A stretch of DNA of 64,000 nucleotides, from positions 682,001-746,000 of the forward strand of contig NZ_JAZHRU010000001.1 in NCBI RefSeq assembly GCF_036924525.1. Reading direction: 5' to 3'. Below are positions 1 to 64,000 of the stretch, piece by piece; position 1 is the stretch's first letter, and each line of letters opens with the position of its first letter. The notes under the pieces were generated by a model. It was not told the origin of the DNA. It was given only the letters and a program-made list of their open reading frames with translations, and made no database searches. The stretch comes from Bradyrhizobium sp. AZCC 1719. Its GTDB lineage: Bacteria; Pseudomonadota; Alphaproteobacteria; Rhizobiales; Xanthobacteraceae. A program made the translations under genes and the position numbers.

Positions 1-2
1 AT

Positions 3-440
3 CTGGGTCTGGAGACCGCCTGGAAGCGCTACCGCACCATCCTGGTGAGCGACGCTGGCGGAAAGCTTCAGGCCGAAGAAAGCCCGAAAGCCGATTGGGG
101 CAATCACGCCTATCGCGTGCTCGATCTCGTCGATAACCAGGTGCGATCCCTGCGGAAACGTCAGGTGATCGATTCCTTCAAACAACATACTCGTTCAGGA
201 GCCTATTGGGGAATTCGGACCAACATTCTCGATTACGGACTGGCAGACGCCCTGACTTGTCCATTCGACGCGACCATGCGGCTCGCCGAAACGCCCACCC
301 GGTTGCAAGCCATGGACGATCAATTGCAGGAGCGATTGATCAATTGGGGCTATGCAGTATGCGATGCCGCGATCCGGAAACATTTCCAGTCTGGATTGCC
401 AGCACCCAAGGATTTTCCCTTTCCAGCATCAAAGGTCTGA
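3..440 (+). CDS. Patatin-like phospholipase, C-terminal part (5' end outside window)
   Basis: The frame is open from the window edge at position 3 to a TGA at 438-440; a GTG at 45 is probably internal. The readable part (LGLETAWKRYRTILVSDAGG, then DNQVRSLRKRQ and GAYWGIRT) resembles the C-terminal half of bacterial patatin-like lipases, where the catalytic Asp lies in a D-G/A-G motif; here the DAGG at 50-61 fits that role. The nucleophile GxSxG would lie upstream and cannot be checked. Such enzymes hydrolyse acyl esters of membrane lipids. The stop is 2 bp before the protease gene, so the two are very probably co-transcribed. The family call is fairly sure; the biological role is not. Confidence 0.75.
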   Translation: MGLETAWKRYRTILVSDAGGKLQAEESPKADWGNHAYRVLDLVDNQVRSLRKRQVIDSFKQHTRSGAYWGIRTNILDYGLADALTCPFDATMRLAETPTRLQAMDDQLQERLINWGYAVCDAAIRKHFQSGLPAPKDFPFPASKV

Positions 441-442
441 CC

Positions 443-2401
443 ATGACGGTGCTCATTCCGAGGACCTTGGCCGAATACATTCTGCTTGGACCGACCGGTG
501 ACCGCCGTCAGCTCCAGGACTCGCCGATTCTGGGCGATGTCTGGATCGCGTATGCGAGCGAGGCTGGACCGCAGGAGCTGCTGATCACACCGTACAAGAC
601 GAATACAGCAGGCCTCGTCGCAAACTGGATCGATGACGAAGTCGATCACGATCGACTGATGCATAACGCGAGTGATCGCGAGCCTCGAAAAATCGCCTAT
701 CTGCAGGGTGTAATCGCCGCACGGCTGTACTTCGACGAGGTGCTGCGCGTCATCGTACCGACGACGAACTGGTGGAGCAGCGCGCGCATTCAAAGCGATA
801 TGGCGGTCTATCTGCAGGCCGCAAGCGGCAGTCAACGCATCAACGCCGTTCTGGATACAGTTCAGGAAATGGCGGAACACTGGAGCGATCCCAAGACAAC
901 CAAGAAATCGGCCGGAATGCTGACGGCACTCGATCGCTACGCCGCACTCGCCGGCATTATTCTCTGGGCGGCCCAAACCACCACGATCGGCCCCGATGCA
1001 AAACCGGCGGAACTGGCTGCCGCGATCAAGGCAGGAAAAGGCGACATTGCACGCCTGCTGACCGATTTGTTCTCCGAGATTCTCAGTCGCCAGGAACAGA
1101 ACGACGCAAACCAGCGCAAGCAATGGAAAGGTTCGCTCGTCTATCAGGTTTCGCTCAATCGGCGCGCCGATATGGCGGTCGCGCGATCCGTCCCTTCAGT
1201 CAAGGCGGACGCCGCCCGCCTGCTCTTCACGGTCAATTGCGCAGAGATCGCGTGGGCCGTCATCGATTCCGGGATTCAGGGCGATCACATATGCTTCAAG
1301 GATGCGACCGGGAAGGAATCCAGGGTCGTTGCCAGTTTCGATTTCAGCAACTTTCGCAAGATCGTCAACCTCGACAACCTCAGGATCTTCAACGAAAACG
1401 AAGATCCGGAAATACAGCAGGGCAAGCTCAAGCAGCTTCTGCCGGACGGGCACAAACTGCCCGAAGGGCAGAAACTGAAACAGGCCGGCGCCAAGCTGAT
1501 CTCGAACCTCGTTCAATTGTCCAGGGATGCAAGGGCGCAACGCCCGATTCATTGGGAGCTGGTCGAGCCGTTCATCGAAATCAAAGTCGACACGCGCCCA
1601 TCGGTAAGCGATCACGGCACGCACGTCGCCGGCATCATTGGCGCCAGGGCACCTCAAAAGCGAGCCAAGGCCATTGCGGAAGACGACAGGATCGACGGGA
1701 TGTGTCCTGATATCCAGCTGTACGATTTCAGGGTGCTTTCGCAAAACAGCGACGAGAAAGATACCGAATTCGCGATTATCGCCGCCTTGCAGTACATCAG
1801 GCATCTAAACGAGCGCCACGACCATATTTCAATTCACGGAGCAAACCTCAGTCTTTCGATCAAGCACGATGTGCGGAATTACGCATGTGGCCGAACGCCG
1901 ATTTGCGAGGAGTGCGAGCATCTGGTCGAAAGTGGCGTGGTAGTCGTCGCGGCCGCCGGAAACTACGGATTTCAGAGCTTTACGACTACCGATGGTGCGT
2001 TCGAAAGCTATGCCGCGTTCAGCATCACCGATCCCGGAAATGCCGACGGCGTGATTACGGTCGGATCGACGCATCGATCCCTGCCGCATACCTACGGCGT
2101 CAGCTTTTTCTCGAGCCGTGGTCCGACCGGGGATGGAAGATTGAAGCCCGATCTAGTCGCGCCGGGCGAGCGCATCCACGGTCCGTTCCGGGACGGCTGG
2201 GGCGACCTCGACGGTACGAGCATGGCCGCACCGCATGTCAGCGGCGCTGCAGCAATGCTGATGGCGCGATATCCGGAATTCATCAAGCAGCCGCGCAAGG
2301 TCAAGAAGATATTGTGCGAAACCGCGACCGACCTCGGCCGCGAGCGCAGCTTCCAGGGCAGCGGGCTGCTGGATGTGCTCAGGGCTTTTCAGAGTATTTG
2401 A
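443..2401 (+). CDS. S8 (subtilisin-like) serine peptidase with a large N-terminal domain
   Basis: A 652-residue protein when started at ATG 443; an upstream in-frame ATG at 206 would lie inside the lipase gene and is rejected. The complete S8 catalytic set is visible: Asp275 in AVIDSGIQ, His391 in DHGTHVAG, oxyanion Asn507 in AAGNYG and Ser593 in DGTSMAAPHVSG. Residues 1 to about 260 match no family I recognise. There is no signal peptide, so it is probably cytoplasmic, unlike degradative secreted subtilases. About 115 residues separate the Asp and His motifs, a large insertion for this family. It sits 2 bp after the patatin-like gene and 11 bp before the MBL gene. GC appears lower than in later genes. 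A role as a regulated protease in a defence-like module is inference. Confidence 0.88.
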   Translation: MTVLIPRTLAEYILLGPTGDRRQLQDSPILGDVWIAYASEAGPQELLITPYKTNTAGLVANWIDDEVDHDRLMHNASDREPRKIAYLQGVIAARLYFDEVLRVIVPTTNWWSSARIQSDMAVYLQAASGSQRINAVLDTVQEMAEHWSDPKTTKKSAGMLTALDRYAALAGIILWAAQTTTIGPDAKPAELAAAIKAGKGDIARLLTDLFSEILSRQEQNDANQRKQWKGSLVYQVSLNRRADMAVARSVPSVKADAARLLFTVNCAEIAWAVIDSGIQGDHICFKDATGKESRVVASFDFSNFRKIVNLDNLRIFNENEDPEIQQGKLKQLLPDGHKLPEGQKLKQAGAKLISNLVQLSRDARAQRPIHWELVEPFIEIKVDTRPSVSDHGTHVAGIIGARAPQKRAKAIAEDDRIDGMCPDIQLYDFRVLSQNSDEKDTEFAIIAALQYIRHLNERHDHISIHGANLSLSIKHDVRNYACGRTPICEECEHLVESGVVVVAAAGNYGFQSFTTTDGAFESYAAFSITDPGNADGVITVGSTHRSLPHTYGVSFFSSRGPTGDGRLKPDLVAPGERIHGPFRDGWGDLDGTSMAAPHVSGAAAMLMARYPEFIKQPRKVKKILCETATDLGRERSFQGSGLLDVLRAFQSI

Positions 2402-2412
2402 GGAGGCTGCCC

Positions 2413-3780
2413 ATGATTTTCAGTCTGGACGTCCGGCGGGCACGTAAGGGCGATTGCCTGCTGCTGCACTTCGGCACCGAGCAGGAGCCCGGGCTCATCA
2501 TGATCGACGGCGGACCCAAGTCGGTCTATGCGCCGCATCTCAAGCCGAGATTGATAGAAATCCGCAACGCGCGCAAGATCAAGAAGAACGATCCGCTGCC
2601 GATCGACGTGCTGATGGTAAGTCATGTGGACGACGATCATATCCAGGGAATTCTGGATTTCACCAAGGAAGAAATCGCCAATGTGGAGACGCACAAGCCG
2701 CGTCTGCTGAACGTGTTCAGCCTGTGGCACAACAGCTTTGACGATATTATTGGCGGTCAGCCGGCGGAATTGACGGCGAGGGTGAACGCGACATTCAAGA
2801 CGGAGGCCAGCACCGGAGCGGTCGAGCTGTCCGACGAGAAAGTCGGAAACGTGGAAGATATCTTCATCGACCAGAATCCCGGAGGCAATGACGCCGCGGA
2901 TGCGGAAGTGGTTGGAAGTTCCCTGAAGGTACTCGCCAGCATCGCGCAGGGCTTTCGGCTGAGAAAGGACGCCCAGCGGCTCGGCTATGGGCGCAACGCC
3001 GAGTTCGGGGGGAAACTCATCGTCGCGCCACAAGGCAAGGCGCCGATCAGGATAGCCAATTCGCTGGACGTCACCGTCATCGGCCCCATGCTTGAAGAGA
3101 TTCAGGCGCTGCACAAAGACCATCAGAAATGGCTTGATGATCTCAAGAAGCAAGGAAAGACGGCCGAAGAGGCTCTCGCCGCCTATGTCGACAAATCCGT
3201 TCCCAATCTGTCGAGCATAGTAGTGCTCGTGGAGGCAGACAAGAAGCGGATGCTGCTGACCGGGGATGCGAGGGGCGACAAGATTCTCAAGGGGCTGCAA
3301 CTGGCGGGCAAGCTCGACCGGGACAACGGCACGAAGATCGAAGTCGATCTTCTCAAGGTGCCGCATCACGGAAGCTCCAATAATCTCGACAAGGATTTCT
3401 TCGAGCACATCATCGCGAAGCATTATGTGTTCTCGGGCGACGGCCAACACGGAAATCCGGAACGGGAAAGCCTCGAGATGCTGCTGAAGGCGCGCAAGGA
3501 TGGCAATTACCAGATACACCTAACGTATCCGTTGAAGGAAATAGACCGGCTGCGCGAAGATGACTGGAACAAGGAACGCAACAAGCAGATCGCGCGTAAG
3601 AAGAAGAGCGGAAAAGGTACGGTACGCGAGGAATGGTCGGCGCAAGATCACAGTCTGTTGGCGCTTTTCGATGCCAATCCACAATTCAAGGAAAAACTCA
3701 GGATTGTCGACGAGAAGAAGCCGCATATTATCGATCTAGGCGATCCGCTGGCGGCTTCCTGGCCGGAGCTGGCCAATTGA
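2413..3780 (+). CDS. Metallo-beta-lactamase fold hydrolase, ComEC-like soluble type
   Basis: A 455-residue protein. ATG 2413 is chosen because an AGGAGG ribosome site lies at 2401-2406, overlapping the last base of the protease stop. MBL features run in order: the N-terminal GDCLLLHFG strand, IDGG near residue 37, the metal motif H71-V-D-D-D75-H76 (first part of HxHxDH, with Asp in place of the second His), Asp285 in LLTGDARGD, and PHHGS at 317-321, which is typical of ComEC/Rec2-type MBL domains. No membrane segment is present, so this is the stand-alone soluble form. Members act on nucleic acids, nucleotides or other phosphoesters; the substrate here is unknown. The C-terminus is rich in Lys and Glu. 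Third gene of the lipase-protease-MBL cassette. Confidence 0.82.
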   Translation: MIFSLDVRRARKGDCLLLHFGTEQEPGLIMIDGGPKSVYAPHLKPRLIEIRNARKIKKNDPLPIDVLMVSHVDDDHIQGILDFTKEEIANVETHKPRLLNVFSLWHNSFDDIIGGQPAELTARVNATFKTEASTGAVELSDEKVGNVEDIFIDQNPGGNDAADAEVVGSSLKVLASIAQGFRLRKDAQRLGYGRNAEFGGKLIVAPQGKAPIRIANSLDVTVIGPMLEEIQALHKDHQKWLDDLKKQGKTAEEALAAYVDKSVPNLSSIVVLVEADKKRMLLTGDARGDKILKGLQLAGKLDRDNGTKIEVDLLKVPHHGSSNNLDKDFFEHIIAKHYVFSGDGQHGNPERESLEMLLKARKDGNYQIHLTYPLKEIDRLREDDWNKERNKQIARKKKSGKGTVREEWSAQDHSLLALFDANPQFKEKLRIVDEKKPHIIDLGDPLAASWPELAN

Positions 3781-3963
3781 CCCGCCCACGCGGGCCCTAG
3801 TGATGAAGCTAGCGGCTAACACCGTTCCGGCTTCGCCGGCATCAGAACCCGAGGGCCACACAGCGGAACGGGATATCGCAGGCGAGATTTGCACCGGCCG
3901 GCGATGCGGTGGAACGAACGTCGATCGATCAGATTGTGTCTTGATCCAACCGGAGATCGTTCC

Positions 3964-4437
3964 ATGCGCGCGCAGCTCCTCGCCACCGCCCTCGCCACCG
4001 CCGCAATCTTTGCTCCCGCCCTCGCCCTTGCCGGCGACGCGGAATGGCGGCGATATGTGATTGCGAGCACCGGGACCAGCGTCGACATGCCGGTCTCGAT
4101 CTTCACCGTCGACGCCGGACCGCCGGAAGGCGGCACAGGACGACGCTTTTTCACCGACGACCGCCGCGCCGACCTGACGGTGCAGTCCGTTCCCAATGCC
4201 CAGAACGATTCGCCCGCCACGTTCCTGGCCAAAATGCGGCCGCCTGCCGGCATCATCTATAAACGGATCACATCTGATTTCTTCGTTGTGTCCAGCAATC
4301 GCAAGGACCGGATCTGGTACAACCGCTGCAACCGCGGCAACGGCACCCTGGACTGCGTGCTGATCAATTATCCCGTCTCCGAAAAACGCCAGTGGGACGA
4401 CGTGGTCACGCGGATAAGCCATACGCTGCGAAGCTAG
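3964..4437 (+). CDS. Secreted hypothetical protein
   Basis: A 157-residue protein starting at ATG 3964. The N-terminus is a Sec signal peptide (MRAQLL, an Ala-rich hydrophobic core, probable cleavage after LALA before GDAEW). The mature part contains FFTDDRRADLTVQS and two Cys residues (NRCNRGNGTLDC) that could form a disulfide. I recognise no functional domain. A 183-bp gap separates it from the MBL gene, and base composition returns to the high GC of the rest of the window, so it probably does not belong to the upstream cassette. Upstream in-frame extension to 3889 would put charged residues before the signal peptide and is rejected. Confidence 0.7.
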   Translation: MRAQLLATALATAAIFAPALALAGDAEWRRYVIASTGTSVDMPVSIFTVDAGPPEGGTGRRFFTDDRRADLTVQSVPNAQNDSPATFLAKMRPPAGIIYKRITSDFFVVSSNRKDRIWYNRCNRGNGTLDCVLINYPVSEKRQWDDVVTRISHTLRS

Positions 4438-4555
4438 CGCGCTCGTGACCGGATCTTAGGCAATCGGAAAAAACGGCAGCTCTATTCCGGCGCGGGGAAC
4501 CGTCCGGTGCGCGCTGCGTTGCCGAGGGTGGCGTCAGTAACCGCGAGGTCGTTTC

Positions 4556-6064
4556 GTGAATCGCAGGGATTTCCTCGCAGCTTCTGCGTTACCATTGGTA
4601 ACCAGCATGGCGTCCGGGCTTTTGTCCGCCGCCCATGCCCAGCCTGCGCCGTTCGATCGATCCATCGTCCGGCAAATGGCGCGCGACCTCGCAAGCAAAC
4701 CCTACCAGGCGCCAAGCGAGAAGTTGCCCGACAATCTCGTCAATCTCGATTACGACCGTTATCGGGCGATCCGGTTCTTGCCGGACCGCGCGCTGTGGCG
4801 CGGCGAAAAATTGCCGTTCGAGGTGCAGTTTTTCCATCGTGGATTTTTCTACAAGAACAGGGTCGACCTCTTCGAGGTGAAGGACGGCCAGGCGACACCA
4901 ATCGCCTACCGGCCCGACCTGTTTTCATTCGGCGAGCTGGAGCCGCCCGGCCCGGCAGTCGATCTCGGCTTTGCCGGCTTTCGGCTTCATGCGCCGATCA
5001 ACAAGCCCGACTATTATGACGAAGTTTGCGTCTTTCTCGGCGCAAGCTATTTCCGCGCCGTTGCCAAGGGACAATTGTACGGTCTTTCGGCGCGGGGGCT
5101 CGCCATCAACACCGGCGAGGCCAAGGGCGAAGAATTCCCGTTCTTCAAGACGTTCTGGATCGAGAAGCCGGCGCAGGGCGCCAATTCCATCGTTGTGCAC
5201 GCGTTGCTCGATAGCGAGAGCGCTGCCGCGGCCTATCGCTTCACCATCCGCCCGGGCGACACCACCGTGTTCGACGTGGAAATGGCGATCTATCCGCGCG
5301 TGGATCTAACGCAAGCCGGCCTCGCGCCGATGACCAGCATGTTCTTCTTTGGGTCGAACGACCGCAAGGACGTCGAAGACTTCCGTCCGTCGGTCCATGA
5401 TTCAGACGGCCTGGCGGTTTTCAACGGCCGCGGCGAGGAGCTTTGGCGGCCGCTGCACAACCCGCGCGACCTTCAGGTCTCTTCGTTTGCCGATCTCAAC
5501 CCACGCGGCTTCGGCCTGATGCAGCGTCAGAAGGATTTTTCCGCCTACCAGGACCTGGAATCGAATTTCGAACGCCGGCCAAGCCTGTGGGCGGAGCCGA
5601 TCGGCGATTGGGGCGAAGGCGAGGTGAAGCTGCTTGAAATCCCGACCAAGGAAGAGATTCACGACAACATCGCATTGTTCTGGCGCCCCAAAGCGGCGTT
5701 GCCGGCCAAAGGCGAGCACACCTACACCTATCGTTTGCACTGGGGGCCGGATGCTCCAAAGTCGACGTCACTGGCACGCTTTTCCCGAACCGGGATCGGC
5801 ACACGAGGCGACAACGCGACGCTCTTCGTGCTCGACGTGACCGGCGAGCGGCTGAAATCGGTCGATCCGAAAAGCTTGCGCGGTGTCGTGACGGCCGAGA
5901 AGGCGAAGATCCAGAACATCGTTACCCAGCCAAACCCGGCGACAGGCGGCTGGCGATTGAGCTTCGAGTTGTTGAAGGAAAAGACCCCGGTCGAACTCCG
6001 CGCATCGCTCATGCAGAACGAAGAGGCGGTATCGGAGGTCTGGGTTTATCGATGGACACCTTGA
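4556..6064 (+). CDS. opgG: Periplasmic glucan biosynthesis protein OpgG/MdoG
   Basis: A 502-residue protein starting with GTG 4556. The N-terminus NRRDFLAASA followed by a hydrophobic stretch and AHAQ is a twin-arginine signal, so the protein acts in the periplasm. The body (YDRYRAIRFLPDRALWRG, HRGFFYKNRVDLFEV, GASYFRAVAKGQLYGLSARGLAI, FFGSNDRKDVEDFRPSVHDSDGLAVFNGRGE) is characteristic of OpgG/OpgD, which shape osmoregulated periplasmic glucans. It overlaps the glucosyltransferase gene by 13 bp, the expected opgGH operon. Length is normal. Whether it is functionally OpgG or OpgD cannot be told from sequence reading alone, but OpgG is usual next to opgH. Confidence 0.92.
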   Translation: MNRRDFLAASALPLVTSMASGLLSAAHAQPAPFDRSIVRQMARDLASKPYQAPSEKLPDNLVNLDYDRYRAIRFLPDRALWRGEKLPFEVQFFHRGFFYKNRVDLFEVKDGQATPIAYRPDLFSFGELEPPGPAVDLGFAGFRLHAPINKPDYYDEVCVFLGASYFRAVAKGQLYGLSARGLAINTGEAKGEEFPFFKTFWIEKPAQGANSIVVHALLDSESAAAAYRFTIRPGDTTVFDVEMAIYPRVDLTQAGLAPMTSMFFFGSNDRKDVEDFRPSVHDSDGLAVFNGRGEELWRPLHNPRDLQVSSFADLNPRGFGLMQRQKDFSAYQDLESNFERRPSLWAEPIGDWGEGEVKLLEIPTKEEIHDNIALFWRPKAALPAKGEHTYTYRLHWGPDAPKSTSLARFSRTGIGTRGDNATLFVLDVTGERLKSVDPKSLRGVVTAEKAKIQNIVTQPNPATGGWRLSFELLKEKTPVELRASLMQNEEAVSEVWVYRWTP

Positions 6065-8196
6065 CGAAAGCCGGCGGCTCGCCCGGAAGGCGGGATATCC
6101 CGCCGACCGATTTCCTTCCTCCGGAATCGCCGACGGATATGACGGTGCAGGCGTTGCGGCGGTTCGAGCCGCCGCCAGCGCCCGATTTTGCGCCGCTGTG
6201 GATCCGGCGCGCCTTCGTTCTGACCGGCACCGCGATCCTGACCGCGGCAGGCTGTTATGAGATGTACCGGGTGCTCCGGGTCGGCGGTGTCACGGTCCTG
6301 GAGTCGATCATCCTTGCGCTGTTCGTGCTGCTGTTTGCATGGATCGCCTTCTCCTTCATGTCGGCGCTTGGCGGTTTCTTCGTGCTGCTGATGAGAAGGA
6401 AGGATGAACTCGGCATCGACGCCAGCGCGCCCCTGCCCGCGATCCACAGCCGCACCGCGATGCTGCTGCCGACCTATAATGAGGACCCCTATCGCGTGCT
6501 GGCGAGATTGCGCGCGATCTATGAATCGGTCGAACAGACCGGACACGGCGCGCAGTTCGACTGGTTCGTGCTGAGCGACACCACCGATACCGCGATCTGG
6601 ATCGCCGAGGAAAAGTGCTTTCTCAAGCTTCGGCAGGACGTCGGCAGCGCCGCCGCGATCTTCTATCGCCACCGCCCCGAGAACATCGCGCGCAAGTCGG
6701 GCAATATCGAGGAGTGGGTCAGGCGGTTCGGCTCCAAATATGAATGCATGCTGATCCTGGACGCCGACAGCTTGATGACGGGCGACAGCATCGTTCGGCT
6801 CGTTGCCGCGATGGAGGCGCATCCGAAGGCCGCGCTGATTCAGACGCTACCGGTCATCGTCAATGCTAGATCGCTGTTCGCGCGCTGGCAGCAATTCGCA
6901 GGCCGCCTGTACGGTCCGATGCTGGCCGCGGGGATCGCATGGTGGCATGGCTCGGAAGGCAATTACTGGGGCCACAACGCCATCATTCGCGTCCGCGCCT
7001 TTGCGCAACATGCAGGCCTACCCGAACTCAGGGGACGCAAGCCGTTCGGCGGGCATATCATGAGCCATGACTTCATCGAGGCGGCGCTGATGCGGCGCGG
7101 CGGCTGGGCCATCCACATGGCGCCGGCGCTCCGCGGCAGTTACGAAGAATCTCCGCCCACGCTTTCAGATTTTGCAGCGCGTGACCGTCGCTGGTGCCAG
7201 GGCAATCTGCAGCATCTGGCGCTGCTGCCGACCCGCGGCTTTCACTGGGTCTCGCGGCTTCATCTGCTGACGGGGATCGGATCATATCTCACCGCGCCGC
7301 TCTGGCTGATCTTTCTTGTTTTCGGAATCCTGGTCTCGTTGCAAGCGCAGTTCGTACGGCCCGAATATTTTCCGAAAGGATATTCGTTGTTTCCGCAATG
7401 GCCGGCGCAGGATCCGGTCCTGGCAGCATGGGTATTTGCAGGCACGATGGGAATGCTGATCGTGCCGAAGCTGCTCGCCTTCATCGTGCTCCTTGCCGAT
7501 CGCGACACGCGGAGGAAGTTCGGCGGCGGCCTGCTGGTGCTTGGCGGCATCGGTGCCGAGACAATCCTTTCCGGTTTGACCGCGCCTGTCATGATGATCT
7601 TCCAGTCGTCCGCTGTCGGCGAAATCCTGTTTGGGCGTGACGCTGGATGGCAGGTTCAGCGCCGGGATGATGGCGCAGTCGCGCAGCGCGACATCCTCGG
7701 CACCTATTCAGTGCCGACATTGATTGGCATCGCCATGGCCATCAGCGCCTATGCCGTGTCGCTGTCGTTGCTGCTGTGGATGACGCCGGTGATCCTCGGG
7801 CTGTTGCTTTCCATTCCGATCGCGATGCTGTCGTCATCGCCGGGTGCGAATCGCAGGTCCGGATTGTTCAGGACTCCCGAGCAGACGGCGCCGCCGCCGG
7901 TGCTGGCGCGCGCCAATGAGCTGGCGGGCGTGCCGCATTCGTCGCTCCCCTGCCCGCTGCGCGAATTGCTCGACGATGCTCGCCTGCTCGAAGCACACCT
8001 GCACAACCTCTCCGGACAAAAGCCGCGGAAGCGCGGCGACGTTGATCCGCATCTCGCGATCGCGCGCGCGAAGATCGAAGATGCCGAAACGTTCGATGAA
8101 GCGGCGGGCTATCTGAGCCAGCGCGAGAAGTTCGCGGTGCTCAATGCGCCTGCGACCCTCACCGCGCTGCTGGCGCTACCCCGCCATCGGGCCTGA
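6052..8196 (+). CDS. opgH: Glucan glucosyltransferase OpgH/MdoH
   Basis: A 714-residue inner-membrane family 2 glycosyltransferase that polymerises the glucan backbone from UDP-glucose and passes it to the periplasm. Two membrane segments lie near residues 52-72 and 80-114. The GT2 core follows: LLPTYNEDP near 138, SDTTD near 175, D237-A-D239, SHD at 338-340 and R379-RWCQGN. Several membrane helices follow from about residue 395 to 600 (LTGIGSYLTAPLWLIFLVFG, PVILGLLLSIPIAMLS). Start ATG 6052 lies inside opgG, so translation is probably coupled. The protein is shorter at its N-terminus than E. coli OpgH, common in alphaproteobacteria. Confidence 0.93.
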   Translation: MDTLTKAGGSPGRRDIPPTDFLPPESPTDMTVQALRRFEPPPAPDFAPLWIRRAFVLTGTAILTAAGCYEMYRVLRVGGVTVLESIILALFVLLFAWIAFSFMSALGGFFVLLMRRKDELGIDASAPLPAIHSRTAMLLPTYNEDPYRVLARLRAIYESVEQTGHGAQFDWFVLSDTTDTAIWIAEEKCFLKLRQDVGSAAAIFYRHRPENIARKSGNIEEWVRRFGSKYECMLILDADSLMTGDSIVRLVAAMEAHPKAALIQTLPVIVNARSLFARWQQFAGRLYGPMLAAGIAWWHGSEGNYWGHNAIIRVRAFAQHAGLPELRGRKPFGGHIMSHDFIEAALMRRGGWAIHMAPALRGSYEESPPTLSDFAARDRRWCQGNLQHLALLPTRGFHWVSRLHLLTGIGSYLTAPLWLIFLVFGILVSLQAQFVRPEYFPKGYSLFPQWPAQDPVLAAWVFAGTMGMLIVPKLLAFIVLLADRDTRRKFGGGLLVLGGIGAETILSGLTAPVMMIFQSSAVGEILFGRDAGWQVQRRDDGAVAQRDILGTYSVPTLIGIAMAISAYAVSLSLLLWMTPVILGLLLSIPIAMLSSSPGANRRSGLFRTPEQTAPPPVLARANELAGVPHSSLPCPLRELLDDARLLEAHLHNLSGQKPRKRGDVDPHLAIARAKIEDAETFDEAAGYLSQREKFAVLNAPATLTALLALPRHRA

Positions 8197-8320
8197 AACC
8201 CGGGTTCATTTTGCCATCGGGTCACTGCAACCTGAGCTGGCCTTGATCGGACCGGGTCACCCGCGGCGCAACCTTGGCCAATCTGGCAATTCTGCTAGAC
8301 TGCCCGTCAGCGAGGCAAAA

Positions 8321-10087
8321 ATGGAAGCGCCCGGCCCCGAGCGAAGACTCGCTGCGGTCCTTGCCGCCGACATGGTCGGCTACAGCCGGCTGATGGAGGT
8401 CGACGAGGCGGGGACACTCGCACGCCTGAAAACCCATCGGCTCGAGCTGATCGATCCCTCCATCGCCAAGAACCGGGGCCGCATCATCAAGACCAGCGGC
8501 GACGGCATGCTGGTGGAATTCCACAGCGTCGTTGATGCGGTATCGTGCGCCGCCGAGATCCAGCGCCGGATGGCGCGGCGCAATGCCGACGTGTCGCCGG
8601 CGCGGTGGATCCAGTTCCGCATCGGTATCAATCTGGGCGACATCCTCATCGAGGAGAACGATATTTTCGGCGACGGCGTCAACATCGCGGCGCGTCTCGA
8701 AGTGCTCGCCGAGCCGGGCGGCATCTGCGTCTCGGGCGCCGTGCGCGATCAGGTCGGCGACCGGCTTGACGACATCGCCTTTGAGGATCTCGGCAACCAG
8801 AACGTCAAGAACATCACCCGCCCGATTCACGTCTTCCGGGTGCGCCTCGCGCTGGATGCAGCCGATGCGCATGCAAGCGGCAAGGACGGCGCGGCGACCG
8901 GAATCACGACGAGGAAGCCATCCATCGCCGTGCTGCCGCTGGTCAACATGAGCGGCGATCCGGAGCAGGAATTCTTTGCCGACGGCCTCACCGAGGACAT
9001 CATCACCGAGCTGTCGCGGTTTCGCGACCTGCTCATCATCTCGCGCAACTCGACCTTCGTGCACAAGGGCAAGGCGGTGAAGGTGCAGGAGGTCGCGCGC
9101 GAGCTCGACGTCGAATATGTGCTCGAGGGCAGCGTGCGCAAGGCCGGCGATCGCGTTCGCGTCACCGTGCAGTTGATCGACGCGCAAACCGACCGGCATG
9201 TCTGGGCCGAACGCTACGATCGCAAGCTCGAGGATATATTTGCGATCCAGGACGAGGTGACTGGAGCGATCGTTGCCACGCTTCCCGGCCGCGTCGAGGC
9301 CGCCACGCAGGAACGGGCGAAGCGCAAGCGGCCGGACAACATGGCAGCCTATGAGTGCGTGCTCGCCGCCAAGGTGCTGCACCACCGCTCGCGGCGCGAA
9401 GACAATGCGCAGGCGCAGATCCTGCTCGACCGCGCCATCGCGCTCGATCCGAACTATGCGCACGCCCATGCCTGGAAGGCCTGCGTGCTGGGGCAGACCT
9501 GGACCTATGGATGGTGCGAAGATCGCGACGCCACCTTCCAGCAGGTGGCTGCCGAGTTGCAGATCGCGCTGGCGCTCGATGACAATGACAGCGACGTTCA
9601 CCGCATCCTGGCCGCGGTGAACCTGACGCGCGACGATCATGACAGGGGCGCCTATCATCAGGAGCGGGCGCTCGCACTCAATCCCAACTACGATCTCGTC
9701 GTGGTGCAGCAGGGCGAATTTCTGACCTGGCTGGGGCGGCCGGAAGAAGGAATCGACTGGATCAGGAAGGCGATGCGCCTCAACCCGTTCCACCCCGAGC
9801 GCTTCTGGAGCCACCTCGGTCGTGCGTATTATTGCGCCGAGAAATTTGCCGAAGCGGCCGAAGCGTTCGCGCGGATCACGCGGCCCGACTTTACCCATCA
9901 CGCCTTCCTCGCCGCCATCTTCGCGCAGATGGGCGACGCCGTCGCGGCCGGCGCGCATGCCGCAGAAGTCGTCAAGCTCGAGCCGGGTTTCTCGGTGGCC
10001 GCCTATCTCGCGACCCAGCACTACAAGCACGAGGCCGATCGGGCGCGTCACGAGGCGGGCCTCCTCAAGGCCGGATTGCCGGCGTGA
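8321..10087 (+). CDS. Class III adenylate/guanylate cyclase with TolB-like and TPR regions
   Basis: A 588-residue protein. ATG 8321 is chosen since the upstream extension to 8144 would overlap opgH. Residues 8-180 form a class III nucleotidyl cyclase domain: metal Asp17 in LAADMVGYS, Asp61 in SGDGMLVEF, and FGDGVNIAARLE. Next, about 205-310, comes the PSIAVLPLVNMSGDPEQEFFADG module often found in these fusions (TolB/FlgO-like), with DVEYVLEGSVRKAGDRVRV. The C-terminal 250 residues are TPR-like helices (LDRAIALDPNYAHAHAWKA, ERALALNPNYDLVVVQQGEFL). No membrane segment, so cytoplasmic. It is a paralogue of the gene at 17394. The product (cAMP or cGMP) and the sensed signal are unknown. Confidence 0.9.
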   Translation: MEAPGPERRLAAVLAADMVGYSRLMEVDEAGTLARLKTHRLELIDPSIAKNRGRIIKTSGDGMLVEFHSVVDAVSCAAEIQRRMARRNADVSPARWIQFRIGINLGDILIEENDIFGDGVNIAARLEVLAEPGGICVSGAVRDQVGDRLDDIAFEDLGNQNVKNITRPIHVFRVRLALDAADAHASGKDGAATGITTRKPSIAVLPLVNMSGDPEQEFFADGLTEDIITELSRFRDLLIISRNSTFVHKGKAVKVQEVARELDVEYVLEGSVRKAGDRVRVTVQLIDAQTDRHVWAERYDRKLEDIFAIQDEVTGAIVATLPGRVEAATQERAKRKRPDNMAAYECVLAAKVLHHRSRREDNAQAQILLDRAIALDPNYAHAHAWKACVLGQTWTYGWCEDRDATFQQVAAELQIALALDDNDSDVHRILAAVNLTRDDHDRGAYHQERALALNPNYDLVVVQQGEFLTWLGRPEEGIDWIRKAMRLNPFHPERFWSHLGRAYYCAEKFAEAAEAFARITRPDFTHHAFLAAIFAQMGDAVAAGAHAAEVVKLEPGFSVAAYLATQHYKHEADRARHEAGLLKAGLPA

Positions 10088-10275
10088 GGGGTGGCAGGAT
10101 CAGATCATATAGTGATGGCGGTGTTATCGACGATTCGAAGAAACCGAAGACTCTTGGAGCTTGCTCGCGGTTGGCAGTCCGTCTTCGCTTTCACTTCGTT
10201 CAAGCTACGCCGGACACGCTTCGACCTGACAGTCTCCGCGTGGCTGCGCCACGCGTAGCCCGTCAGGGCGAAGCG

Positions 10276-10350
10276 TGGTGGGCGCGACAGGGATCGAACC
10301 TGTGACCCCTACCATGTCAAGGTAGTGCTCTCCCGCTGAGCTACGCGCCC
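10276..10350 (-). tRNA. tRNA-Val (anticodon GAC)
   Basis: Read on the minus strand the sequence folds as a complete 75-nt cloverleaf: acceptor GGGCGCG pairs with CGCGCCC, D arm GCTC/GAGC, anticodon stem CTACC/GGTAG with loop TTGACAT giving anticodon GAC, T arm ACAGG-TTCGATC-CCTGT, and an encoded ACCA 3' end. No integrase or attachment-site duplication is visible beside it. Confidence 0.96.
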
Positions 10351-10484
10351 CAGAATGGGATGACCTGTCATCCCGCTCCAGCTTTATTCGTATTGGGTGG
10401 GGTCCGTATATCGGCTCCAAAGCGCCCGGGCAAGGATGCTCGGGACTAATTTCTGCTGCCTTTTCGGACGAAATAGCCGCCGAA

Positions 10485-10844
10485 TCAGGCCGCCAGCATC
10501 TTGTTCACTTCGCTGACCAGTTCGCGGAGGTGAACGGGCTTGGCCAGCACCTTGGCGTTCTTGGGTGCCTCCGAATCGGAATTCAGGGCGACCGCGGCAA
10601 AGCCGGTGATGAACATGATCTTGATGTCGGGGTCGAGTTCCGAGGCGCGGCGCGCCAGTTCGATGCCATCCATTTCCGGCATCACGATATCGGTCAGCAG
10701 CATCTCGAACGGCTCCTCACGCAGCCGCTGATAGGCCGACATGCCGTTGTCGTGGGGCGAGACCTGAAACCCGGCGTTTTCCAGCGCCTTGACCAGGAAA
10801 CGTCGCATGTCGTTGTCGTCTTCGGCGAGGAGGATCTTGTGCAT
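10485..10844 (-). CDS. cpdR: Single-domain response regulator CpdR
   Basis: A 119-residue receiver domain with no output domain. The acidic pair lies at residues 9-10 (AEDDND), the phosphoacceptor is Asp52 in LLTDIVMPEMDG and the conserved Lys is in AKPVHLRE. The start is ATG at 10844; the frame continues upstream but without receiver sequence. CpdR proteins receive phosphate from the CckA-ChpT relay and, when unphosphorylated, direct ClpXP to cell-cycle substrates. Sequence and position between tRNA-Val and a divergent N-formylglutamate amidohydrolase fit cpdR of Bradyrhizobium-type genomes, so the symbol is by family and context. Confidence 0.85.
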   Translation of the reverse strand: MHKILLAEDDNDMRRFLVKALENAGFQVSPHDNGMSAYQRLREEPFEMLLTDIVMPEMDGIELARRASELDPDIKIMFITGFAAVALNSDSEAPKNAKVLAKPVHLRELVSEVNKMLAA

Positions 10845-11163
10845 GGCGTTCAGTCGTCGAACCTGGCTTGGAGGATCATTGCGCCCACTAAGCCCGACAG
10901 AGGGTAAATTTCGGGTGAAAGGTAACGGCTTCTTGGCGGCAGCGGGTGGCGCTATTTTTGTAGCGGAGCGCATCAGGATCGATCAACGCGGCGCTTTTCA
11001 GGCGTTTACGACACCTTCCAGGAGAACGGTGGCTTTTTTCGCTTGGCAGAATGATTACGATTACGGACAATGCATCCTTACAACACCCTGCCCTCCGGCA
11101 GAATCGGTCGCATGATCGGCCAGCCGAAGGGAAATGCGGACATTCAAGGGACGGCGCCCGACG
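10845..11163. other. Intergenic region between cpdR and N-formylglutamate amidohydrolase
   Basis: A 319-bp divergent promoter region. I see no clear ORF, RNA gene or confident CtrA box. An in-frame ATG at 11134 preceded by GAAGGGA could be an alternative start of the amidohydrolase gene. Confidence 0.5.
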
Positions 11164-12051
11164 ATGACCCAGTTTGATGGCGAACTGTCGCCTCCCTTCG
11201 AGATCGTGGAGCCGCAGCATTGGCGGGCGCCGATCATCTTCAACTCGCCCCATTCCGGCTCGGTCTACCCGGCCGAATTCCTCAACGCCTCCCGGATCGA
11301 CCTCGCCGCGCTGCGCCGCTCCGAGGATTCGTTCATGGACGAATTGATCGGCGGTCTGAGCGACCAGGGCTTTCCGACGGTGCGGGTCAATTTCCCCCGC
11401 TCCTATGTCGACGTGAACCGCGAGCCCTATGAACTCGATCCACGGATGTTCACCGGCCGCCTGCCGAGCTTTGCCAATACCCGCTCGATGCGGGTGGCCG
11501 GCGGCCTCGGCACCATCCCGCGCGTGGTCGGCGACGGGCAGGAAATCTATCGCGAGCGGCTTTCCGTCGATGACGCGCTGGGGCGGATCGAGGCGCTCTA
11601 CAAGCCGTACCACCGGGCGTTGCGGCGGCTAATCAACAAGGCCCATCAGGCGTTCGGGACCGTGATCCTGGTCGATTGCCACTCGATGCCGTCGGTCGGC
11701 GTGTCCAGAGATGAGCCGCGGCGGCCCGATATCGTGATCGGCGATCGCTACGGCACCAGTTGCGCGAGCCTTTTGCCCGATGTCGTCGAGCACATCATGA
11801 GCGGGCTCGGCTATTCGATCGGTCGCAACAAGCCCTATGCCGGCGGCTTCATTACCGAGCACTACGGCAACCCGGCGAGCGGCCTGCACACCGTGCAGCT
11901 CGAACTCAACCGCGCGATCTACATGGATGAGCGGCGCAGGGAGCGCAGTCCCCGCTTTGCCCAGGTGGCCACCGATTTCGCTGCGCTCGCGGAAGCCTTG
12001 GCACGGGTCCCGCTCGGCGACCTCGGCCCATTCCAGGCGGCGGCGGAGTAG
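11164..12051 (+). CDS. N-formylglutamate amidohydrolase
   Basis: A 295-residue protein (305 if the in-frame ATG 11134 is used; the shorter form begins MTQFDGE). Family hallmarks are FNSPHSGSVYP near residue 27, RRSEDSFMDELI, VNFPRSYVDVNREPYELDPRMF, VDCHSMPS and GGFITEHYGNPASGLHTVQLELNR, which contain the His and Glu residues expected to bind metal. The enzyme releases formate from N-formyl-L-glutamate, the last step of one histidine degradation route. No hut genes are adjacent, so its role here may be more general. It is divergent from cpdR and followed by a small RNA read toward it. Confidence 0.9.
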   Translation: MTQFDGELSPPFEIVEPQHWRAPIIFNSPHSGSVYPAEFLNASRIDLAALRRSEDSFMDELIGGLSDQGFPTVRVNFPRSYVDVNREPYELDPRMFTGRLPSFANTRSMRVAGGLGTIPRVVGDGQEIYRERLSVDDALGRIEALYKPYHRALRRLINKAHQAFGTVILVDCHSMPSVGVSRDEPRRPDIVIGDRYGTSCASLLPDVVEHIMSGLGYSIGRNKPYAGGFITEHYGNPASGLHTVQLELNRAIYMDERRRERSPRFAQVATDFAALAEALARVPLGDLGPFQAAAE

Positions 12052-12061
12052 AGGCTGCGTC

Positions 12062-12177
12062 GTCATTCCGGGATGGTCCGAAGGACCGGACCTCAGAAGC
12101 GCAATTGCGCATCGGGGAATCTCGAGATTCTCAGGTGCGGAATTGCGCACCATAGTTCGCTTCGCGCTCGGAATGAC
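12062..12177. repeat. Imperfect palindromic intergenic repeat, GTCATTCCGG type, copy 1
   Basis: Begins GTCATTCCGGGATGG and ends GCTCGGAATGAC, with internal GGGAATCTCGAGATTC. The same outer arms and internal GGAATCTCGAGATTCC occur at 32711-32790, so this is a dispersed repeat family rather than a gene-specific element. Confidence 0.7.
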
Positions 12178-12191
12178 GTGGCACCCCGAAA

Positions 12192-12281
12192 GAAAAAAGG
12201 GCCGCTTGAATGAACAAGCGGCCCAAGTCTAGGGAGGAAACGCCCAAGGAGGGCAGCGATAGCGCGAGGCGCTACCGCACC
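12192..12281 (-). ncRNA. mmgR: suhB/mmgR-type (alpha-r8) small RNA
   Basis: On the minus strand a promoter-like pair (12288-12316) is followed about 7 nt later by roughly 90 nt containing GTTTCCTCCCTAGACTTGGG, then a strong GC hairpin and six Ts. The pyrimidine-rich GTTTCCTCCCT block just before the terminator is the conserved core I remember for the alphaproteobacterial suhB motif, known as mmgR in Sinorhizobium, where it limits polyhydroxybutyrate granule accumulation. The location also fits: between an N-formylglutamate amidohydrolase and an inositol-monophosphatase-family gene. Exact ends are inferred from promoter and terminator positions. No ORF is carried. Confidence 0.8.
12193..12224 (-). 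terminator. Rho-independent terminator of the small RNA
   Basis: Perfect 10-bp stem GGGCCGCTTG / CAAGCGGCCC with a 6-nt loop, followed on the minus strand by TTTTTTCTTTC. The T run lies only on the minus-strand side, which fixes the direction. Confidence 0.9.
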
Positions 12282-12287
12282 GCAACA

Positions 12288-12316
12288 ATATGCGACCGCG
12301 CTGCACAAAAGGCAAG
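12288..12316 (-). promoter_or_regulatory. Predicted housekeeping promoter of the small RNA
   Basis: Minus strand CTTGCC (12311-12316), exactly 17 nt spacer, then GCATAT (12288-12293). This resembles the alphaproteobacterial sigma-70-type consensus (CTTGAC, N17, CTATAT) and predicts a start near 12281. Confidence 0.65.
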
Positions 12317-12600
12317 AGTTTTCGGACCTCTTCCGGTGCAAACCAGGTCAGTCTGGCGAATCGGCAACACTGGCGGATCCGACATTTTAGTTAAGTAATA
12401 TCAATGACTTGCAGATAAAGCCGCGTCAGTTCCGTACTTACTGCAGTGCTGGTATGCCAAAACTCGCGACTTCGTGATGGCCGAGCTAACCAAAAATCCA
12501 CGCCTGAAACGAAGCCTTTTCGAAAGCGATTCGAAAGTCTGTTCGCAAGACGAATGGGAATAACGTGCCGTTAGCGATGCGCGGCAGCCCGGATTGGGCT

Positions 12601-12698
12601 AGAGCTTCGGTTCTGATTGAATCAGAACCGAAGCTCTAGCTTCTTGTTTCGACGCGTTTTCTTCACGCGAACCGGTATCCACTTCGCTCGAAAACGCT
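12601..12698. repeat. Dispersed palindromic repeat, AGAGCTTCGGTTCTGATT type, copy 1
   Basis: A perfect inverted repeat (AGAGCTTCGGTTCTGATT and its complement around a short centre) is followed by GACGCGTTTTCTTCACGCG and CTTCGCTCGAAAACGCT. An inverted second copy lies at 50996-51094 and a partial one at 45561-45606. The rest of the 12317-12600 stretch shows nothing I can call. Confidence 0.85.
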
Positions 12699-12739
12699 AT
12701 GGGCAAGAGACGGCATTTCTAGTGCGGTAAGGGACAGCC

Positions 12740-13519
12740 GTGACGGTCATCGATTTTACAGCCTTTATCGGGCGCCTTGCTACCGCTGCGGGCGAGACCA
12801 TCCTGCCGTTCTTCCGGACCTCACTTTCGATCGACAACAAGAGCGCCAGCGATTTCGATCCGGTCACCGAGGCCGATCGCGCCGCCGAAGCCGTCATGCG
12901 CCGCCTGATCAAGGCCAATTTCCCCCAGCACGGCATCGTCGGCGAGGAATTCGGCACCGAGCGCGAGGATGCCGAATATGTCTGGGTGCTCGACCCGATC
13001 GACGGCACCAAGTCCTTCATCGCGGGCTTTCCGATCTGGGGCACCCTGATCGCGCTCTTGCACAAGGGCATGCCGGTGTTCGGGATGATGAACCAGCCCT
13101 ATATCGGCGAGCGCTTTTCCGGCGACAGCGGCTCGGCGCACTATTCCGGGCCGTCCGGCGAGCGCCGGCTGACGGTGCGCCGCTGCGCATCGCTGAAGGA
13201 GGCGACCTCCTTCACCACCAGTCCGCTGCTGATGAACGCCGCCGACCGCGAGATCTTCGGCCGGGTCGAAAATGCAGTGAAGCTGTCGCGCTATGGCGGC
13301 GACTGCTATTCCTACTGCATGCTGGCGGCCGGCCATCTCGACCTCGTGGTCGAGACCGAACTCAAGCCCTATGACATCGCGGCATTGATCCCGATCGTCA
13401 CCGGGGCCGGCGGTGTCGTCACCAATTGGGAGGGCGGACCCGCCCAGAGCGGTGGCCGCATCGTCGCCGCCGGCGACGCCCGGGTACACGAGGCCACGCT
13501 GAAATTGCTGAACAGCTAG
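12740..13519 (+). CDS. hisN: Histidinol-phosphatase HisN / inositol-monophosphatase family
   Basis: A 259-residue member of the Mg/Li-sensitive phosphatase superfamily, started at GTG 12740. Metal ligands are visible: Glu69-Glu70 in GEEFG, Asp85-P-I-Asp88-G-T, and Asp in the YGGDCYSYCMLAAGHLDLVVE region near residue 190, with LKPYDIAALIPIVTGAGG. The pattern of residues is that of alphaproteobacterial HisN, which dephosphorylates L-histidinol phosphate; SuhB-type inositol monophosphatase or a 3'(2'),5'-bisphosphate nucleotidase are alternatives. It lies next to and divergent from the suhB/mmgR-type RNA, matching the arrangement that gave that RNA its name. Confidence 0.83.
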   Translation: MTVIDFTAFIGRLATAAGETILPFFRTSLSIDNKSASDFDPVTEADRAAEAVMRRLIKANFPQHGIVGEEFGTEREDAEYVWVLDPIDGTKSFIAGFPIWGTLIALLHKGMPVFGMMNQPYIGERFSGDSGSAHYSGPSGERRLTVRRCASLKEATSFTTSPLLMNAADREIFGRVENAVKLSRYGGDCYSYCMLAAGHLDLVVETELKPYDIAALIPIVTGAGGVVTNWEGGPAQSGGRIVAAGDARVHEATLKLLNS

Positions 13520-13670
13520 AGGCGGCCACGTCACCCAGAGTTCGGTAAGACTCGCGCGTACCGACGAACTGCTGCTTTGCTCCCGGTGCAATCGCGGGAC
13601 CTTGCATCGAGCGGTTCATCGCGTACGATGCCCCGAACACGCACGTTAGATGCGGGATCGGGGAGCACTC

Positions 13671-14639
13671 ATGAGACCGCTGAGCAAGCTGCTTGCCGGA
13701 CTGACGCTGTTATTGTTGCCGACGCTGGCCTCAGCGCAGGATTTCCCGAGCAAACCGATCAAGCTGATCGTGCCGTTCCCGGCCGGCGGTCCCAACGACA
13801 TCATCGCGCGGCTGGTCGGCCAGCGCATGTCGGAAATCACGAAGCAGCCGGCCGTGATCGACAATCGCGGCGGCCAGGCCGGCGTGCTCGGCACCGATGC
13901 GATCGCAAAGGCAGCCCCCGACGGCTACACGATCGGAATCGTGAGCGCGAGCGCGCTGGTCATCAATCCGACGATGGAAAAGGTGCCCTACGACGTGGCG
14001 AAGGATTTCGCGCCCGTCACGCTCGTGACGACAGTGCCGGAAATGCTGGTCGTCGCCAGCAACGTGCCCGCTGGTGATATGAAGGAACTGATCGCGCTCG
14101 CCAAGGCGCAGCCCGGGAAACTCAATTTTGCTTCCGCCGGTGTCGGCGGCATGCCGCATCTTGCCGGTGAACTGCTCAAACAGACGGCGGGAATTGACAT
14201 CGTGCACGTGCCCTACCGCGGCGCTGCGCCCGCCATCAACGATCTGCTCGGCCAGCAGGTGCAGATGGCGTTCCTCGATCTGCCGGTGCTGCTGCCGCAT
14301 ATCAAGGCGGGCAGCCTGCGCCCGATTGCCCTTGGCGCGCCGAAACGCGCGCCCACCTCACCTGACGTGCCGACCACCGCAGAAGTCGGCATGCCGGATC
14401 TCCTGATCGAAAACTGGTATGGCATGATCGCGCCGGCCGGAGTGCCCGAGGCGATTGTCGCCACCCTGAACCGCGTCGCCAACGAAGCGATGAACGATCC
14501 GCAGGTCAAGCAGAAGCTTGCAGATCAAGGCCTGACGGTTGCCGGCAACACGCCGGGGCATTTTCGCGACTACATCGGAACCGAGGCCCAAAAGTGGGCG
14601 CGCGTCATCAAGGCTGCCGGCCTCGCCACCGGCAAGTAA
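13671..14639 (+). CDS. TctC/Bug-type tripartite tricarboxylate transporter substrate-binding protein
   Basis: A 322-residue periplasmic binding protein. The start is ATG 13671 with GGGGA ten bases upstream. A Sec signal peptide (MRPLSKLLAGLTLLLLPTLASAQ) precedes the Bug fold: FPSKPIKLIVPFPAGGPNDIIARLVG, VIDNRGGQAGVLGTDAIAKAAPDGYT, and HVPYRGAAPAINDLLGQQVQ. These proteins bind carboxylates or related ligands for TctAB permeases. No tctA or tctB lies nearby, so it is one of the orphan Bug proteins common in this bacterial group. It converges on a LysR gene that may or may not regulate it. Confidence 0.9.
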   Translation: MRPLSKLLAGLTLLLLPTLASAQDFPSKPIKLIVPFPAGGPNDIIARLVGQRMSEITKQPAVIDNRGGQAGVLGTDAIAKAAPDGYTIGIVSASALVINPTMEKVPYDVAKDFAPVTLVTTVPEMLVVASNVPAGDMKELIALAKAQPGKLNFASAGVGGMPHLAGELLKQTAGIDIVHVPYRGAAPAINDLLGQQVQMAFLDLPVLLPHIKAGSLRPIALGAPKRAPTSPDVPTTAEVGMPDLLIENWYGMIAPAGVPEAIVATLNRVANEAMNDPQVKQKLADQGLTVAGNTPGHFRDYIGTEAQKWARVIKAAGLATGK

Positions 14640-14675
14640 CGCCGGGCCATCCAAGCCCCTCAGCATTCGCTTTCC

Positions 14676-15569
14676 TCAACGTGGCGCAGATTTGCGGAGG
14701 TGCTCGGCCAATTGCTGCGCCGGCTTGGGCAGCGCCCGAAAGCTCCGGGCGCAGATCACGAGCCGCCGGTTGGCCCAGGAATCCCTGATCCTGATGACAT
14801 TGATCTTCGTCGATCTCGCGCATCGCTTTGCCGCGACTTCAGGCATCACGCCAATGCCGATGCCGGCGGCGACCATCTGGCTAATCGCATCGAAATTGTT
14901 CAGCCGTGCACGAAAGCGCAGCCGTGCACCGAGACGCGCGGCGTGTCCGCTGACATGGGCGTGCAGCGCGATCGAGCTGATCAAGCCGACGAAATCGCGC
15001 TCCACTACTTCGGCGAAATCGACCTGCCGCCGATTAGCCAACTCGTCGTTCCGCGCGGCAACCAGCACCAGCCGATCTTCGCTGAACGGCATCCGCTCGA
15101 TATTGTCTGCAAGCGCGTGTTCGGCCGCCAGCCCGAGATCGGCGGCACCGATGACGATGGCGCGGGCAATGTCGCTGCTTTCGCGTTCCTCGACATCGAT
15201 CGAAATGTTAGGATGTGCCGCCAGAAAGGCCGCCAATGTCTTCGGCAGATATTCCGAAAGTCCCGACGTGTTGGCGAGCAAGCGGACGGAGGCCTTCATG
15301 CCGCGGGCAAAGTCGGCGAGATCGCCGCGCATGGTCTCGACGTTGTGGAGCACGATCCTGGCATGGTCGAGCAGGCTTTCACCGGCCGGCGTCAGTTCGA
15401 CGCCGCGCCGGCCGCGCCTCAGCAGCGAAACGCCGAGCGCTTCTTCCAGGCCCTTGATCCGCTCACTCGCCGACGCCAGCGCAAGATGGATCCGCTGCGC
15501 GCCGTTGGTGATGCTGCGGGTCTCGGCGACCGCGATGAAAAGCTGAAGATCGACCAGATCGAAACGCAT
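14676..15569 (-). CDS. LysR-family transcriptional regulator
   Basis: A 297-residue protein from ATG 15569 (MRFDLVDLQLF). Residues 1-62 form the winged helix-turn-helix with SITNGAQRIHLALASASERIKGLEEALGVSLLRRGRRGVELTPAG; residues about 90-295 are the effector-binding domain, ending in HLRKSAPR. The longer frame to 15668 runs into the palindromic repeat upstream and is rejected. It is divergent from the TauE/SafE exporter gene, the usual arrangement for a LysR regulator and its target, so control of that exporter is the most likely role. Confidence 0.9.
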   Translation of the reverse strand: MRFDLVDLQLFIAVAETRSITNGAQRIHLALASASERIKGLEEALGVSLLRRGRRGVELTPAGESLLDHARIVLHNVETMRGDLADFARGMKASVRLLANTSGLSEYLPKTLAAFLAAHPNISIDVEERESSDIARAIVIGAADLGLAAEHALADNIERMPFSEDRLVLVAARNDELANRRQVDFAEVVERDFVGLISSIALHAHVSGHAARLGARLRFRARLNNFDAISQMVAAGIGIGVMPEVAAKRCARSTKINVIRIRDSWANRRLVICARSFRALPKPAQQLAEHLRKSAPR

Positions 15570-15583
15570 GGGGAATTTCCTAA

Positions 15584-15688
15584 CCCTCATGGTGAGGAGC
15601 GCCGAAGGCGCGTCTCGAACCATGCGGCCCGGGTGTCGCCCGCGGCCATCCTTCGAGACGCGCGCCATGCGCGCTCCTCAGGATGAGG
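15584..15688. repeat. Dispersed palindromic repeat, CATCCTTCGAGACGC type, copy 1
   Basis: Starts CCCTCATGGTGAGGAGCG, contains GTCTCGAACCATG and CATCCTTCGAGACGCGC, and ends CTCCTCAGGATGAGG; the two halves are imperfect inverted copies. A second copy lies at 28018-28118 between gltB and gltD. Confidence 0.85.
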
Positions 15689-15785
15689 ACCAACGTGCGT
15701 GGCACCGACAGCCTTCGCCTTAGCCGAAGGCTGTCTCCGTAATCTCCAGATTGTGCCTGATACGCCGATAGGTCAATGTCCGCCC

Positions 15786-16538
15786 ATGTTCGATTCCCTG
15801 CTCATTCTCATCGCCGCGGCTTTCCTGCTGGCCGGCTTCATCAAGGGCGTGATCGGGCTCGGCCTGCCGACCGTATCAATGGGCCTGCTCGCGGTGACGA
15901 TGCCGCCGGCGCAGGCGATTGCGATCATGATCGTGCCGGCGATCGTCACCAATATCTGGCAGACCTTCAGCGGTCCGTATTTGCGCGACATCATGCGGCG
16001 GCTGTGGCCGCTGATGGCCGGCACCGTCGCCGGCATCTGGCTGAACGCGGGACTGTTGACCGGGCCCTACGCGCCCTATGGCACCGTCGTGCTCGGCACA
16101 TTGCTGGTGATCTACGCGATCCTCGGTCTCAGCAAGCTCCACTTCAAGGTTGCGCGCCGCGACGAGAAATGGATCGGCGGCATCGTCGGCCTGGTCACCG
16201 GCGTGGTGTCGGCCGCCACCGGCGTTCAGGTGATCCCGTCGATGCCTTATCTGCAGGCGATCGGGATGGAGAAGGACGAACTGGTGCAGGCGCTCGGCGT
16301 GTTCTTTACCGTCGCCACGGTGGCGCTCGCCTTCAATCTCACCGCCGCGGGCCTGCTGACGGCGGCGACTGCACTGCCCGGCGCCGTCGCGATGGTGGCG
16401 TCCTTTACCGGCATGTTCATCGGGCAGGCGGTGCGGAATCGTATGCAGCCGGACGTGTTCCGCCGCTGGTTCCTGATCGCGATGATCTTGCTCGGCCTCT
16501 ATCTCGCCGGCAGCGCCTTCGTGAAAATCCACGGCTGA
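15786..16538 (+). CDS. TauE/SafE-family membrane exporter
   Basis: A 250-residue protein with about eight hydrophobic segments, started at ATG 15786 (MFDSLLILIAAAFLLAGF). The first half carries the family signature FIKGVIGLGLPTVSMGLL and the repeat half has GGIVGLVTGVVSAATGVQVIPSMPYLQAIGM. Members export sulfite, sulfoacetate or other small anions, or take up related compounds. The substrate cannot be told from sequence. It is divergent from a LysR regulator and converges on a LysE exporter with only 4 bp between their stops. Confidence 0.88.
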   Translation: MFDSLLILIAAAFLLAGFIKGVIGLGLPTVSMGLLAVTMPPAQAIAIMIVPAIVTNIWQTFSGPYLRDIMRRLWPLMAGTVAGIWLNAGLLTGPYAPYGTVVLGTLLVIYAILGLSKLHFKVARRDEKWIGGIVGLVTGVVSAATGVQVIPSMPYLQAIGMEKDELVQALGVFFTVATVALAFNLTAAGLLTAATALPGAVAMVASFTGMFIGQAVRNRMQPDVFRRWFLIAMILLGLYLAGSAFVKIHG

Positions 16539-16542
16539 AGCA

Positions 16543-17202
16543 TCAGCGCGCCTCCAGCATCGCCACGCGGATACCGAGATAGACGAACAGCCCGCCGAGC
16601 GCGCGGTTGATCCAGGCCACCGCGCCGGCCGATTGCCGGATGCGGCCCGCGGCCCGGGCTGCGAAGGCGGCGATGCAAAAGCACCACAACGTGCCGCTGG
16701 TGATGAAGATCAGGCCGAGCACCAGGAAGGCCAGCGTCTTGTGAGCAGACTCCGCCGCCACGAATTGCGGCAGGAACGCCAGAAAGAACAGCGCCACCTT
16801 CGGATTGAGCACGTTGGTCAGGGCGCCCTGCCAGAACACGCGGGCAAGCGATGTCTCGCTACCTGCCGAGCCATTGCCTGCCACTCCCGCCTCCGCCAGC
16901 GGGCGCGAACGCGACAAGAGCATCTGGACACCCGTAAACAGCAGATAGGCGGCGCCGACCCATTTCAGGACCGCAAAGGCCGCAGACGACGCCATCAACA
17001 GCGCCGACAGGCCGATGGCGGCGCCGAACACGTGAACAAGGCAGCCGGCACTGATCCCGGTCGCCGCCGCCGCCCCGCCGCGCCATCCGAACTGGATGCT
17101 GCGGCCGATAATGTAGGCCGTGTCCGGCCCCGGAGTGATATTGAGCAGCAGGCCCGAGAGGATGAATAGCCAGAGTTGGTGAATGCCGAGCATCTCTATC
17201 AT
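16543..17202 (-). CDS. LysE/RhtB-family amino-acid exporter
   Basis: A 219-residue inner-membrane protein with about six hydrophobic segments. Family features are LLLNITPGPDTAYIIGRS near residue 18, GISAGCLVHVFGAAIGLSALL and the ALTNVLNPKVALFFLAFLPQFV motif near 127-147. ATG 17202 is preferred; the in-frame ATG 17193 is possible. Members export lysine, threonine, homoserine lactone or similar molecules. No dedicated regulator adjoins it on its 5' side; a cyclase gene begins 191 bp away in the other direction. Confidence 0.9.
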   Translation of the reverse strand: MIEMLGIHQLWLFILSGLLLNITPGPDTAYIIGRSIQFGWRGGAAAATGISAGCLVHVFGAAIGLSALLMASSAAFAVLKWVGAAYLLFTGVQMLLSRSRPLAEAGVAGNGSAGSETSLARVFWQGALTNVLNPKVALFFLAFLPQFVAAESAHKTLAFLVLGLIFITSGTLWCFCIAAFAARAAGRIRQSAGAVAWINRALGGLFVYLGIRVAMLEAR

Positions 17203-17393
17203 CGTTTGACGGTTCCCCTGGGTGTCCCCGCGGCCCTATTGCGCACATGCCAATCCCTTAGGGATTGCAGTACTATCATGAGCAAATCGGGCTTCCACCA
17301 GATTGCGCATATTTTATAAACATTGGAATTGGTTGGCTGACCGCGTAGTGGTTATCCTGCCCGTTCAGGGGTCATTGGGGATATAGTGGGGAT

Positions 17394-19202
17394 ATGGAAA
17401 GACGCTTGGCAGCCATCGTCTGCGCTGACGTCGCCGGCTACTCCCGAATGATGGGAGCCGACGAGGCGGGGACGCACGCCACGTTCAAGGCCCATCGAAG
17501 CGCGATCTATCCGATCATCCTCAATCATGGCGGCCGGCTGGTGAAGAACACCGGCGACGGCTTCCTCCTGGAGTTTCCCTCTATCGTCGGCGCCATCGAG
17601 GCCGCGGTCGCGATGCAGATGGTGATGGCGGAACGCAACGAACACCTGCCCGCCGATCGCGCCATGCAGTTTCGCATGGGCATCCACATGGGCGACGTGA
17701 TGGCCGATGAGGACGAGGTGTTCGGCGACGACGTCAATATTGCCGTCCGCCTCGAATCGGTCGCCGCGCCCGGCGGCGTGGCGGTTTCGGGCAAGGCCTG
17801 TCATGAAGCGGGCAAGCGCCTCAGCGTCACATTCGTCGACGCCGGTCCCTACCGGTTCAAGAACATCGAGGAGCCGATCCATGTCTGGACCTGGCAACCC
17901 GGCGGTGTCGACAGCCCGGCCCGTAAAGCCGCGTCCGAGATATCGGCTACCAACCTGCCTGCCCAATATCGCACCGCGATCGTGGGCGTGCTGCCGTTCA
18001 CGAATTTGAGCGAAAGCGCGGACGAGTATTTTTCCGACGGGCTGACCGAGGACTTGATCCATGCGCTATCACTGCAATCGTTCTATCGGGTGCTGAGCCG
18101 CAACTCGACGTTCTCGTTCAAGGGCAAGAACGTGAGCACGCGCCTGATCGCGCGCGAGATCGACGCCACCTACCTGATCCAGGGCTCGGTGCGCCGCGCC
18201 GCCAACAAGATCCGCGTCACCGCCGACTTGATCGCGCCCGAAACCGGCGAGCAATTATGGACCGGCCGGTTCGACCGCGACATGGGCGACCTGTTCGCGA
18301 TGCAGGACGAACTCACCACCAGCCTGTCGGCGGCGATCGCGGCCGAAATCTACCGGGCGGAAGCCTCCGCCCCGCCCCGTTCCTCGTCGAACGACATCAG
18401 CGCCTGGGATCGCTTCCTCAAGGGGCTGTCCTACTACTACCTGCACACCAAGGCGGACTACGAAACCTCGATCAGCCTGTTCAAGGAAGCCATCGCGCTC
18501 GATCCGACGCTGTCGATCGCACGCGCCTATCTCGCCACCATCCAGATCCAGGGCATTCAGTTCGGATGGATCAAGAGCACGCGCGAATTGTGGGACTCCG
18601 CGATGTGTCTCGCGGAGAGCAGCGTCCGGCTCGATCCCCGCTCGTCTTTCGCGTTTCAGATTCTGGCTTATCTGCACGCGGTGGAAGGACACTACGAGGC
18701 GTCAATGGATGCCGCAAAACGCGCAGTCGGGCTCAATCCCTACGACATGGGCGCCCGCGGCGTGCTCGGCTTTTGTCATCTGATGAGCGGCGAACACCGG
18801 CAAGCCATCGAACTGTTTACGATGGCAGCGCAGCAAGGCAACAACGACCCTCGATATCAGTGGGCCGCCGTGAACGCGTTCAGCCATTACCTGCTCGGGC
18901 AATATGACGCTTCGCTGTCCTGGGCGCGCGAAGAGCTTTACGTCAATCCCAATCATCTCCAGGCGCTGGCGATACGGGCGGCAGCGCTCGCGCAATTGGG
19001 ACGAACCGCGGAAGCCAAGAGCGCAGCCGAGGTCCTCCTGAGCAACTATCCAAACCTGACCGTCGACCGGTACTTGCGGAACTTTCATTGGAAATCGGCG
19101 GCCGACATCGCCCATTATCGCGACGGCCTCGTGAAGGCCGGTATCCCCTTCAGCAGATTGACCGTCGTCGACTCCGCTCCGAAGCTTGCCGCGGATTCTT
19201 GA
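17394..19202 (+). CDS. Class III adenylate/guanylate cyclase with TolB-like and TPR regions, second paralogue
   Basis: A 602-residue protein with the same plan as the gene at 8321: cyclase domain 1-170 with Asp12 (CADVAGYS), Asp55 (NTGDGFLLEF) and FGDDVNIAVRLE; a middle module near 195-300 (AIVGVLPFTNLSESADEYFSDGLTEDL, TYLIQGSVRRAANKIRV); and helical TPR-like repeats to the end (FKEAIALDPTLSIARAYLATI, AKRAVGLNPYDMGARGVLGF). The tandem TGGGGATAT at 17375-17398 just before the start is unusual. No membrane segment. The two copies have diverged strongly outside motifs, so they are old paralogues that probably sense different signals. Confidence 0.9.
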   Translation: MERRLAAIVCADVAGYSRMMGADEAGTHATFKAHRSAIYPIILNHGGRLVKNTGDGFLLEFPSIVGAIEAAVAMQMVMAERNEHLPADRAMQFRMGIHMGDVMADEDEVFGDDVNIAVRLESVAAPGGVAVSGKACHEAGKRLSVTFVDAGPYRFKNIEEPIHVWTWQPGGVDSPARKAASEISATNLPAQYRTAIVGVLPFTNLSESADEYFSDGLTEDLIHALSLQSFYRVLSRNSTFSFKGKNVSTRLIAREIDATYLIQGSVRRAANKIRVTADLIAPETGEQLWTGRFDRDMGDLFAMQDELTTSLSAAIAAEIYRAEASAPPRSSSNDISAWDRFLKGLSYYYLHTKADYETSISLFKEAIALDPTLSIARAYLATIQIQGIQFGWIKSTRELWDSAMCLAESSVRLDPRSSFAFQILAYLHAVEGHYEASMDAAKRAVGLNPYDMGARGVLGFCHLMSGEHRQAIELFTMAAQQGNNDPRYQWAAVNAFSHYLLGQYDASLSWAREELYVNPNHLQALAIRAAALAQLGRTAEAKSAAEVLLSNYPNLTVDRYLRNFHWKSAADIAHYRDGLVKAGIPFSRLTVVDSAPKLAADS

Positions 19203-19356
19203 CGGGCGGACGGCGCCTCGGTTGACACGGCGTCGAATTCCGCCAAACTTACCTACACCCTGAAGTAGCGCGCCGCCGAATTCCATTTTCAGAACCGTCA
19301 TCCCCTCCGCGTCGGGAGCGGCCATTTCATATTCGGCGCCTTTGAGGATTTGAGCC

Positions 19357-20031
19357 ATGTCGGACCAACGCATTGCCACCGCCCCGGGCGCTGCGCCCGC
19401 CGGGCAGTTACCCGTTTCGCCCAATAATCCCTGCCCCTTCCTGCGCGCATTGGTCGCCAACGGCTATGTCGGCGGCCATGTCGTGCCGCTCTCGCAACTC
19501 TCCGAAATGATCGGATTGGCAAGCGGCGAAACCGGCTCGGCTCAAAAAGAGGTGCGGCGGAAAGCCTGGATGGTCGCCGTCATTGCCAACGGCCTCGGGC
19601 CGCTGCGCGTATTCAAGAGTGCAACGTCTGGCGCCGTGCTCGACGAGCTGCGCAACGGCCCGCTCGACAAGCATGGCGGCGGTTCACGCATTCTCGACGC
19701 CGAAGCAAACGTCCATGAGGACCAAATCGAACGGCTCGCCAGCTTCGGCAAGGACTGCAAGGATCCCGCCGGAGGCATCGAGATCGGGCTGACAGCGAAG
19801 GAGATCGAGGCCTTCATGGCAGACAACATCAAGCGCGCCGGCGATGCCGCGCGCTGGTACTTCCCGATCCTGATGAAGGGCGAATGGCCGGTCCTGTTGA
19901 AGATCCTCGGCAAGGGCGAAGGCGAGGCGCGATACCTCAGCGTCGCCGAGGTCAGGACGCTGTTCGTCGAGCGGCGGCTGCCCGAGCGGATCACGGATCG
20001 GCTGCCGAAGCCGGCGGCTGCCAAGATGTGA
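19357..20031 (+). CDS. Conserved-looking hypothetical protein
   Basis: A 224-residue soluble protein from ATG 19357. Near the N-terminus is NNPCPFLRALVANGYVGG, and the middle has ANGLGPLRVFKS and SRILDAEANVHEDQIERLASFG; near the C-terminus AARWYFPILMKGEWPVLLKILG. It has no signal peptide, membrane segment or motif I can link to a function. The NPCPFLR segment with one Cys recurs in my memory of rhizobial proteins of unknown role, but I cannot name the family. Codon use and GC match the surroundings. It stands alone, between the second cyclase and a repeat. Confidence 0.7.
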   Translation: MSDQRIATAPGAAPAGQLPVSPNNPCPFLRALVANGYVGGHVVPLSQLSEMIGLASGETGSAQKEVRRKAWMVAVIANGLGPLRVFKSATSGAVLDELRNGPLDKHGGGSRILDAEANVHEDQIERLASFGKDCKDPAGGIEIGLTAKEIEAFMADNIKRAGDAARWYFPILMKGEWPVLLKILGKGEGEARYLSVAEVRTLFVERRLPERITDRLPKPAAAKM

Positions 20032-20037
20032 GCTCTC

Positions 20038-20198
20038 GTGTCCCGGACGCGGTGCAGCGTGTAACGCTGCGCCGCAGGGCCGGGACCTGCTGCGGCAACA
20101 TATGGACCCCGGATCAGCAGCGCACCACGCTGCTCGCCATAGCGCGTCGAAGACGCGCGTGAACGCGCTTATGGCGCTGCGCAGCATCCGGGGCACGC
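20038..20198. repeat. Dispersed repeat, GTGTCCCGGACGCGGTGCAG type, copy 1
   Basis: Contains GTCCCGGACGCGGTGCAGCG, GTGTAACGCTG, GGACCCCGGATCAGCAGCGC and ends GCAGCATCCGGGGCACGC. A second copy with the same block order lies at 29652-29768. Confidence 0.85.
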
Positions 20199-20215
20199 CG
20201 GCGCGTACTGCGCAA

Positions 20216-21163
20216 TCACTTGAACAACGGCGTGCCCGGCACGAACGCATCGAACGCCGCCCAGAATTGCGAGCGGTAGCGGTCCTGCTCCTGCAGGATC
20301 TCGTGCTTGGAGCCTGCGATCACCAAATGCGAGCCGGCGCGTAAGTGATAGGCGAATTCCTCGATCGCCGCCGTTGAGACGATGGTGTCGTTGCTGGCGG
20401 CCAGCATCAGGATCGGCTGGCGGATTTCGGACGGGTAGTTCATGCCGCGAAAGGTATTCATCGCCCGGAACGCGGTATCGGCCCAGGCCACCGTCGGCGA
20501 GCCGATGCCCAGAGTCGGGTCTTCTTCCAGGATCGCGGCGTTGCGGGCGTAGCGCACGGGATCGCTGGTGAAGGGGTTGTTGATGAAAGATTCCGTTCCG
20601 GTCAGCGCATCGCTGCCACCGGGCACGTAGCGGCCGCCCTGCCCCATCAGCCGCATGATCCGAAGCAGCGCCCGGCTCGGAAACGATGTCGTGCGCCCCG
20701 GCAGGTCGATCATCGGCGCCGACAGCACCATGCGGTCGAACCAGCGCTTTCCCGCATGCGCCACCCGCAGCATGACCGCGCCGCCCATCGAATGCGCCAG
20801 CGCGAAATAGGGCGGCGGACAATCCGGCAGCACGACCTGCTGCACGAAGGTCTCGACGTCCACTTCGAAATCGGAGAAGTCGCGGACATAGCCTTTGCGC
20901 GGATCGCGCAGGCGGCGCGAGGAATGCCCCTGGCCGCGCCAATCGATCATCGCCACCGCAAAACCGCGATCGCGCAAGTCCCGCACCGTCTCGAAATATT
21001 TTTCGATCTGCTCGCTGCGCCCGGTGAAGACGCAGACCGTGCCCTTGCGGCCCGCCGGCGGCGCCCAGCGTGCAAACCTCAGTTCCGCGCCGTCGGGCGT
21101 CTTGATAGTGCCCGAGACGACGTCCTCCGGAACCGGATTGGCAGGGATCGAGACGAGCGTCAT
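20216..21163 (-). CDS. Alpha/beta hydrolase, lysophospholipase/monoacylglycerol-lipase type
   Basis: A 315-residue protein started at ATG 21163. The alpha/beta hydrolase core is complete: FTGRSEQIEKYFETVRDLRDRGFAVAMIDWRGQGHS, nucleophile elbow AHSMGGAV near residue 143, the acidic residue in LAASNDTIVS near 257 and the catalytic His in GSKHEIL near 286. The form GxGHS followed by xHSMGG is typical of PldB-like hydrolases. No signal peptide, so it is cytoplasmic. The natural lipid substrate is unknown. Upstream is the RpoH-controlled hsp20 transcription unit reading away from it. Confidence 0.88.
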   Translation of the reverse strand: MTLVSIPANPVPEDVVSGTIKTPDGAELRFARWAPPAGRKGTVCVFTGRSEQIEKYFETVRDLRDRGFAVAMIDWRGQGHSSRRLRDPRKGYVRDFSDFEVDVETFVQQVVLPDCPPPYFALAHSMGGAVMLRVAHAGKRWFDRMVLSAPMIDLPGRTTSFPSRALLRIMRLMGQGGRYVPGGSDALTGTESFINNPFTSDPVRYARNAAILEEDPTLGIGSPTVAWADTAFRAMNTFRGMNYPSEIRQPILMLAASNDTIVSTAAIEEFAYHLRAGSHLVIAGSKHEILQEQDRYRSQFWAAFDAFVPGTPLFK

Positions 21164-21234
21164 GACGGGAACCGGCTAGGTGAAAAGGGCCGAAAATCAA
21201 GGCGGGAGCGTAAAAAAGGGCCTGTTTCGCTCCT

Positions 21235-21262
21235 CTTGAACGCCGTTTCACCCCTCCCATAT
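21235..21262 (+). promoter_or_regulatory. Predicted RpoH (sigma-32) promoter of hsp20
   Basis: CTTGAAC at 21235-21241, a 13-nt spacer, then TCCCATAT at 21255-21262. This matches the heat-shock sigma-factor consensus (CTTGAAA, N13-15, CCCCATNT) at nearly every base and predicts transcription start near 21269, giving a leader of about 140 nt. Confidence 0.85.
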
Positions 21263-21269
21263 CATTTCT

Positions 21270-21411
21270 GTGCAGGCCACTACCAGTGTTTCGGAACCAA
21301 AGCCAAGGGCTTCAAAACCCTAAGGCTCCAAAAACTGAGGCTGCACAGGACTAAAGCCCGGCCCGATGGCGGGCGGGTAAGTGCAACAGTCGCTCAATGG
21401 AGGACTACCCT
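21270..21411 (+). promoter_or_regulatory. ROSE-type RNA thermometer in the hsp20 leader
   Basis: The last hairpin before the start codon pairs AGTC (21388-21391) with GACT (21403-21406) and CTC (21393-21395) with GAG (21400-21402), leaving G21392 bulged opposite the ribosome site GGAGG (21399-21403) and a 4-nt loop. A bulged G facing the Shine-Dalgarno within a U-C-G-C-U context is the defining feature of ROSE elements, which melt with heat. Upstream, GCCCG/CGGGC at 21359-21375 can form a second hairpin. Exact 5' boundary is inferred. Confidence 0.82.
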
Positions 21412-21879
21412 ATGCGTACCTACGATCTTACCCCATTTTATCGTTCCACCGTCGGCTTCGACCGCTTCTTCAACCTGCTCGACCAGGTGACCTCCGACGG
21501 CAGCCCCGGTTATCCGCCCTACAACATCGAGCGCACCGGTGAGAACGCCTACCGCATCAGCGTTGCGGTTTCCGGCTTCTCGCAGGGCGAGCTTTCGATC
21601 GTCGCGAAGGAAAACACGCTGACGATCAAGGGCGAGAAAACCGCCAACGAGAACGGCAAGGACAAATCCGAAGTGCTCTACCGCGGCATCGCCGCACGCG
21701 CCTTCGAGCGCGTCTTCCAGCTTGCCGATTTCGTGCAGGTGAAGAACGCCTCGCTGGAGAACGGCCTGCTCCACGTCGATCTCGTCCGCGAGATCCCCGA
21801 GGCCAAGAAGCCGCGCAGCATTCCGATCAATTCGGGCGCGCAGGCCCCGCAGGTGGTCGACGCTTCGGTCGCCGCGTAA
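21412..21879 (+). CDS. hsp20: Small heat-shock protein, Hsp20 family
   Basis: A 155-residue chaperone. ATG 21412 (MRTYDLTPFYRSTVGFDRFF) is preferred over ATG 21397, which lies inside the thermometer hairpin. The alpha-crystallin domain spans about 35-135: PPYNIERTGENAYRISVAVSGFSQGELSI, ITIKGEKT-like LTIKGEKTANENGKDK, YRGIAARAFERVFQLADFVQV and NGLLHVDLVREIPE, with the C-terminal IPI tail motif (RSIPINSG) used for oligomer assembly. Control is double: RpoH promoter at 21235 and ROSE-type thermometer. A strong terminator follows 37 bp after the stop, so the gene is monocistronic. Confidence 0.95.
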   Translation: MRTYDLTPFYRSTVGFDRFFNLLDQVTSDGSPGYPPYNIERTGENAYRISVAVSGFSQGELSIVAKENTLTIKGEKTANENGKDKSEVLYRGIAARAFERVFQLADFVQVKNASLENGLLHVDLVREIPEAKKPRSIPINSGAQAPQVVDASVAA

Positions 21880-21916
21880 CACGGTAGGTTCAGCCGGTAT
21901 TGGCTGAACGCGAAAA

Positions 21917-21943
21917 CGCCCCGGAAAGACCGGGGCGTTTTTA
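21917..21943 (+). terminator. Rho-independent terminator after hsp20
   Basis: Stem CGCCCCGG / CCGGGGCG with loop AAAGA, flanked by AAAA before and TTTTTA after. The A and T tracts allow it to work in both directions, but the facing gene starts its 3' end at 22055 and may also use it. Confidence 0.9.
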
Positions 21944-22054
21944 TTGCTGTCGTCCCTGTGAACGCAGCGACCCATACCGCGTGATCTATCAATCAGGCGA
22001 TATGGCAGACGCCCTTCGCAAAACGACCGCTGTCGATAGAGTTACTTCAGAGAG

Positions 22055-22795
22055 TTACTCCAGCCCCTGCACGTCAGGCATCGCCTGCGTCGGCGCAATC
22101 TGCGTGGCGGGCTTGGCCGGGACCGAACCCGTCACCGCCGGCGACGCTGCGGCCTGAGCATCGGTTGGCTTCGGCGCAGGCGCTGCAGCCTGCTTGACCG
22201 GCGCCGTTGCAGGTTTGGCGGCGACCGGACTGGCCTTCGGCATCGGCACCGCGCGGCTCGCGACATGGGAGGCCGGCCGCTGCGGCCGCGGCGCGGTCTG
22301 GACATTGGCCGGGGTAGCCGGCGCATGGGCCTGCGGCGGCGGAGCCCCCGGAGTTGCCGGAAGCGCGCTGTGCTCCTCGTAGAAATTATCGCCCATCCGG
22401 GAGGACGGCACGAAACGGATGATCCGGCCGTTGCGTGCGTCGATCACCAGCCGGCCGTCCTCGCCGCCGCGGTCGAGCGCCGCAATCGTGTAAACGATGC
22501 CGCGCAGCCTCGGGATACCGAGCGGCGAGAATCCGTTGTCGCGCAGCACGGAATAAACTTCCGTCGACGGCAACAGTCCCGGACCGTATCCATACTGCGG
22601 CGCGGCTCCGTAGCGCGGCCCGGGCTCGTCGTACGGCCCGGGAACCGGTTGCGGCGCCACCGCATAGGGAGCGTCGAAATCCGATGCTGCCCTGTATGGC
22701 GAGCGCCCGATCTCATAAGGCCCGGGCACCTGCGCCTGCGCGCCGCCCACAAGAAGGACCAGTCCCGCCGCCAAAGATCCCGTGAACAACTTCAT
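22055..22795 (-). CDS. Secreted Pro/Ala-rich protein of unknown function
   Basis: A 246-residue protein from ATG 22795. Residues 1-22 are a signal peptide (MKLFTGSLAAGLVLLVGGAQAQ). A Pro/Tyr-rich stretch follows, then a short folded segment at about 78-135 (TEVYSVLRDNGFSPLGIPRLRGIVYTIAALDRGGEDGRLVIDARNGRIIRFVP) that resembles the PepSY-like or DUF-type domains of rhizobial exported proteins. The last 100 residues are low-complexity Ala/Pro/Lys, as in periplasmic linkers. Longer frame upstream lacks a signal sequence and is rejected. Function unknown. Confidence 0.75.
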   Translation of the reverse strand: MKLFTGSLAAGLVLLVGGAQAQVPGPYEIGRSPYRAASDFDAPYAVAPQPVPGPYDEPGPRYGAAPQYGYGPGLLPSTEVYSVLRDNGFSPLGIPRLRGIVYTIAALDRGGEDGRLVIDARNGRIIRFVPSSRMGDNFYEEHSALPATPGAPPPQAHAPATPANVQTAPRPQRPASHVASRAVPMPKASPVAAKPATAPVKQAAAPAPKPTDAQAAASPAVTGSVPAKPATQIAPTQAMPDVQGLE

Positions 22796-23275
22796 CACCG
22801 AAAGCTCCTGTAAGCCCCGCAGCCTCCGGACCGTAGCCGGAGCATTTTGCTCGCTCGCCGACGGCCCGGGGCGAATTTCATTGTGAAATCCGGCGGTCCT
22901 TGGGCCGGATCGGGGCGCTGCTGCCGCAAAGCCCAGCGGGCGGCTTTTCCCCCAAAGCCAACCAGCCCTGATCCGCATGCGGGCGAGGACTTTCACGCGC
23001 TTGTGTGATAAAGAAAAATTTGGCATGGTCGAAGTTAGGACAGTATCACTGTCTCAATTGCGGAGCCGTCCCGGCACAGGGATTGCAACGAAACCGTGGC
23101 GACACGAGCTCCAGGGCAGTGCAGGCAAGGCCGTTCCTCAGGGACGTTGAACGCCCAAGCCTGAATTTAAGAAATTGCGGCTCGCGGCGGACGAGCGGTG
23201 GCCCGGTGGGTGCCGCAAGCGTCCAAGGTGCGCCGACGATGCGGTGAGGCCCTTAGCCTTTTTGAGAGGAATGAA
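22796..23275. other. Intergenic region upstream of gltB
   Basis: A 480-bp stretch containing the presumed divergent promoters of the Pro/Ala-rich protein and gltB. I see no RNA gene or recognisable operator. A possible ribosome site GAGAGGAA lies at 23264-23271 before gltB. Confidence 0.5.
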
Positions 23276-28009
<4,734 letters not shown>

Positions 28010-28017
28010 ACCTTAGA

Positions 28018-28118
28018 CCCTCATGGTGGGAGGCGCGAAGCGCCGTCTCGAACCATGAGGCCTACACACGGGCCTTCATCCTTCGAGACGCGGCGCATGC
28101 CGCTCCTCAGGATGAGGG
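28018..28118. repeat. Dispersed palindromic repeat, CATCCTTCGAGACGC type, copy 2 (gltB-gltD spacer)
   Basis: Matches the copy at 15584: CCCTCATGGTGGGAGG, CGTCTCGAACCATGAGG, CATCCTTCGAGACGC and CCGCTCCTCAGGATGAGGG. It fills most of the 153-bp gap inside the gltBD operon, where it would be transcribed as a long hairpin. Confidence 0.85.
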
Positions 28119-28162
28119 TCGAGCGAACAGACGAAAGAGAGATGCAGGGGCATCAGGGTTTA

Positions 28163-29620
28163 ATGGGCAAGATCACAGGTTTCCTCGAGATCGACCGGAA
28201 CGAACGCAAGTACACGCCGGTCGCCGAGCGGTTGAAGCATTATCGCGAATTCGTCATTCCCCTGAGCGAGAAGGACACCCGCGACCAGGCTGCGCGCTGC
28301 ATGAATTGCGGCATCCCCTATTGCCATGGCACCGGCTCGGTAGCGCCGGGCACGCCGGGCTGCCCGGTCAATAACCAGATCCCCGATTTCAACGACCTCG
28401 TCTACCAGGGCAACTGGGAAGAGGCCTCGCGCAACCTGCACTCGACCAACAATTTCCCGGAGTTCACCGGCCGCATCTGCCCGGCGCCGTGCGAGGCGTC
28501 CTGCACGCTCAACATCGACGACAACCCGGTCACCATCAAGACGATCGAATGCGCGATCGTCGACCGCGCCTGGGACAGTGGCTGGCTGAAGCCGGAAGTC
28601 GCACCCGCCAAGACCGGCAAGAAGGTCGCGATCGTCGGCTCCGGCCCTGCAGGCCTTGCGGCCGCGCAGCAGCTCGCGCGCGCCGGCCATGACGTCCATG
28701 TCTACGAGAAGTTCGCCAAGGCGGGCGGATTGCTTCGCTACGGCATTCCCGACTTCAAGATGGAAAAGCACATCATCGACCGCCGCGTGGCGCAGATGGA
28801 GGCCGAGGGCGTGACGTTCCATTACGGCGTCCATGTCGGCGGCACATCACAAGGTGCGATCGATCCGCGCGAGCTGCTCAACCAGTATGACGCGGTAGCC
28901 TTGACCGGCGGCGCCGAAGCCGGCCGCGATCTGCCGATCCCCGGCCGTGATCTCGACGGCATCCATTTTGCGATGGACTTCCTGCCGCAGCAGAACCGCC
29001 GCGTTTCCTCCGAGCCGCTCGGCGACGCGAAGGACATTCTCGCCGGCGGCAAGCATGTCGTCGTGATCGGCGGTGGCGACACCGGCTCCGACTGCATCGG
29101 AACTTCGTTCCGGCAGGGTGCGAAGTCCGTGACTCAACTCGAGATCATGGCGGCGCCGCCCGAGCACGAGAACAAGGGCGTGACGTGGCCGAACTGGCCG
29201 TTGAAGATGCGGACCTCGTCGAGCCAGGCCGAGGGCGCAAGCCGCGAATTCGCGGTGCTGACGCAAAAATTCTCGGGTGTCGACGGCAAGGTGCAAAAGC
29301 TGCACTGCGTGAAGGTCGACGACAAGTTCAAGCCGATTGCGGGCACCGAATTCGAGCTCGAAGCGCAGCTCGTGCTGCTCGCCATGGGCTTCGTGCATCC
29401 GGTTCACGAAGGCATGCTGAAGACGCTCGGCGTCGACCTCGACCAGCGCGGCAACGTCCGCGCCAACATGGCCGACTACAAGACGTCGCTGCCGAACCTC
29501 TTCTCCGCCGGCGACATGCGCCGCGGGCAGTCGCTGGTGGTGTGGGCAATCCGCGAAGGGCGCCTGTGCGCCCGGGCGATCGATCAGTATCTGATGGGGA
29601 CGACGACGCTGCCGCGGTAG
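28163..29620 (+). CDS. gltD: Glutamate synthase (NADPH), small subunit
   Basis: A 485-residue protein from ATG 28163 ([17 protein letters not shown]). The N-terminal iron-sulfur region has Cys clusters [26 protein letters not shown] and CPAPCEASC. The first nucleotide-binding motif ([21 protein letters not shown], near 156) binds FAD and the second ([17 protein letters not shown], near 298) binds NADPH. The C-terminal [22 protein letters not shown] is typical of the family. It passes electrons from NADPH to GltB. The longer frame back to 28055 is the repeat read through and is rejected. Confidence 0.96.
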
Positions 29621-29651
29621 GACAACACTCAAAGCCGTTGCGTGTGATCCC

Positions 29652-29768
29652 GTGTCCCGGACGCGGTGCAGCGTGTAACGCTGCTCCGCAGAGCCGGGAC
29701 CCATGGTGCCGGTAGCATAGACCCCGGATCAGCAGCGCATCACTTCGTGCTGCGCACATCCGGGGAAC
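29652..29768. repeat. Dispersed repeat, GTGTCCCGGACGCGGTGCAG type, copy 2
   Basis: Same block order as 20038-20198: GTGTCCCGGACGCGGTGCAG, GTGTAACGCTG, GACCCCGGATCAGCAGCGCA and GCACATCCGGGG. It lies between gltD and the end of the barrel gene. Confidence 0.85.
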
Positions 29769-29788
29769 GCACGCGGAGAGCCGAGCGC

Positions 29789-31492
29789 CTAATGCTGCAA
29801 TCTCACCCCCAACATCACCACCGTCGATGCCGTGCTATTCCCCGCCAGGTTCGAATCCAGCCAGTCGCGCCGCAGCGTGCCCCTGAGCCAGACATTGCGG
29901 TTCATCTTGTAGATGGCCTCGCCTGACACCGCGTAGATCTTGTCGCGCCTCGGATTGCCCTGATAGTCGAGCGAGCCCCAGGTGAACTTACCGATCGCGG
30001 TCAGCCAGCGGCGGAAGTCGTGGTCGACTTCGACGGTGTAGACATGCGTCAGCACGCCCGACGTGCCCGGCAGCGTGGTCTCCGTGATCGTGGTATCGGA
30101 ATAGAATTTTGCCGTCGTCAGCGGCGTTGCGGTCCAGACCAGCGAGGACGAGACGAGCAGGCCCTCCAGGCGATCGAGCCTCGGATCGACATAGTCGCGC
30201 GCGGCGTAGCCGACGGCGATTTCGCCGGTCAATAGCCGCGAGAATTCGAAGCTGGTGCCGCCCTTGACGTAGCCGCCACTGGAATCGCGCGCAAATCCGC
30301 TGCGGTCGAGCCTGACGTCATGCACGCGGCTGTCACCCTGCACTTCCACGAACGGCTTTATGCCCGGCTTCAAATCATAGCTGACGCGGCCGACGCCGCC
30401 GTACTGGCTGAAATTGCGGTCGTCGTTGGTGGTTGACGTGCCGTCGGTGAGTTTTGAGTTGGTGTAGTCGGTGCGGTCGACGGTGGCGCCGGCGGAAACC
30501 TGCAGCCGGTTGAAGCTCTGGTCGACGCCGACAGTGGTGCCCAGCGTGGTGTAGATCGGATATCTGGCGAGGCCGGCCTGCACGTTCGGACTGCCGGGAT
30601 TGTCGGTCGAGACGAACAAGCGACCCTGCGCGGTCAGCCTCGTGTCGCGGCTGACGTCGAGCCGGCCGTCGACATGGCCGATGAAGTTGGGCCGGTCGAC
30701 ATCGAGCGGCGCCGACAGCGGCGTGCCGTCCGCGTTCGGCGTGAGATTGCTGCCGTAGCCGGTGAAGGAGCCGCGCAGATCGGCCACCAGCGCATGACGC
30801 TCCCAGTCGGAGACCGCCAAAAATTCCGGCGCGATCACATAGAACGGCTTGCCTTGCGCGGGGACGAGCCGGCCGGGATTGGTGTCGTAGCCGCCCGAGA
30901 ATTCGACCGCGGATTTGATCAGGAAGCTGCCGGCGTAATCGCCGACCGCGCCGAACGGATCGTCATCGATCCTGAGACGCTTGCGCGGCGGCTGCCCCAT
31001 CACCGTGCCCGCCATTGCCGGCGGGATCGGTGTTTTATGCGCCGACTCCGATGGAGGAATCGACAGCCGCAGCCGCGTGTTCGACGCAATTGGCGGCGGC
31101 GGACTGCCGGGTCCGACCGGCGGCTTCGGCTTCACTTGCCCCGGATAGTATTTCGGCTTCTTGCGCTTGCGGTTGAGCGAATCGTAGCCGATGTCGGCTG
31201 CGCCGCTCGCGGCCGGCAGACCGTATTTCGGGATCTGCCCGATCCGCGACGGCGCGGGCTTGTCGCTCTCCTGCAGCTTCGTGCTGTTGAGGGGATCGTT
31301 CACCTCTGCCGCCGTCCGGCGCAGCGGCGAATCCGGCGGCGGCATCTGGCTGGTGCGGCTTGAGCTGAACAGGTCCGGCGTGAGGGTTTGCGCGCGCACT
31401 GCGGTTCCGGTCAGGGCGATCAGCGCAAGGCACGGCAAGGCTGCGCGGAAGAGGCGCGCGCGGCTGTTCCGGCCCGATGCTGGCCCCGCCAT
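29789..31492 (-). CDS. Outer-membrane beta-barrel protein
   Basis: A 567-residue protein from ATG 31492. A signal peptide (ARLFRAALPCLALIALTGTAVRAQ) is followed by a Pro/Lys-rich linker of about 150 residues. From about residue 190 to the end, alternating polar/hydrophobic strands with short turns are visible (FLIKSAVEFSGGYDTNP, LQVSAGATVDRTDYTNSKL, FEFSRLLTGEIAVGYAARDYVD, TASTVVMLGVRLQH), the last ending near an aromatic/His terminus. This pattern fits the outer-membrane beta-barrel family of rhizobia, in which the ligand is usually unknown. The in-frame extension to 31558 is hydrophobic but lacks a ribosome site. It is divergent from kdsD. Confidence 0.82.
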   Translation of the reverse strand: MAGPASGRNSRARLFRAALPCLALIALTGTAVRAQTLTPDLFSSSRTSQMPPPDSPLRRTAAEVNDPLNSTKLQESDKPAPSRIGQIPKYGLPAASGAADIGYDSLNRKRKKPKYYPGQVKPKPPVGPGSPPPPIASNTRLRLSIPPSESAHKTPIPPAMAGTVMGQPPRKRLRIDDDPFGAVGDYAGSFLIKSAVEFSGGYDTNPGRLVPAQGKPFYVIAPEFLAVSDWERHALVADLRGSFTGYGSNLTPNADGTPLSAPLDVDRPNFIGHVDGRLDVSRDTRLTAQGRLFVSTDNPGSPNVQAGLARYPIYTTLGTTVGVDQSFNRLQVSAGATVDRTDYTNSKLTDGTSTTNDDRNFSQYGGVGRVSYDLKPGIKPFVEVQGDSRVHDVRLDRSGFARDSSGGYVKGGTSFEFSRLLTGEIAVGYAARDYVDPRLDRLEGLLVSSSLVWTATPLTTAKFYSDTTITETTLPGTSGVLTHVYTVEVDHDFRRWLTAIGKFTWGSLDYQGNPRRDKIYAVSGEAIYKMNRNVWLRGTLRRDWLDSNLAGNSTASTVVMLGVRLQH

Positions 31493-31686
31493 CACGATAA
31501 AATATACCCCAACAAAAACAGATACTTGGTGGACGAATGCCGAACACTCGCGGAACACGTCGTTAATGGAGTTAAAACAATTATGGTTAATGAGCCGTTG
31601 AGGGCGGCAGCCCCGCGTCGCTTCGCCGGACGGCCCATGCTATGCAGGGGTTCGGGGCGCGAAGCCCCTCCTTCCCTGGGACAGAC

Positions 31687-32700
31687 ATGGCCAATCCGAA
31701 TCCGCTGATGGTACAATCATCCGGCTCTGAACCCGCTGATGCCGCCGTCCAATCGGCGCTGCGCACGCTCGATGCCGAGGGCAGCGGCATCGCCGCGATC
31801 GCGGCGGCGCTGCAGTCCGATCTCCGCGCACCCTTTGTCGCCGCCACCGATCTGATCCGGAACGCCAAGGGACGGCTGATCGTCACTGGGCTCGGCAAGT
31901 CGGGCCATATCGGCCGCAAGGTCGCCGCGACCTTCGCCTCCACCGGCACGCCCGCCTTCTTCGTCCATGCGGCCGAAGCGAGCCATGGCGACCTCGGGAT
32001 GATCACGCCCGACGACGTCATCCTGGCGCTATCGTGGTCCGGCGAGCAGCCGGAGATGAAGAATCTGATCACCTATGCCAAGCGCTTCCGCATTGCCGTG
32101 ATCGCCATGACGGCGGAGCGCGAATCTTCCCTCGCCAAGGCGGCCGGCATCGCGCTGACGCTGCCGAAGGCGCGCGAGGCCTGCCCGCACAATCTCGCCC
32201 CGACCACCTCTTCCCTGATGATGCTGGCGCTCGGCGACGCGCTGGCGATCGCGCTGCTGGAAGGCCGCGGCTTTACCTCGGTCGATTTCAGCGTGCTGCA
32301 TCCCGGCGGCAAGCTCGGCGCGCTCCTGAAATACACCCGCGACCTCATGCATACCGGCGACGCGGTGCCGTTGAAGCCGCTCGGCACCAGCATGTCCGAG
32401 GCGCTGGTCGAGATGACGTCCAAGGGCTTTGGCTGTGTCGGCATTGTCGATGCACGCGGCCACATCGTCGGCATTGTCACGGACGGCGACCTGCGCCGCC
32501 ATATGGGGCCGCAGCTCATGTCGGCCACCGTCGACGAGGTGATGACGAGGAATCCGAAGACGATCGACCGCGACGTGCTGGCCGGCGAGGCGCTGGAGAT
32601 CCTCAACTCCTCGAAAATCACGACGCTGATCGTGACCGACGCCAGCAAGCCGATCGGCATCGTGCACCTGCACGATTTCCTGCGCGCGGGCGTGGCGTAG
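31687..32700 (+). CDS. kdsD: Arabinose-5-phosphate isomerase (KdsD/KpsF family)
   Basis: A 337-residue protein from ATG 31687. The SIS sugar-phosphate isomerase domain spans about 45-175 (GRLIVTGLGKSGHIGRKVAATFASTGTPAFFVHAAEASHGDLGMI, ALSWSGEQPEMKNL), followed by SVLHPGGKLGA. Two CBS domains cover about 215-337 (VGIVDARGHIVGIVTDGDLRRHM, LIVTDASKPIGIVHLHDFLRAGVA). The enzyme converts ribulose 5-phosphate to arabinose 5-phosphate, the first step of Kdo synthesis for lipopolysaccharide. Its divergent neighbour is an outer-membrane barrel, consistent with an envelope theme. Confidence 0.93.
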   Translation: MANPNPLMVQSSGSEPADAAVQSALRTLDAEGSGIAAIAAALQSDLRAPFVAATDLIRNAKGRLIVTGLGKSGHIGRKVAATFASTGTPAFFVHAAEASHGDLGMITPDDVILALSWSGEQPEMKNLITYAKRFRIAVIAMTAERESSLAKAAGIALTLPKAREACPHNLAPTTSSLMMLALGDALAIALLEGRGFTSVDFSVLHPGGKLGALLKYTRDLMHTGDAVPLKPLGTSMSEALVEMTSKGFGCVGIVDARGHIVGIVTDGDLRRHMGPQLMSATVDEVMTRNPKTIDRDVLAGEALEILNSSKITTLIVTDASKPIGIVHLHDFLRAGVA

Positions 32701-32710
32701 GTTGGCGCTT

Positions 32711-32790
32711 GTCATTCCGGGGCGCGTCGAAGACGCGAACCCGGAATCTCGAGATTCCGGGTTCGATGCTGCGCATCGCCCCGGAATGAC
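32711..32790. repeat. Perfect-armed palindromic repeat, GTCATTCCGG type, copy 2
   Basis: GTCATTCCGGGGCG at one end and CGCCCCGGAATGAC at the other are exact reverse complements; an inner palindrome AACCCGGAATCTCGAGATTC sits between. It could act as a terminator for kdsD, but no T run follows. Related copy at 12062. Confidence 0.8.
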
Positions 32791-32792
32791 GG

Positions 32793-33344
32793 TCAGAGCG
32801 GAAACCTTGCCGCGTTCTCCTCCAGCGGCAGCGCCAGTCCGTTCGCGAGATACGACACGGTGCGATAGAATCCACACAGCAGGATGATCTCGAATATTTT
32901 CGCCTCGTCGTAATGCGCCGACAGCGCCGCAAATTCGGCGTCATCGAGCGTGGCGCGCTCATGCAGCGCATCGACGGCGGCGATCAGGGCCTGCTCTGCC
33001 AGCGACCAGCATGCGTCGGTGGCGGCGCCGAGCACGGTGGCGCGGACCTGCTCTTCCGTCAGATGCGCGGCTTCCGCAAACGTCGTGACATGCACGCCCC
33101 ATTCGTACTCGCAGCCCGTTCGCGCGCAGGTACGGTCGATGACGATCTCGCGCTCCCGCAAACTAAGCGGCCCGCGATCCAGCAGGCTGCCGGCGCGGAA
33201 TTTCTCCCAGGCGCGCGCATTGCCCGCCATGACGCGAAACAGCACGAGCGGCGGCGCGCCGCGCATGATGCGGTCGAACTGCTCGGCAATGTCAGGTGCG
33301 TAAGGCGGCTCAAGTGGCGCGATGCGCGGCACGGTTTGTGACAT
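32793..33344 (-). CDS. Carboxymuconolactone-decarboxylase (AhpD-like) family protein
   Basis: A 183-residue protein from ATG 33344, with GGAG six bases upstream (in-frame ATG 33356 is an alternative). The AhpD-like helical core includes LSLREREIVIDRTCARTGCEYEWGVHVTTFAEAAHLTEEQV. The two Cys residues are separated by four residues here, while peroxidase-active AhpD has CxxC, so classical alkylhydroperoxide reductase activity is doubtful. Later segments AEQALIAAVDALHE and FEIILLCGFYRTVSYLANGL complete the fold. Likely a cytoplasmic enzyme of unknown substrate. Confidence 0.85.
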   Translation of the reverse strand: MSQTVPRIAPLEPPYAPDIAEQFDRIMRGAPPLVLFRVMAGNARAWEKFRAGSLLDRGPLSLREREIVIDRTCARTGCEYEWGVHVTTFAEAAHLTEEQVRATVLGAATDACWSLAEQALIAAVDALHERATLDDAEFAALSAHYDEAKIFEIILLCGFYRTVSYLANGLALPLEENAARFPL

Positions 33345-33419
33345 GGCCAACTCCATTGCTACTAATACAGTAGCTATGCTACATTTTTTGTAGCATACTG
33401 GCAAGGAGATGATGGAGCG

Positions 33420-33866
33420 CTAAGCCACCGCCACCGTCAGGCTGGCGCCATCGGCCTGCACTACCCTGACGCGGCTGCCGGCCGGCGCGTCGGGGCCGGC
33501 GACACGCCAGATCGTGTCGTCGATCCGCACGGTGCCGGTGCCGCCGACGATCGGCTTTTCCAGCGTGAACTCCCGGCCGATCAGCGCCTTGGTCCGGTTG
33601 TTGAGAAACGGGTTGCTCAGGCTGCGGCTGCCTTCGCTGCGCGCAAAGTGCCGCCAGGCCGGTACCGCGGCAACCGCGAACACCGCAAACATCAGGAGCT
33701 GCGTCTGCCAAGACGGGCTGATCGCAAACGACACGAGCCCGACCAATAGCGCCGCGAGCCCGAGCCAGAACATGAAGACACCCGGCGCGAGCAATTCCAG
33801 CGCCATCAGGACGAAGCCGAAGATCAGCCAATTCCAGGTGCCTAACGTCGAGAATATGTCGGTCAT
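33420..33866 (-). CDS. nfeD: NfeD-family membrane protein
   Basis: A 148-residue protein from ATG 33866. Membrane segments cover about 12-32, 33-48 and 55-69 (LIFGFVLMALELLAPGVFMFWLGLAALLVGL, LLMFAVFAVAAVPAW). The C-terminal beta-barrel (OB-like) domain, about 90-148, has LIGREFTLEKPIVGGTGTVRIDDTIWRVAG, typical of NfeD. NfeD proteins without the protease domain partner with SPFH proteins, and that partner is the upstream gene (36 bp gap). The pair is thought to organise membrane microdomains or quality control. Confidence 0.92.
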   Translation of the reverse strand: MTDIFSTLGTWNWLIFGFVLMALELLAPGVFMFWLGLAALLVGLVSFAISPSWQTQLLMFAVFAVAAVPAWRHFARSEGSRSLSNPFLNNRTKALIGREFTLEKPIVGGTGTVRIDDTIWRVAGPDAPAGSRVRVVQADGASLTVAVA

Positions 33867-33902
33867 GACACGAACCTCTGATCGATCTTCCAGATCAAGC
33901 TC

Positions 33903-34904
33903 TCACCGCTGCGGCGTAACCGGCGGCGGGGTCGGGCCGGTATTCGGCACCGAGGAAGTCCGCCGTGCAGCGGCCGCAGCGGAAGCTGCGCTCTCGCCAA
34001 ACGTCGCCTTGGCGATCTCGCCAATGCCGGCGAGCGAGGACAGCACGGAAGTTGCTTCCAGCGGGATCATCAGGATCTTCTGGTTCGGCGAATCCGCGAA
34101 CTGTCCGAACGCCTTGATGTACTTGTCGGCGATAAAATAGTTCAACGCGGCGACATCGCCCTTGGCGATGGATTCGGAGACCATCTGCGTCGCCTTGGCT
34201 TCCGCCTCCGCCAGGCGCTCGCGCGCTTCGGCGTCGCGGAATGCGGCTTCGCGGCGGCCTTCGGCCTGCAAAATCTGACCCTGTTTGGCGCCTTCCGCGC
34301 GCAGGATTTCCGACTGGCGCTGGCCCTCGGCCTGCAGAATGTCGGCGCGCTTGACGCGCTCGGCCTTCATCTGACGGCCCATCGCTTCCACCAGGTCGGC
34401 CGGCGGCACGATGTCCTTGATCTCGATGCGGTTGACCTTGAGCCCCCATGGCGAGACGGCCGCATCAACCACGCGCAGCAGCCGCTCGTTGATCTCGTCG
34501 CGGTGCGACAGCACCTGGTCGAGGTCCATCGATCCCATCACCGAGCGGATGTTGGTCATGGTCAGAACGATGATGGCCTGCTCGAGATTAGCGACCTCGT
34601 AGCTTGCTTTCGCGGCGTCGAACACCTGGAAGAACGCGACGCCATCCACCGTCACGGTGGCGTTGTCCTTGGTGATCACCTCCTGCTCGGGAATGTTGAT
34701 CACCTGCTCCATCATGTTCATCTTGCGGCCGACGCGGTCGAAATAGGGAATGATGAGGTTCAACCCCGGCGACAGCGTGCGGGTGTATTTGCCGAACCGC
34801 TCGATGGTCCAATCATAGCCCTGCGGCACCGTTTTGACGCCCGCGAACAATGTGGCAATGACAAGTAGAACAAGGGCAATCGCGAAAATGTCGAAGCCAC
34901 TCAT
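33903..34904 (-). CDS. SPFH/Band 7 (stomatin, QmcA-like) membrane protein
   Basis: A 333-residue protein from ATG 34904. One membrane anchor ([20 protein letters not shown]) is followed by the SPFH domain, about 22-200 ([67 protein letters not shown]). A long coiled coil rich in Ala, Glu and Arg (about 185-250) gives oligomers, then a Pro-rich tail ends TPPPVTPQR. Together with nfeD downstream it forms the well-known SPFH-NfeD pair. Compared with HflK/HflC there is no partner protease gene. Confidence 0.93.
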
Positions 34905-35078
34905 AAAGTCCCTCCAAAGCCGGCAAGGTGCGTTGCCTGGCGCGATCTCTCATTTGTCTGCAACGGCGCAGGCCCGGTTCAGCCGGCTGTTCTCAGTTTA
35001 CGATTATATAGCTAGGGAATCGTCTGCGGGCCACCAGATGTTCGTGGGCTCCGAACGGCGAGTTGGTTGTTGAGGTGG

Positions 35079-36113
35079 TTAAATCCAGCCTTGAAGCTCG
35101 CGCAAAACGAGTTGGCGGATCACGTCCATGCCGGGCTCGCTGTCGTTCAGGCAAGGAATCGCTGAAAACTGTTCGCCGCCGTTATGCCTGAAAATCTCGG
35201 CATTTTCCTGCGCGATCTCCTCCAGCGTCTCCAGGCAATCGGCGGAGAAGCCGGGCGTCACCACCACAATGCGTTTCACGCCATCTTTCGCCAGTTTTTC
35301 GATGGTCTTGTCGGTGTAGGGCTGCAACCACTCGTCGCTGCCGAAGCGCGATTGAAATGTCAGGACCAGTTTGGAGGCATCAAGGCCCAAGCGCTTGCGC
35401 AAGCTTTCCGTTGTTGCGACGCACTGCGTGTAATAGGGATCGCCCTTGTCGACATATTTCTGCGGCATGCCGTGGAACGACGCCACGATCAGTTCGGGCT
35501 GGAATGGCAGGGCCGCCAGATGTTCTGACATCGAGACGGCGAGCGCTTCGATGTACTCGGGATTGTCATAATAAGGCGGGCTTACCCGCAGCGTCGGCTG
35601 CGCGCGCATGTCGGCGAGCGCGCGAAACACCTCGTCGCAGACCGTCGCCGAGGTCGCCGCGGAATATTGCGGATAGAGCGGCACCACCAGCAGGCGATCG
35701 CAGCCTTGTGCAGCCAAGGCATCGATGCGCGAGCGGATCGACGGGTTGCCGTAGCGCATCGCCCAATCGATGACGACGTGCTCGCGATCGGCGATCGCCG
35801 CCGCGAGCTTTTCGGCCTGCGATCGCGTGATGGTCTTGAGCGGGGATTCGCCTCTCTCGGCGTTCCAGATCTTCTGGTAGTCGCGCGCCTTTCTGGCCGG
35901 ACGCACCCGCAGAATGATGCCGTTGAGAATCGCTTTCCAGACGAGGCCCTGATCCTCGATCACACGCGGGTCGGAGAGGAATTCCTTCAGGTAGACCCGC
36001 ACCCCCTGGGCATCGGCGGTGTCGGGCGTACCCAGATTGACCAGCAGCACGCCGATGCGTTGCTCCAGGGCTGCCGGCGCCGCTGCATTTCTGGGGGGGA
36101 CGACCGCGGTCAT
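35079..36113 (-). CDS. hemH: Ferrochelatase
   Basis: A 344-residue enzyme from ATG 36113 that inserts Fe(II) into protoporphyrin IX, the last step of protoheme synthesis, at the cytoplasmic face of the inner membrane. Visible features are GVLLVNLGTPD near residue 20, LYPQYSAATSATVCDEVF, the metal-site His in ASFHGMPQKY near 212 and the conserved Glu in TPGFSADCLETLEEI near 290. A short N-terminal extension rich in Ala is present. Alone in its transcription unit as far as seen; the divergent MAPEG gene begins 101 bp away. Confidence 0.96.
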   Translation of the reverse strand: MTAVVPPRNAAAPAALEQRIGVLLVNLGTPDTADAQGVRVYLKEFLSDPRVIEDQGLVWKAILNGIILRVRPARKARDYQKIWNAERGESPLKTITRSQAEKLAAAIADREHVVIDWAMRYGNPSIRSRIDALAAQGCDRLLVVPLYPQYSAATSATVCDEVFRALADMRAQPTLRVSPPYYDNPEYIEALAVSMSEHLAALPFQPELIVASFHGMPQKYVDKGDPYYTQCVATTESLRKRLGLDASKLVLTFQSRFGSDEWLQPYTDKTIEKLAKDGVKRIVVVTPGFSADCLETLEEIAQENAEIFRHNGGEQFSAIPCLNDSEPGMDVIRQLVLRELQGWI

Positions 36114-36214
36114 GATTTCGATGGCTTCGCGCGTTGCACCATCCTTGTCAAGATAACCGCCGGTTCGCTACGCTTCCCAACTGGCGGCTGGGCGCGCGTG
36201 CGCGGGGAGGAACC

Positions 36215-36613
36215 ATGACGATCGCCGAGTGGTGTGTTTTCGGAACGCTGATGCTGTATTTGCTGACGATCGCATCGGTCAAATGGGCCGCCTACGGCCG
36301 TTTCGACAATGCCAAGCCGCGCGACCCCGCCTTCTACCAGGACCCGATCCGCGCCCGTGCACTTGGCGCGCATCAGAACGGCATCGAGGCCTTTCCGTTC
36401 TTCGCAGTCGCCGTGCTGCTGGCGGAATTTCGGCTCGGGCCACAGCGCCTGATCGACGAACTCGCGATTCTGTTCGTGATCGTGCGGATCGCCTATGTCT
36501 TCACCTATCTCGGCAACCGCCCAACGCTGCGCTCGATCCTCTGGACGCTGGGGTTCGCAATCAACATCGCGATCTTCTTCATGCCGGCGATCAAGGCGTA
36601 TCTGCCGGCGTAG
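36215..36613 (+). CDS. MAPEG-family membrane protein
   Basis: A 132-residue protein with four hydrophobic segments, from ATG 36215 preceded by GGGGAGG. MAPEG features are the first helix ending in KWAAYGR, RARALGAHQNGIEAFPFFAVAVLLAEF in the second, RIAYVFTYLGNRPTLRSILWTLGF, and a final helix FFMPAIKAYL. Eukaryotic members are glutathione-dependent microsomal enzymes; bacterial members are mostly uncharacterised. The longer frame to 36134 would include promoter sequence of hemH and is rejected. Confidence 0.9.
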   Translation: MTIAEWCVFGTLMLYLLTIASVKWAAYGRFDNAKPRDPAFYQDPIRARALGAHQNGIEAFPFFAVAVLLAEFRLGPQRLIDELAILFVIVRIAYVFTYLGNRPTLRSILWTLGFAINIAIFFMPAIKAYLPA

Positions 36614-36643
36614 TGTGACATTGGGGGTCATACTGGTCTCTCA

Positions 36644-36734
36644 TCGTCATTGCGAGGAGCGCGAGCGACGAAGCAATCCATGTCTTGGCAAGCGGCGCTA
36701 TGGATTGCTTCGTCGCTTCGCTTCTCGCAATGAC
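36644..36734. repeat. Dispersed palindromic repeat, TCATTGCGAG/GAAGCAATCC type, copy 1
   Basis: TCGTCATTGCGAGGAGCG opens and CGCTTCTCGCAATGAC closes, with CGAAGCAATCCAT and ATGGATTGCTTCG inside, forming nested arms. A related copy lies at 40717. The rest of 36614-36984 contains nothing I can call apart from the ribosome site before the next gene. Confidence 0.85.
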
Positions 36735-36984
36735 CCGGAGATAGCGGCGCGCCCGGTTTATCGCCGCGTGCAGGATCAGTTTTAGGCGCGCGCCTTAGCA
36801 CCCTTTGATACAGCGGCAGGATTGGCTGATCGCTTTTTAGTTGTATCATATTAAGATTCCCTTAGAGCGTCATCCGGTACATTAGCCCGCCACCTGAGAA
36901 ACGGTGCCAAGACTGAGCTTTCCGTTTGCGGATTTCGCGCGAGAGAGCCATTGCCGCTTCCGCGGCGAACAGAGGGGGTGAAGT

Positions 36985-39054
36985 TTGCTTAGAGTTGCTG
37001 ATCCGAGCCTAGCAGGCTCCATTTCGCCGGCTGACGACGCTCCGCAACACGTCACGGCCGAGGCAAGCAGGTCGGAACGCACGGTCGTTCGACTGTTGCT
37101 AGCAAGCTGCCTTATGCTCTTCCTCGAGCTGGCGTTGATCCGATGGCTCGGCGCGAACGTCATACACCTGTCGTATTTCTCGAATTTCGTGCTCCTGGGT
37201 TCGTTCCTCGGTATCGGCGCGGGCTTCCTCATCAGCAGGAAAAGCTGGTCCATATGGTCAGCATCGATGCCGCTGCTGAGCATTCTCGTCGTGGGCGCGC
37301 TCTGGTTCCCCGTCACGATCGAACGGGCCGGGTCCGACCTAATCTATTTCACCGCGCTCGAAACCAGCGGCCCGCCCGCTTGGCTCGCACTGCCGATCAT
37401 TTTCGCGATGGTGGCAGTCATCATGGCGGGGCCAGCCGAAGTCGTGGGTCGCTGTTTCGGCAAACTGCCTCCCCTGACGGCATACCGCTACGATCTGATC
37501 GGATCGCTTCTCGGGATATCCGCGTTCACGGCTCTGAGCTTTCTGCATGCGCCGTCGGCGGCTTGGGGTTTCATCGCGTTCATCCTCTATCTGGCGTTGG
37601 CCACCCCGTCCCGCCGGATTGTGACGTGCGCATGGGCGCTGATGCTGGTCGGCAAGCTGTTGCTGGAGACGCTGGCTCCCGGCGTAAGCTGGTCTCCCTA
37701 CTACAAGGTCACTACCAGGGAAGTCGACGTGGCGGGCTCGAAACTGCTCGACATCGGCGTCAACGGAGTGCCCCACCAGGTGATGGCCCCCGCGAAGTGG
37801 AAGTTGGAGCAGGGTGAAGAAATTTACAGGACGCCCTATCTTCGGCTGCCCGGAAATCCCCTCGATGACGTTCTGATCATCGGAGCAGGGTCCGGGTCCG
37901 ACGTGGCGATCGCCCTGAGCAAGCAGGCCCGCCATGTCGATGCAGTCGACATCGACCCGCGAATTCTCAAGATCGGCATGGAGCAGAACCCCGACCGGCC
38001 ATACGCCGACAAGCGGGTGAAGATGCACACGAATGACGGACGGGCATTTCTCGAAAGCACGGACCGCAAGTACGACCTTGTTCTCTTCGCGCTGCCCGAC
38101 TCGCTGACACTGGTCAGCGGGGCCTCGCAGATCCGGCTCGAGTCATTCCTGTTCACGCAGGAAGCGCTGGCGTCCGTACGCGAGCACCTGAAACCCCACG
38201 GCGCCTTCGCCATGTATAATTACTACCGCGAGCGCTGGCTCATCGACAGGCTGGCCGGAACTGCCGCCACGGCATTCGGGCACGCTCCATGCGTCGACAC
38301 ATTCGTCCATGCGCAAGCGGTCATCACGATCGGGATGACAGCCGCGGACCAGCGCTGCGAAACGACCTGGACCCCGGATTCGCGCAATGGCGTGGTTTCT
38401 CCGGCAACCGACGATACGCCGTTTCTCTATTTCAAGGGCGGCTCTTTCCCTCCGCTCTATACGATTACGCTACTCGCTGTTCTCCTGACGTCCCTCGTCG
38501 CCGTACGCACGCTGGGAGGGCCGCTGCGGGACATGCGCCCCTATGCCGACCTGTTCTTCATGGGGGCGGCGTTCATGCTGCTGGAGACCAAGAACGTGGC
38601 GACCTTTGCGCTCCTTTTCGGCACCACGTGGTTCGTCAACGCGCTGGTCTTCGCCGGCGTCCTGGTCATCGTGCTCGCTGCGGTGGAGACGACGCGGAAG
38701 TTCCGGACGCCATCACTGCCCGTAGTCTACGCCGGGGTCGCCGCATCTCTGGCCTTGGCCTGGGTCATCCGTCCCGAGTGGCTGCTGCCTCTCCCCTTCG
38801 CGCCCAGGCTGCTGGCTGCGACCCTACTGGCATTCCTGCCGATCTATCTGGCGAACATAGCCTTCTCGAAGCGCTTCCAGAGTTCGTCGGACTCGCAGTC
38901 CGCATTTGCAATCAACCTGCTGGGAGCGATCGTCGGCGGTTGCCTGGAATATGCAGCGCTGATTACCGGATACAACAATCTCCTGATCGTGACGGGCCTG
39001 CTCTACCTCGCGGCTTTCCTCCTGATGCCCCGAACCGTCACTCGTTCCGGATGA
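36985..39054 (+). CDS. Membrane-fused spermidine-synthase-like protein
   Basis: A 689-residue protein that starts with TTG 36985, preceded by GAGGGGG nine bases upstream; the next ATG would remove part of the first helix. Residues 33-225 hold about seven membrane segments, with FLELALIRWLGANVIHLSYFSNFVLLGSFLGIGAGF. A spermine/spermidine-synthase-like Rossmann domain spans about 235-470, with VLIIGAGSGSDVAIALS and HVDAVDIDPRIL binding a SAM-type nucleotide and KYDLVLFALPDSLT. The C-terminal third is membranous again (TNVATFALLFGTTW-like KNVATFALLFGTTWFVNALVF). Whether it makes a polyamine is unclear; many such fused proteins have other roles. No partner decarboxylase adjoins. Confidence 0.82.
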   Translation: MLRVADPSLAGSISPADDAPQHVTAEASRSERTVVRLLLASCLMLFLELALIRWLGANVIHLSYFSNFVLLGSFLGIGAGFLISRKSWSIWSASMPLLSILVVGALWFPVTIERAGSDLIYFTALETSGPPAWLALPIIFAMVAVIMAGPAEVVGRCFGKLPPLTAYRYDLIGSLLGISAFTALSFLHAPSAAWGFIAFILYLALATPSRRIVTCAWALMLVGKLLLETLAPGVSWSPYYKVTTREVDVAGSKLLDIGVNGVPHQVMAPAKWKLEQGEEIYRTPYLRLPGNPLDDVLIIGAGSGSDVAIALSKQARHVDAVDIDPRILKIGMEQNPDRPYADKRVKMHTNDGRAFLESTDRKYDLVLFALPDSLTLVSGASQIRLESFLFTQEALASVREHLKPHGAFAMYNYYRERWLIDRLAGTAATAFGHAPCVDTFVHAQAVITIGMTAADQRCETTWTPDSRNGVVSPATDDTPFLYFKGGSFPPLYTITLLAVLLTSLVAVRTLGGPLRDMRPYADLFFMGAAFMLLETKNVATFALLFGTTWFVNALVFAGVLVIVLAAVETTRKFRTPSLPVVYAGVAASLALAWVIRPEWLLPLPFAPRLLAATLLAFLPIYLANIAFSKRFQSSSDSQSAFAINLLGAIVGGCLEYAALITGYNNLLIVTGLLYLAAFLLMPRTVTRSG

Positions 39055-39071
39055 CGGGACATCTTGGGTTC

Positions 39072-39108
39072 AGGGTGGGCACGTCGCTTACGCTCCTTTG
39101 CCCACCCT
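39072..39108. repeat. Inverted repeat after the spermidine-synthase-like gene
   Basis: AGGGTGGGCA (39072-39081) and TGCCCACCCT (39099-39108) are perfect complements around 17 nt. It may end transcription of the upstream gene, though no T run follows; short GGGTGGGCA palindromes of this kind are also dispersed in such genomes. Confidence 0.6.
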
Positions 39109-39457
39109 CATATGAGGCGTTTTGAGTCAAGGATGCCGACGGAGGCTTGGGTGTAGTTTTTCGCGTCAGGTATAGCGGCGGCGCGCGGAGCCATGCGTAG
39201 CGCAGCGTGCCGCCGCGGTCGGTGCGCTCAGGGACTGGCTTCCGGCGATTTATGCAGCAGCTCACTGCATCACCTCATATCCGGTCGGACCGCTGTGATC
39301 CGTACCCACATTCCGCATGCATGCGGCGAGGAAGCCACGAGGATGAGACCCATCTACGAAACGGCCTGTATTTTGCTGGCCCAAGGGTGGCACGGTCACC
39401 ATCCATCCCGCGCTGACCGCAGCAGATGCCGCGACGCTGACGCGTTCGTTGAAGCGT
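39109..39457. other. Noncoding flank downstream of the IS110 transposase
   Basis: A 349-bp stretch with no credible gene. Part of it probably belongs to the insertion element, because the transposase stop codon is at its right edge, and it carries short palindromes such as CCGCATGCATGCGG (39316-39329). In some IS110-family groups the guide (bridge) RNA is encoded on this side of the transposase. Confidence 0.45.
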
Positions 39458-40618
39458 TTACACCTTTACCGCTTTGAGCACCGCTCCGTCAGGCACCAAG
39501 CCGGTCGTGAGGTAGCGCCAGAGCGCCACCATCAGCTTGCGTGCCAAGGCGACGATGGCGACGCGCTTGATGCGCTTGCTGGCATCGAGCGTGCGCTTGC
39601 GGTACTCCAGGGTGAGCTTGCTGTCCGGCTGATGCCGCAGCCACAGCCAGGCCAGTTCGATCGCGGCACAACGGGCACGTGGATTGCCCGCCTTGCTGAT
39701 GCCCTGGTCGCGATCAATCCCGCCGCTTTGCCACGGACTGGGCGTCAGCCCGAAATAGCTCGCAACCTCGCGGCGGTTGCGGAAGTCCTTGTAGAATACT
39801 TCGTTGGTCAACGTCGTCGCGAACGCCGGGCCGAGGCATTTGAGGCGGAGCAGCAGATCGCTGCGCTTGGTCATCTGCGCCGCCGCAGGGGTTGCATCCG
39901 CTTGAGCCGCTGCCTTGGCGAGCTCATCGAGCCGCTCGCGCACCAGCATCAGCCGCGCGTGCTCGTGCCGGATCTCGCTCAGCATCTGCAGCGGCACCGC
40001 CTGGCCCTGCCAGTCCCGCTGCGTTGCCAGCCAGCTCAGCCAGTCGCGCCGGCGCGGGTTCCCGACCGCCATGCCCAATAGCCGCAGCAGCGCCTTGATC
40101 CGGTTGGTGTGCGCGGTCTGCTCCTTAACCAGCCGGTCGCGTTCGCGGCTGGCGCGGCGGGCGTCCTCCTGTTCGGCAGCAGGCACCCGGACGATCCGCA
40201 CCACCCGCGGCTCGCCGCGCAAATACGCCATTAGCGTCCGCAGCATCTTCTCGCCGTCGATCCGGTCGGTCTTCACCCGCCGGGCCCGCTGATCCACCGC
40301 TATGCTCGCGGGATCAAATACGTAGTTCGTGATGCCGGCCGCCAGCAGAAGCCGGTGCAGCCAAAACCCGTCGTAGCCCGCTTCGTAGCAACTCACCAAC
40401 GCCGGAACGCCTCCCAGCGCCCGAGCCGCCCGAGTGCGCTCCCGATCGATCAGCGCCAGCAGCTCGGCATGATTGCCACCTTCCAGCTTGTGGCGCGATA
40501 TCTTGCCCCTGTCCGGGCTGTGCAGCGTCACCAGCCAGGTCTTCTGACTCAGTTCGATCGCAACGAAAATTGTGCCACAATGACCGGCGGTGGGCGTGGC
40601 TATGGTCGATGCTTGCAT
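39458..40618 (-). CDS. IS110-family transposase
   Basis: A 386-residue recombinase from ATG 40618, preceded by GGAGAGA. The N-terminal RuvC-like DEDD domain begins FVAIELSQKTWLVTLHS, with Glu where many members have the first Asp (GIDVSK), then SCYEAGYDGFWLHRLL and KTDRIDGEKMLRTL. A coiled segment follows, and the C-terminal Tnp_20 domain has LKCLGPAFATTLTNEVFYKDFRNRREVASYFGLTPSPWQSGG and the catalytic Ser in GISKAGNPRAR. The frame is intact and of normal length, so the element may be active. IS110 elements move by a DEDD/Ser mechanism guided by an RNA from the element end. Confidence 0.92.
   Translation of the reverse strand: MQASTIATPTAGHCGTIFVAIELSQKTWLVTLHSPDRGKISRHKLEGGNHAELLALIDRERTRAARALGGVPALVSCYEAGYDGFWLHRLLLAAGITNYVFDPASIAVDQRARRVKTDRIDGEKMLRTLMAYLRGEPRVVRIVRVPAAEQEDARRASRERDRLVKEQTAHTNRIKALLRLLGMAVGNPRRRDWLSWLATQRDWQGQAVPLQMLSEIRHEHARLMLVRERLDELAKAAAQADATPAAAQMTKRSDLLLRLKCLGPAFATTLTNEVFYKDFRNRREVASYFGLTPSPWQSGGIDRDQGISKAGNPRARCAAIELAWLWLRHQPDSKLTLEYRKRTLDASKRIKRVAIVALARKLMVALWRYLTTGLVPDGAVLKAVKV
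39458..40618 (-). mobile_element. IS110-family insertion sequence (minimum extent)
   Basis: Only the transposase frame can be bounded. IS110 elements lack clear terminal inverted repeats, and I found no target duplication. The noncoding space is short upstream of the transposase (before the repeat at 40717) and longer downstream, so the true ends probably lie between about 39110-39457 and 40619-40716. Confidence 0.7.
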
Positions 40619-40716
40619 CTGTCTCTCCGTGGGTTCGAGTGTGGAAACCCAAACCTATCGGAAAGGCCACGCTCACCGCCCATGGAATCTATGACTTCGC
40701 GCCGCGGCTCCTCCAT

Positions 40717-40831
40717 GTCATTGCGAGCGCAGCGAAGCAATCCATTGTCCCTCGCCCGCGGATGGATGGATTGCTTCGCGGAGCCTGTCATTGGCCGGCG
40801 CTTTGCGCCGACCCGTTGGCTCGCAACGAAG
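40717..40831. repeat. Dispersed palindromic repeat, TCATTGCGAG/GAAGCAATCC type, copy 2
   Basis: GTCATTGCGAGCGCAGCGAA and GAAGCAATCCATTG are followed by GGATGGATTGCTTCGCGG and a closing GGCTCGCAACGAAG. Related to 36644-36734. It separates the IS element from the thioesterase gene. Confidence 0.8.
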
Positions 40832-40859
40832 ATAGTTTCGCGCTCCCGCAACGCACATC

Positions 40860-41297
40860 TCACGCCGCGAGATGCTTCTCCCGCGTCGCGATCAGGTCGC
40901 GGATCGGCTTTGCTATCGGGACGGGACGATGGGTCTGCTGATCGGTGTTCACCCAGACGATCTCGCCGGTCACCAGCGCATCGCCGCCGCCTTTGAGGAA
41001 AATCGCAAGCTCGAAGGTCATGCTCGAATTTCCGATCCGCGCCACGCACGCGCCGACCTCGAGCTCCCAGTCGAAGCGGACTGGCGCCTTGTACTCAATG
41101 ACGGATTTGACGACGTGAAAATCGACGCCGGATTGCCTTGCGTCGGCATATTGATCATAGCCGAGCGCACGAAAATATTCGGTGATGGTGGTGTCGAAAT
41201 AGGTCAGATAATGCGCGTTGAAGACGACGCCCTGGCCGTCGATCTCGGAGTAGCGCACCCGGAACGGGTGGAAGAACCAGAATTGCTCGCGTGACAT
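40860..41297 (-). CDS. Acyl-CoA thioesterase, 4HBT hotdog-fold family
   Basis: A 145-residue protein from ATG 41297. The hotdog signature is at the N-terminus: FRVRYSEIDGQGVVFNAHYLTYFDTTITEYFRALG, in which the Asp of the EIDGQGVVFNAHY segment is the catalytic residue of 4-hydroxybenzoyl-CoA thioesterase-type enzymes. GNSSMTFELAIFLKGGGDALVTGEIVWVN and PIPKPIR-like VPIAKPIRDLIATRE complete the fold. Likely cytoplasmic, releasing CoA from an acyl or aryl thioester. The frame upstream of 41297 enters repeat sequence and is rejected. Confidence 0.9.
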   Translation of the reverse strand: MSREQFWFFHPFRVRYSEIDGQGVVFNAHYLTYFDTTITEYFRALGYDQYADARQSGVDFHVVKSVIEYKAPVRFDWELEVGACVARIGNSSMTFELAIFLKGGGDALVTGEIVWVNTDQQTHRPVPIAKPIRDLIATREKHLAA

Positions 41298-41409
41298 GGG
41301 ATCCCCGGCTTTACGTGTTCTGCCGCCTGCATAGCGCAGCGAACCAATTTCATAAAGCCGGGCAACTTGCGTTACCGAAATAGAGTTGCGGAATCTATCG
41401 CGGTAGATT

Positions 41410-41551
41410 GTCGTCCCTGCCTCCGTGCGCAATCGCGCACTCGGCGCAGGGACCCATACGCCGTGCCGCAAGTTTTGCGAGACCCTGTTCGACGGCTTTC
41501 GTCCACCAACTTAATCCTGTGGTTGGGCCCCTGCGCGTTCGCAGGGACGAC
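41410..41551. repeat. Dispersed repeat, TCGTCCCTGC...GCAGGGACGA type, copy 1
   Basis: TGTCGTCCCTGCC, a small palindrome GTGCGCAATCGCGCAC, GCAGGGACCCATACGCCGTG and a closing CGCAGGGACGACA. Sequence blocks GGGACCCATACGCCGTG-like and GTGCGCAATTGCGCAC also occur at 43291-43435. The gap 41298-41566 holds no gene. Confidence 0.7.
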
Positions 41552-41566
41552 AGTTCGTCGCATCGA

Positions 41567-42661
41567 TCAGAGACACGTCGCGCGTTCGGCGGCGAGGTAG
41601 CCGAACAACAGGCCCAAGCCGAACAAGAGCACCAGGCCGGCGGCGCCGAATTCGATGCCGCGCATGATCAGCGCGCCGCCGCCCTCGCGCCCGGCGCTCA
41701 GCCGCTTTGCCAGACCTTTCGCCGATACGGCGATCACAGCGATGGCGGCGACCGTGATCGCGGTCCCGAGACCCATCACGAAGGTCGCGGCGATGCCGGC
41801 CAGGAACAGGCCCTGCGCCAGCGAGAATACCAGCACCAGGATGGCGCCCGAGCAGGGCCGCATGCCGACGGCAAAGATCGTCCCCAAGCCGCGCCGCCAG
41901 CCGCCGGGGCCGGCGAGTTGGTCCGGTGTCGGCCCGTGCGAATGGCCGCAATGCTCATCATGAACATGGGGATGGCCGTGGTCATGACCATGGCCGTGAT
42001 GATCGCCGTGATCATGATGATGGTGATGGGCATGGCCGTGATCATGATCGTGATGATGAGCCGTGGCCGATGCCATCGCCAGCTCCGGCTTCGCCTGCAG
42101 CGCGCGCATAAAACCGCCGCCCTTGGTCCAGACCAGCCGGGCGCCGAACGCCGCGATCAGCGCGTAGCTGACGACCTCGATCGCCTTCTCCGCAGAGCAC
42201 ATCGTCTTGGCTGTGGAAGAGAGCAGCCAGGCGAAGACGGCCACGATCGCGACCGCCACCAACGCCTGCAGGAACGCCGAGGCGAACGACAGCACGATGC
42301 CGCGCCGCGCGGTTTCCTCATTGGCGACGAGATAGGACGAGATCACCGCCTTGCCGTGGCCGGGGCCTGCGGCATGAAAAATGCCGTAAGCAAAGGAAAT
42401 TCCAAGCAGCGTCCAGACGGCGCTGCCGTCCGATTTCGCCGCGCGGATGGTGGCGGACATTTCGCGGTAGAATTCGGATTGCTTGGCCAAAATCCATCCG
42501 ATCACGCCGCCGACCTGCGGCTCGGCCGCGGGACGTGGACCACCGAACGGATTCTGCGCCATCAGCGCATGCAAGGCAGCATCGAAAATCGCAACGGCCG
42601 CGATCGCCGCGGCCGTCATTGCGATCCCTCGCGCGAGGCTTGCGGGGAGCATCCGCCTCAT
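41567..42661 (-). CDS. Nickel/cobalt transporter, NicO/RcnA-like, with His-rich loop
   Basis: A 364-residue membrane protein from ATG 42661. The NicO motif FHAAGPGHGKAVISSYLV is at 95-112. Helices lie near 122-150 and 160-176. Residues 202-242 form a loop with more than 20 His (HHHDHDHGH, HHHHHDHGDHH), then the second half has VGMRPCSGAILVLVFSLAQGLFLAGIAATFVMGLG. The protein imports or exports Ni or Co across the inner membrane; with a DUF1007 partner, import or periplasmic metal handling is usual. Its start codon overlaps the stop of that partner by 4 bp, so translation is coupled. Confidence 0.9.
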   Translation of the reverse strand: MRRMLPASLARGIAMTAAAIAAVAIFDAALHALMAQNPFGGPRPAAEPQVGGVIGWILAKQSEFYREMSATIRAAKSDGSAVWTLLGISFAYGIFHAAGPGHGKAVISSYLVANEETARRGIVLSFASAFLQALVAVAIVAVFAWLLSSTAKTMCSAEKAIEVVSYALIAAFGARLVWTKGGGFMRALQAKPELAMASATAHHHDHDHGHAHHHHHDHGDHHGHGHDHGHPHVHDEHCGHSHGPTPDQLAGPGGWRRGLGTIFAVGMRPCSGAILVLVFSLAQGLFLAGIAATFVMGLGTAITVAAIAVIAVSAKGLAKRLSAGREGGGALIMRGIEFGAAGLVLLFGLGLLFGYLAAERATCL

Positions 42662-43287
42662 GGGCAGTTCACCATGATCTTGTTGGCGAACATCGCGCCA
42701 TAGTTGGAATTGTCGCCGTTCAAGAAATTCTGCTCGTTCAGGCGCTGGGTGTTGGCGGTCTCGTCGTTCGGCCGCTGGAATTGCATCTGGCAGGTGGCGG
42801 GCGCGCCGATCAGCTTGACCGGATCCTTGTCTTCGAACTTGAAGTCGATGAAGTAGGAGGGATCGAATACTTCCAGCGCCAACTGCTTCGAGGTCGCCGG
42901 CGCCTTCAGCGGCAGCACGAAATGCAGCGTCAGCGCGCTGTCCTTGTATTCGAGGTAATAGTCGACCGGTTCCTCGAATTTCGCCTTCTTGCCGTCGGCC
43001 TTGGCGAAGGTGAAATAGGCGAAGTCCTTCAGCGACTCGACGTTGGTCTGTGCCAGCGGCGCCAGTTCCTCGCGGGTATAGACGCCCTTGGTCTTGGTCG
43101 CGACGCCCTGCAGCGCGTAGGTCGAGAACATGTCATCGAACGTCCAGGCGTGACGAACACCCGTCATCACCCCGTCGGGCGCGTAGACCACCTCGCTCCT
43201 GGCGGTGATCCAGACATGGGGATGGGCCTCGGCCGCGGCTGTGCCGAGCGACAACGCGACGATCAAGCCGAACAGTACACGCAACAC
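42658..43287 (-). CDS. DUF1007-family periplasmic protein, partner of the Ni/Co transporter
   Basis: A 209-residue protein. GTG 43287 is preferred because GGGGA lies just upstream and the product then begins with a clean signal peptide (LRVLFGLIVALSLGTAAAEA); ATG 43314 lies in a palindromic repeat. The mature N-terminus AHPHVWITARSEVVY is characteristic of DUF1007, whose His residues near the cleavage site may bind metal. VRHAWTFDDMFSTYALQG and the C-terminal Cys pair (CQMQF, MVNCP) are visible. The family regularly precedes NicO genes, as here. Confidence 0.88.
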   Translation of the reverse strand: MLRVLFGLIVALSLGTAAAEAHPHVWITARSEVVYAPDGVMTGVRHAWTFDDMFSTYALQGVATKTKGVYTREELAPLAQTNVESLKDFAYFTFAKADGKKAKFEEPVDYYLEYKDSALTLHFVLPLKAPATSKQLALEVFDPSYFIDFKFEDKDPVKLIGAPATCQMQFQRPNDETANTQRLNEQNFLNGDNSNYGAMFANKIMVNCP

Positions 43288-43290
43288 GTT

Positions 43291-43435
43291 GTCCCCGCGA
43301 AAGCGGGGAGCCATACGCCGTGTCGTCTCTGTTTGACAGTGTGACAAAGGCTGTTCCTTCACAACGAATACCAGAGGTTATAGGTCCCTGCGCCAAGTGC
43401 GCAATTGCGCACAAGGCAGGGACGACTCGTGGAAG
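43291..43435. repeat. Dispersed repeat, GTCCCTGC...GCAGGGACGAC type, copy 2
   Basis: GTCCCCGCGAAAGCGGGGAG and CCATACGCCGTGTCGTC at one end and GGTCCCTGCGCCAAGTGCGC and GGCAGGGACGAC at the other, with TGCGCAATTGCGCA between. It overlaps the alternative start of the DUF1007 gene. Related to 41410-41551. Confidence 0.7.
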
Positions 43436-43449
43436 CGGCGGCCGGCCAA

Positions 43450-45540
43450 TCAGGCCGCCGGCGTTGCTTCGAGCAGGCCGCGCCGGCGCAACAACGCGTC
43501 GGCCTCCGGCTCGCGGCCGCGGAAGGCGATATAGGCGTCCTCGGGGTCGCGCGAGCCGCCCGACGAATAGATGTCGTCGTGCAGGCGTTTTGCCACCGCG
43601 GGATCGAAGATGTCGCCGGCCTCCTCGAACGCGCCGAAGGCGTCGGCGTCCATCACTTCCGACCACATGTAGCTGTAGTAGCCCGATGCGTAATGATCGC
43701 CGGAGAAGATGTGGCCGAATTGGGTCGGCCGGTGCCGTAGCGCGATTTCGGCGGGCATGCCGATCTTCTCCAGCTCCGCCTTTTCGAACGCCGCCACGTC
43801 GCGGCTGGCGGCGGCCGGCTGGGTATGGAATTCAAGATCGACCAGCGCCGAGGAGACGAACTCCACGGTGGCAAAGCCCTGGTTGAATTTTCGCGCGGCG
43901 AGGAAGCGCTGCAGCAGGTCGTCCGGCAGCGGCTCGCCGGTCTGGTAGTGCTTGGCGAACTGCCGCAGCACCTGCGGCTGCTCCTGCCAATGCTCGTAGA
44001 GCTGCGAGGGCAACTCGACGAAATCGGTAAACACGGATGTCCCCGACAGCGAAGGATAGGTCACATTGGACAGCATGCCGTGCAGGCCGTGGCCGAACTC
44101 ATGGAACAGGGTGCGTGCGTCATCGGGCGACAGCAGCGACGGCTGGCCGTCCGCGCCCTTGGCGAAATTGCAGACATTGATGATCAGCGGGGCGACGTCG
44201 ACGTCGAGCTTCTGCTGGTCGCGCAGCGAGGTCATCCAGGCGCCGGAACGCTTTGAGGGTCTCGCGAAATAATCGCCATAGAACAGCGCTTTGTGCTTGC
44301 CGGCGGCGTCCTTGACCTCCCAGACCCGGACATCCGGATGCCAGACCGGAATGTCCTTGCGCTCGGAGAAGGTGATCCCGAACAGGCGGGTGGCGCAGTC
44401 GAAGGCGGCCTCGATCATGTGGTCGAGCACCAGATAGGGCTTTATCGCCGCGTCGTCAAAATCGGCCCGCCGCTGCCGCAGCTTTTCGGCGTAGTAGCGC
44501 CAATCCCACGGGGCGAGCGCGAAGTTGCCGCCCTCCTCCGCGATCAGCCCCTGCAGCGCGTCGCGGTCGGCGAGCGCCTGCTCCCGGGCCGGCTTCCAGA
44601 CCCGCTCCAGCAGGCTGCGCACCGCCTCCGGCGTCTTGGCCATGGAATCCTCCAGCCGGTAGGCGGCGTAGGTCGGAAAGCCCATGATCCTGGCGGCCTC
44701 CTCGCGGAGCGCAAGGATCTCGACGATGGTGGCGTTGTTGTCGTTGGCGTTGCCATTGTCGCCCCGCGCAGTGAAGGCCTTGAAGACCTTCTCGCGCAGG
44801 TCGCGGCGGGATGAGCTCTTCAGGAACGGCTCGACCGAGGAGCGCGACAACGTCACAATCGCCTTGCCCGCCATGCCGCGCTCTTCAGCGGCGGCCTTGG
44901 CCGCGGTGACGAAGGCCTCGGGAAGGCCGTCACGGTCGTCATCGCCGAGCTCCATGAACCAGTCCTGCTCGTCGCCGAGCAGATGATGGCTGAACGAGGT
45001 GCCGAGCTGGGCCAGCCGCTCGTTGATCTCGGCCCGGCGCTTCTTGGCGACCTCGTCGAGGCCGGCGCCGGCGCGGTAGAAGTTGGTGTAGGTGCGCTCC
45101 AGGAGCCGCATCTGTTCGCCGCTCAGGCCGAGCGTGGCGCGGTTCTCGTGCAGCAGCGCTATGCGCCCGAACATCACCGCGTTCATCATGATCGGGTTCC
45201 AGTGCCGCGCCATCCGCAAGGAGACTTCCGTGTCGATCTCCAGGATCGCCGGATTGGAGTGCGCCGAGACCAGGTCGTAGAACACGGCAGAGACCTTCGC
45301 GAGCAGCTTGCCCGAGCGCTCCAGCGCCGTGATGGTGTTGGCGAAGTCCGGCACCGAGGGATCGTGGGTGATCGCCGCGATCTCGGCGGCGTGATCGGCA
45401 AACGCCTGCTCGAAGGCGGGCAGGAAGTGTTCCGGCTGGATCTCGCTGAAGGGCGGTGTCTCGAACGGCGTCTGCCACGGCCGGAGCAGCGGGTTTTCGC
45501 CAGCTTCCGAAGGGGCCGCCGTCTGCAGGGTTTCTGACAT
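43450..45540 (-). CDS. M3-family zinc metallopeptidase (oligopeptidase A / Dcp type)
   Basis: A 696-residue cytoplasmic peptidase from ATG 45540 (MSETLQTAAPS). The zinc site is H480-EFG-H484 in LFHEFGHGLHGM, with the third ligand Glu about 28 residues on, in FVELPSQLYEHW. Typical M3 segments are YFARPSKRSGAWMTSLRDQQ, PLIINVCNFAKG, and near the end FGHIFSGDHYASGYYSYMWSEVMDADAF. It degrades short peptides, including cleaved signal peptides. The long frame back to 46095 has no family sequence and crosses a repeat. A divergent small membrane protein starts 175 bp away. Confidence 0.94.
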   Translation of the reverse strand: MSETLQTAAPSEAGENPLLRPWQTPFETPPFSEIQPEHFLPAFEQAFADHAAEIAAITHDPSVPDFANTITALERSGKLLAKVSAVFYDLVSAHSNPAILEIDTEVSLRMARHWNPIMMNAVMFGRIALLHENRATLGLSGEQMRLLERTYTNFYRAGAGLDEVAKKRRAEINERLAQLGTSFSHHLLGDEQDWFMELGDDDRDGLPEAFVTAAKAAAEERGMAGKAIVTLSRSSVEPFLKSSSRRDLREKVFKAFTARGDNGNANDNNATIVEILALREEAARIMGFPTYAAYRLEDSMAKTPEAVRSLLERVWKPAREQALADRDALQGLIAEEGGNFALAPWDWRYYAEKLRQRRADFDDAAIKPYLVLDHMIEAAFDCATRLFGITFSERKDIPVWHPDVRVWEVKDAAGKHKALFYGDYFARPSKRSGAWMTSLRDQQKLDVDVAPLIINVCNFAKGADGQPSLLSPDDARTLFHEFGHGLHGMLSNVTYPSLSGTSVFTDFVELPSQLYEHWQEQPQVLRQFAKHYQTGEPLPDDLLQRFLAARKFNQGFATVEFVSSALVDLEFHTQPAAASRDVAAFEKAELEKIGMPAEIALRHRPTQFGHIFSGDHYASGYYSYMWSEVMDADAFGAFEEAGDIFDPAVAKRLHDDIYSSGGSRDPEDAYIAFRGREPEADALLRRRGLLEATPAA

Positions 45541-45560
45541 CACAATTCCCGTTTTTGCCT

Positions 45561-45606
45561 CGTTTTCTTGGGCTGAAACCGGCACCGATTTCGCTCGAAA
45601 ACGCTC
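45561..45606. repeat. Partial copy of the AGAGCTTCGGTTCTGATT-type repeat
   Basis: CGTTTTCTTGGGCTGAAACC and TTTCGCTCGAAAACGCT match the arm GCGTTTTCTTCACGCGAACC ... CTTCGCTCGAAAACGCT at 12652-12698. The palindromic AGAGCTTCGG half is missing, so this is a truncated copy. Confidence 0.65.
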
Positions 45607-45714
45607 CAGAAGATGCGGCAATCTATAGCACGCGATGCGGCATTTTTGGGCCTTTTGCGCTTGATAGATGGGGCCTTTTCGGAGAGATTGCGCCCCCAGA
45701 ACAGGACCTTTTTC

Positions 45715-45984
45715 ATGAGCCCACAGCCCGCCTCCACATCCTCCCGCCAGATCGTCTGGCCGAGCGTCATCACCGTCATTTCGGCTGCGATCCTGATCGG
45801 CGCGGAAGTGTTCGGCGCGGCGTTTGCCGGCGGCTGGGCGCTCGCGATCCTGTTCGGCCTCGACGACACCAGCGCGCACATCCTCCAGGCGGTGCTGTTC
45901 GGCATCGGCGTGATGATCATGGTGGCGTTCATCCGCGGCGCGCAGCGCATCGAGCCGTTCTTCAAGCGCGTCAGGCGCGCTTGA
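45715..45984 (+). CDS. Small membrane protein of unknown function
   Basis: An 89-residue protein from ATG 45715 with AGGA about nine bases upstream. Two hydrophobic segments are visible: about 17-38 (VITVISAAILIGAEVFGAAFAGGW) and 55-72 (ILQAVLFGIGVMIMVAFI), with the positively charged tail RVRRA facing the cytoplasm. I recognise no family function. GC and codon use match the neighbours. The longer frame to 45613 is rejected because it overlaps a likely promoter region. Confidence 0.65.
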   Translation: MSPQPASTSSRQIVWPSVITVISAAILIGAEVFGAAFAGGWALAILFGLDDTSAHILQAVLFGIGVMIMVAFIRGAQRIEPFFKRVRRA

Positions 45985-46279
45985 AGAAAGCGCTGCGGCA
46001 CAGGCGCTAAAGCGTTCATCGCCTGCCTGAGAAAATCTTAACTTCCATTCATGTTTGTCGCGAGCCGTGCGCGCTGCGAACGCTTTCGTAAGCACACGTC
46101 GGGGAAATTTGTCCCCAGCCTAAAAAAATTCTTGCGCAGCAGAATCAAAAGTCTTATTTCCAGCCTTGCCCAATTTCGCACGTGCCTGTGGTCGTGTGTC
46201 AGTCGGTAGGTATCCGGACAAGAGGCCGGACAGCCGCCAAGGGATGAAGAACCGAGGGTCGCTCCTGTTCGAGTGGCCA
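45985..46279. other. Intergenic region and putative promoter area before the speF-type leader
   Basis: A 295-bp stretch with no gene. A small hairpin GGGGA-N6-TCCCC (46100-46115) followed by CTAAAAAAATTC is present. The promoter of the ornithine decarboxylase leader should lie here, but I cannot assign it with confidence. Confidence 0.5.
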
Positions 46280-46415
46280 GCATCTCTCTCAAGAGATGCC
46301 GTTGAAGGTCTCTCCATCTTTTGCAACCGTGACTGGCAGCCGGAGGCGAACCGGCGCACCCCGCTCTCAACGGGGGACGCGACTTAAAGCAACGACGGAT
46401 CGGGCTTTTTTGGTC
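46280..46415 (+). promoter_or_regulatory. speF-type leader RNA element upstream of ornithine decarboxylase
   Basis: Three hairpins in order: GCATCTCT/AGAGATGC (46280-46299), GCCGG/CCGGC (46339-46355) and CCCCG/CGGGG (46359-46375), with the conserved-looking single strands GGTCTCTCCATCTTTTGC between the first two and GACGCGACTTAAAGCAACGA after the third, ending CGGGCTTTTTTGG, a possible pausing or termination site. Placement before an ornithine decarboxylase gene is the diagnostic context of the alphaproteobacterial speF motif. The remaining leader to 46632 shows no further element. Confidence 0.75.
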
Positions 46416-46632
46416 TCTACCGGCATTCCACCGCCGGCGCGGGCTACTGAAAAGGCTTGTCCTTCATTGCCAGGTGTGCGGGCGGGAAAATTCCCAACCA
46501 ATCCACGGCAGCACAATTCGGTTCTTGAGTTCGAGGCTTCGTCGCGTCTCCATCGTGCGGCAACGCCAAAGCACTCACGTCCGAGATCAAATTTGAACGG
46601 GACCTTGTCGCAAAGGCCGTTTGGAGGGTGCT

Positions 46633-47775
46633 ATGACCGAACGTATTCAGGAATTCCTGCGTAACCGCCGCAGCGAGGGCCAGGACACCGAGCCGTGCCT
46701 CGTCGTCGACCTCGAGGTCGTGCGCGACAACTACCAGACCTTTGCCAAGGCGCTGCCCGACAGTCGCGTGTTCTACGCGGTGAAGGCCAATCCGGCCCCC
46801 GAAGTGCTGTCGCTGCTCGCCTCCATGGGCTCCTGCTTCGACACCGCAACCGTTGCCGAAATCGAAATGGCGATGGCTGCCGGTGCGACGCCGGACCGCA
46901 TCTCCTATGGCAACACGATCAAGAAGGAGCGCGACATCGCGCGCGCCTTCGCGCTCGGCATTCGCCTGTTCGCGGTCGACTGCGCAGCCGAAGTCGAGAA
47001 GATCGCGCGCGCCGCTCCCGGCGCAAAAGTGTTCTGCCGCATCCTCTATGACTGCGCCGGCGCCGAATGGCCGCTGTCGCGGAAGTTCGGCTGCGACCCG
47101 GAGATGGCGGTCGAGGTGCTCGACCTCGCCAAGCGCCTGGGGCTGGAGCCGGTCGGCATCTCGTTCCATGTCGGCTCGCAGCAGCGCAAGGTGAAGGCGT
47201 GGGACCGTGCGCTGGCGATGGCCTCGACGGTGTTCCGGGACTGCGCGGAGCGCGGGATCAACCTGTCCATGGTCAACATGGGCGGCGGCTTCCCGACCAA
47301 GTACCTCAAGGACGTTCCTCCGGTCGTGCAGTACGGCCGGTCGATCTTCCGTGCGCTGCGCAAGCACTTCGGCAACCAGATCCCGGAGACCATCATCGAG
47401 CCGGGCCGCGGCATGGTCGGCAACGCCGGCATCATCGAGACCGAAGTCGTCCTGATCTCCAGGAAGAGCGACGAGGACGAGGTGCGCTGGGTGTATCTCG
47501 ACATCGGCAAGTTCGGCGGTCTCGCCGAGACGATGGACGAGTCGATCCGCTACGCCATCCGCACGCCGCATGACGGCGCGGAGATGACGCCGTGCGTGCT
47601 CGCGGGGCCCACCTGCGACAGCGCCGACGTGCTGTACGAGAAGATGCCGTACCCGCTTCCGGTGACGCTCGAGATTGGCGACAAGCTGTTGATCGAAGGC
47701 ACCGGGGCCTACACGTCGACTTACTCGTCGGTGGCGTTCAACGGCATCCCGCCGCTCAGGACCTACCACATCTGA
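46633..47775 (+). CDS. odc: Ornithine/lysine decarboxylase, PLP fold type III
   Basis: A 380-residue enzyme from ATG 46633, with GGAGGG upstream; ATG 46621 lies before that site and is rejected. The PLP lysine is Lys51 in YAVKANPAPEVL; EPGRGMVGNAG binds the phosphate; Cys328 in AGPTCDSADVLYEK is the active-site Cys contributed across the dimer. It makes putrescine from ornithine (and possibly cadaverine from lysine). It is the first enzyme of the polyamine cluster that ends with homospermidine synthase, and is probably controlled by the speF-type leader. Length and motifs match the alphaproteobacterial L/ODC group. Confidence 0.94.
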   Translation: MTERIQEFLRNRRSEGQDTEPCLVVDLEVVRDNYQTFAKALPDSRVFYAVKANPAPEVLSLLASMGSCFDTATVAEIEMAMAAGATPDRISYGNTIKKERDIARAFALGIRLFAVDCAAEVEKIARAAPGAKVFCRILYDCAGAEWPLSRKFGCDPEMAVEVLDLAKRLGLEPVGISFHVGSQQRKVKAWDRALAMASTVFRDCAERGINLSMVNMGGGFPTKYLKDVPPVVQYGRSIFRALRKHFGNQIPETIIEPGRGMVGNAGIIETEVVLISRKSDEDEVRWVYLDIGKFGGLAETMDESIRYAIRTPHDGAEMTPCVLAGPTCDSADVLYEKMPYPLPVTLEIGDKLLIEGTGAYTSTYSSVAFNGIPPLRTYHI

Positions 47776-47897
47776 GCTGCCTCTTTTCGAGGCTCGAGTA
47801 ACGGGAGCCGGTGCGCCGGCTCCCTCCCCTGACATTGCCAATCAATGACAACGCTTTGCGCGGCTTGATCGCCGTTGCGAGCGGGGACTGACGTGCC

Positions 47898-48503
47898 ATG
47901 ACTGCTTTGCGGAAGACCACTGTTGCCCTCACCCCGAACGCCACTCCGTTCGCGATCCGTGCGGAGCGAGCATCGGACGTCGCTGCGCGCGAGGCGCTGC
48001 TGGATGCCTGCTTTGGCGACAACCGCCATATGCGCGCCTGCCAGCGCCTGCGCGACGGACGCGCGCCCGCCGAAGGCCTCAGCCTTTCGGCCGTGAGCAA
48101 GGGCCGGCTGGTCGGTACGTTGCGGTTGTGGCACGTCAGCGCCGGGGGCATCCCGGCGCTCATGCTCGGCCCGCTGGCGGTGGAGGCATCCTCCCGCCAG
48201 TTCGGGGTCGGGGCTGCGCTGATGGACCACGCGCTCGCGGCGGCGAAGGCGCGTGGCCATCGCGCGGTAGTCCTGCTGGGCGATGCGCCGTACTACGCCC
48301 GCTTCGGCTTCTCGGCCGCGAAGACTGGCGAGCTGTCGCTGCCAGGCGCCTTCGAGCGCAACCGCCTGCTCGGCCTGGAGTTTTGCGAAGGCGCGCTTGA
48401 CGGCGCCTGCGGCATGATCGTTCCGACCGGTGCACGCTTGCCGCAAACAAAGGCAGTGCGGGCCAGGAAGGCGAAGACCTTGCTCCTGCCGCGCGTGGCC
48501 TGA
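47898..48503 (+). CDS. GNAT-family N-acetyltransferase
   Basis: A 201-residue protein from ATG 47898. The acetyl-CoA-binding core is clear: LMLGPLAVEASSRQFGVGAALMDHALAAAKARGHRAVVLLGDAPYYARFGFSAA, where QFGVGAAL corresponds to motif A (Q/RxxGxG/A). An unrelated basic tail (KAVRARKAKTLLLPRVA) closes it. Position between the ornithine decarboxylase and homospermidine synthase suggests polyamine acetylation, but the sequence resembles broad YhbS-type acetyltransferases, so the substrate is open. Confidence 0.87.
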   Translation: MTALRKTTVALTPNATPFAIRAERASDVAAREALLDACFGDNRHMRACQRLRDGRAPAEGLSLSAVSKGRLVGTLRLWHVSAGGIPALMLGPLAVEASSRQFGVGAALMDHALAAAKARGHRAVVLLGDAPYYARFGFSAAKTGELSLPGAFERNRLLGLEFCEGALDGACGMIVPTGARLPQTKAVRARKAKTLLLPRVA

Positions 48504-48677
48504 TCGTCAGCGACATTCTCGTGCGTCGTTGGAGCGCCGGCGCGCCGCCGGCCTCCGACTTCACCCGGCATTCCCAGTGACGTCGCCAGGGGTTGCGCGC
48601 GCAGGGGAAAAGCCCTTAAACCGCGCCCATCCCGCCGCCGGATCATTCCCAGGATCGTTCCCAAGATCGAGGTTCCG

Positions 48678-49067
48678 ATGCCCCGCCGCCTGATTTCCAC
48701 CGGCTCGCCGTTCGAGAAGACCGCCGGCTACAGCCGCGCCGTCATCGACGGCGATTTCGCCTTCGTCGCCGGCACCACCGGCTACGACTACAAGACCATG
48801 GTCATTCCGGCCGATATCACGAGCCAGGCCCGCAACTGCTTTGACAACATCGAGGCGGCGCTCAAGGAAGGCGGCTTTGCGATGGCCGACATCGTCCGCG
48901 CGACCTACTACATCACCGACATTGCCGATGCGGACGCCTTCTTTGCGGTCTGCGGCGAAGTCTTCGGCGAGATCCGTCCGGCCACGACCCTGCTGGTAGT
49001 CGCTGGCCTCTACAAGCCCGAGATGAAGATCGAGATCGAAGTGACGGCGAAGCGCCGCACCGCCTAA
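48678..49067 (+). CDS. RidA (YjgF/YER057c/UK114) family protein
   Basis: A 129-residue protein from ATG 48678, with GAGG eight bases upstream. RidA features are SPFEKTAGYSRAVIDGDFAFVAGTTGYDY at the N-terminus, ITSQARNCFDNIEAALKEGGFAMADIVRATYYITD in the middle and ATTLLVVAGLYKPEMKIEIEVTA at the end. Classical RidA deaminates reactive enamines/imines and has an Arg near residue 105; here the corresponding IRPATTLLVV keeps that Arg. It lies just before homospermidine synthase, whose reaction passes through imine intermediates, so a protective role is possible. Confidence 0.9.
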   Translation: MPRRLISTGSPFEKTAGYSRAVIDGDFAFVAGTTGYDYKTMVIPADITSQARNCFDNIEAALKEGGFAMADIVRATYYITDIADADAFFAVCGEVFGEIRPATTLLVVAGLYKPEMKIEIEVTAKRRTA

Positions 49068-49108
49068 TCCCCTTCAAGACACATCGTAATTTTTCCGGAG
49101 ACCCACTT

Positions 49109-50539
49109 ATGAGCCCGTCCGCGCCAATCCATGCGAAAATTTCCGGCCCGATCGTCATGATCGGCTTCGGCTCGATCGGCAAGGGCACGCTGCCCCTGAT
49201 CGAACGCCATTTCGATTATGACAAGTCGCGTTTCGTCATCATCGACCCGCATGAGGATGGCGAACTGGCCAAGCAGCACGGCGTGCGCTTCATCAAGCAG
49301 GCGGTGACCCGCGACAATTACCGCGAGGTCTTGGTGCCGCTACTGACCGCCGGCGGCGGCCAGGGCTTTTGCGTCAACCTGTCGGTCGATACCTCGTCCG
49401 TCGACATCATGACGCTGTGCCGCGAGATCGGCGCGCTCTACATCGATACCGTCGTGGAGCCGTGGCACGGCTTCTATTTCGACAAGGCGATTGGCCCCGA
49501 GAGGCGCTCCAATTATGCGCTGCGCGAGACGCTGCTGGCGGCCAAGCACAAGAGCCCGGGCGGCACCACCGCGGTCTCCACCTGCGGCGCCAATCCCGGC
49601 ATGGTGTCCTGGTTCGTCAAGCAGGCGCTGCTCGACATCGCCCGCGACACCGGCGTTGAGGTCAATGAGCCGAAGAGCCGCGAAGGCTGGGGCCAGCTCG
49701 CGCAAAAACTCGGCGTCAAGGGCATCCACATTGCCGAGCGCGACACGCAGCGTTCCAAGAAGCCGAAGCTGATGAACATGTTCGTCAACACCTGGTCGGT
49801 CGAAGGCTTCGTCTCCGAAGGCATGCAGCCGGCCGAGCTCGGCTGGGGCACGCATGAGAAATGGATGCCGGACAACGGCCGGCAGCACACCGAGGGCTGT
49901 GGCGCGGCGATCTATCTCTTGCAGCCCGGTGCCAACACGCGCGTCCGCTCCTGGTGCCCGACGCCAGGCGCGCAGTACGGCTTCCTTGTCACCCATAACG
50001 AGTCGATCTCGATCGCGGATTATTTCACGGTGCGCGATGGAACGAAGGTGGTCTACCGCCCGACCTGCCATTACGCCTACCACCCGGCGAATGACGCCGT
50101 GCTGTCGCTGCACGAGATGTTCGGCGCAACCGGCAAGATGCAGCCGAAGTGGCACATCCTCGACGAGAACGAGATCGAGGACGGCATCGACGAGCTCGGC
50201 GTGCTGGTCTACGGCCACGGCAAGAACGCCTATTGGTACGGCTCGCAGCTCTCGATCGAGGAAACCCGCCGCATCGCGCCCTACCAGAACGCCACCGGCC
50301 TGCAGGTGTCCTCGGCCGTGCTGGCCGGCATGGTGTGGGCGCTGGAAAACCCCGAGGCCGGCATCGTCGAGGCCGACGAGATGGATTTCCGCCGCTGCCT
50401 GGAAATCCAGATGCCGTATCTCGGCCCGGTGAAGGGATTTTACACCGACTGGACGCCGCTGTCGGACCGGCCCGGCCTGTTCCCGGAGGATATCGACACG
50501 TCGGATCCCTGGCAGTTCAGGAACGTGCTGGTGCGGTAA
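49109..50539 (+). CDS. hss: Homospermidine synthase
   Basis: A 476-residue NAD-dependent enzyme, the usual length, from ATG 49109 with GGAG upstream. The Rossmann motif IVMIGFGSIGKGTLPLIERHF is at 13-33. Family segments include TLCREIGALYIDTVVEPWHGFYFD, STCGANPGMVSWFVKQALLD, HTEGCGAAIYLLQPGANTRVRSWCPTPG and ENEIEDGIDELGVLVYGHGKNAYWYGSQL. It condenses two putrescines into sym-homospermidine, the main long polyamine of many rhizobia. Last gene of the polyamine cluster; a terminator follows at 50699. Confidence 0.95.
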   Translation: MSPSAPIHAKISGPIVMIGFGSIGKGTLPLIERHFDYDKSRFVIIDPHEDGELAKQHGVRFIKQAVTRDNYREVLVPLLTAGGGQGFCVNLSVDTSSVDIMTLCREIGALYIDTVVEPWHGFYFDKAIGPERRSNYALRETLLAAKHKSPGGTTAVSTCGANPGMVSWFVKQALLDIARDTGVEVNEPKSREGWGQLAQKLGVKGIHIAERDTQRSKKPKLMNMFVNTWSVEGFVSEGMQPAELGWGTHEKWMPDNGRQHTEGCGAAIYLLQPGANTRVRSWCPTPGAQYGFLVTHNESISIADYFTVRDGTKVVYRPTCHYAYHPANDAVLSLHEMFGATGKMQPKWHILDENEIEDGIDELGVLVYGHGKNAYWYGSQLSIEETRRIAPYQNATGLQVSSAVLAGMVWALENPEAGIVEADEMDFRRCLEIQMPYLGPVKGFYTDWTPLSDRPGLFPEDIDTSDPWQFRNVLVR

Positions 50540-50698
50540 CACCGCAACACAGAACACAGGCGCTGCAGCTCCCCCGCTGCAGCGCACATTGTTCTTCCAC
50601 GGCCTCGACCGGCGTAGAACTACGCACGGGGAACCCGGCGCCGTGTAACAGTCGATTAATCCAATCGCGCCATCCTGAGCGGTGATTTCTGCGAGGGC

Positions 50699-50722
50699 CC
50701 TGGGCCGTCGCCCAAGGTTTTT
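50699..50722 (+). terminator. Rho-independent terminator after hss
   Basis: Stem CCTGGGC (50699-50705) pairs with GCCCAAGG (50710-50717) around CGTC with one bulged A, followed by TTTTT. Confidence 0.75.
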
Positions 50723-50754
50723 AGAGCGGCGGCTCCCTCGATGGAGCGAGCAAC

Positions 50755-50982
50755 ATGCGCAGCATCATTGCCATCGTGCTGTCAGCGGCGGCGCTGGCGT
50801 CGTGCACGCCCGAGAGCGGCAGCTATGCTGACGTCACGGGCTCGATCGACAATTGCGCCCGCAAGCTTTTCAGCCAGTACAATCCCAAGGACAAGAAGCA
50901 GTGCGTCGCTGTGTGCATCGCCTGCGAGCGCGGCGTCATGACGACCTGCTCGACCGCCTGCACGCTCAGGGGCGCACAATAA
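50755..50982 (+). CDS. Small Cys-rich lipoprotein
   Basis: A 75-residue protein from ATG 50755, with GGAG eleven bases upstream. The N-terminus IVLSAAALASC is a lipoprotein signal with lipobox LASC (lipidated Cys17). The mature chain of 59 residues contains six further Cys in paired spacing (DNC, KQC, AVC, IAC, TTC, TAC), which suggests disulfides or metal binding in the periplasm. I recognise no family. It follows the terminator of hss, so it has its own promoter. Confidence 0.78.
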   Translation: MRSIIAIVLSAAALASCTPESGSYADVTGSIDNCARKLFSQYNPKDKKQCVAVCIACERGVMTTCSTACTLRGAQ

Positions 50983-50995
50983 TCGTATGGCTCAG

Positions 50996-51094
50996 AGCGT
51001 TTTCAAGCGAAGTGGACATCGGTTCGCGTCAAGAAAATGCGTCAAACAAGAATCTAGAGCCCGGTTCTGATTCAATCAGAACCGAAAGGCTCTA
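50996..51094. repeat. Dispersed palindromic repeat, AGAGCTTCGGTTCTGATT type, copy 2 (inverted)
   Basis: AGCGTTTTCAAGCGAAGTGG, GGTTCGCGTCAAGAAAATGCGTC and TAGAGCCCGGTTCTGATTCA...TCAGAACCGAAAGGCTCTA match 12601-12698 in reverse orientation. It overlaps the livF stop codon (51092-51094). Confidence 0.85.
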
Positions 51095-51829
51095 CGCGAC
51101 GCCACCGAGATAGAGCCGCTTGACGATATCGTTGGCCTTCAATTCATCGACCGACTGCGCAGCCACCGCGATCTCGCCGTGAACGATGATGTAGCCGCGG
51201 TCGGCGATCCGGATCGCCTGGTTGAAATTCTGCTCCGCCATCAGCACCGTCAGGCCGACGCGCTGCTTGAGCTCGCCGATCTTCGCAATGGTCTGCGACA
51301 CCAATAGCGGCGACAGCCCGACCGACGGCTCATCGATCAGCAATAGCCGCGGCGACGACATCAGCGCGCGCGCAATCGCCAGCATCTGCTGCTGTCCGCC
51401 GGACATGGTGCCGGCGAGTTGGCTGCGCCGCTCCTTCAGCACCGGAAAGGTGTCGAAGACGAGTGTGAGATTCTGCTGGATGACGCTGCGGGCCATTTTC
51501 CTGAACGCGCCGAGCATCAGGTTTTCCGTCACCGTCAGCTTGGGAAACAGCCGCCGCCCCTCCGGCACCAGCGCCACGCCGAGATCGACGATCGCCTCGG
51601 GCGAGAGCTTTGTCAGGTCATGCGCCACGCCGTCGATCGACAGCGCAAGCCGGCCGCTATCCGGGCGCACCAGGCCCATGACGCACTTCATCAGCGTGCT
51701 CTTGCCGTTGCCGTTGGTGCCGAGCAAGGCCACGGTCTCGCCGGCCTCGACATGCAGCGTGACGCCGCGCAGCGCCTTGACGGCCCCGTAGCCAGCATCG
51801 AGGCCTTCGATGGCAAGGCTAAGTGCCAA
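51092..51829 (-). CDS. livF: Branched-chain amino-acid-type ABC transporter ATPase (LivF family)
   Basis: A 245-residue ATPase from ATG 51829: Walker A LLGTNGNGKST near residue 36, signature TMSGGQQQMLAIARALM near 143, Walker B PRLLLIDEPSVGLSP. It begins 11 bp inside livG. Each motif is intact. Together with LivG it powers the LivHM permease of the same operon. The Liv family carries branched-chain amino acids but also amides, urea and aromatic acids. Confidence 0.93.
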   Translation of the reverse strand: MALSLAIEGLDAGYGAVKALRGVTLHVEAGETVALLGTNGNGKSTLMKCVMGLVRPDSGRLALSIDGVAHDLTKLSPEAIVDLGVALVPEGRRLFPKLTVTENLMLGAFRKMARSVIQQNLTLVFDTFPVLKERRSQLAGTMSGGQQQMLAIARALMSSPRLLLIDEPSVGLSPLLVSQTIAKIGELKQRVGLTVLMAEQNFNQAIRIADRGYIIVHGEIAVAAQSVDELKANDIVKRLYLGGVA

Positions 51830-52553
51830 GATAGGCCTCCTGCACCCGCTTGTTGGCCATCACCTCGCTGGGTGCGCCGAGCGCGATGATTTTTCCCGCG
51901 TCGAGACACATCACCCGTTCCGAAAAGCGCATCACCGCCTGCATGATGTGCTCGATCATGATGATGGTGATGTCTTCGTCGCCAAGACTGATCAGCAGAT
52001 CCAGCACCTCATCGACTTCGGAAGACGACAGCCCGGCCATCGCCTCGTCCGAAATCAAAAGCTTCGGACGCACGGCCATCGCGCGGGCGAGCTCCATCTT
52101 GCGCAGCTCCACCTGGCTCAGCGTATCGCTCGCGGCGCCGGCTTTCGAGGCCAGCCCCATCCGCGTCAGGATCGACATCGCGATTTCTTCCTCCGCCGCG
52201 GCTGAACCCGCGGCAGCGAAGTCGAGCCCGACCATGAGGTTTTCCAGCACCGTCATGCTCCTGAACGGCCGCGGAATCTGGAAGCTGCGGGCGATGCCGC
52301 GGCGCGCGCGTAAGTGCGGCGGCAATTGCGTGATGTCCTCGCCGCAGAACACCACGCTTCCGACCTGCGGCTTCAACGCCCCGGAGATGCAGTTGATCAG
52401 CGTGGTCTTGCCCGAGCCGTTCGGGCCGATCAGGCCGAACCGTTCGCCCTTTCGGATATCGACGCTGATATTGTCGAGCGCGGTGAAGCCGCCGAAGGTC
52501 TTTGTCAGAGTCCCCACCTGCAGCAGGGGTGCGTCGAGGGCTGCTGTATTCAT
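51819..52553 (-). CDS. livG: Branched-chain amino-acid-type ABC transporter ATPase (LivG family)
   Basis: A 244-residue ATPase from ATG 52553. Walker A IGPNGSGKTTLINC near residue 43, signature TLSQVELRKMELARAMA (a Gln-variant of LSGGQ, as in many LivG relatives), Walker B PKLLISDEAMAGLS, in which the usual Glu after Asp is present (SDEAM). Its first codon overlaps the last codon of livM by 4 bp. The region before 52553 in the same frame is livM read out of frame. Confidence 0.92.
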   Translation of the reverse strand: MNTAALDAPLLQVGTLTKTFGGFTALDNISVDIRKGERFGLIGPNGSGKTTLINCISGALKPQVGSVVFCGEDITQLPPHLRARRGIARSFQIPRPFRSMTVLENLMVGLDFAAAGSAAAEEEIAMSILTRMGLASKAGAASDTLSQVELRKMELARAMAVRPKLLISDEAMAGLSSSEVDEVLDLLISLGDEDITIIMIEHIMQAVMRFSERVMCLDAGKIIALGAPSEVMANKRVQEAYLGT

Positions 52554-53515
52554 TGCTTGCCTCCCGCGCGCAGACGGTAGCGCGGCCGCAACAGCCCAAT
52601 GATGCCCTTTGGCGCGCCGACCACGAACAGCACCAGCATGATGCCGAGCACCAGCACGTTGACCTCCGAGGAGATGGTCACGGCGAGGAGCTGCTGCGTC
52701 GAGCCGAGCAGGATGGCCCCTAGCACCGGGCCGATCCAGTGTGCGGTGCCGCCGATCAGCGCCATCGCCAGCGCCGAGACCGAGTAGCTCAGGTTGAACG
52801 CCGAGGATGGATCGGCATATTGCAGGTACATGGCGGCGGGCGCGCCGGCTGCGGAAATCAGGGCGCCCGAGATCATGCAGGCGATCAGCTTCAATTTCAG
52901 CGTCGGCACGCCCGTGCATTCGGCCGCGAGCTCATCGTCCCTGAGCGCCTGCAGGCCGCGGCCGATCCGGGAATTCTGAACGTAGCGCGCGATCGCGATT
53001 GCGATGACGACCAGGACGGCCTGCACGAAAAACAGCATCTTCACATAGCTGTCGAACGGCGCCATCACCGGCGGCCGCTGGATCTGGATGCCGGCCGCGC
53101 CACCGACGAACCGCCAGTTCATCACAAAGGTCTCGATGATGATCGCTAGCGCAATCGTCGCGATCGAGAAGAAGATGCCGCGCATCCGCAACGTGAGGAG
53201 GCCAACGCCAAAGCCGAGCGTCATGCCGACGACGGCGGCGGCTGCGATCTGCACCACGAGCGGCGCGCCTGTCGCCTTGAACAGGGCTACCGCCGTGTAG
53301 ACGCCGACGCCGAAAAAGGCGTTGGTGCCGAAATTGACGTAGCCGGCATAGCCGCCGAGGATGCTCCAGGCAACCGCAAGCGCGATAAACTGCAGGATCA
53401 CGTAGCCGGCAAAAAACGGATATTCGTTGCGGACGATCTGCGTCATCGACAACACGGCGACCAGGAAGACGGCGACGGCGGCCCAGAATGCGATGCTGTG
53501 GCTGCGCTTGTTCAT
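52550..53515 (-). CDS. livM: Branched-chain amino-acid-type ABC transporter permease (LivM family)
   Basis: A 321-residue permease from ATG 53515 with about nine hydrophobic helices. Family features are ILGGYAGYVNFGTNAFFGVGVYTA near residue 51 and the coupling loop NSRIGRGLQALRDDELAAECTGVPTLKLKL near 190. The C-terminus RPRYRLRAGGKQ is basic. It overlaps livG and livH by 4 bp each (ATGA arrangements). Confidence 0.93.
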   Translation of the reverse strand: MNKRSHSIAFWAAVAVFLVAVLSMTQIVRNEYPFFAGYVILQFIALAVAWSILGGYAGYVNFGTNAFFGVGVYTAVALFKATGAPLVVQIAAAAVVGMTLGFGVGLLTLRMRGIFFSIATIALAIIIETFVMNWRFVGGAAGIQIQRPPVMAPFDSYVKMLFFVQAVLVVIAIAIARYVQNSRIGRGLQALRDDELAAECTGVPTLKLKLIACMISGALISAAGAPAAMYLQYADPSSAFNLSYSVSALAMALIGGTAHWIGPVLGAILLGSTQQLLAVTISSEVNVLVLGIMLVLFVVGAPKGIIGLLRPRYRLRAGGKQ

Positions 53516-54387
53516 CGGCCGAGCAGACCTTGCGGCCGGACGGCGAGCACGCCGAGCAGCATTGCGAACGAGATCGCCGGCGCCCAGGAGGCTCCGAACA
53601 ACGTCAGCACGATGGATTCGGCGACGCCGAGGATGATGGCGGCGATCAGCGTGCCGCTGATGCTGCCGAGCCCGGCCATGACGACGACGCAGAAGGTCCG
53701 CCCGATATAGGCGCGATCCAGCGTCGGCTCGACCGGCGCCACGATGATCAGCAGCGCGCCGGCGATGCCAAGCACGGCGGTGGCGATGCCGAAGGCAAAT
53801 TGCTTGATGCGGACCGGATTGGCGCCCATCAGCCGCAGCGCCTCCTCGTCCTGCGCGACCGCGCGGATCGCGCGGCCCATGAAGGTCTTCGACAGATACA
53901 CGGCAAGCAGCACCGTCAGCGCCAGCGCCACCGCGAACGCCACCAGTTGCCGGATCGGTATCCGAAACTCGCCGAACCGCCACGACTTGCCGATATAGGT
54001 CGCGGAAACCGAGCGCTGGTCGACGCCGAATTGCAGGATGATCAACACCTCGATGATGAAGGCGATGCCGAAGAAGAACGCAATGCCACGGACGGCCGCG
54101 TCGCTGCCGCGCCGCTCGAAGGTTTCGTAGTAGACGCGGTAGGCGAGCAGGCCGAACAGGAAGAACAGCGGCGTGATGGCGAGGCCCGCCAGCAGCGGGT
54201 CGATGTCGTAGCTCTCGTTGAGCTGGTACACGCCATAGGACGCCAGCACCAGGAACGCCGGATGCGCGACGTGGGGAACGTCGAGCAAGCCGAACGAAAC
54301 GGACAAGCCAACGCTGACGGCTGCATAGAAACAGCCGAGCAGCACGCCAAGCACTACTGCCCCAAGCAGCAGGTCCATCGAAAGCAA
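53512..54387 (-). CDS. livH: Branched-chain amino-acid-type ABC transporter permease (LivH family)
   Basis: A 291-residue permease. The TTG at 54387 has a GGGGGGA ribosome site seven bases upstream; ATG 54378 is the alternative and shortens the protein by three residues. Helices and family motifs are normal (LLGCFYAAVSVGLSVSFGLLDVPHVAHPAFLVLASYG; coupling loop MGRAIRAVAQDEEALRLMGANPVRIKQFAFG). It follows livK-like gene by 42 bp. Confidence 0.92.
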   Translation of the reverse strand: MLSMDLLLGAVVLGVLLGCFYAAVSVGLSVSFGLLDVPHVAHPAFLVLASYGVYQLNESYDIDPLLAGLAITPLFFLFGLLAYRVYYETFERRGSDAAVRGIAFFFGIAFIIEVLIILQFGVDQRSVSATYIGKSWRFGEFRIPIRQLVAFAVALALTVLLAVYLSKTFMGRAIRAVAQDEEALRLMGANPVRIKQFAFGIATAVLGIAGALLIIVAPVEPTLDRAYIGRTFCVVVMAGLGSISGTLIAAIILGVAESIVLTLFGASWAPAISFAMLLGVLAVRPQGLLGR

Positions 54388-54429
54388 TTCAAGTCCCCCC
54401 TTGGCCCTGAGCCGGAAAAGCCACGAGGC

Positions 54430-55674
54430 CTAGTTTCGGCCAGCCTCGAAGGGAGTGATGAGCTCTCCGGTTTTCAATTTATCAGGAAATAGAATCACCT
54501 GCTTGCCGGAGGAGCGGAACTGTTCGATATCCTTGTCCTTCACACCGCGGAACTGGGCCTGCAGCGTCGCGGTTTCCTTGCGCTCGCCATCGGCCGAAAA
54601 AGCGATCGGGCCGACGATGGTCTTGTGCTCGTTCTCGCGCAGGTATTTCGCGATGCCCTTCTGGTCGAGCGACTTGGTCGCGCCGACCGCCGCCTCGATC
54701 ATCTGGCCCATCGCATAGCCGAACGGCGCCAGATAGTAGCCGAGCGGATCGACCTTGGCCTCGACGGCGCGCTTGGTGTATTTGTCGAAAAATTCCTTGG
54801 TGCCGTCGAAATACATGCTCTTTTCCGGCAGCCAGGTATTGTAGTTCACGACGCCGTTGAGCAGCGAGCCGAGGTTCGACATCACAGCGGCAAATTGCAG
54901 ACCGACCATGCCGCCGCCGAAAATCTTGACGCTGTCGCCGATCCCGATCTCGTTCACGGCGCGCAGGATGCCGGCCGAATCGGGCGGATAGGACGCGACA
55001 TAGACGATGTCGGGCTTGGCCGCTTTCAGCGCGCGAATGATGGACGAAAATTCAACCGTGTTCGGCGGGTAGACCTGGTCGAAAACGATCGGGATATTGC
55101 GCTTCCTGGCGACGTCCCGCGCGGTGAGCGCGAGGTTCTGCGCGAATTCCTGATCCGCCGTCAATAGCGCCATGTTCTTGCCGCCGGCCTTTTGCGCCAG
55201 GTCGAGGAACGAAGCCGCCCAGCTATCGGCCGGCCCCCAGGGTGCATTGTTGAACCACATGTCGTGGCCGACCTTGCTGTTCACCTGGAACGAGAAATTC
55301 CCCATCAACAAGAGGCCGCGCTGCTTGACGAACGGCATGATCGGCGCGGTCGGTACCGTTGCATAGGGCGCGAACAGCAGGTCGACCTTGTCGACGTCGA
55401 CCAGCTTGGCGTAGATCGCGGGCGTCTCCGATGCGCTCGACTTGTCGTCATAGACGACCAGTTCGACCTTGCGGCCGAGCAGCCCACCCTTGGCATTGAT
55501 GTCGTCGCGCCAGATCTCGATGCCGAGCAACGACGCCTTGCCGCCGCCGGCGAGGCCGCCGGTCTGCGGCATCGACATGCCGATCTTGATCGGCGGCTGC
55601 TGGGCAAGAGCGCTCGACCCGTGCCCTACCACCGCGACGGCCATTGCGCCGCCCAGGAATGTTCTGCGTTTCAT
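54430..55674 (-). CDS. Liv-type ABC transporter substrate-binding protein
   Basis: A 414-residue periplasmic protein from ATG 55674, with GGGGGAAG upstream. The N-terminus MKRRTFLGGAMAVAVVG is a twin-arginine-like signal with AQQPPIKIGMSMPQTGGLAGGG following. The type I binding fold is typical: WRDDINAKGGLLGRKVELVVYDDKSSASETPAIYAKLVDVDKVDLLFAPY. No leucine-specific residues are recognisable, and Liv-type proteins with this AMP/amide or aromatic ligand range are frequent. Adjacent genes include an intradiol dioxygenase, so an aromatic or related carboxylate substrate is a reasonable guess. Confidence 0.9.
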   Translation of the reverse strand: MKRRTFLGGAMAVAVVGHGSSALAQQPPIKIGMSMPQTGGLAGGGKASLLGIEIWRDDINAKGGLLGRKVELVVYDDKSSASETPAIYAKLVDVDKVDLLFAPYATVPTAPIMPFVKQRGLLLMGNFSFQVNSKVGHDMWFNNAPWGPADSWAASFLDLAQKAGGKNMALLTADQEFAQNLALTARDVARKRNIPIVFDQVYPPNTVEFSSIIRALKAAKPDIVYVASYPPDSAGILRAVNEIGIGDSVKIFGGGMVGLQFAAVMSNLGSLLNGVVNYNTWLPEKSMYFDGTKEFFDKYTKRAVEAKVDPLGYYLAPFGYAMGQMIEAAVGATKSLDQKGIAKYLRENEHKTIVGPIAFSADGERKETATLQAQFRGVKDKDIEQFRSSGKQVILFPDKLKTGELITPFEAGRN

Positions 55675-55756
55675 CGCTTCCCCCTTATGTCGTTGTATTT
55701 CTGCGTCCGCCGGATCTTCGCCCGGCTGCGGTGAAGTGGATCGTGTCAGTCTCGGG

Positions 55757-56698
55757 CTAGCCGCCGGCACCCGCCGGAGCCGGTTCGCTTTTGGCTTGTT
55801 TCATGATCGCCGACGGATCGGCGCCGACGCGCCCACTGGTCTTGTCGGCGGCACTTTCGCGCGACAACCGCATGTCGAAGCGGATGCTCGGCATGCCCTT
55901 GATCGGGCAGCCCGGATCATTGGCCACGACGTCGACGGCAAGATCGCCCGACGAGCCGAACACGACATCATCGGCCAGATGGGGATCGTCGCGCAGATAG
56001 AGCGCCGTGACCAGTTCGCGATAACCGGCTGCGCCGACCAGGAAGTGAATATGCGCCGGCCGCATGCCATGCCGCGCCTGCGCCTTCACCATCGCGCCGA
56101 CCGGGCCATCCATCGGGATCGAATAGCCGAGCGGCTTGACGGTGCGCAGCACATAGAGGCCATCGGCATCGGTGGCGAACACACCGCGGTAGTCGACCGA
56201 GGTCGCGCTGGCCTGGATGTCATAGAGGCCATCGGCGCCGGTCTGCCAGATCGAGACGGTGGCGCCCGCGACCGGTTTGCCCGCGGCATCGGTGACGCGG
56301 CCATACAACACGCACTCGCTGCCGGGCTTCGGGTTCTTGGCGATCGAACTGCCGGCTGCAAGCGTCGGCGTGGCCTCGCGGTAGAACGGGCCAAGCAGAC
56401 TGGTGTGGGTGGCTTCCTCGAGCGCGGTTGCGTCGTGCAGTCCGTTGACGAGCGCCGAGAGGCCGAGCGTATCGGATAGCAGGATGAATTCCTGCCGTTC
56501 CGGCGAACACATCTTGCCGGCGGCAGTCATGAATTCGATGCCCTTGATCCATTCCGCGGGCGTCAGGTTGACCTCGCGGGCGAAGGCATGGAGATGCTTT
56601 ACCGCCGATGCCATGATCTCCTTCAGACGAGGGTCAGGCGTCGTCGCCATCTGGTCGAGCACGGCGTCCGTGATCGTTTCCGGCGTTAACTCACGCAT
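55757..56698 (-). CDS. Intradiol ring-cleavage dioxygenase (hydroxyquinol/catechol 1,2-dioxygenase type)
   Basis: A 313-residue enzyme from ATG 56698. The four Fe(III) ligands are all visible: Tyr159 (DGLYDIQ), Tyr192 (LGYSIP), His216 and His218 (RPAHIHF), with spacing as in catechol dioxygenases. The N-terminal helical dimer region (residues 1-105) is present, and LLGPFYRE leads into the catalytic beta-sandwich with GRVTDAAGKPVAGATVSIWQTGADGLYD. The HxHF followed by LVGAAGYRELVTALY suggests the hydroxyquinol group, but the substrate is not certain. It is the gene just upstream of, and in the same direction as, the Liv-type transporter (82 bp gap). Confidence 0.92.
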   Translation of the reverse strand: MRELTPETITDAVLDQMATTPDPRLKEIMASAVKHLHAFAREVNLTPAEWIKGIEFMTAAGKMCSPERQEFILLSDTLGLSALVNGLHDATALEEATHTSLLGPFYREATPTLAAGSSIAKNPKPGSECVLYGRVTDAAGKPVAGATVSIWQTGADGLYDIQASATSVDYRGVFATDADGLYVLRTVKPLGYSIPMDGPVGAMVKAQARHGMRPAHIHFLVGAAGYRELVTALYLRDDPHLADDVVFGSSGDLAVDVVANDPGCPIKGMPSIRFDMRLSRESAADKTSGRVGADPSAIMKQAKSEPAPAGAGG

Positions 56699-56929
56699 GC
56701 GTCACTCCCTGAGCTGCCGGCTGTTATTCGACCTGCCGGCTGTTTTGCAGCAAGCCTAACCGCTTGTTGGGGATCAACACAAGGCGTTCGAAGGCGAGGC
56801 CTGCGCCCTCTCCTACGAATTGATACGGGCGAACAGGGTCACATGGCCCACACATTTGCGCATCGAACGAGCGCGGCCGGCTTCAGCCCACGATTTTGCG
56901 ATTGCACAATTGGCGCAACGGCAGTGGGA

Positions 56930-57280
56930 TCATTTTTCCTTTTCGCGTATCGGCGGTGCAGTCTTCTCCGCCGGCGCCGGCGGCAGCGCGGGCTGAGCGC
57001 CCGACTTCTGCGCTTCCGGGTCGGGACGGGCCGGCTGCGGCGGAACGTCTGATGGCCTTTGCCCGGTTGTGCCCGGTTCGGACGGCGCAGGCGGCGCGGG
57101 CGGTTTCGTTTCCGCGTCTGGCGTCGATTGCGTTGGCGGTGTCGCCTGCGCGACGTGCTGGGAATCGCGCGCCACGATCTCGCTCAGCGACAACGCCGAA
57201 ATGATTAGCCCGACCGCGATCAGCGTGGACGCGCCAAGCATTTCCCTTCGGTATTTGCGCTGACGAGCATCGGCAGGCAT
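56930..57280 (-). CDS. Membrane-anchored Pro-rich protein of unknown function
   Basis: A 116-residue protein from ATG 57280. A basic N-terminus (ARQRKYRRE) precedes one hydrophobic segment (LGASTLIAVGLIISALSLSEIV); the rest is a Pro/Ala/Glu-rich extended chain. It would be an inner-membrane protein with an extended periplasmic tail. No domain is recognised, and low complexity makes the coding call less certain. The preceding 56699-56929 region has no other gene. Confidence 0.55.
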   Translation of the reverse strand: MPADARQRKYRREMLGASTLIAVGLIISALSLSEIVARDSQHVAQATPPTQSTPDAETKPPAPPAPSEPGTTGQRPSDVPPQPARPDPEAQKSGAQPALPPAPAEKTAPPIREKEK

Positions 57281-57370
57281 ATCGTTCGACCCACGAAATG
57301 GTTCGTGGGCTCAACGGCCGGCAAGGCGCATAGTTCCGCGGGGAACCTGCTTGGTACCTGTCCGAGACGC

Positions 57371-58375
57371 CTAGAATTCCAGCATCCCGGCGTCGCCGTC
57401 CTCGGTGCCGAAGGCCAGCAGCGTGCCCTTCGCGTTCCAGGCCAGCGCCGAGACCGGCTCGCTGCCGTTGCGGCGCACCAGAATTTCCGCGCCGTCCTCG
57501 AGCCGCACGATCAGCACGGTGCCGTCACTATAGCCTGAGGCCATGATGTCCTGCTTCGGATGACAGGCGACCATGGAAACGCGCGCCTGCAGCGGCGCCA
57601 GCATCGCAGGCTCCTTGCCCATCGGACCGTCCTTGCTGGCGAACGGCCAGATGATCACGCTGTCCGCACCCGACGTGGCGAGCCCCTTGCCGCCGGCGCT
57701 CCACGACATCGAGCGGACGCGGCCGGGATAGCCGCTCATCCGCATGTGCCTGATATCGGCGAGCCGCCAGCCATGCAGCGCCGGCTCATGCATGGCGGTG
57801 ACCAGGAATTTGTTGTCGGGGCTGAAGGTGACGGCGAGGTGCGAGCCGGCCCATTCCAAAAATTCCGGCTTCGCCGCCATGTTGGGAAACCACAGCGTCA
57901 CGCCGTTGTAATGGGCGACCGCCACGCGCAGGCCTTTTGGCGCGAAGGCGAGGCCGCCCACGGTCGACGGCGCATCAAAAGTCTTCTCCTCGCCCTTGCC
58001 GCTGCGGACGAACGCCGTCTTGCCAGCCGACCAGGCAAACGCGCCATCGGGATGCAGCGCGACATTGTCGATCCAGCGCCGCTTTGCGTCGGTCGCAAGC
58101 ACCGACGTCTCACCCTTTGCATTCAATGCAACGAGCTTGCCGTCGTCGCCACCGGTGACGACGCGCTTGCCATCGGACGCTGTGCAGAGGATGGCGCCGC
58201 CGTGCACGACCACATGGGAGATTTCGCCGGTGGCATCGGCGATTGCGACTTTTTCCTCGGCACACACGAAGGCAGCGCGCTCGCCGAGGAAATGCACGGC
58301 GGAGACGGGAGCACCGACCGCGACGGATTTCACGCGGTCGGTCAGGGATGCAATGGTGAGCTGTTCGGAAGACAT
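57371..58375 (-). CDS. WD40-repeat protein, last gene of the zinc operon
   Basis: A 334-residue protein from ATG 58375, 10 bp after the COG0523 gene. It is built of seven or so beta-propeller blades: VSAVHFLGERAAFVCAEEKVAIAD, GAILCTASDGKRVVTGGDDGKLVALN, WIDNVALHPDGAFAWSAGKTAFV, LAVTFSPDNKFLVTAMHEPALHGWRLAD, SMSWSAGGKGLATSGADSVIIWPF, MVACHPKQDIMASGYSDGTVLIV and LAWNAKGTLLAFGTEDGDAGML. No signal peptide, so it is cytoplasmic. The family is known to adjoin COG0523 in alphaproteobacteria but its role in zinc biology is unknown to me; a scaffold for metal transfer is a guess. Confidence 0.87.
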   Translation of the reverse strand: MSSEQLTIASLTDRVKSVAVGAPVSAVHFLGERAAFVCAEEKVAIADATGEISHVVVHGGAILCTASDGKRVVTGGDDGKLVALNAKGETSVLATDAKRRWIDNVALHPDGAFAWSAGKTAFVRSGKGEEKTFDAPSTVGGLAFAPKGLRVAVAHYNGVTLWFPNMAAKPEFLEWAGSHLAVTFSPDNKFLVTAMHEPALHGWRLADIRHMRMSGYPGRVRSMSWSAGGKGLATSGADSVIIWPFASKDGPMGKEPAMLAPLQARVSMVACHPKQDIMASGYSDGTVLIVRLEDGAEILVRRNGSEPVSALAWNAKGTLLAFGTEDGDAGMLEF

Positions 58376-58385
58376 GATTTCCGTC

Positions 58386-59444
58386 TCACGCAACAATGCA
58401 GCTTTCGAAACCTTCGCGGATCGTCTTTTCCGGCAACTCGCGGCCGATGAAGACGACGCGGCTTTCGCGCGGCTCGCCTTCCTTCCATTGCCGCTGATGA
58501 TCGCCTTCCAGCATCATGTGCACGCCCTGGAACACATAACGATCGTCGTCGTCGGTGAAGGAGAGGATGCCTTTCGAGCGCAAAATCTTCTGGCCCTCGG
58601 TGGCAACGAGGTTTTGCAGCCACGGCATGAATTTGGTCGGGTCGAGCGGCTTGTCCGACCGCAGCGACAGCGATTGCATTTCCTCGTCGTGGTAGTGCTT
58701 CAATCCGCCATGGCTGTGGCTGTGATCGTTGTGATGATGGTCATGATCATGATGATGATCATGATCGTGGTGGTGATGATCGTCGCCGGCGTCGAGGAAT
58801 TCCGGCTCGATCTCCAGAATGCGATCGAGATCGAACGCGCCGCGCTCCAGCACGTCGGATAGCGCGACCTTGCATCGCTCGGCGCGGTGCAGCTTTGCAT
58901 ATGGGTTGATGCCGCGAATTCGGGCCTCGACTTCGGCCAATTCCGGTTTGGAGACGAGGTCGGTTTTGTTCAGCACGATGACGTCGGCGAACGCGATCTG
59001 GTTCTTGGCTTCCGGCGCATCCTTGAGACGATCGCTCAGCCATTTGGCGTCGGCTACGGTGACGACCGCGTCGAGCCGCGCGTTCTTCTGCACGTCTTCG
59101 TCGACGAAGAAGGTCTGCGCCACCGGCGCTGGATCGGCCAGCCCCGTGGTCTCGACGATGATGGCGTCGAACTTGCCCTTGCGCTTCATCAAACCATCCA
59201 TGATGCGGACGAGGTCGCCGCGCACAGTGCAGCAGATGCAGCCATTGTTCATCTCGAACACTTCCTCATCGGCGCCGATGATGAGGTCGTTGTCGATGCC
59301 GATCTCGCCGAATTCATTGACGATGACGGCGTACTTCTTGCCGTGGTTTTCCGACAGGATGCGGTTGAGCAGCGTGGTCTTGCCGGCGCCGAGATAACCC
59401 GTCAGCACGGTCACTGGAATTTTTTGGGACGAAAGTTCAGACAT
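58386..59444 (-). CDS. COG0523/CobW-family GTPase, zinc metallochaperone type
   Basis: A 352-residue protein from ATG 59444. GTPase motifs: Walker A GYLGAGKTT at 16-24, ETTGLADPAPV and LNKTDLV. The metal-binding CxCC is at 69-72 (GCICC). A His-rich insert of about 30 residues near 217-246 (DDHHHHDHDHHHDHDHHH) precedes the CobW C-terminal domain (YVFQGVHMMLEGDHQRQW). Zur-regulated members of this family deliver zinc to client proteins during scarcity. It follows znuA by 54 bp and is probably in the same operon. Confidence 0.92.
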   Translation of the reverse strand: MSELSSQKIPVTVLTGYLGAGKTTLLNRILSENHGKKYAVIVNEFGEIGIDNDLIIGADEEVFEMNNGCICCTVRGDLVRIMDGLMKRKGKFDAIIVETTGLADPAPVAQTFFVDEDVQKNARLDAVVTVADAKWLSDRLKDAPEAKNQIAFADVIVLNKTDLVSKPELAEVEARIRGINPYAKLHRAERCKVALSDVLERGAFDLDRILEIEPEFLDAGDDHHHHDHDHHHDHDHHHNDHSHSHGGLKHYHDEEMQSLSLRSDKPLDPTKFMPWLQNLVATEGQKILRSKGILSFTDDDDRYVFQGVHMMLEGDHQRQWKEGEPRESRVVFIGRELPEKTIREGFESCIVA

Positions 59445-59498
59445 AATGGCTCCGGAGCGGAAATGGTTTTACGCACCGGCAGCAGGGAGGCCCCTGCC

Positions 59499-60368
59499 CT
59501 ATGGGCTCAGCGCGCTGGTCAGGGCCTTTATATTGTGCCTGACCATCGCAATGTAAGTGGGAGAATCGCCCTTTTCGCCGGTCAAGCTGTCGGAATAGAG
59601 CGTTCCGCCGACCCTGGCGCCGGTCTCGGCCGATATCCGGCCCATCAGGCGGGGATCGCTGATATTTTCGAGAAAAACTGCCGGTATTTTGGTCGCCCTG
59701 ATCTGGGTGATGATCTTTGCGACATCGCGGGCGCTGGCCTCGGATTCGGTCGATACGCCGACCGGCGCAATGAATTCGATGCCGTAGGCGGCGGCAAAAT
59801 AACCGAACGCGCCGTGGGTCGAGATCACCTTGCGACGGCCTTCCGGAATTTTGGCGACCGTCTCGCGCACCTCGCGGTCCAATGCGTCGAGTTGCGCCAG
59901 ATAGGCGCTGGCGTTGGACTTGAAGGTTTCGGCACTGGCGGAATCGGCGGCCACCAGCGCGTCGCGGATATTGGCCACGTAGATCTTGGCGTTGGCAACC
60001 GATTGCCAGGCATGAGGATCGGCTACCGAGCCGAGTTTGAGCGGCGTAATGCCGGTAGTCGCGGTTACGACGGTCGCCTTTCCGCCGGCGGATTTGACGA
60101 GCCGTGACAACCAGCCCTCGAACCCAAGACCATTGACGAACACAAGCCTTGCACCCGCAACCCGCTTGGCGTCCGACGGTGCCGGCACATAAACATGCGC
60201 ATCGCCGTCGGGCCCGACCAGCGTCATGACCTCGACGCGATCGCCGCCGACCTGGCGGACGAAATCGCCGATGATTGAGAAGCTCGCAACGACGTTGAGG
60301 CGGTCCTCGGCGCGGGCCGGGCCGACGACCGCGAGCATGGCGAGAGCGATAAGCCAGTACCGGATCAT
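59499..60368 (-). CDS. znuA: Zinc/manganese ABC transporter substrate-binding protein (ZnuA family)
   Basis: A 289-residue periplasmic protein from ATG 60368, with signal peptide IRYWLIALAMLAVVGPARAE. Metal ligands of cluster A-I binding proteins are visible: His in DAHVYVPAPSDAK near 61, His in DPHAWQS near 128, His in STHGAFGYFA near 194 and an acidic residue in FLENISDPRL near 260. The His/Asp-rich loop of E. coli ZnuA is missing; in this operon that role may be taken by the small His-rich peptide. Mn specificity cannot be excluded from sequence, but the Zur box favours zinc. Confidence 0.9.
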   Translation of the reverse strand: MIRYWLIALAMLAVVGPARAEDRLNVVASFSIIGDFVRQVGGDRVEVMTLVGPDGDAHVYVPAPSDAKRVAGARLVFVNGLGFEGWLSRLVKSAGGKATVVTATTGITPLKLGSVADPHAWQSVANAKIYVANIRDALVAADSASAETFKSNASAYLAQLDALDREVRETVAKIPEGRRKVISTHGAFGYFAAAYGIEFIAPVGVSTESEASARDVAKIITQIRATKIPAVFLENISDPRLMGRISAETGARVGGTLYSDSLTGEKGDSPTYIAMVRHNIKALTSALSP

Positions 60369-60370
60369 GA

Positions 60371-61240
60371 CTACGCCTCGAGATGACGGCCGGGAAACAT
60401 CTGCCGGACCAAACCGCTGACAGGGCCGAACAACAGCGATGCGACATACAGCACCGCCGCGATCAGGATGACCGCGGGGCCTGAAGGAATTTTCGTCTGG
60501 AACGACAGCACCAGTCCGGCATAGCCCGAGACAATCGCGCTTGCGACCGCGATGCAGATCATGCCGGTGATGTCGCGCGACCAGAACCGGGCGATGCCGG
60601 CGGGCAGGATCATCAGGCCAACGCCGAGGAGCGTGCCGAGCGCGTGAAAGCCGTTGACCAGGTTGATGACGACCAGCGCCAGGAACGCCAGATGCGCGGG
60701 CGCGCCGGCGCGAGAGACGGTGCGCAGGAACACCGGATCGACGCATTCGATCACGAGGGGACGGTAGATCACCGCCATCACCAGGAGTGTAATCGTGGCG
60801 TTGAAGGCGATCACCAATAGCGTCTGGTCGTCCATCGCGAGGATGTTGCCGAACAGCACGTGCAGCAGGTCGATATTGGTGCCCTTGATGGAAACGATGG
60901 TGACGCCGAGCGCGAGCGACACCAGATAGAACGTTGCGAGCGAGGCGTCTTCCTTCAGCTCGGTGTTGCGCGCGACGAGGCCGGCGAGCAGCGCGACGGT
61001 AAAGCCCGCGATCAATCCGCCCGTCGTCATCGCGAACAGATTCAATCCCGAGACCAGGAAACCGATCGCAGCGCCCGGCAGGATCGCATGCGCCATGGCG
61101 TCGCCGACCAGGCTCATCCGCCGCAGCATCAGGAACACGCCGATCGGCGCGGCGCCGAGCGCAAGCGCAATCACGGCGGCGAGCGCGCGGCGCATGAACT
61201 CGAATTCGATGAAGGGCGCGAACAGCGCGTCGTACAGCAT
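60371..61240 (-). CDS. znuB: Zinc ABC transporter permease (ZnuB family)
   Basis: A 289-residue permease from ATG 61240, whose first base is the last base of the znuC stop. About eight helices; family motifs RMSLVGDAMAHAILPGAAIGFLVSG near residue 40 and VLFGNILAMDDQTLLVIA near 128. Gap to znuA is 2 bp. Normal length, no anomalies. Confidence 0.93.
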   Translation of the reverse strand: MLYDALFAPFIEFEFMRRALAAVIALALGAAPIGVFLMLRRMSLVGDAMAHAILPGAAIGFLVSGLNLFAMTTGGLIAGFTVALLAGLVARNTELKEDASLATFYLVSLALGVTIVSIKGTNIDLLHVLFGNILAMDDQTLLVIAFNATITLLVMAVIYRPLVIECVDPVFLRTVSRAGAPAHLAFLALVVINLVNGFHALGTLLGVGLMILPAGIARFWSRDITGMICIAVASAIVSGYAGLVLSFQTKIPSGPAVILIAAVLYVASLLFGPVSGLVRQMFPGRHLEA

Positions 61241-61995
61241 CAGGCCGCCCGTGATGGCATATCGGCGGCGCAAGCTGCGGCACTGTCGTCGAAGGCTTCG
61301 CACATCTTCATCGCCACGAGCAGATTTTCCGGTGTCAGCACTTCGGCGGTCGGCCCCCACGCAACCGGCCCGCGCGCCAACAGCAGGGTTTCCGGGAAGT
61401 GGCTTCGCACCATCTCCAGATCGTGCAGCGCCGCCAGCACGGTGCGCCCCTCGCCATGCCAGCGCCTGACCAGCGCGATCAGGTCCGCCGAGGTTTTGGC
61501 GTCGATGGCGTTAAACGGCTCATCCAAAACGATGAGGCGCGAATCCTGCAGCAGCACCCGCGCAAACAGCATGCGCTGCATCTGCCCGCCGGACAGCGTG
61601 CCGATCGCGCGGTTTTCGAAACCGTTGAGCCCGACCGCGGCGAGCGCCGCCAGGATCTTCTCGCGCGCGGCCTTGCCGATGCCGCCGAACGGGCCCGTCG
61701 AACGCCACAAGCCGCTGCCGACGAAATCGAACACCGAGATCGGAAAGCTGCGGTCGATGTCGACGCTCTGCGGCAGATAGGCGATGTCCCTGCTATCGAG
61801 ACCGCCGAGACCAATCGCGCCGGACAGCGGCTTGAGGATGCCGGCCACCCCCCGGAACAGCGTCGACTTGCCGGCGCCGTTCGGCCCGATCACTGCCATC
61901 AGCGCGCCCGGCGCGACCTCGCCGTTGAGGTGATGCACCGCCGGATGCCGATCGTAGCCGAGGGTGACGTTTCGAAACTTTATCTGCGCGGTCAT
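61240..61995 (-). CDS. znuC: Zinc ABC transporter ATP-binding protein (ZnuC family)
   Basis: A 251-residue ATPase from ATG 61995. Walker A VIGPNGAGKSTLFR near residue 34, signature TLSGGQMQRMLFARVLL near 134, Walker B RLIVLDEPFNAID, and the switch His in LAALHDLEMVRSHF. Two base pairs separate it from the upstream His-rich peptide gene, so the two are translated from the same message. The in-frame extension to 62028 is inside that gene. Confidence 0.93.
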   Translation of the reverse strand: MTAQIKFRNVTLGYDRHPAVHHLNGEVAPGALMAVIGPNGAGKSTLFRGVAGILKPLSGAIGLGGLDSRDIAYLPQSVDIDRSFPISVFDFVGSGLWRSTGPFGGIGKAAREKILAALAAVGLNGFENRAIGTLSGGQMQRMLFARVLLQDSRLIVLDEPFNAIDAKTSADLIALVRRWHGEGRTVLAALHDLEMVRSHFPETLLLARGPVAWGPTAEVLTPENLLVAMKMCEAFDDSAAACAADMPSRAA

Positions 61996-61997
61996 GC

Positions 61998-62177
61998 TCA
62001 CCTCATCGCCACCAGGACAACGGCCCACAGAGCGACGCTGACGGCGAGCGCTGCGGCAAGGCGGGCTGACAGGGTCATCCGCAGGATCGACCAGGGCGCG
62101 GCCTGCGCCGGATGCGGCGTCGCCGGACCGTGGCTGTGGGCGTGAGCGTGATGCGCGTGGTCGTGGGAGTGAGGCAT
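61998..62177 (-). CDS. 59-residue His-rich membrane peptide, first gene of the zinc operon
   Basis: A short reading frame from ATG 62177 to TGA 61998-62000. Nine of the first 22 residues are His, mostly alternating (HSHDHAHHAHAHSHG); residues 36-58 are one hydrophobic helix (LSARLAAALAVSVALWAVVL). The likely form is a single-pass membrane peptide with a metal-binding tail. Start lies 7 bp from the Zur box and stop is 2 bp before znuC, so it is almost surely the leader gene of the operon. I know His-rich proteins near znu genes but not this family; it could be a zinc buffer or donor for ZnuB/ZnuA. Confidence 0.75.
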   Translation of the reverse strand: MPHSHDHAHHAHAHSHGPATPHPAQAAPWSILRMTLSARLAAALAVSVALWAVVLVAMR

Positions 62178-62183
62178 GGATCG

Positions 62184-62200
62184 ACGTTATAATATAACAT
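62184..62200. promoter_or_regulatory. Zur operator
   Basis: Perfect 13-bp palindrome GTTATA-A-TATAAC at 62186-62198, one further matching outer pair, in an AT-rich patch of otherwise GC-rich DNA. It resembles the alphaproteobacterial Zur box (TGTTATAWTATAACA) and lies 7-23 bp before the His-rich peptide start, where bound Zur-Zn would block transcription. The rest of 62201-62363 shows nothing else I can call. Confidence 0.85.
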
Positions 62201-62363
62201 TACGGAAGTCCACGAGGCGAAGCGGCCGTAAACCGGTGTTCTAGGAAGCCCTCGCCCGTCGTCCCCAGCCAACGGTCGCGCGAATGCGCGCCCGAGGCTC
62301 TGGCGGGGGACCCAGTACGCTGCGGCTTCTCCCTTTAATTCACGGGGACGCAAATCGACGTCT

Positions 62364-62639
62364 TTAGCGCGATCTGCGGGCGGCATGCCGAACCCCGTGG
62401 ATTACAATCCCTGTCGTGTCGGGCCGATAGAAAATCAGATAGGGATAGGGTCTTGCCACCGCCCTGCGGATGCCATTCTTGCTGGTAAGACGGCCGGAAT
62501 TCGGGTGATCTGCGAGCAGTTCAATCACGGCCTGGAGTCGCCGCTTGACGTTGTCTGCACCCTGTGGCGAACGAGCATCAATGTAGTCGAGGATTTCGGC
62601 AAGCTGCCGGAGCGCCCGGCGTGTGTAGCGGACCTTCAC
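62364..62639 (-). CDS. ParE/RelE-family toxin
   Basis: A 91-residue protein from ATG 62639, which overlaps the antitoxin stop by 4 bp (ATGA). The fold signature is clear: VRYTRRALRQLAEILDYIDARSPQGADNVKRRLQAVIELLADHPNSGR, then RRAVARPYPYLIFYRPDTTGIVIHGVRHAARR. ParE-type toxins inhibit gyrase, RelE-type cleave mRNA on ribosomes; the YLIFYRxxxxxIxIxxVxHxxR tail is common to both, and the spacing favours ParE. Complete and of normal length. Confidence 0.9.
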   Translation of the reverse strand: MKVRYTRRALRQLAEILDYIDARSPQGADNVKRRLQAVIELLADHPNSGRLTSKNGIRRAVARPYPYLIFYRPDTTGIVIHGVRHAARRSR

Positions 62640-62863
62640 AGCCCATGCTTCGCCCAGACGGCGCGGACCTCTTCATCGGTTGCGAACTCACCGCGTGCGG
62701 CTTCGGCCAGCGAAGCATCAAGATCGGCAGCTTCCTCGGGTGTGAGCTCATAAGGCGGCTGGTCCACGCCTGCGAGTTGCAGCAGAATTCGCGCGAGATC
62801 GTCCTGCGCCTCATCTGGCAAAGCGGAAACGGCCTTGACGGCCTGTTCGAGCAAGCGGGTCAT
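62636..62863 (-). CDS. Antitoxin of the ParE-type pair
   Basis: A 75-residue protein from ATG 62863 (MTRLLEQAVKAVSALPDEAQDDLARILLQL). The acidic C-terminus (YELTPEEAADLDASLAEAARGEFATDEEVRAVWAKHGL) is typical of antitoxins that wrap their ParE partner; no ribbon-helix-helix is obvious, so DNA binding is uncertain. The start lies in a 23-bp tandem duplication: the upstream copy offers a second ATG (62886) that opens an 8-codon frame ending in TGA overlapping the real start. A TTG further up (62893) reads in frame but has no ribosome site. Confidence 0.85.
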   Translation of the reverse strand: MTRLLEQAVKAVSALPDEAQDDLARILLQLAGVDQPPYELTPEEAADLDASLAEAARGEFATDEEVRAVWAKHGL

Positions 62864-62897
62864 GCTGCAACTATCAAGCGGGTCATGCTGCAACTAT
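62852..62897. repeat. 23-bp tandem duplication over the antitoxin start
   Basis: CAAGCGGGTCATGCTGCAAC plus TAT occurs at 62852-62874 and again, without change, at 62875-62897 (plus strand). Each copy carries one ATG on the minus strand. Because 23 is not a multiple of three, the two starts are in different frames. Confidence 0.95.
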
Positions 62898-62946
62898 AAT
62901 GAGTTCGGTTCCTCATTGAAAGCCTTGTGGCCGGCCTCGCCTGCCC

Positions 62947-63450
62947 TCACGGCTTGCCGATCATCATCGCGATGGCGGCCGCCAGAAACGGAAACGGCAC
63001 TGACACCGCGGCACGAAACCAGACGAAGCGGGCCGGCATGAACGGGATTTCCCAGAGGATCATGCGCTGAAAGGCGAACAGCGCCCAGGCAACGACATAG
63101 GCGATCACCTGTGGCGTGCCGCCGCCGACTTTCAGCGCCACCGCGCCGATCGAAAAACCGACCACCGGGCCTCCGGGCGTCGCCGCCCCCGCAATCACCG
63201 CGGTCAGCACGCCGAGCCAGCCGCTGTCGGGGCCGAGCCAGCCGGTGATGACTTCCGGCGGGATGACGGCAGCGATATAGCCCGAGCCGATCACGCCGAG
63301 TGCAATGCGCGGCACGATGTTGATGAAGTCCATCGAGCCTTCGCGCACCGACGACACCAGCACGACGCGGCCGCGCCGCCAGGCCATGAAGCCGAGAATG
63401 GCGACCGAGCCCCACAGCGTGAAGTCGATGATCAGCGCAGACGCCGTCAC
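62947..63450 (-). CDS. Half-size membrane permease, second of a pair
   Basis: A 167-residue membrane protein from GTG 63450, overlapping the previous gene stop by 4 bp (GTGA). About four hydrophobic segments: ALIIDFTLWGSVAILGFMAW, NIVPRIALGVIGSGYIAAVIPP, the Gly/Pro-rich VLTAVIAGAATPGGPVVGFSIGAVAL and VIAYVVAWALFAFQRMILWEIPFM. The PEVITGWLGPDSGW and ATPGGPVV segments are of the kind seen in each half of COG0701-type (DUF318) permeases. Substrate unknown. Confidence 0.8.
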   Translation of the reverse strand: MTASALIIDFTLWGSVAILGFMAWRRGRVVLVSSVREGSMDFINIVPRIALGVIGSGYIAAVIPPEVITGWLGPDSGWLGVLTAVIAGAATPGGPVVGFSIGAVALKVGGGTPQVIAYVVAWALFAFQRMILWEIPFMPARFVWFRAAVSVPFPFLAAAIAMMIGKP

Positions 63451-63998
63451 GACGGCTCGCCCTTCGGGTACATCCGCACGAACACGAAGCGGCCGAGCCA
63501 GCCTGCCAGCACCGGGATCGGCAGCGAGATCACGATGCGCCACAGCGTGAAGTCGGTGCCGAGAATAGGCAGCTCCCAGGCGACCGCGCGGCCGTAACCG
63601 ATCAGCGTCCAGCTCACGACCATGGCGATGGTGGCGCCGAAATCGGCGCCGACTGTCAGGAGCGCCGCGGCCACCGGATAGGCGGTGAACGGGCCGCCCG
63701 GCAGGATCGCTCCGAATGCCGTTCCGATCAAAAGTCCTTTCAGGCCCGATTCCGGCCCGAGCGAGCGTGAGACTTTGTCATGCGGCAGAATTTCCGCGAT
63801 GAATCCGCCGAGCAGGCAGCCGGCCAGCACGCGCGGGATGATTTCGCCGAACAGCCAGAGGTCATGGGTGAGAATATTGAGCACGCCGTCGATGCCGTCG
63901 CGCCGCCACACCAGCGCAGCGCAGATCGCGACGAGCGCGCCGATCACGATCATCGACCAGCCGACCGGCTTGCGGGCACGCCGGGGTTTTGGCTCGGC
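63447..63998 (-). CDS. Half-size membrane permease, first of a pair (start outside window)
   Basis: The frame is open to the window edge, so the true N-terminus lies further right; the readable part begins EPKPRRARKPVGWSMIVIGALVAI. It parallels its partner: IIPRVLAGCLLGGFIAEILPHDKVSRSLGPESGLKGLLIGTAFGAILPGGPFTAYPVAAALL and GYGRAVAWELPILGTDF. Conserved Pro-Gly-Gly-Pro and LGPESG motifs recur in both proteins, which indicates an old duplication; two half-size proteins probably form one COG0701-type transporter. Metal or organo-anion substrates are known for relatives, but none can be assigned. Confidence 0.8.
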   Translation of the reverse strand, partial: AEPKPRRARKPVGWSMIVIGALVAICAALVWRRDGIDGVLNILTHDLWLFGEIIPRVLAGCLLGGFIAEILPHDKVSRSLGPESGLKGLLIGTAFGAILPGGPFTAYPVAAALLTVGADFGATIAMVVSWTLIGYGRAVAWELPILGTDFTLWRIVISLPIPVLAGWLGRFVFVRMYPKGEPS

Positions 63999-64000
63999 GT

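Follow-up and report, generated by a model that had tools for sequence, protein, structure and literature searches.

Do three hydrolases of different classes, packed together in the genome of Bradyrhizobium sp. AZCC 1719, belong to one system and, if so, of what kind? The window, by which we mean the whole 64,000-nucleotide stretch analysed, opens with the end of a patatin-like phospholipase gene, followed by a cytoplasmic S8 subtilase and a ComEC-type MBL-fold protein, and a preliminary description had read this content as that of a bacterial conflict system. This defence reading is well supported, if not proven: co-inheritance, recurrence and the company of defence genes speak for it, and from them we infer the role itself. 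Most likely, the trio is an anti-virus self-destruct system in which a protein cutter switches on a DNA cutter. The analysis shows which genes are present, that they are conserved and inherited together, that they inserted as one unit and keep company with defence genes, and that their active-site residues are conserved; the structure models add two disordered MBL insertions and a propeptide-like S8 fold.

The close packing first described was borne out, with gaps of 2 bp between patatin and S8 and 11 bp between S8 and MBL (Table 1). Upstream extension yielded the full lipase gene, which starts 697 bp before window base 1 (L002 coordinates, in which window base n is base n+16001; other loci are likewise cited by L number). 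Ser60 and the Asp227-Gly-Gly motif of the lipase are invariant among 13/13 intact copies (alignment A3), Ser60 and Asp227 being the Ser-Asp dyad of a patatin-like phospholipase. All three genes lie complete within an insert of 5,077 bp (~5.08 kb; L002 14834-19910) and are the only genes of notable size in it. Of 60 genomes searched within the genus, 11 have an empty site, with 22-67 bp in place of the insert, and in these 11 relatives the gene upstream of the insert directly abuts the downstream flank. That gene is therefore flank and lies outside the insert, so that no sensor gene upstream of the trio forms part of the insert. Accordingly, we rejected both a missing upstream sensor gene, since the insert starts after the upstream gene, and a housekeeping operon, given the empty sites. 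In one relative the same insertion site holds a PifA-like gene (385 bits).

Table 1. Features of the locus in window coordinates.
Feature	Position	Strand	Basis and remarks
Insert, window part	1..3909		right junction 3909/3910; left junction upstream of window
Patatin-like phospholipase gene, 3′ part	1..440	+	378 aa; whole gene L002:15305-16441; frame end 440; Pfam Patatin 78 bits (cut-off 27.7)
S8 subtilase, 652 aa, cytoplasmic, propeptide-like N-terminal part	443..2401	+	ATG 443, frame end 2401; Pfam Peptidase_S8 140 bits (over cut-off); model; VIA-align matches
S8 residues 42-244, propeptide-like elements and helical insert	566..1174	+	boundaries inferred; model, VIA-align
Catalytic Asp275 codon	1265..1267	+	sequence, alignment A5
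Catalytic His391 codon	1613..1615	+	sequence, alignment A5
Catalytic Ser593 codon	2219..2221	+	sequence, alignment A5
MBL-fold protein, 455 aa, ComEC/LmuA/Avs1a type, putative gated pro-nuclease	2413..3780	+	ATG 2413; Pfam, PADLOC, NCBIfam, model
Metal motif H71-V-D-D-D-H76	2623..2640	+	alignment A6
Insertion 1, residues 116-162, candidate protease target	2758..2898	+	pLDDT <50; variable stretch in A6
Insertion 2, residues 231-264, candidate protease target	3103..3204	+	residues 259-264 pLDDT <50; alignment
PHHGS motif, residues 317-321	3361..3375	+	sequence

The three genes travel together. In its own genome, with 8 patatin, 4 S8 and 34 MBL matches, the listed coordinates place matches of two different families within 5 kb of each other only at the window locus. 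Among 295 genomes of the family S8 occurs in 21, full-length in 16, and all 16 full-length loci have an MBL alongside; 15 hold patatin as well (broken in 2), so the rare co-occurrence that would have spoken against a cassette was not seen. Given the unique pairing in the own genome and the constant presence of MBL beside full-length S8, clustering of these genes is more than chance. Moreover, the set recurs in distant taxa, as the preliminary description had asked: in another family of the class it is found in the order S8-MBL-patatin (L279), two different gene orders (L041, L279) hold the three together, and a Sinorhizobium plasmid carries them in the window's order between insertion sequences. 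Five more distant S8 relatives have an alpha/beta hydrolase partner and, by these searches, no MBL.

Both MBL motifs named at the outset, H71-VDDD-H76 and PHHGS, are present in the window protein, and residues H71, D73, D75, H76, D285 and H319 are identical in 45/45 rows of alignment A6. The protein matches Pfam Lactamase_B over its cut-off (33 bits) and, among PADLOC profiles, LmuA at 172 bits (residues 3-393), RTasMBL at 119 and Avs1a at 107; the NCBIfam Avs1a match (161 bits) falls under the cut-off of 420. It takes the name LmuA in PADLOC because LmuA is an MBL effector. PDB matches of the MBL profile include ComEC nucleases (best E 1.5e-6), and a Foldseek search of the structure model (pLDDT 83.5, pTM 0.85) returns the ComEC domain 9ic4 at rank 2 (E 1.6e-9). 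Exactly two segments of the model, residues 116-162 and 259-264, have pLDDT <50, and the profile is 159 columns long over this stretch, whereas the matching part of 9ic4 comprises 68 residues. We regard two disordered insertions as predicted by the model, and the protein, by analogy, as a putative ComEC-type gated pro-nuclease, probably active on DNA. An AS[VIFLA] motif in insertion 1 is shared by 111 of 115 MBLs and an LAA[FY] motif in insertion 2 by 115 of 120, all of them close homologues; the window MBL carries only the latter, so these candidate cleavage motifs are not universal. Phage records contained no MBL relative at E 1e-10, and a ComEC search of the own genome gave partial matches only and no control MBL.

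The described S8 triad is likewise present: His391 and Ser593 are conserved in 53/53 and Asp275 in 51/53 proteins (N in 2) of alignment A5, which comprises 13 proteins from the window and other loci and 40 picked out of 120 homologues listed. The N-terminal region, for which modelling had been proposed, appears in the structure model (pLDDT 79.5, pTM 0.88; segments with pLDDT <50 include 544-559 and 630-641) as a propeptide-like fold N-terminal to the catalytic domain, with strands and helices at 44-107, a helical insert at 114-222 and strands at 233-244. In VIA-align, unprocessed pro-subtilisins match the model from residue 42 over 321-336 residues, against ~248 for mature subtilisins. The modelled S8 resembles a propeptide-bearing subtilisin zymogen in having an N-terminal propeptide fold. 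The region (A2) had no match among PDB sequences, and among 385 genomes of the class it was found in the own genome only; this is a weak negative, since scoring was limited to 6 candidates per genome and the class trio L279 was found in another draw. Two pattern stretches for S8 occur in viral contigs, neither encoding a relative. In agreement with the view that no member of the trio is a signal-peptide enzyme, a 19-residue hydropathy scan found no hydrophobic N-terminus.

A precedent exists for such a pair. PMC12799240 reports that Hachiman (HamM), AVAST (Avs1a) and Canu (CanC) contain MBL pro-DNases which bear two disordered insertions and are activated by a protease; the cleavage residue in each insertion is conserved, Ile in Hachiman and AVAST and Gly in Canu. 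MBL-protease pairs also occur in Lamassu and DRT, and the partner protease is trypsin-like or a caspase (PMC12799240). The window MBL is of the same family, ComEC-like, with two predicted disordered insertions and a neighbouring protease, and is mobile between immune systems. However, its protease is an S8 (Pfam 140 bits) rather than trypsin-like or a caspase and is not fused to a sensor domain known to Pfam, and the cassette adds a patatin. Neither S8, patatin nor lipase is mentioned in the main text of PMC12799240. We found no paper or experiment on the patatin-S8-MBL trio in the full-text literature searched, which consisted mostly of openly accessible articles. The preliminary idea of a protease that could switch on the lipase stood in part: activation by a protease has experimental precedent for this MBL family (PMC12799240), but that precedent is protease on MBL, not protease on lipase.

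By analogy, the trio is best read as a protease-activated nuclease pair whose protease is a subtilase, joined by the phospholipase as a second effector. We put at roughly 60% the probability that the three genes form an anti-phage cassette acting by abortive infection and moving as exchangeable cargo, in which the protease S8 gates the MBL nuclease and patatin acts second. The cytoplasmic S8 would be held inactive through its propeptide-like N-terminal region, likely also the part that senses the trigger. Infection would render S8 active, and by homology to HamM, Avs1a and CanC it may then cut the two disordered MBL insertions, upon which the ComEC-type nuclease site would open and DNA be destroyed. 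Either S8 or the trigger that activates it would also release patatin to attack the phospholipids of the membrane.

Nearness to defence genes, which the preliminary description had asked about, holds at some loci only. At L285, relatives of S8 (52%) and MBL (45%) immediately follow the full set of Pycsar genes (PycC 731, E2 285, PycTIR 306 bits), patatin and MBL are found elsewhere with a HETTH (protease-like) protein, and at L183 and L186 an MBL and relatives of the window patatin (42% and 35%) stand in operons over the NCBIfam 6A-MBL cut-offs (427 and 388 vs 220; 582 and 670 vs 320). A caspase-MBL set, TIR and the PifA-like gene at the same site add to this company, and a blind MBL-profile search of 398 genomes of the phylum hit 8 genomes, among them DRT, Hachiman and Lamassu loci with MBL and a trypsin-like gene. 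In contrast, the flanks of Rhodopseudomonas-type loci are ordinary genes by eye, not defence.

Several known systems share parts with the insert. The anti-phage 6A-MBL operons (NF058523, NF058524; the literature search found no paper under that name) have patatin and MBL in common with it but an E2-E1-JAB protein in place of S8, and membership was rejected with the window MBL at 32 bits vs a cut-off of 220. Pycsar has its cyclase, E2 and TIR genes, none of which the insert holds. CBASS with the CapV phospholipase shares the patatin effector (weak PADLOC match, 21 bits); it was rejected at 13 bits vs 200 for NCBIfam CBASS_lipase and with no CD-NTase in the insert. IetAS counts an S8 subtilase among its defence proteins (PADLOC IetS 35 bits for the window S8), yet NCBIfam IteS gives 19 bits vs 900 and the insert has no partner AAA ATPase. 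Lamassu was discarded because the three-gene insert has no LmuB SMC-like protein, and AVAST type 1 on the sub-threshold Avs1a score with no STAND NTPase in the insert.

Could patatin instead be the main effector of a defence system? S8 would then release or mature the lipase, and MBL would not kill as a nuclease but act as a regulator, for example by destroying a nucleotide signal. This would suit the conservation of patatin, the best of the trio (mean identity 0.68 vs 0.60 and 0.55), its retention where a HETTH (protease-like) or E2-E1-JAB protein replaces S8, and the Tle1-like phospholipase that replaces it in L287 and lies nearby in L051. We nevertheless consider it unlikely: patatin is lost in L044 and broken in L031, L040 and L251 while S8 and MBL are kept, the trio has no cyclase, and MBL relatives are DNases in the tested systems of PMC12799240.

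Conversely, S8-MBL might be a complete protease-nuclease system, with patatin an independent hitch-hiker in the same insert. The distances of S8 and MBL are closely correlated (r 0.95 for 10 of 13 intact trios, with L038, L039 and L042 left out; 0.87 without two outlying loci), whereas patatin reaches only 0.59-0.60 with either; L041 shares 63% identity with the rest in patatin, 40% in S8 and 37% in MBL. Moreover, S8-MBL is found without patatin in L044, L051, L189, L190, L285, L287 and L289, and of the family's 24 patatin loci 3 show no S8 or MBL in the 3-4.5 kb that were read. The tight core is formed by S8 and MBL, not by the lipase, and patatin, lost or broken beside intact pairs and at times without partners, may be optional or independent. 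Full independence is nonetheless still harder to accept than a leading role for patatin, with patatin at 15/16 full-length S8 loci of the family, the trio kept together in two gene orders, and another phospholipase in L051 and L287.

Everyday turnover of lipids and proteins inside the cell, with the trio as an accessory metabolic operon, would account for three hydrolases and for several copies amid ordinary genes. It is very improbable, however: S8 is patchy (21/295 genomes), relatives have empty sites, copies on plasmids lie among insertion sequences, and named defence genes are repeatedly met in its company. Least credible is a toxin set secreted or injected into other cells: the few solved-structure matches of the patatin profile include the injected phospholipases ExoU and VipD, and Tle1-like lipases occur as alternatives, but there is no hydrophobic N-terminus, the insert has just its three genes of size, and the ExoU match spans ~70 residues (E 2e-4).

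If the protease-gated cassette is real, the 2025 principle of protease-gated nucleases reaches a further protease class, the subtilases, and a membrane-attacking phospholipase joins the protease-nuclease cassette. Patatins, MBLs and proteases filed by library names under separate systems become linked, and one protease releasing two death effectors in bacteria becomes testable, with named insertions to map and empty-site strains as natural controls. S8-MBL also occurs with FRG proteins, and we tentatively suggest, while leaning against it, that the pair is an execution module of immunity which evolved separately and has been widely swapped. A single zymogen-like subtilase would sense infection and open two different killers at once, a DNase as well as a phospholipase, and the pair would have been fitted into settings with patatin, Tle1-like lipase, FRG or Pycsar. 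Were this so, bacteria would have a counterpart of the dying animal cell, in which a single protease drives both the destruction of DNA and the lysis of the membrane.

Lastly, a contig scan with the generic motifs HGTHVAGI and GTSMAAPH returned 80 loci, 4 of them with a partner by tblastn: an MBL in L051 and an alpha/beta hydrolase in L055, L057 and L058. Simple patterns missed the Asp motif of the L289 S8 and failed once on the Ser motif of the L287 S8, where the Ser is kept as GTSQAAP.

Our best reading of the cassette is a putative subtilase-driven, protease-gated immune system whose outputs are a nuclease and a phospholipase, at a probability of roughly 0.6; by our own estimate, some role in defence is distinctly likely. 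The S8 subtilase would drive the cassette, the ComEC-type MBL-fold protein would serve as a protease-gated nuclease output and the patatin-like phospholipase as the other output. The weak points of this reading are losses of the patatin and the ordinary surroundings of several copies.

The host genome is a single contig of 7.2 Mb, and sequence upstream of the window completes the patatin, of which the preliminary description had seen only the C-terminal part. Re-reading the coordinates gave the same 2- and 11-bp gaps that it had reported between the three genes. Protein classes were consistent across Pfam, PADLOC and NCBIfam matches, and none of the three proteins has a hydrophobic N-terminus, in agreement with the claim that the trio holds no signal-peptide enzyme. 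The S8 triad and MBL metal motif, described as intact, are conserved in alignments (D 51/53, H 53/53, S 53/53; metal residues 45/45), and patatin Ser60 and Asp227 are kept in 13/13 copies. Among solved structures the patatin profile matches phospholipases (ExoU, cPLA2, VipD), and these matches are confined to the nucleophile region. Separately, S8 Cys421, Cys482 and Cys488 are each conserved in 53/53 sequences and Cys491 in 51/53, perhaps as a metal or redox site.

Features of the cassette and related loci (window base n = base n+16001 of L002, the host chromosome stretch that includes upstream sequence)
Feature	Location	Genome or replicon	Remarks
Patatin	L002:15305-16441	host	378 aa; start upstream of window, 3' part inside
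S8 subtilase	window 443-2401	host	652 aa; 2 bp after patatin
MBL protein	window 2413-3780	host	455 aa; 11 bp after S8
S8 Cys421/Cys482/Cys488/Cys491 codons	window 1703-1705, 1886-1888, 1904-1906, 1913-1915	host	
PifA-like KAP NTPase	L263:3723-5966	G235	same insertion site as window cassette
HETTH...HEAFAD protein loci	L180:9120-12465; L181:7737-11074; L184:4266-7890; L282:2816-7086		
Fused alpha/beta hydrolase-S8	L054:5450-7831; L056:5228-7819		
Complete Pycsar set and S8-MBL	L285:3466-10141	Methylorubrum extorquens pCMU01	
FRG-pYEATS upstream of S8-MBL	L289:5601-9971; L291:4739-9045	Rhizobium plasmids	

According to the main text of PMC12799240, MBL pro-DNases of this family carry two disordered insertions; those of Hachiman and AVAST are cut and activated by trypsin-like proteases, that of Canu is activated by a caspase, and further homologues sit beside proteases of 'other diverse families'. 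That main text names no subtilase, patatin or lipase, and the pairs it describes differ in protease class from the window's, which is an S8 subtilase. The window MBL has 159 profile columns between two metal segments, against 68 residues in the solved ComEC nuclease domain 9ic4; its model falls below pLDDT 50 in two segments only (116-162 and 259-264), and Foldseek ranked the ComEC domain second to the choline esterase Pce. Because of these three features the modelled protein fits the gated pro-DNase pattern, as a putative nuclease. Insertion motifs recur among close homologues (first 111/115, second 115/120), and the window MBL carries the second only.

The S8, including its 260-residue N-terminal region previously called unknown, was modelled (pLDDT 79.5, pTM 0.88, some weak stretches). 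Unprocessed pro-subtilisins match the model from residue 42 over 321-336 residues, mature subtilisins over about 248; part of the N-terminal region is therefore predicted to fold like a propeptide that carries a helical insert, and for that part the earlier label no longer holds. The region is 48% conserved against 68% for the catalytic domain, as would be expected of a sensing part.

The three genes co-occur, as the cassette idea supposes. Relatives of the S8 (E 1e-20) were found in 21 of 295 family genomes, 16 of them full-length; all 16 adjoin an MBL gene and 15 a patatin, two of these being broken (internal deletion at L031, frame break at L040). L044 is S8-MBL with the patatin absent. The other five S8 genes (L046-L050) are each followed by an alpha/beta hydrolase, recognised by its GHSFGAR motif; the one tested had no Pfam match. 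The MBL of the cassette occurs in 20 family genomes, 18 copies adjoining an S8 gene and two being remnants (L187, L188). The host genome has 8 patatin, 4 S8 and 34 MBL matches, and two of these families lie within 5 kb only at the cassette.

The patatin of the cassette is present at 24 loci in 23 family genomes: 15 with S8 and MBL, three with a HETTH protein and MBL (L180, L181, L184), two inside 6A-MBL operons (L183, L186) and one, L185, accompanied by a Tle1-like phospholipase and an MBL-like gene; at three (L178, L179, L182) neither S8 nor MBL lies within the 3-4.5 kb examined. In G292 an S8-MBL pair (L044:7690-10811) and a lone related patatin (L182:7842-8999) lie at separate places and may form a split system that works in trans. 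Pfam recognises none of the HETTH proteins; from the motif we take them to be zinc peptidases. They stand where the S8 would be, either between patatin and MBL or next to them: a trio of the same type with a putative non-homologous protease, probably a zinc enzyme.

Distances among 10 of the 13 intact trios correlate at r 0.95 for S8 against MBL and at 0.59 and 0.60 for patatin against these (0.95, 0.70 and 0.59 with L279 added; 0.87, 0.81 and 0.82 without L041 and L279), values also inflated by shared ancestry. L041, ordered S8-MBL-patatin, is 63% identical to the rest in patatin, 40% in S8 and 37% in MBL. The correlations and L041 suggest that S8-MBL is the core and that the patatin was recruited on more than one occasion.

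One set of 60 genomes of the genus was screened for both the left and the right flank, and 14 stretches were aligned. The site is empty in 11 genomes (L252-L261, L264), with 22-67 bp between flanks; the left flank ends near L002 14833 and the right restarts near 19911, where the host has 5,077 bp carrying the three genes. The cassette is a discrete insert. G730 (L251) has the insert, its S8 95% and MBL 94% identical to the window's and its patatin gene mostly deleted. At the same site G235 (L263) holds a KAP NTPase (Pfam 153 bits, PADLOC PifA 385 bits) and a partial copy of a flank gene; L263 and the window cassette share a small exchange site. G688 (L262) has a 309-aa frame there that by eye looks like a glutathione transferase. 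In the remaining 45/60 genomes the flanks were not found close together among the matches listed.

A search with the MBL alignment A4 matched 8/398 genomes of the phylum: the host, G105 and six others (L279-L284). Recurrence of the trio in distant taxa, a question left by the preliminary description, is borne out by L279, from a different family of the class (S8-MBL-patatin). The trio also recurs on plasmids: on one from Sinorhizobium, patatin-S8-MBL is flanked by insertion sequences. L280, outside the class, has patatin-MBL close to a contig end. In L282 a HETTH protein, an MBL (by motif) and a patatin adjoin a second MBL, a caspase (Peptidase_C14 38.5 bits) and a gene that no Pfam family matches; these MBL/caspase neighbours resemble the Canu set. 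An MBL and a trypsin-like gene (Trypsin_2 above cut-off in L284 but below it in L281; judged by eye in L283) accompany DRT in L281 (RT_II-A 657 bits), Hachiman in L283 (HamB 853) and Lamassu in L284 (LmuB 780). These are published types, an unplanned positive control of the MBL search. In the metagenome-assembled L051, S8-MBL has as near neighbours a ThsB-like TIR protein (196 bits) and a phospholipase of the Tle1-like type (240 bits). Some 1.7 kb separate a divergent S8-MBL pair in G238 (L190:4347-10643) from the gene for a phage-type integrase.

The S8 matched 22 plasmid records at E 1e-40, and gene content is described for seven. A Paroceanicella plasmid carries patatin, an unknown gene, S8 and MBL; one from Miltoncostaea (Actinomycetota) carries S8-MBL-Tle1-like phospholipase (PF09994 206 bits) with gaps of 7 and 7 bp. 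On pCMU01, PycC (731 bits), E2 (285) and PycTIR (306) are followed 288 bp further on by S8-MBL; this plasmid is conjugative, with integrase, VapBC and IS21 genes close by. Rhizobium phaseoli and R. leguminosarum plasmids carry FRG-pYEATS, S8 and MBL, the S8 of the latter being split into two pieces; at L289 a SIR2-family gene follows S8-MBL. An R. indicum plasmid pairs S8 with a relative of the alpha/beta hydrolase.

The sister S8 group paired with that hydrolase (L046-L050, L055, L057, L058, L290) consists of protease-lipase pairs without MBL. In L054 and L056 the hydrolase motif region and S8 domain share one frame, the Abhydrolase_6 match in L056 being below its Pfam cut-off.
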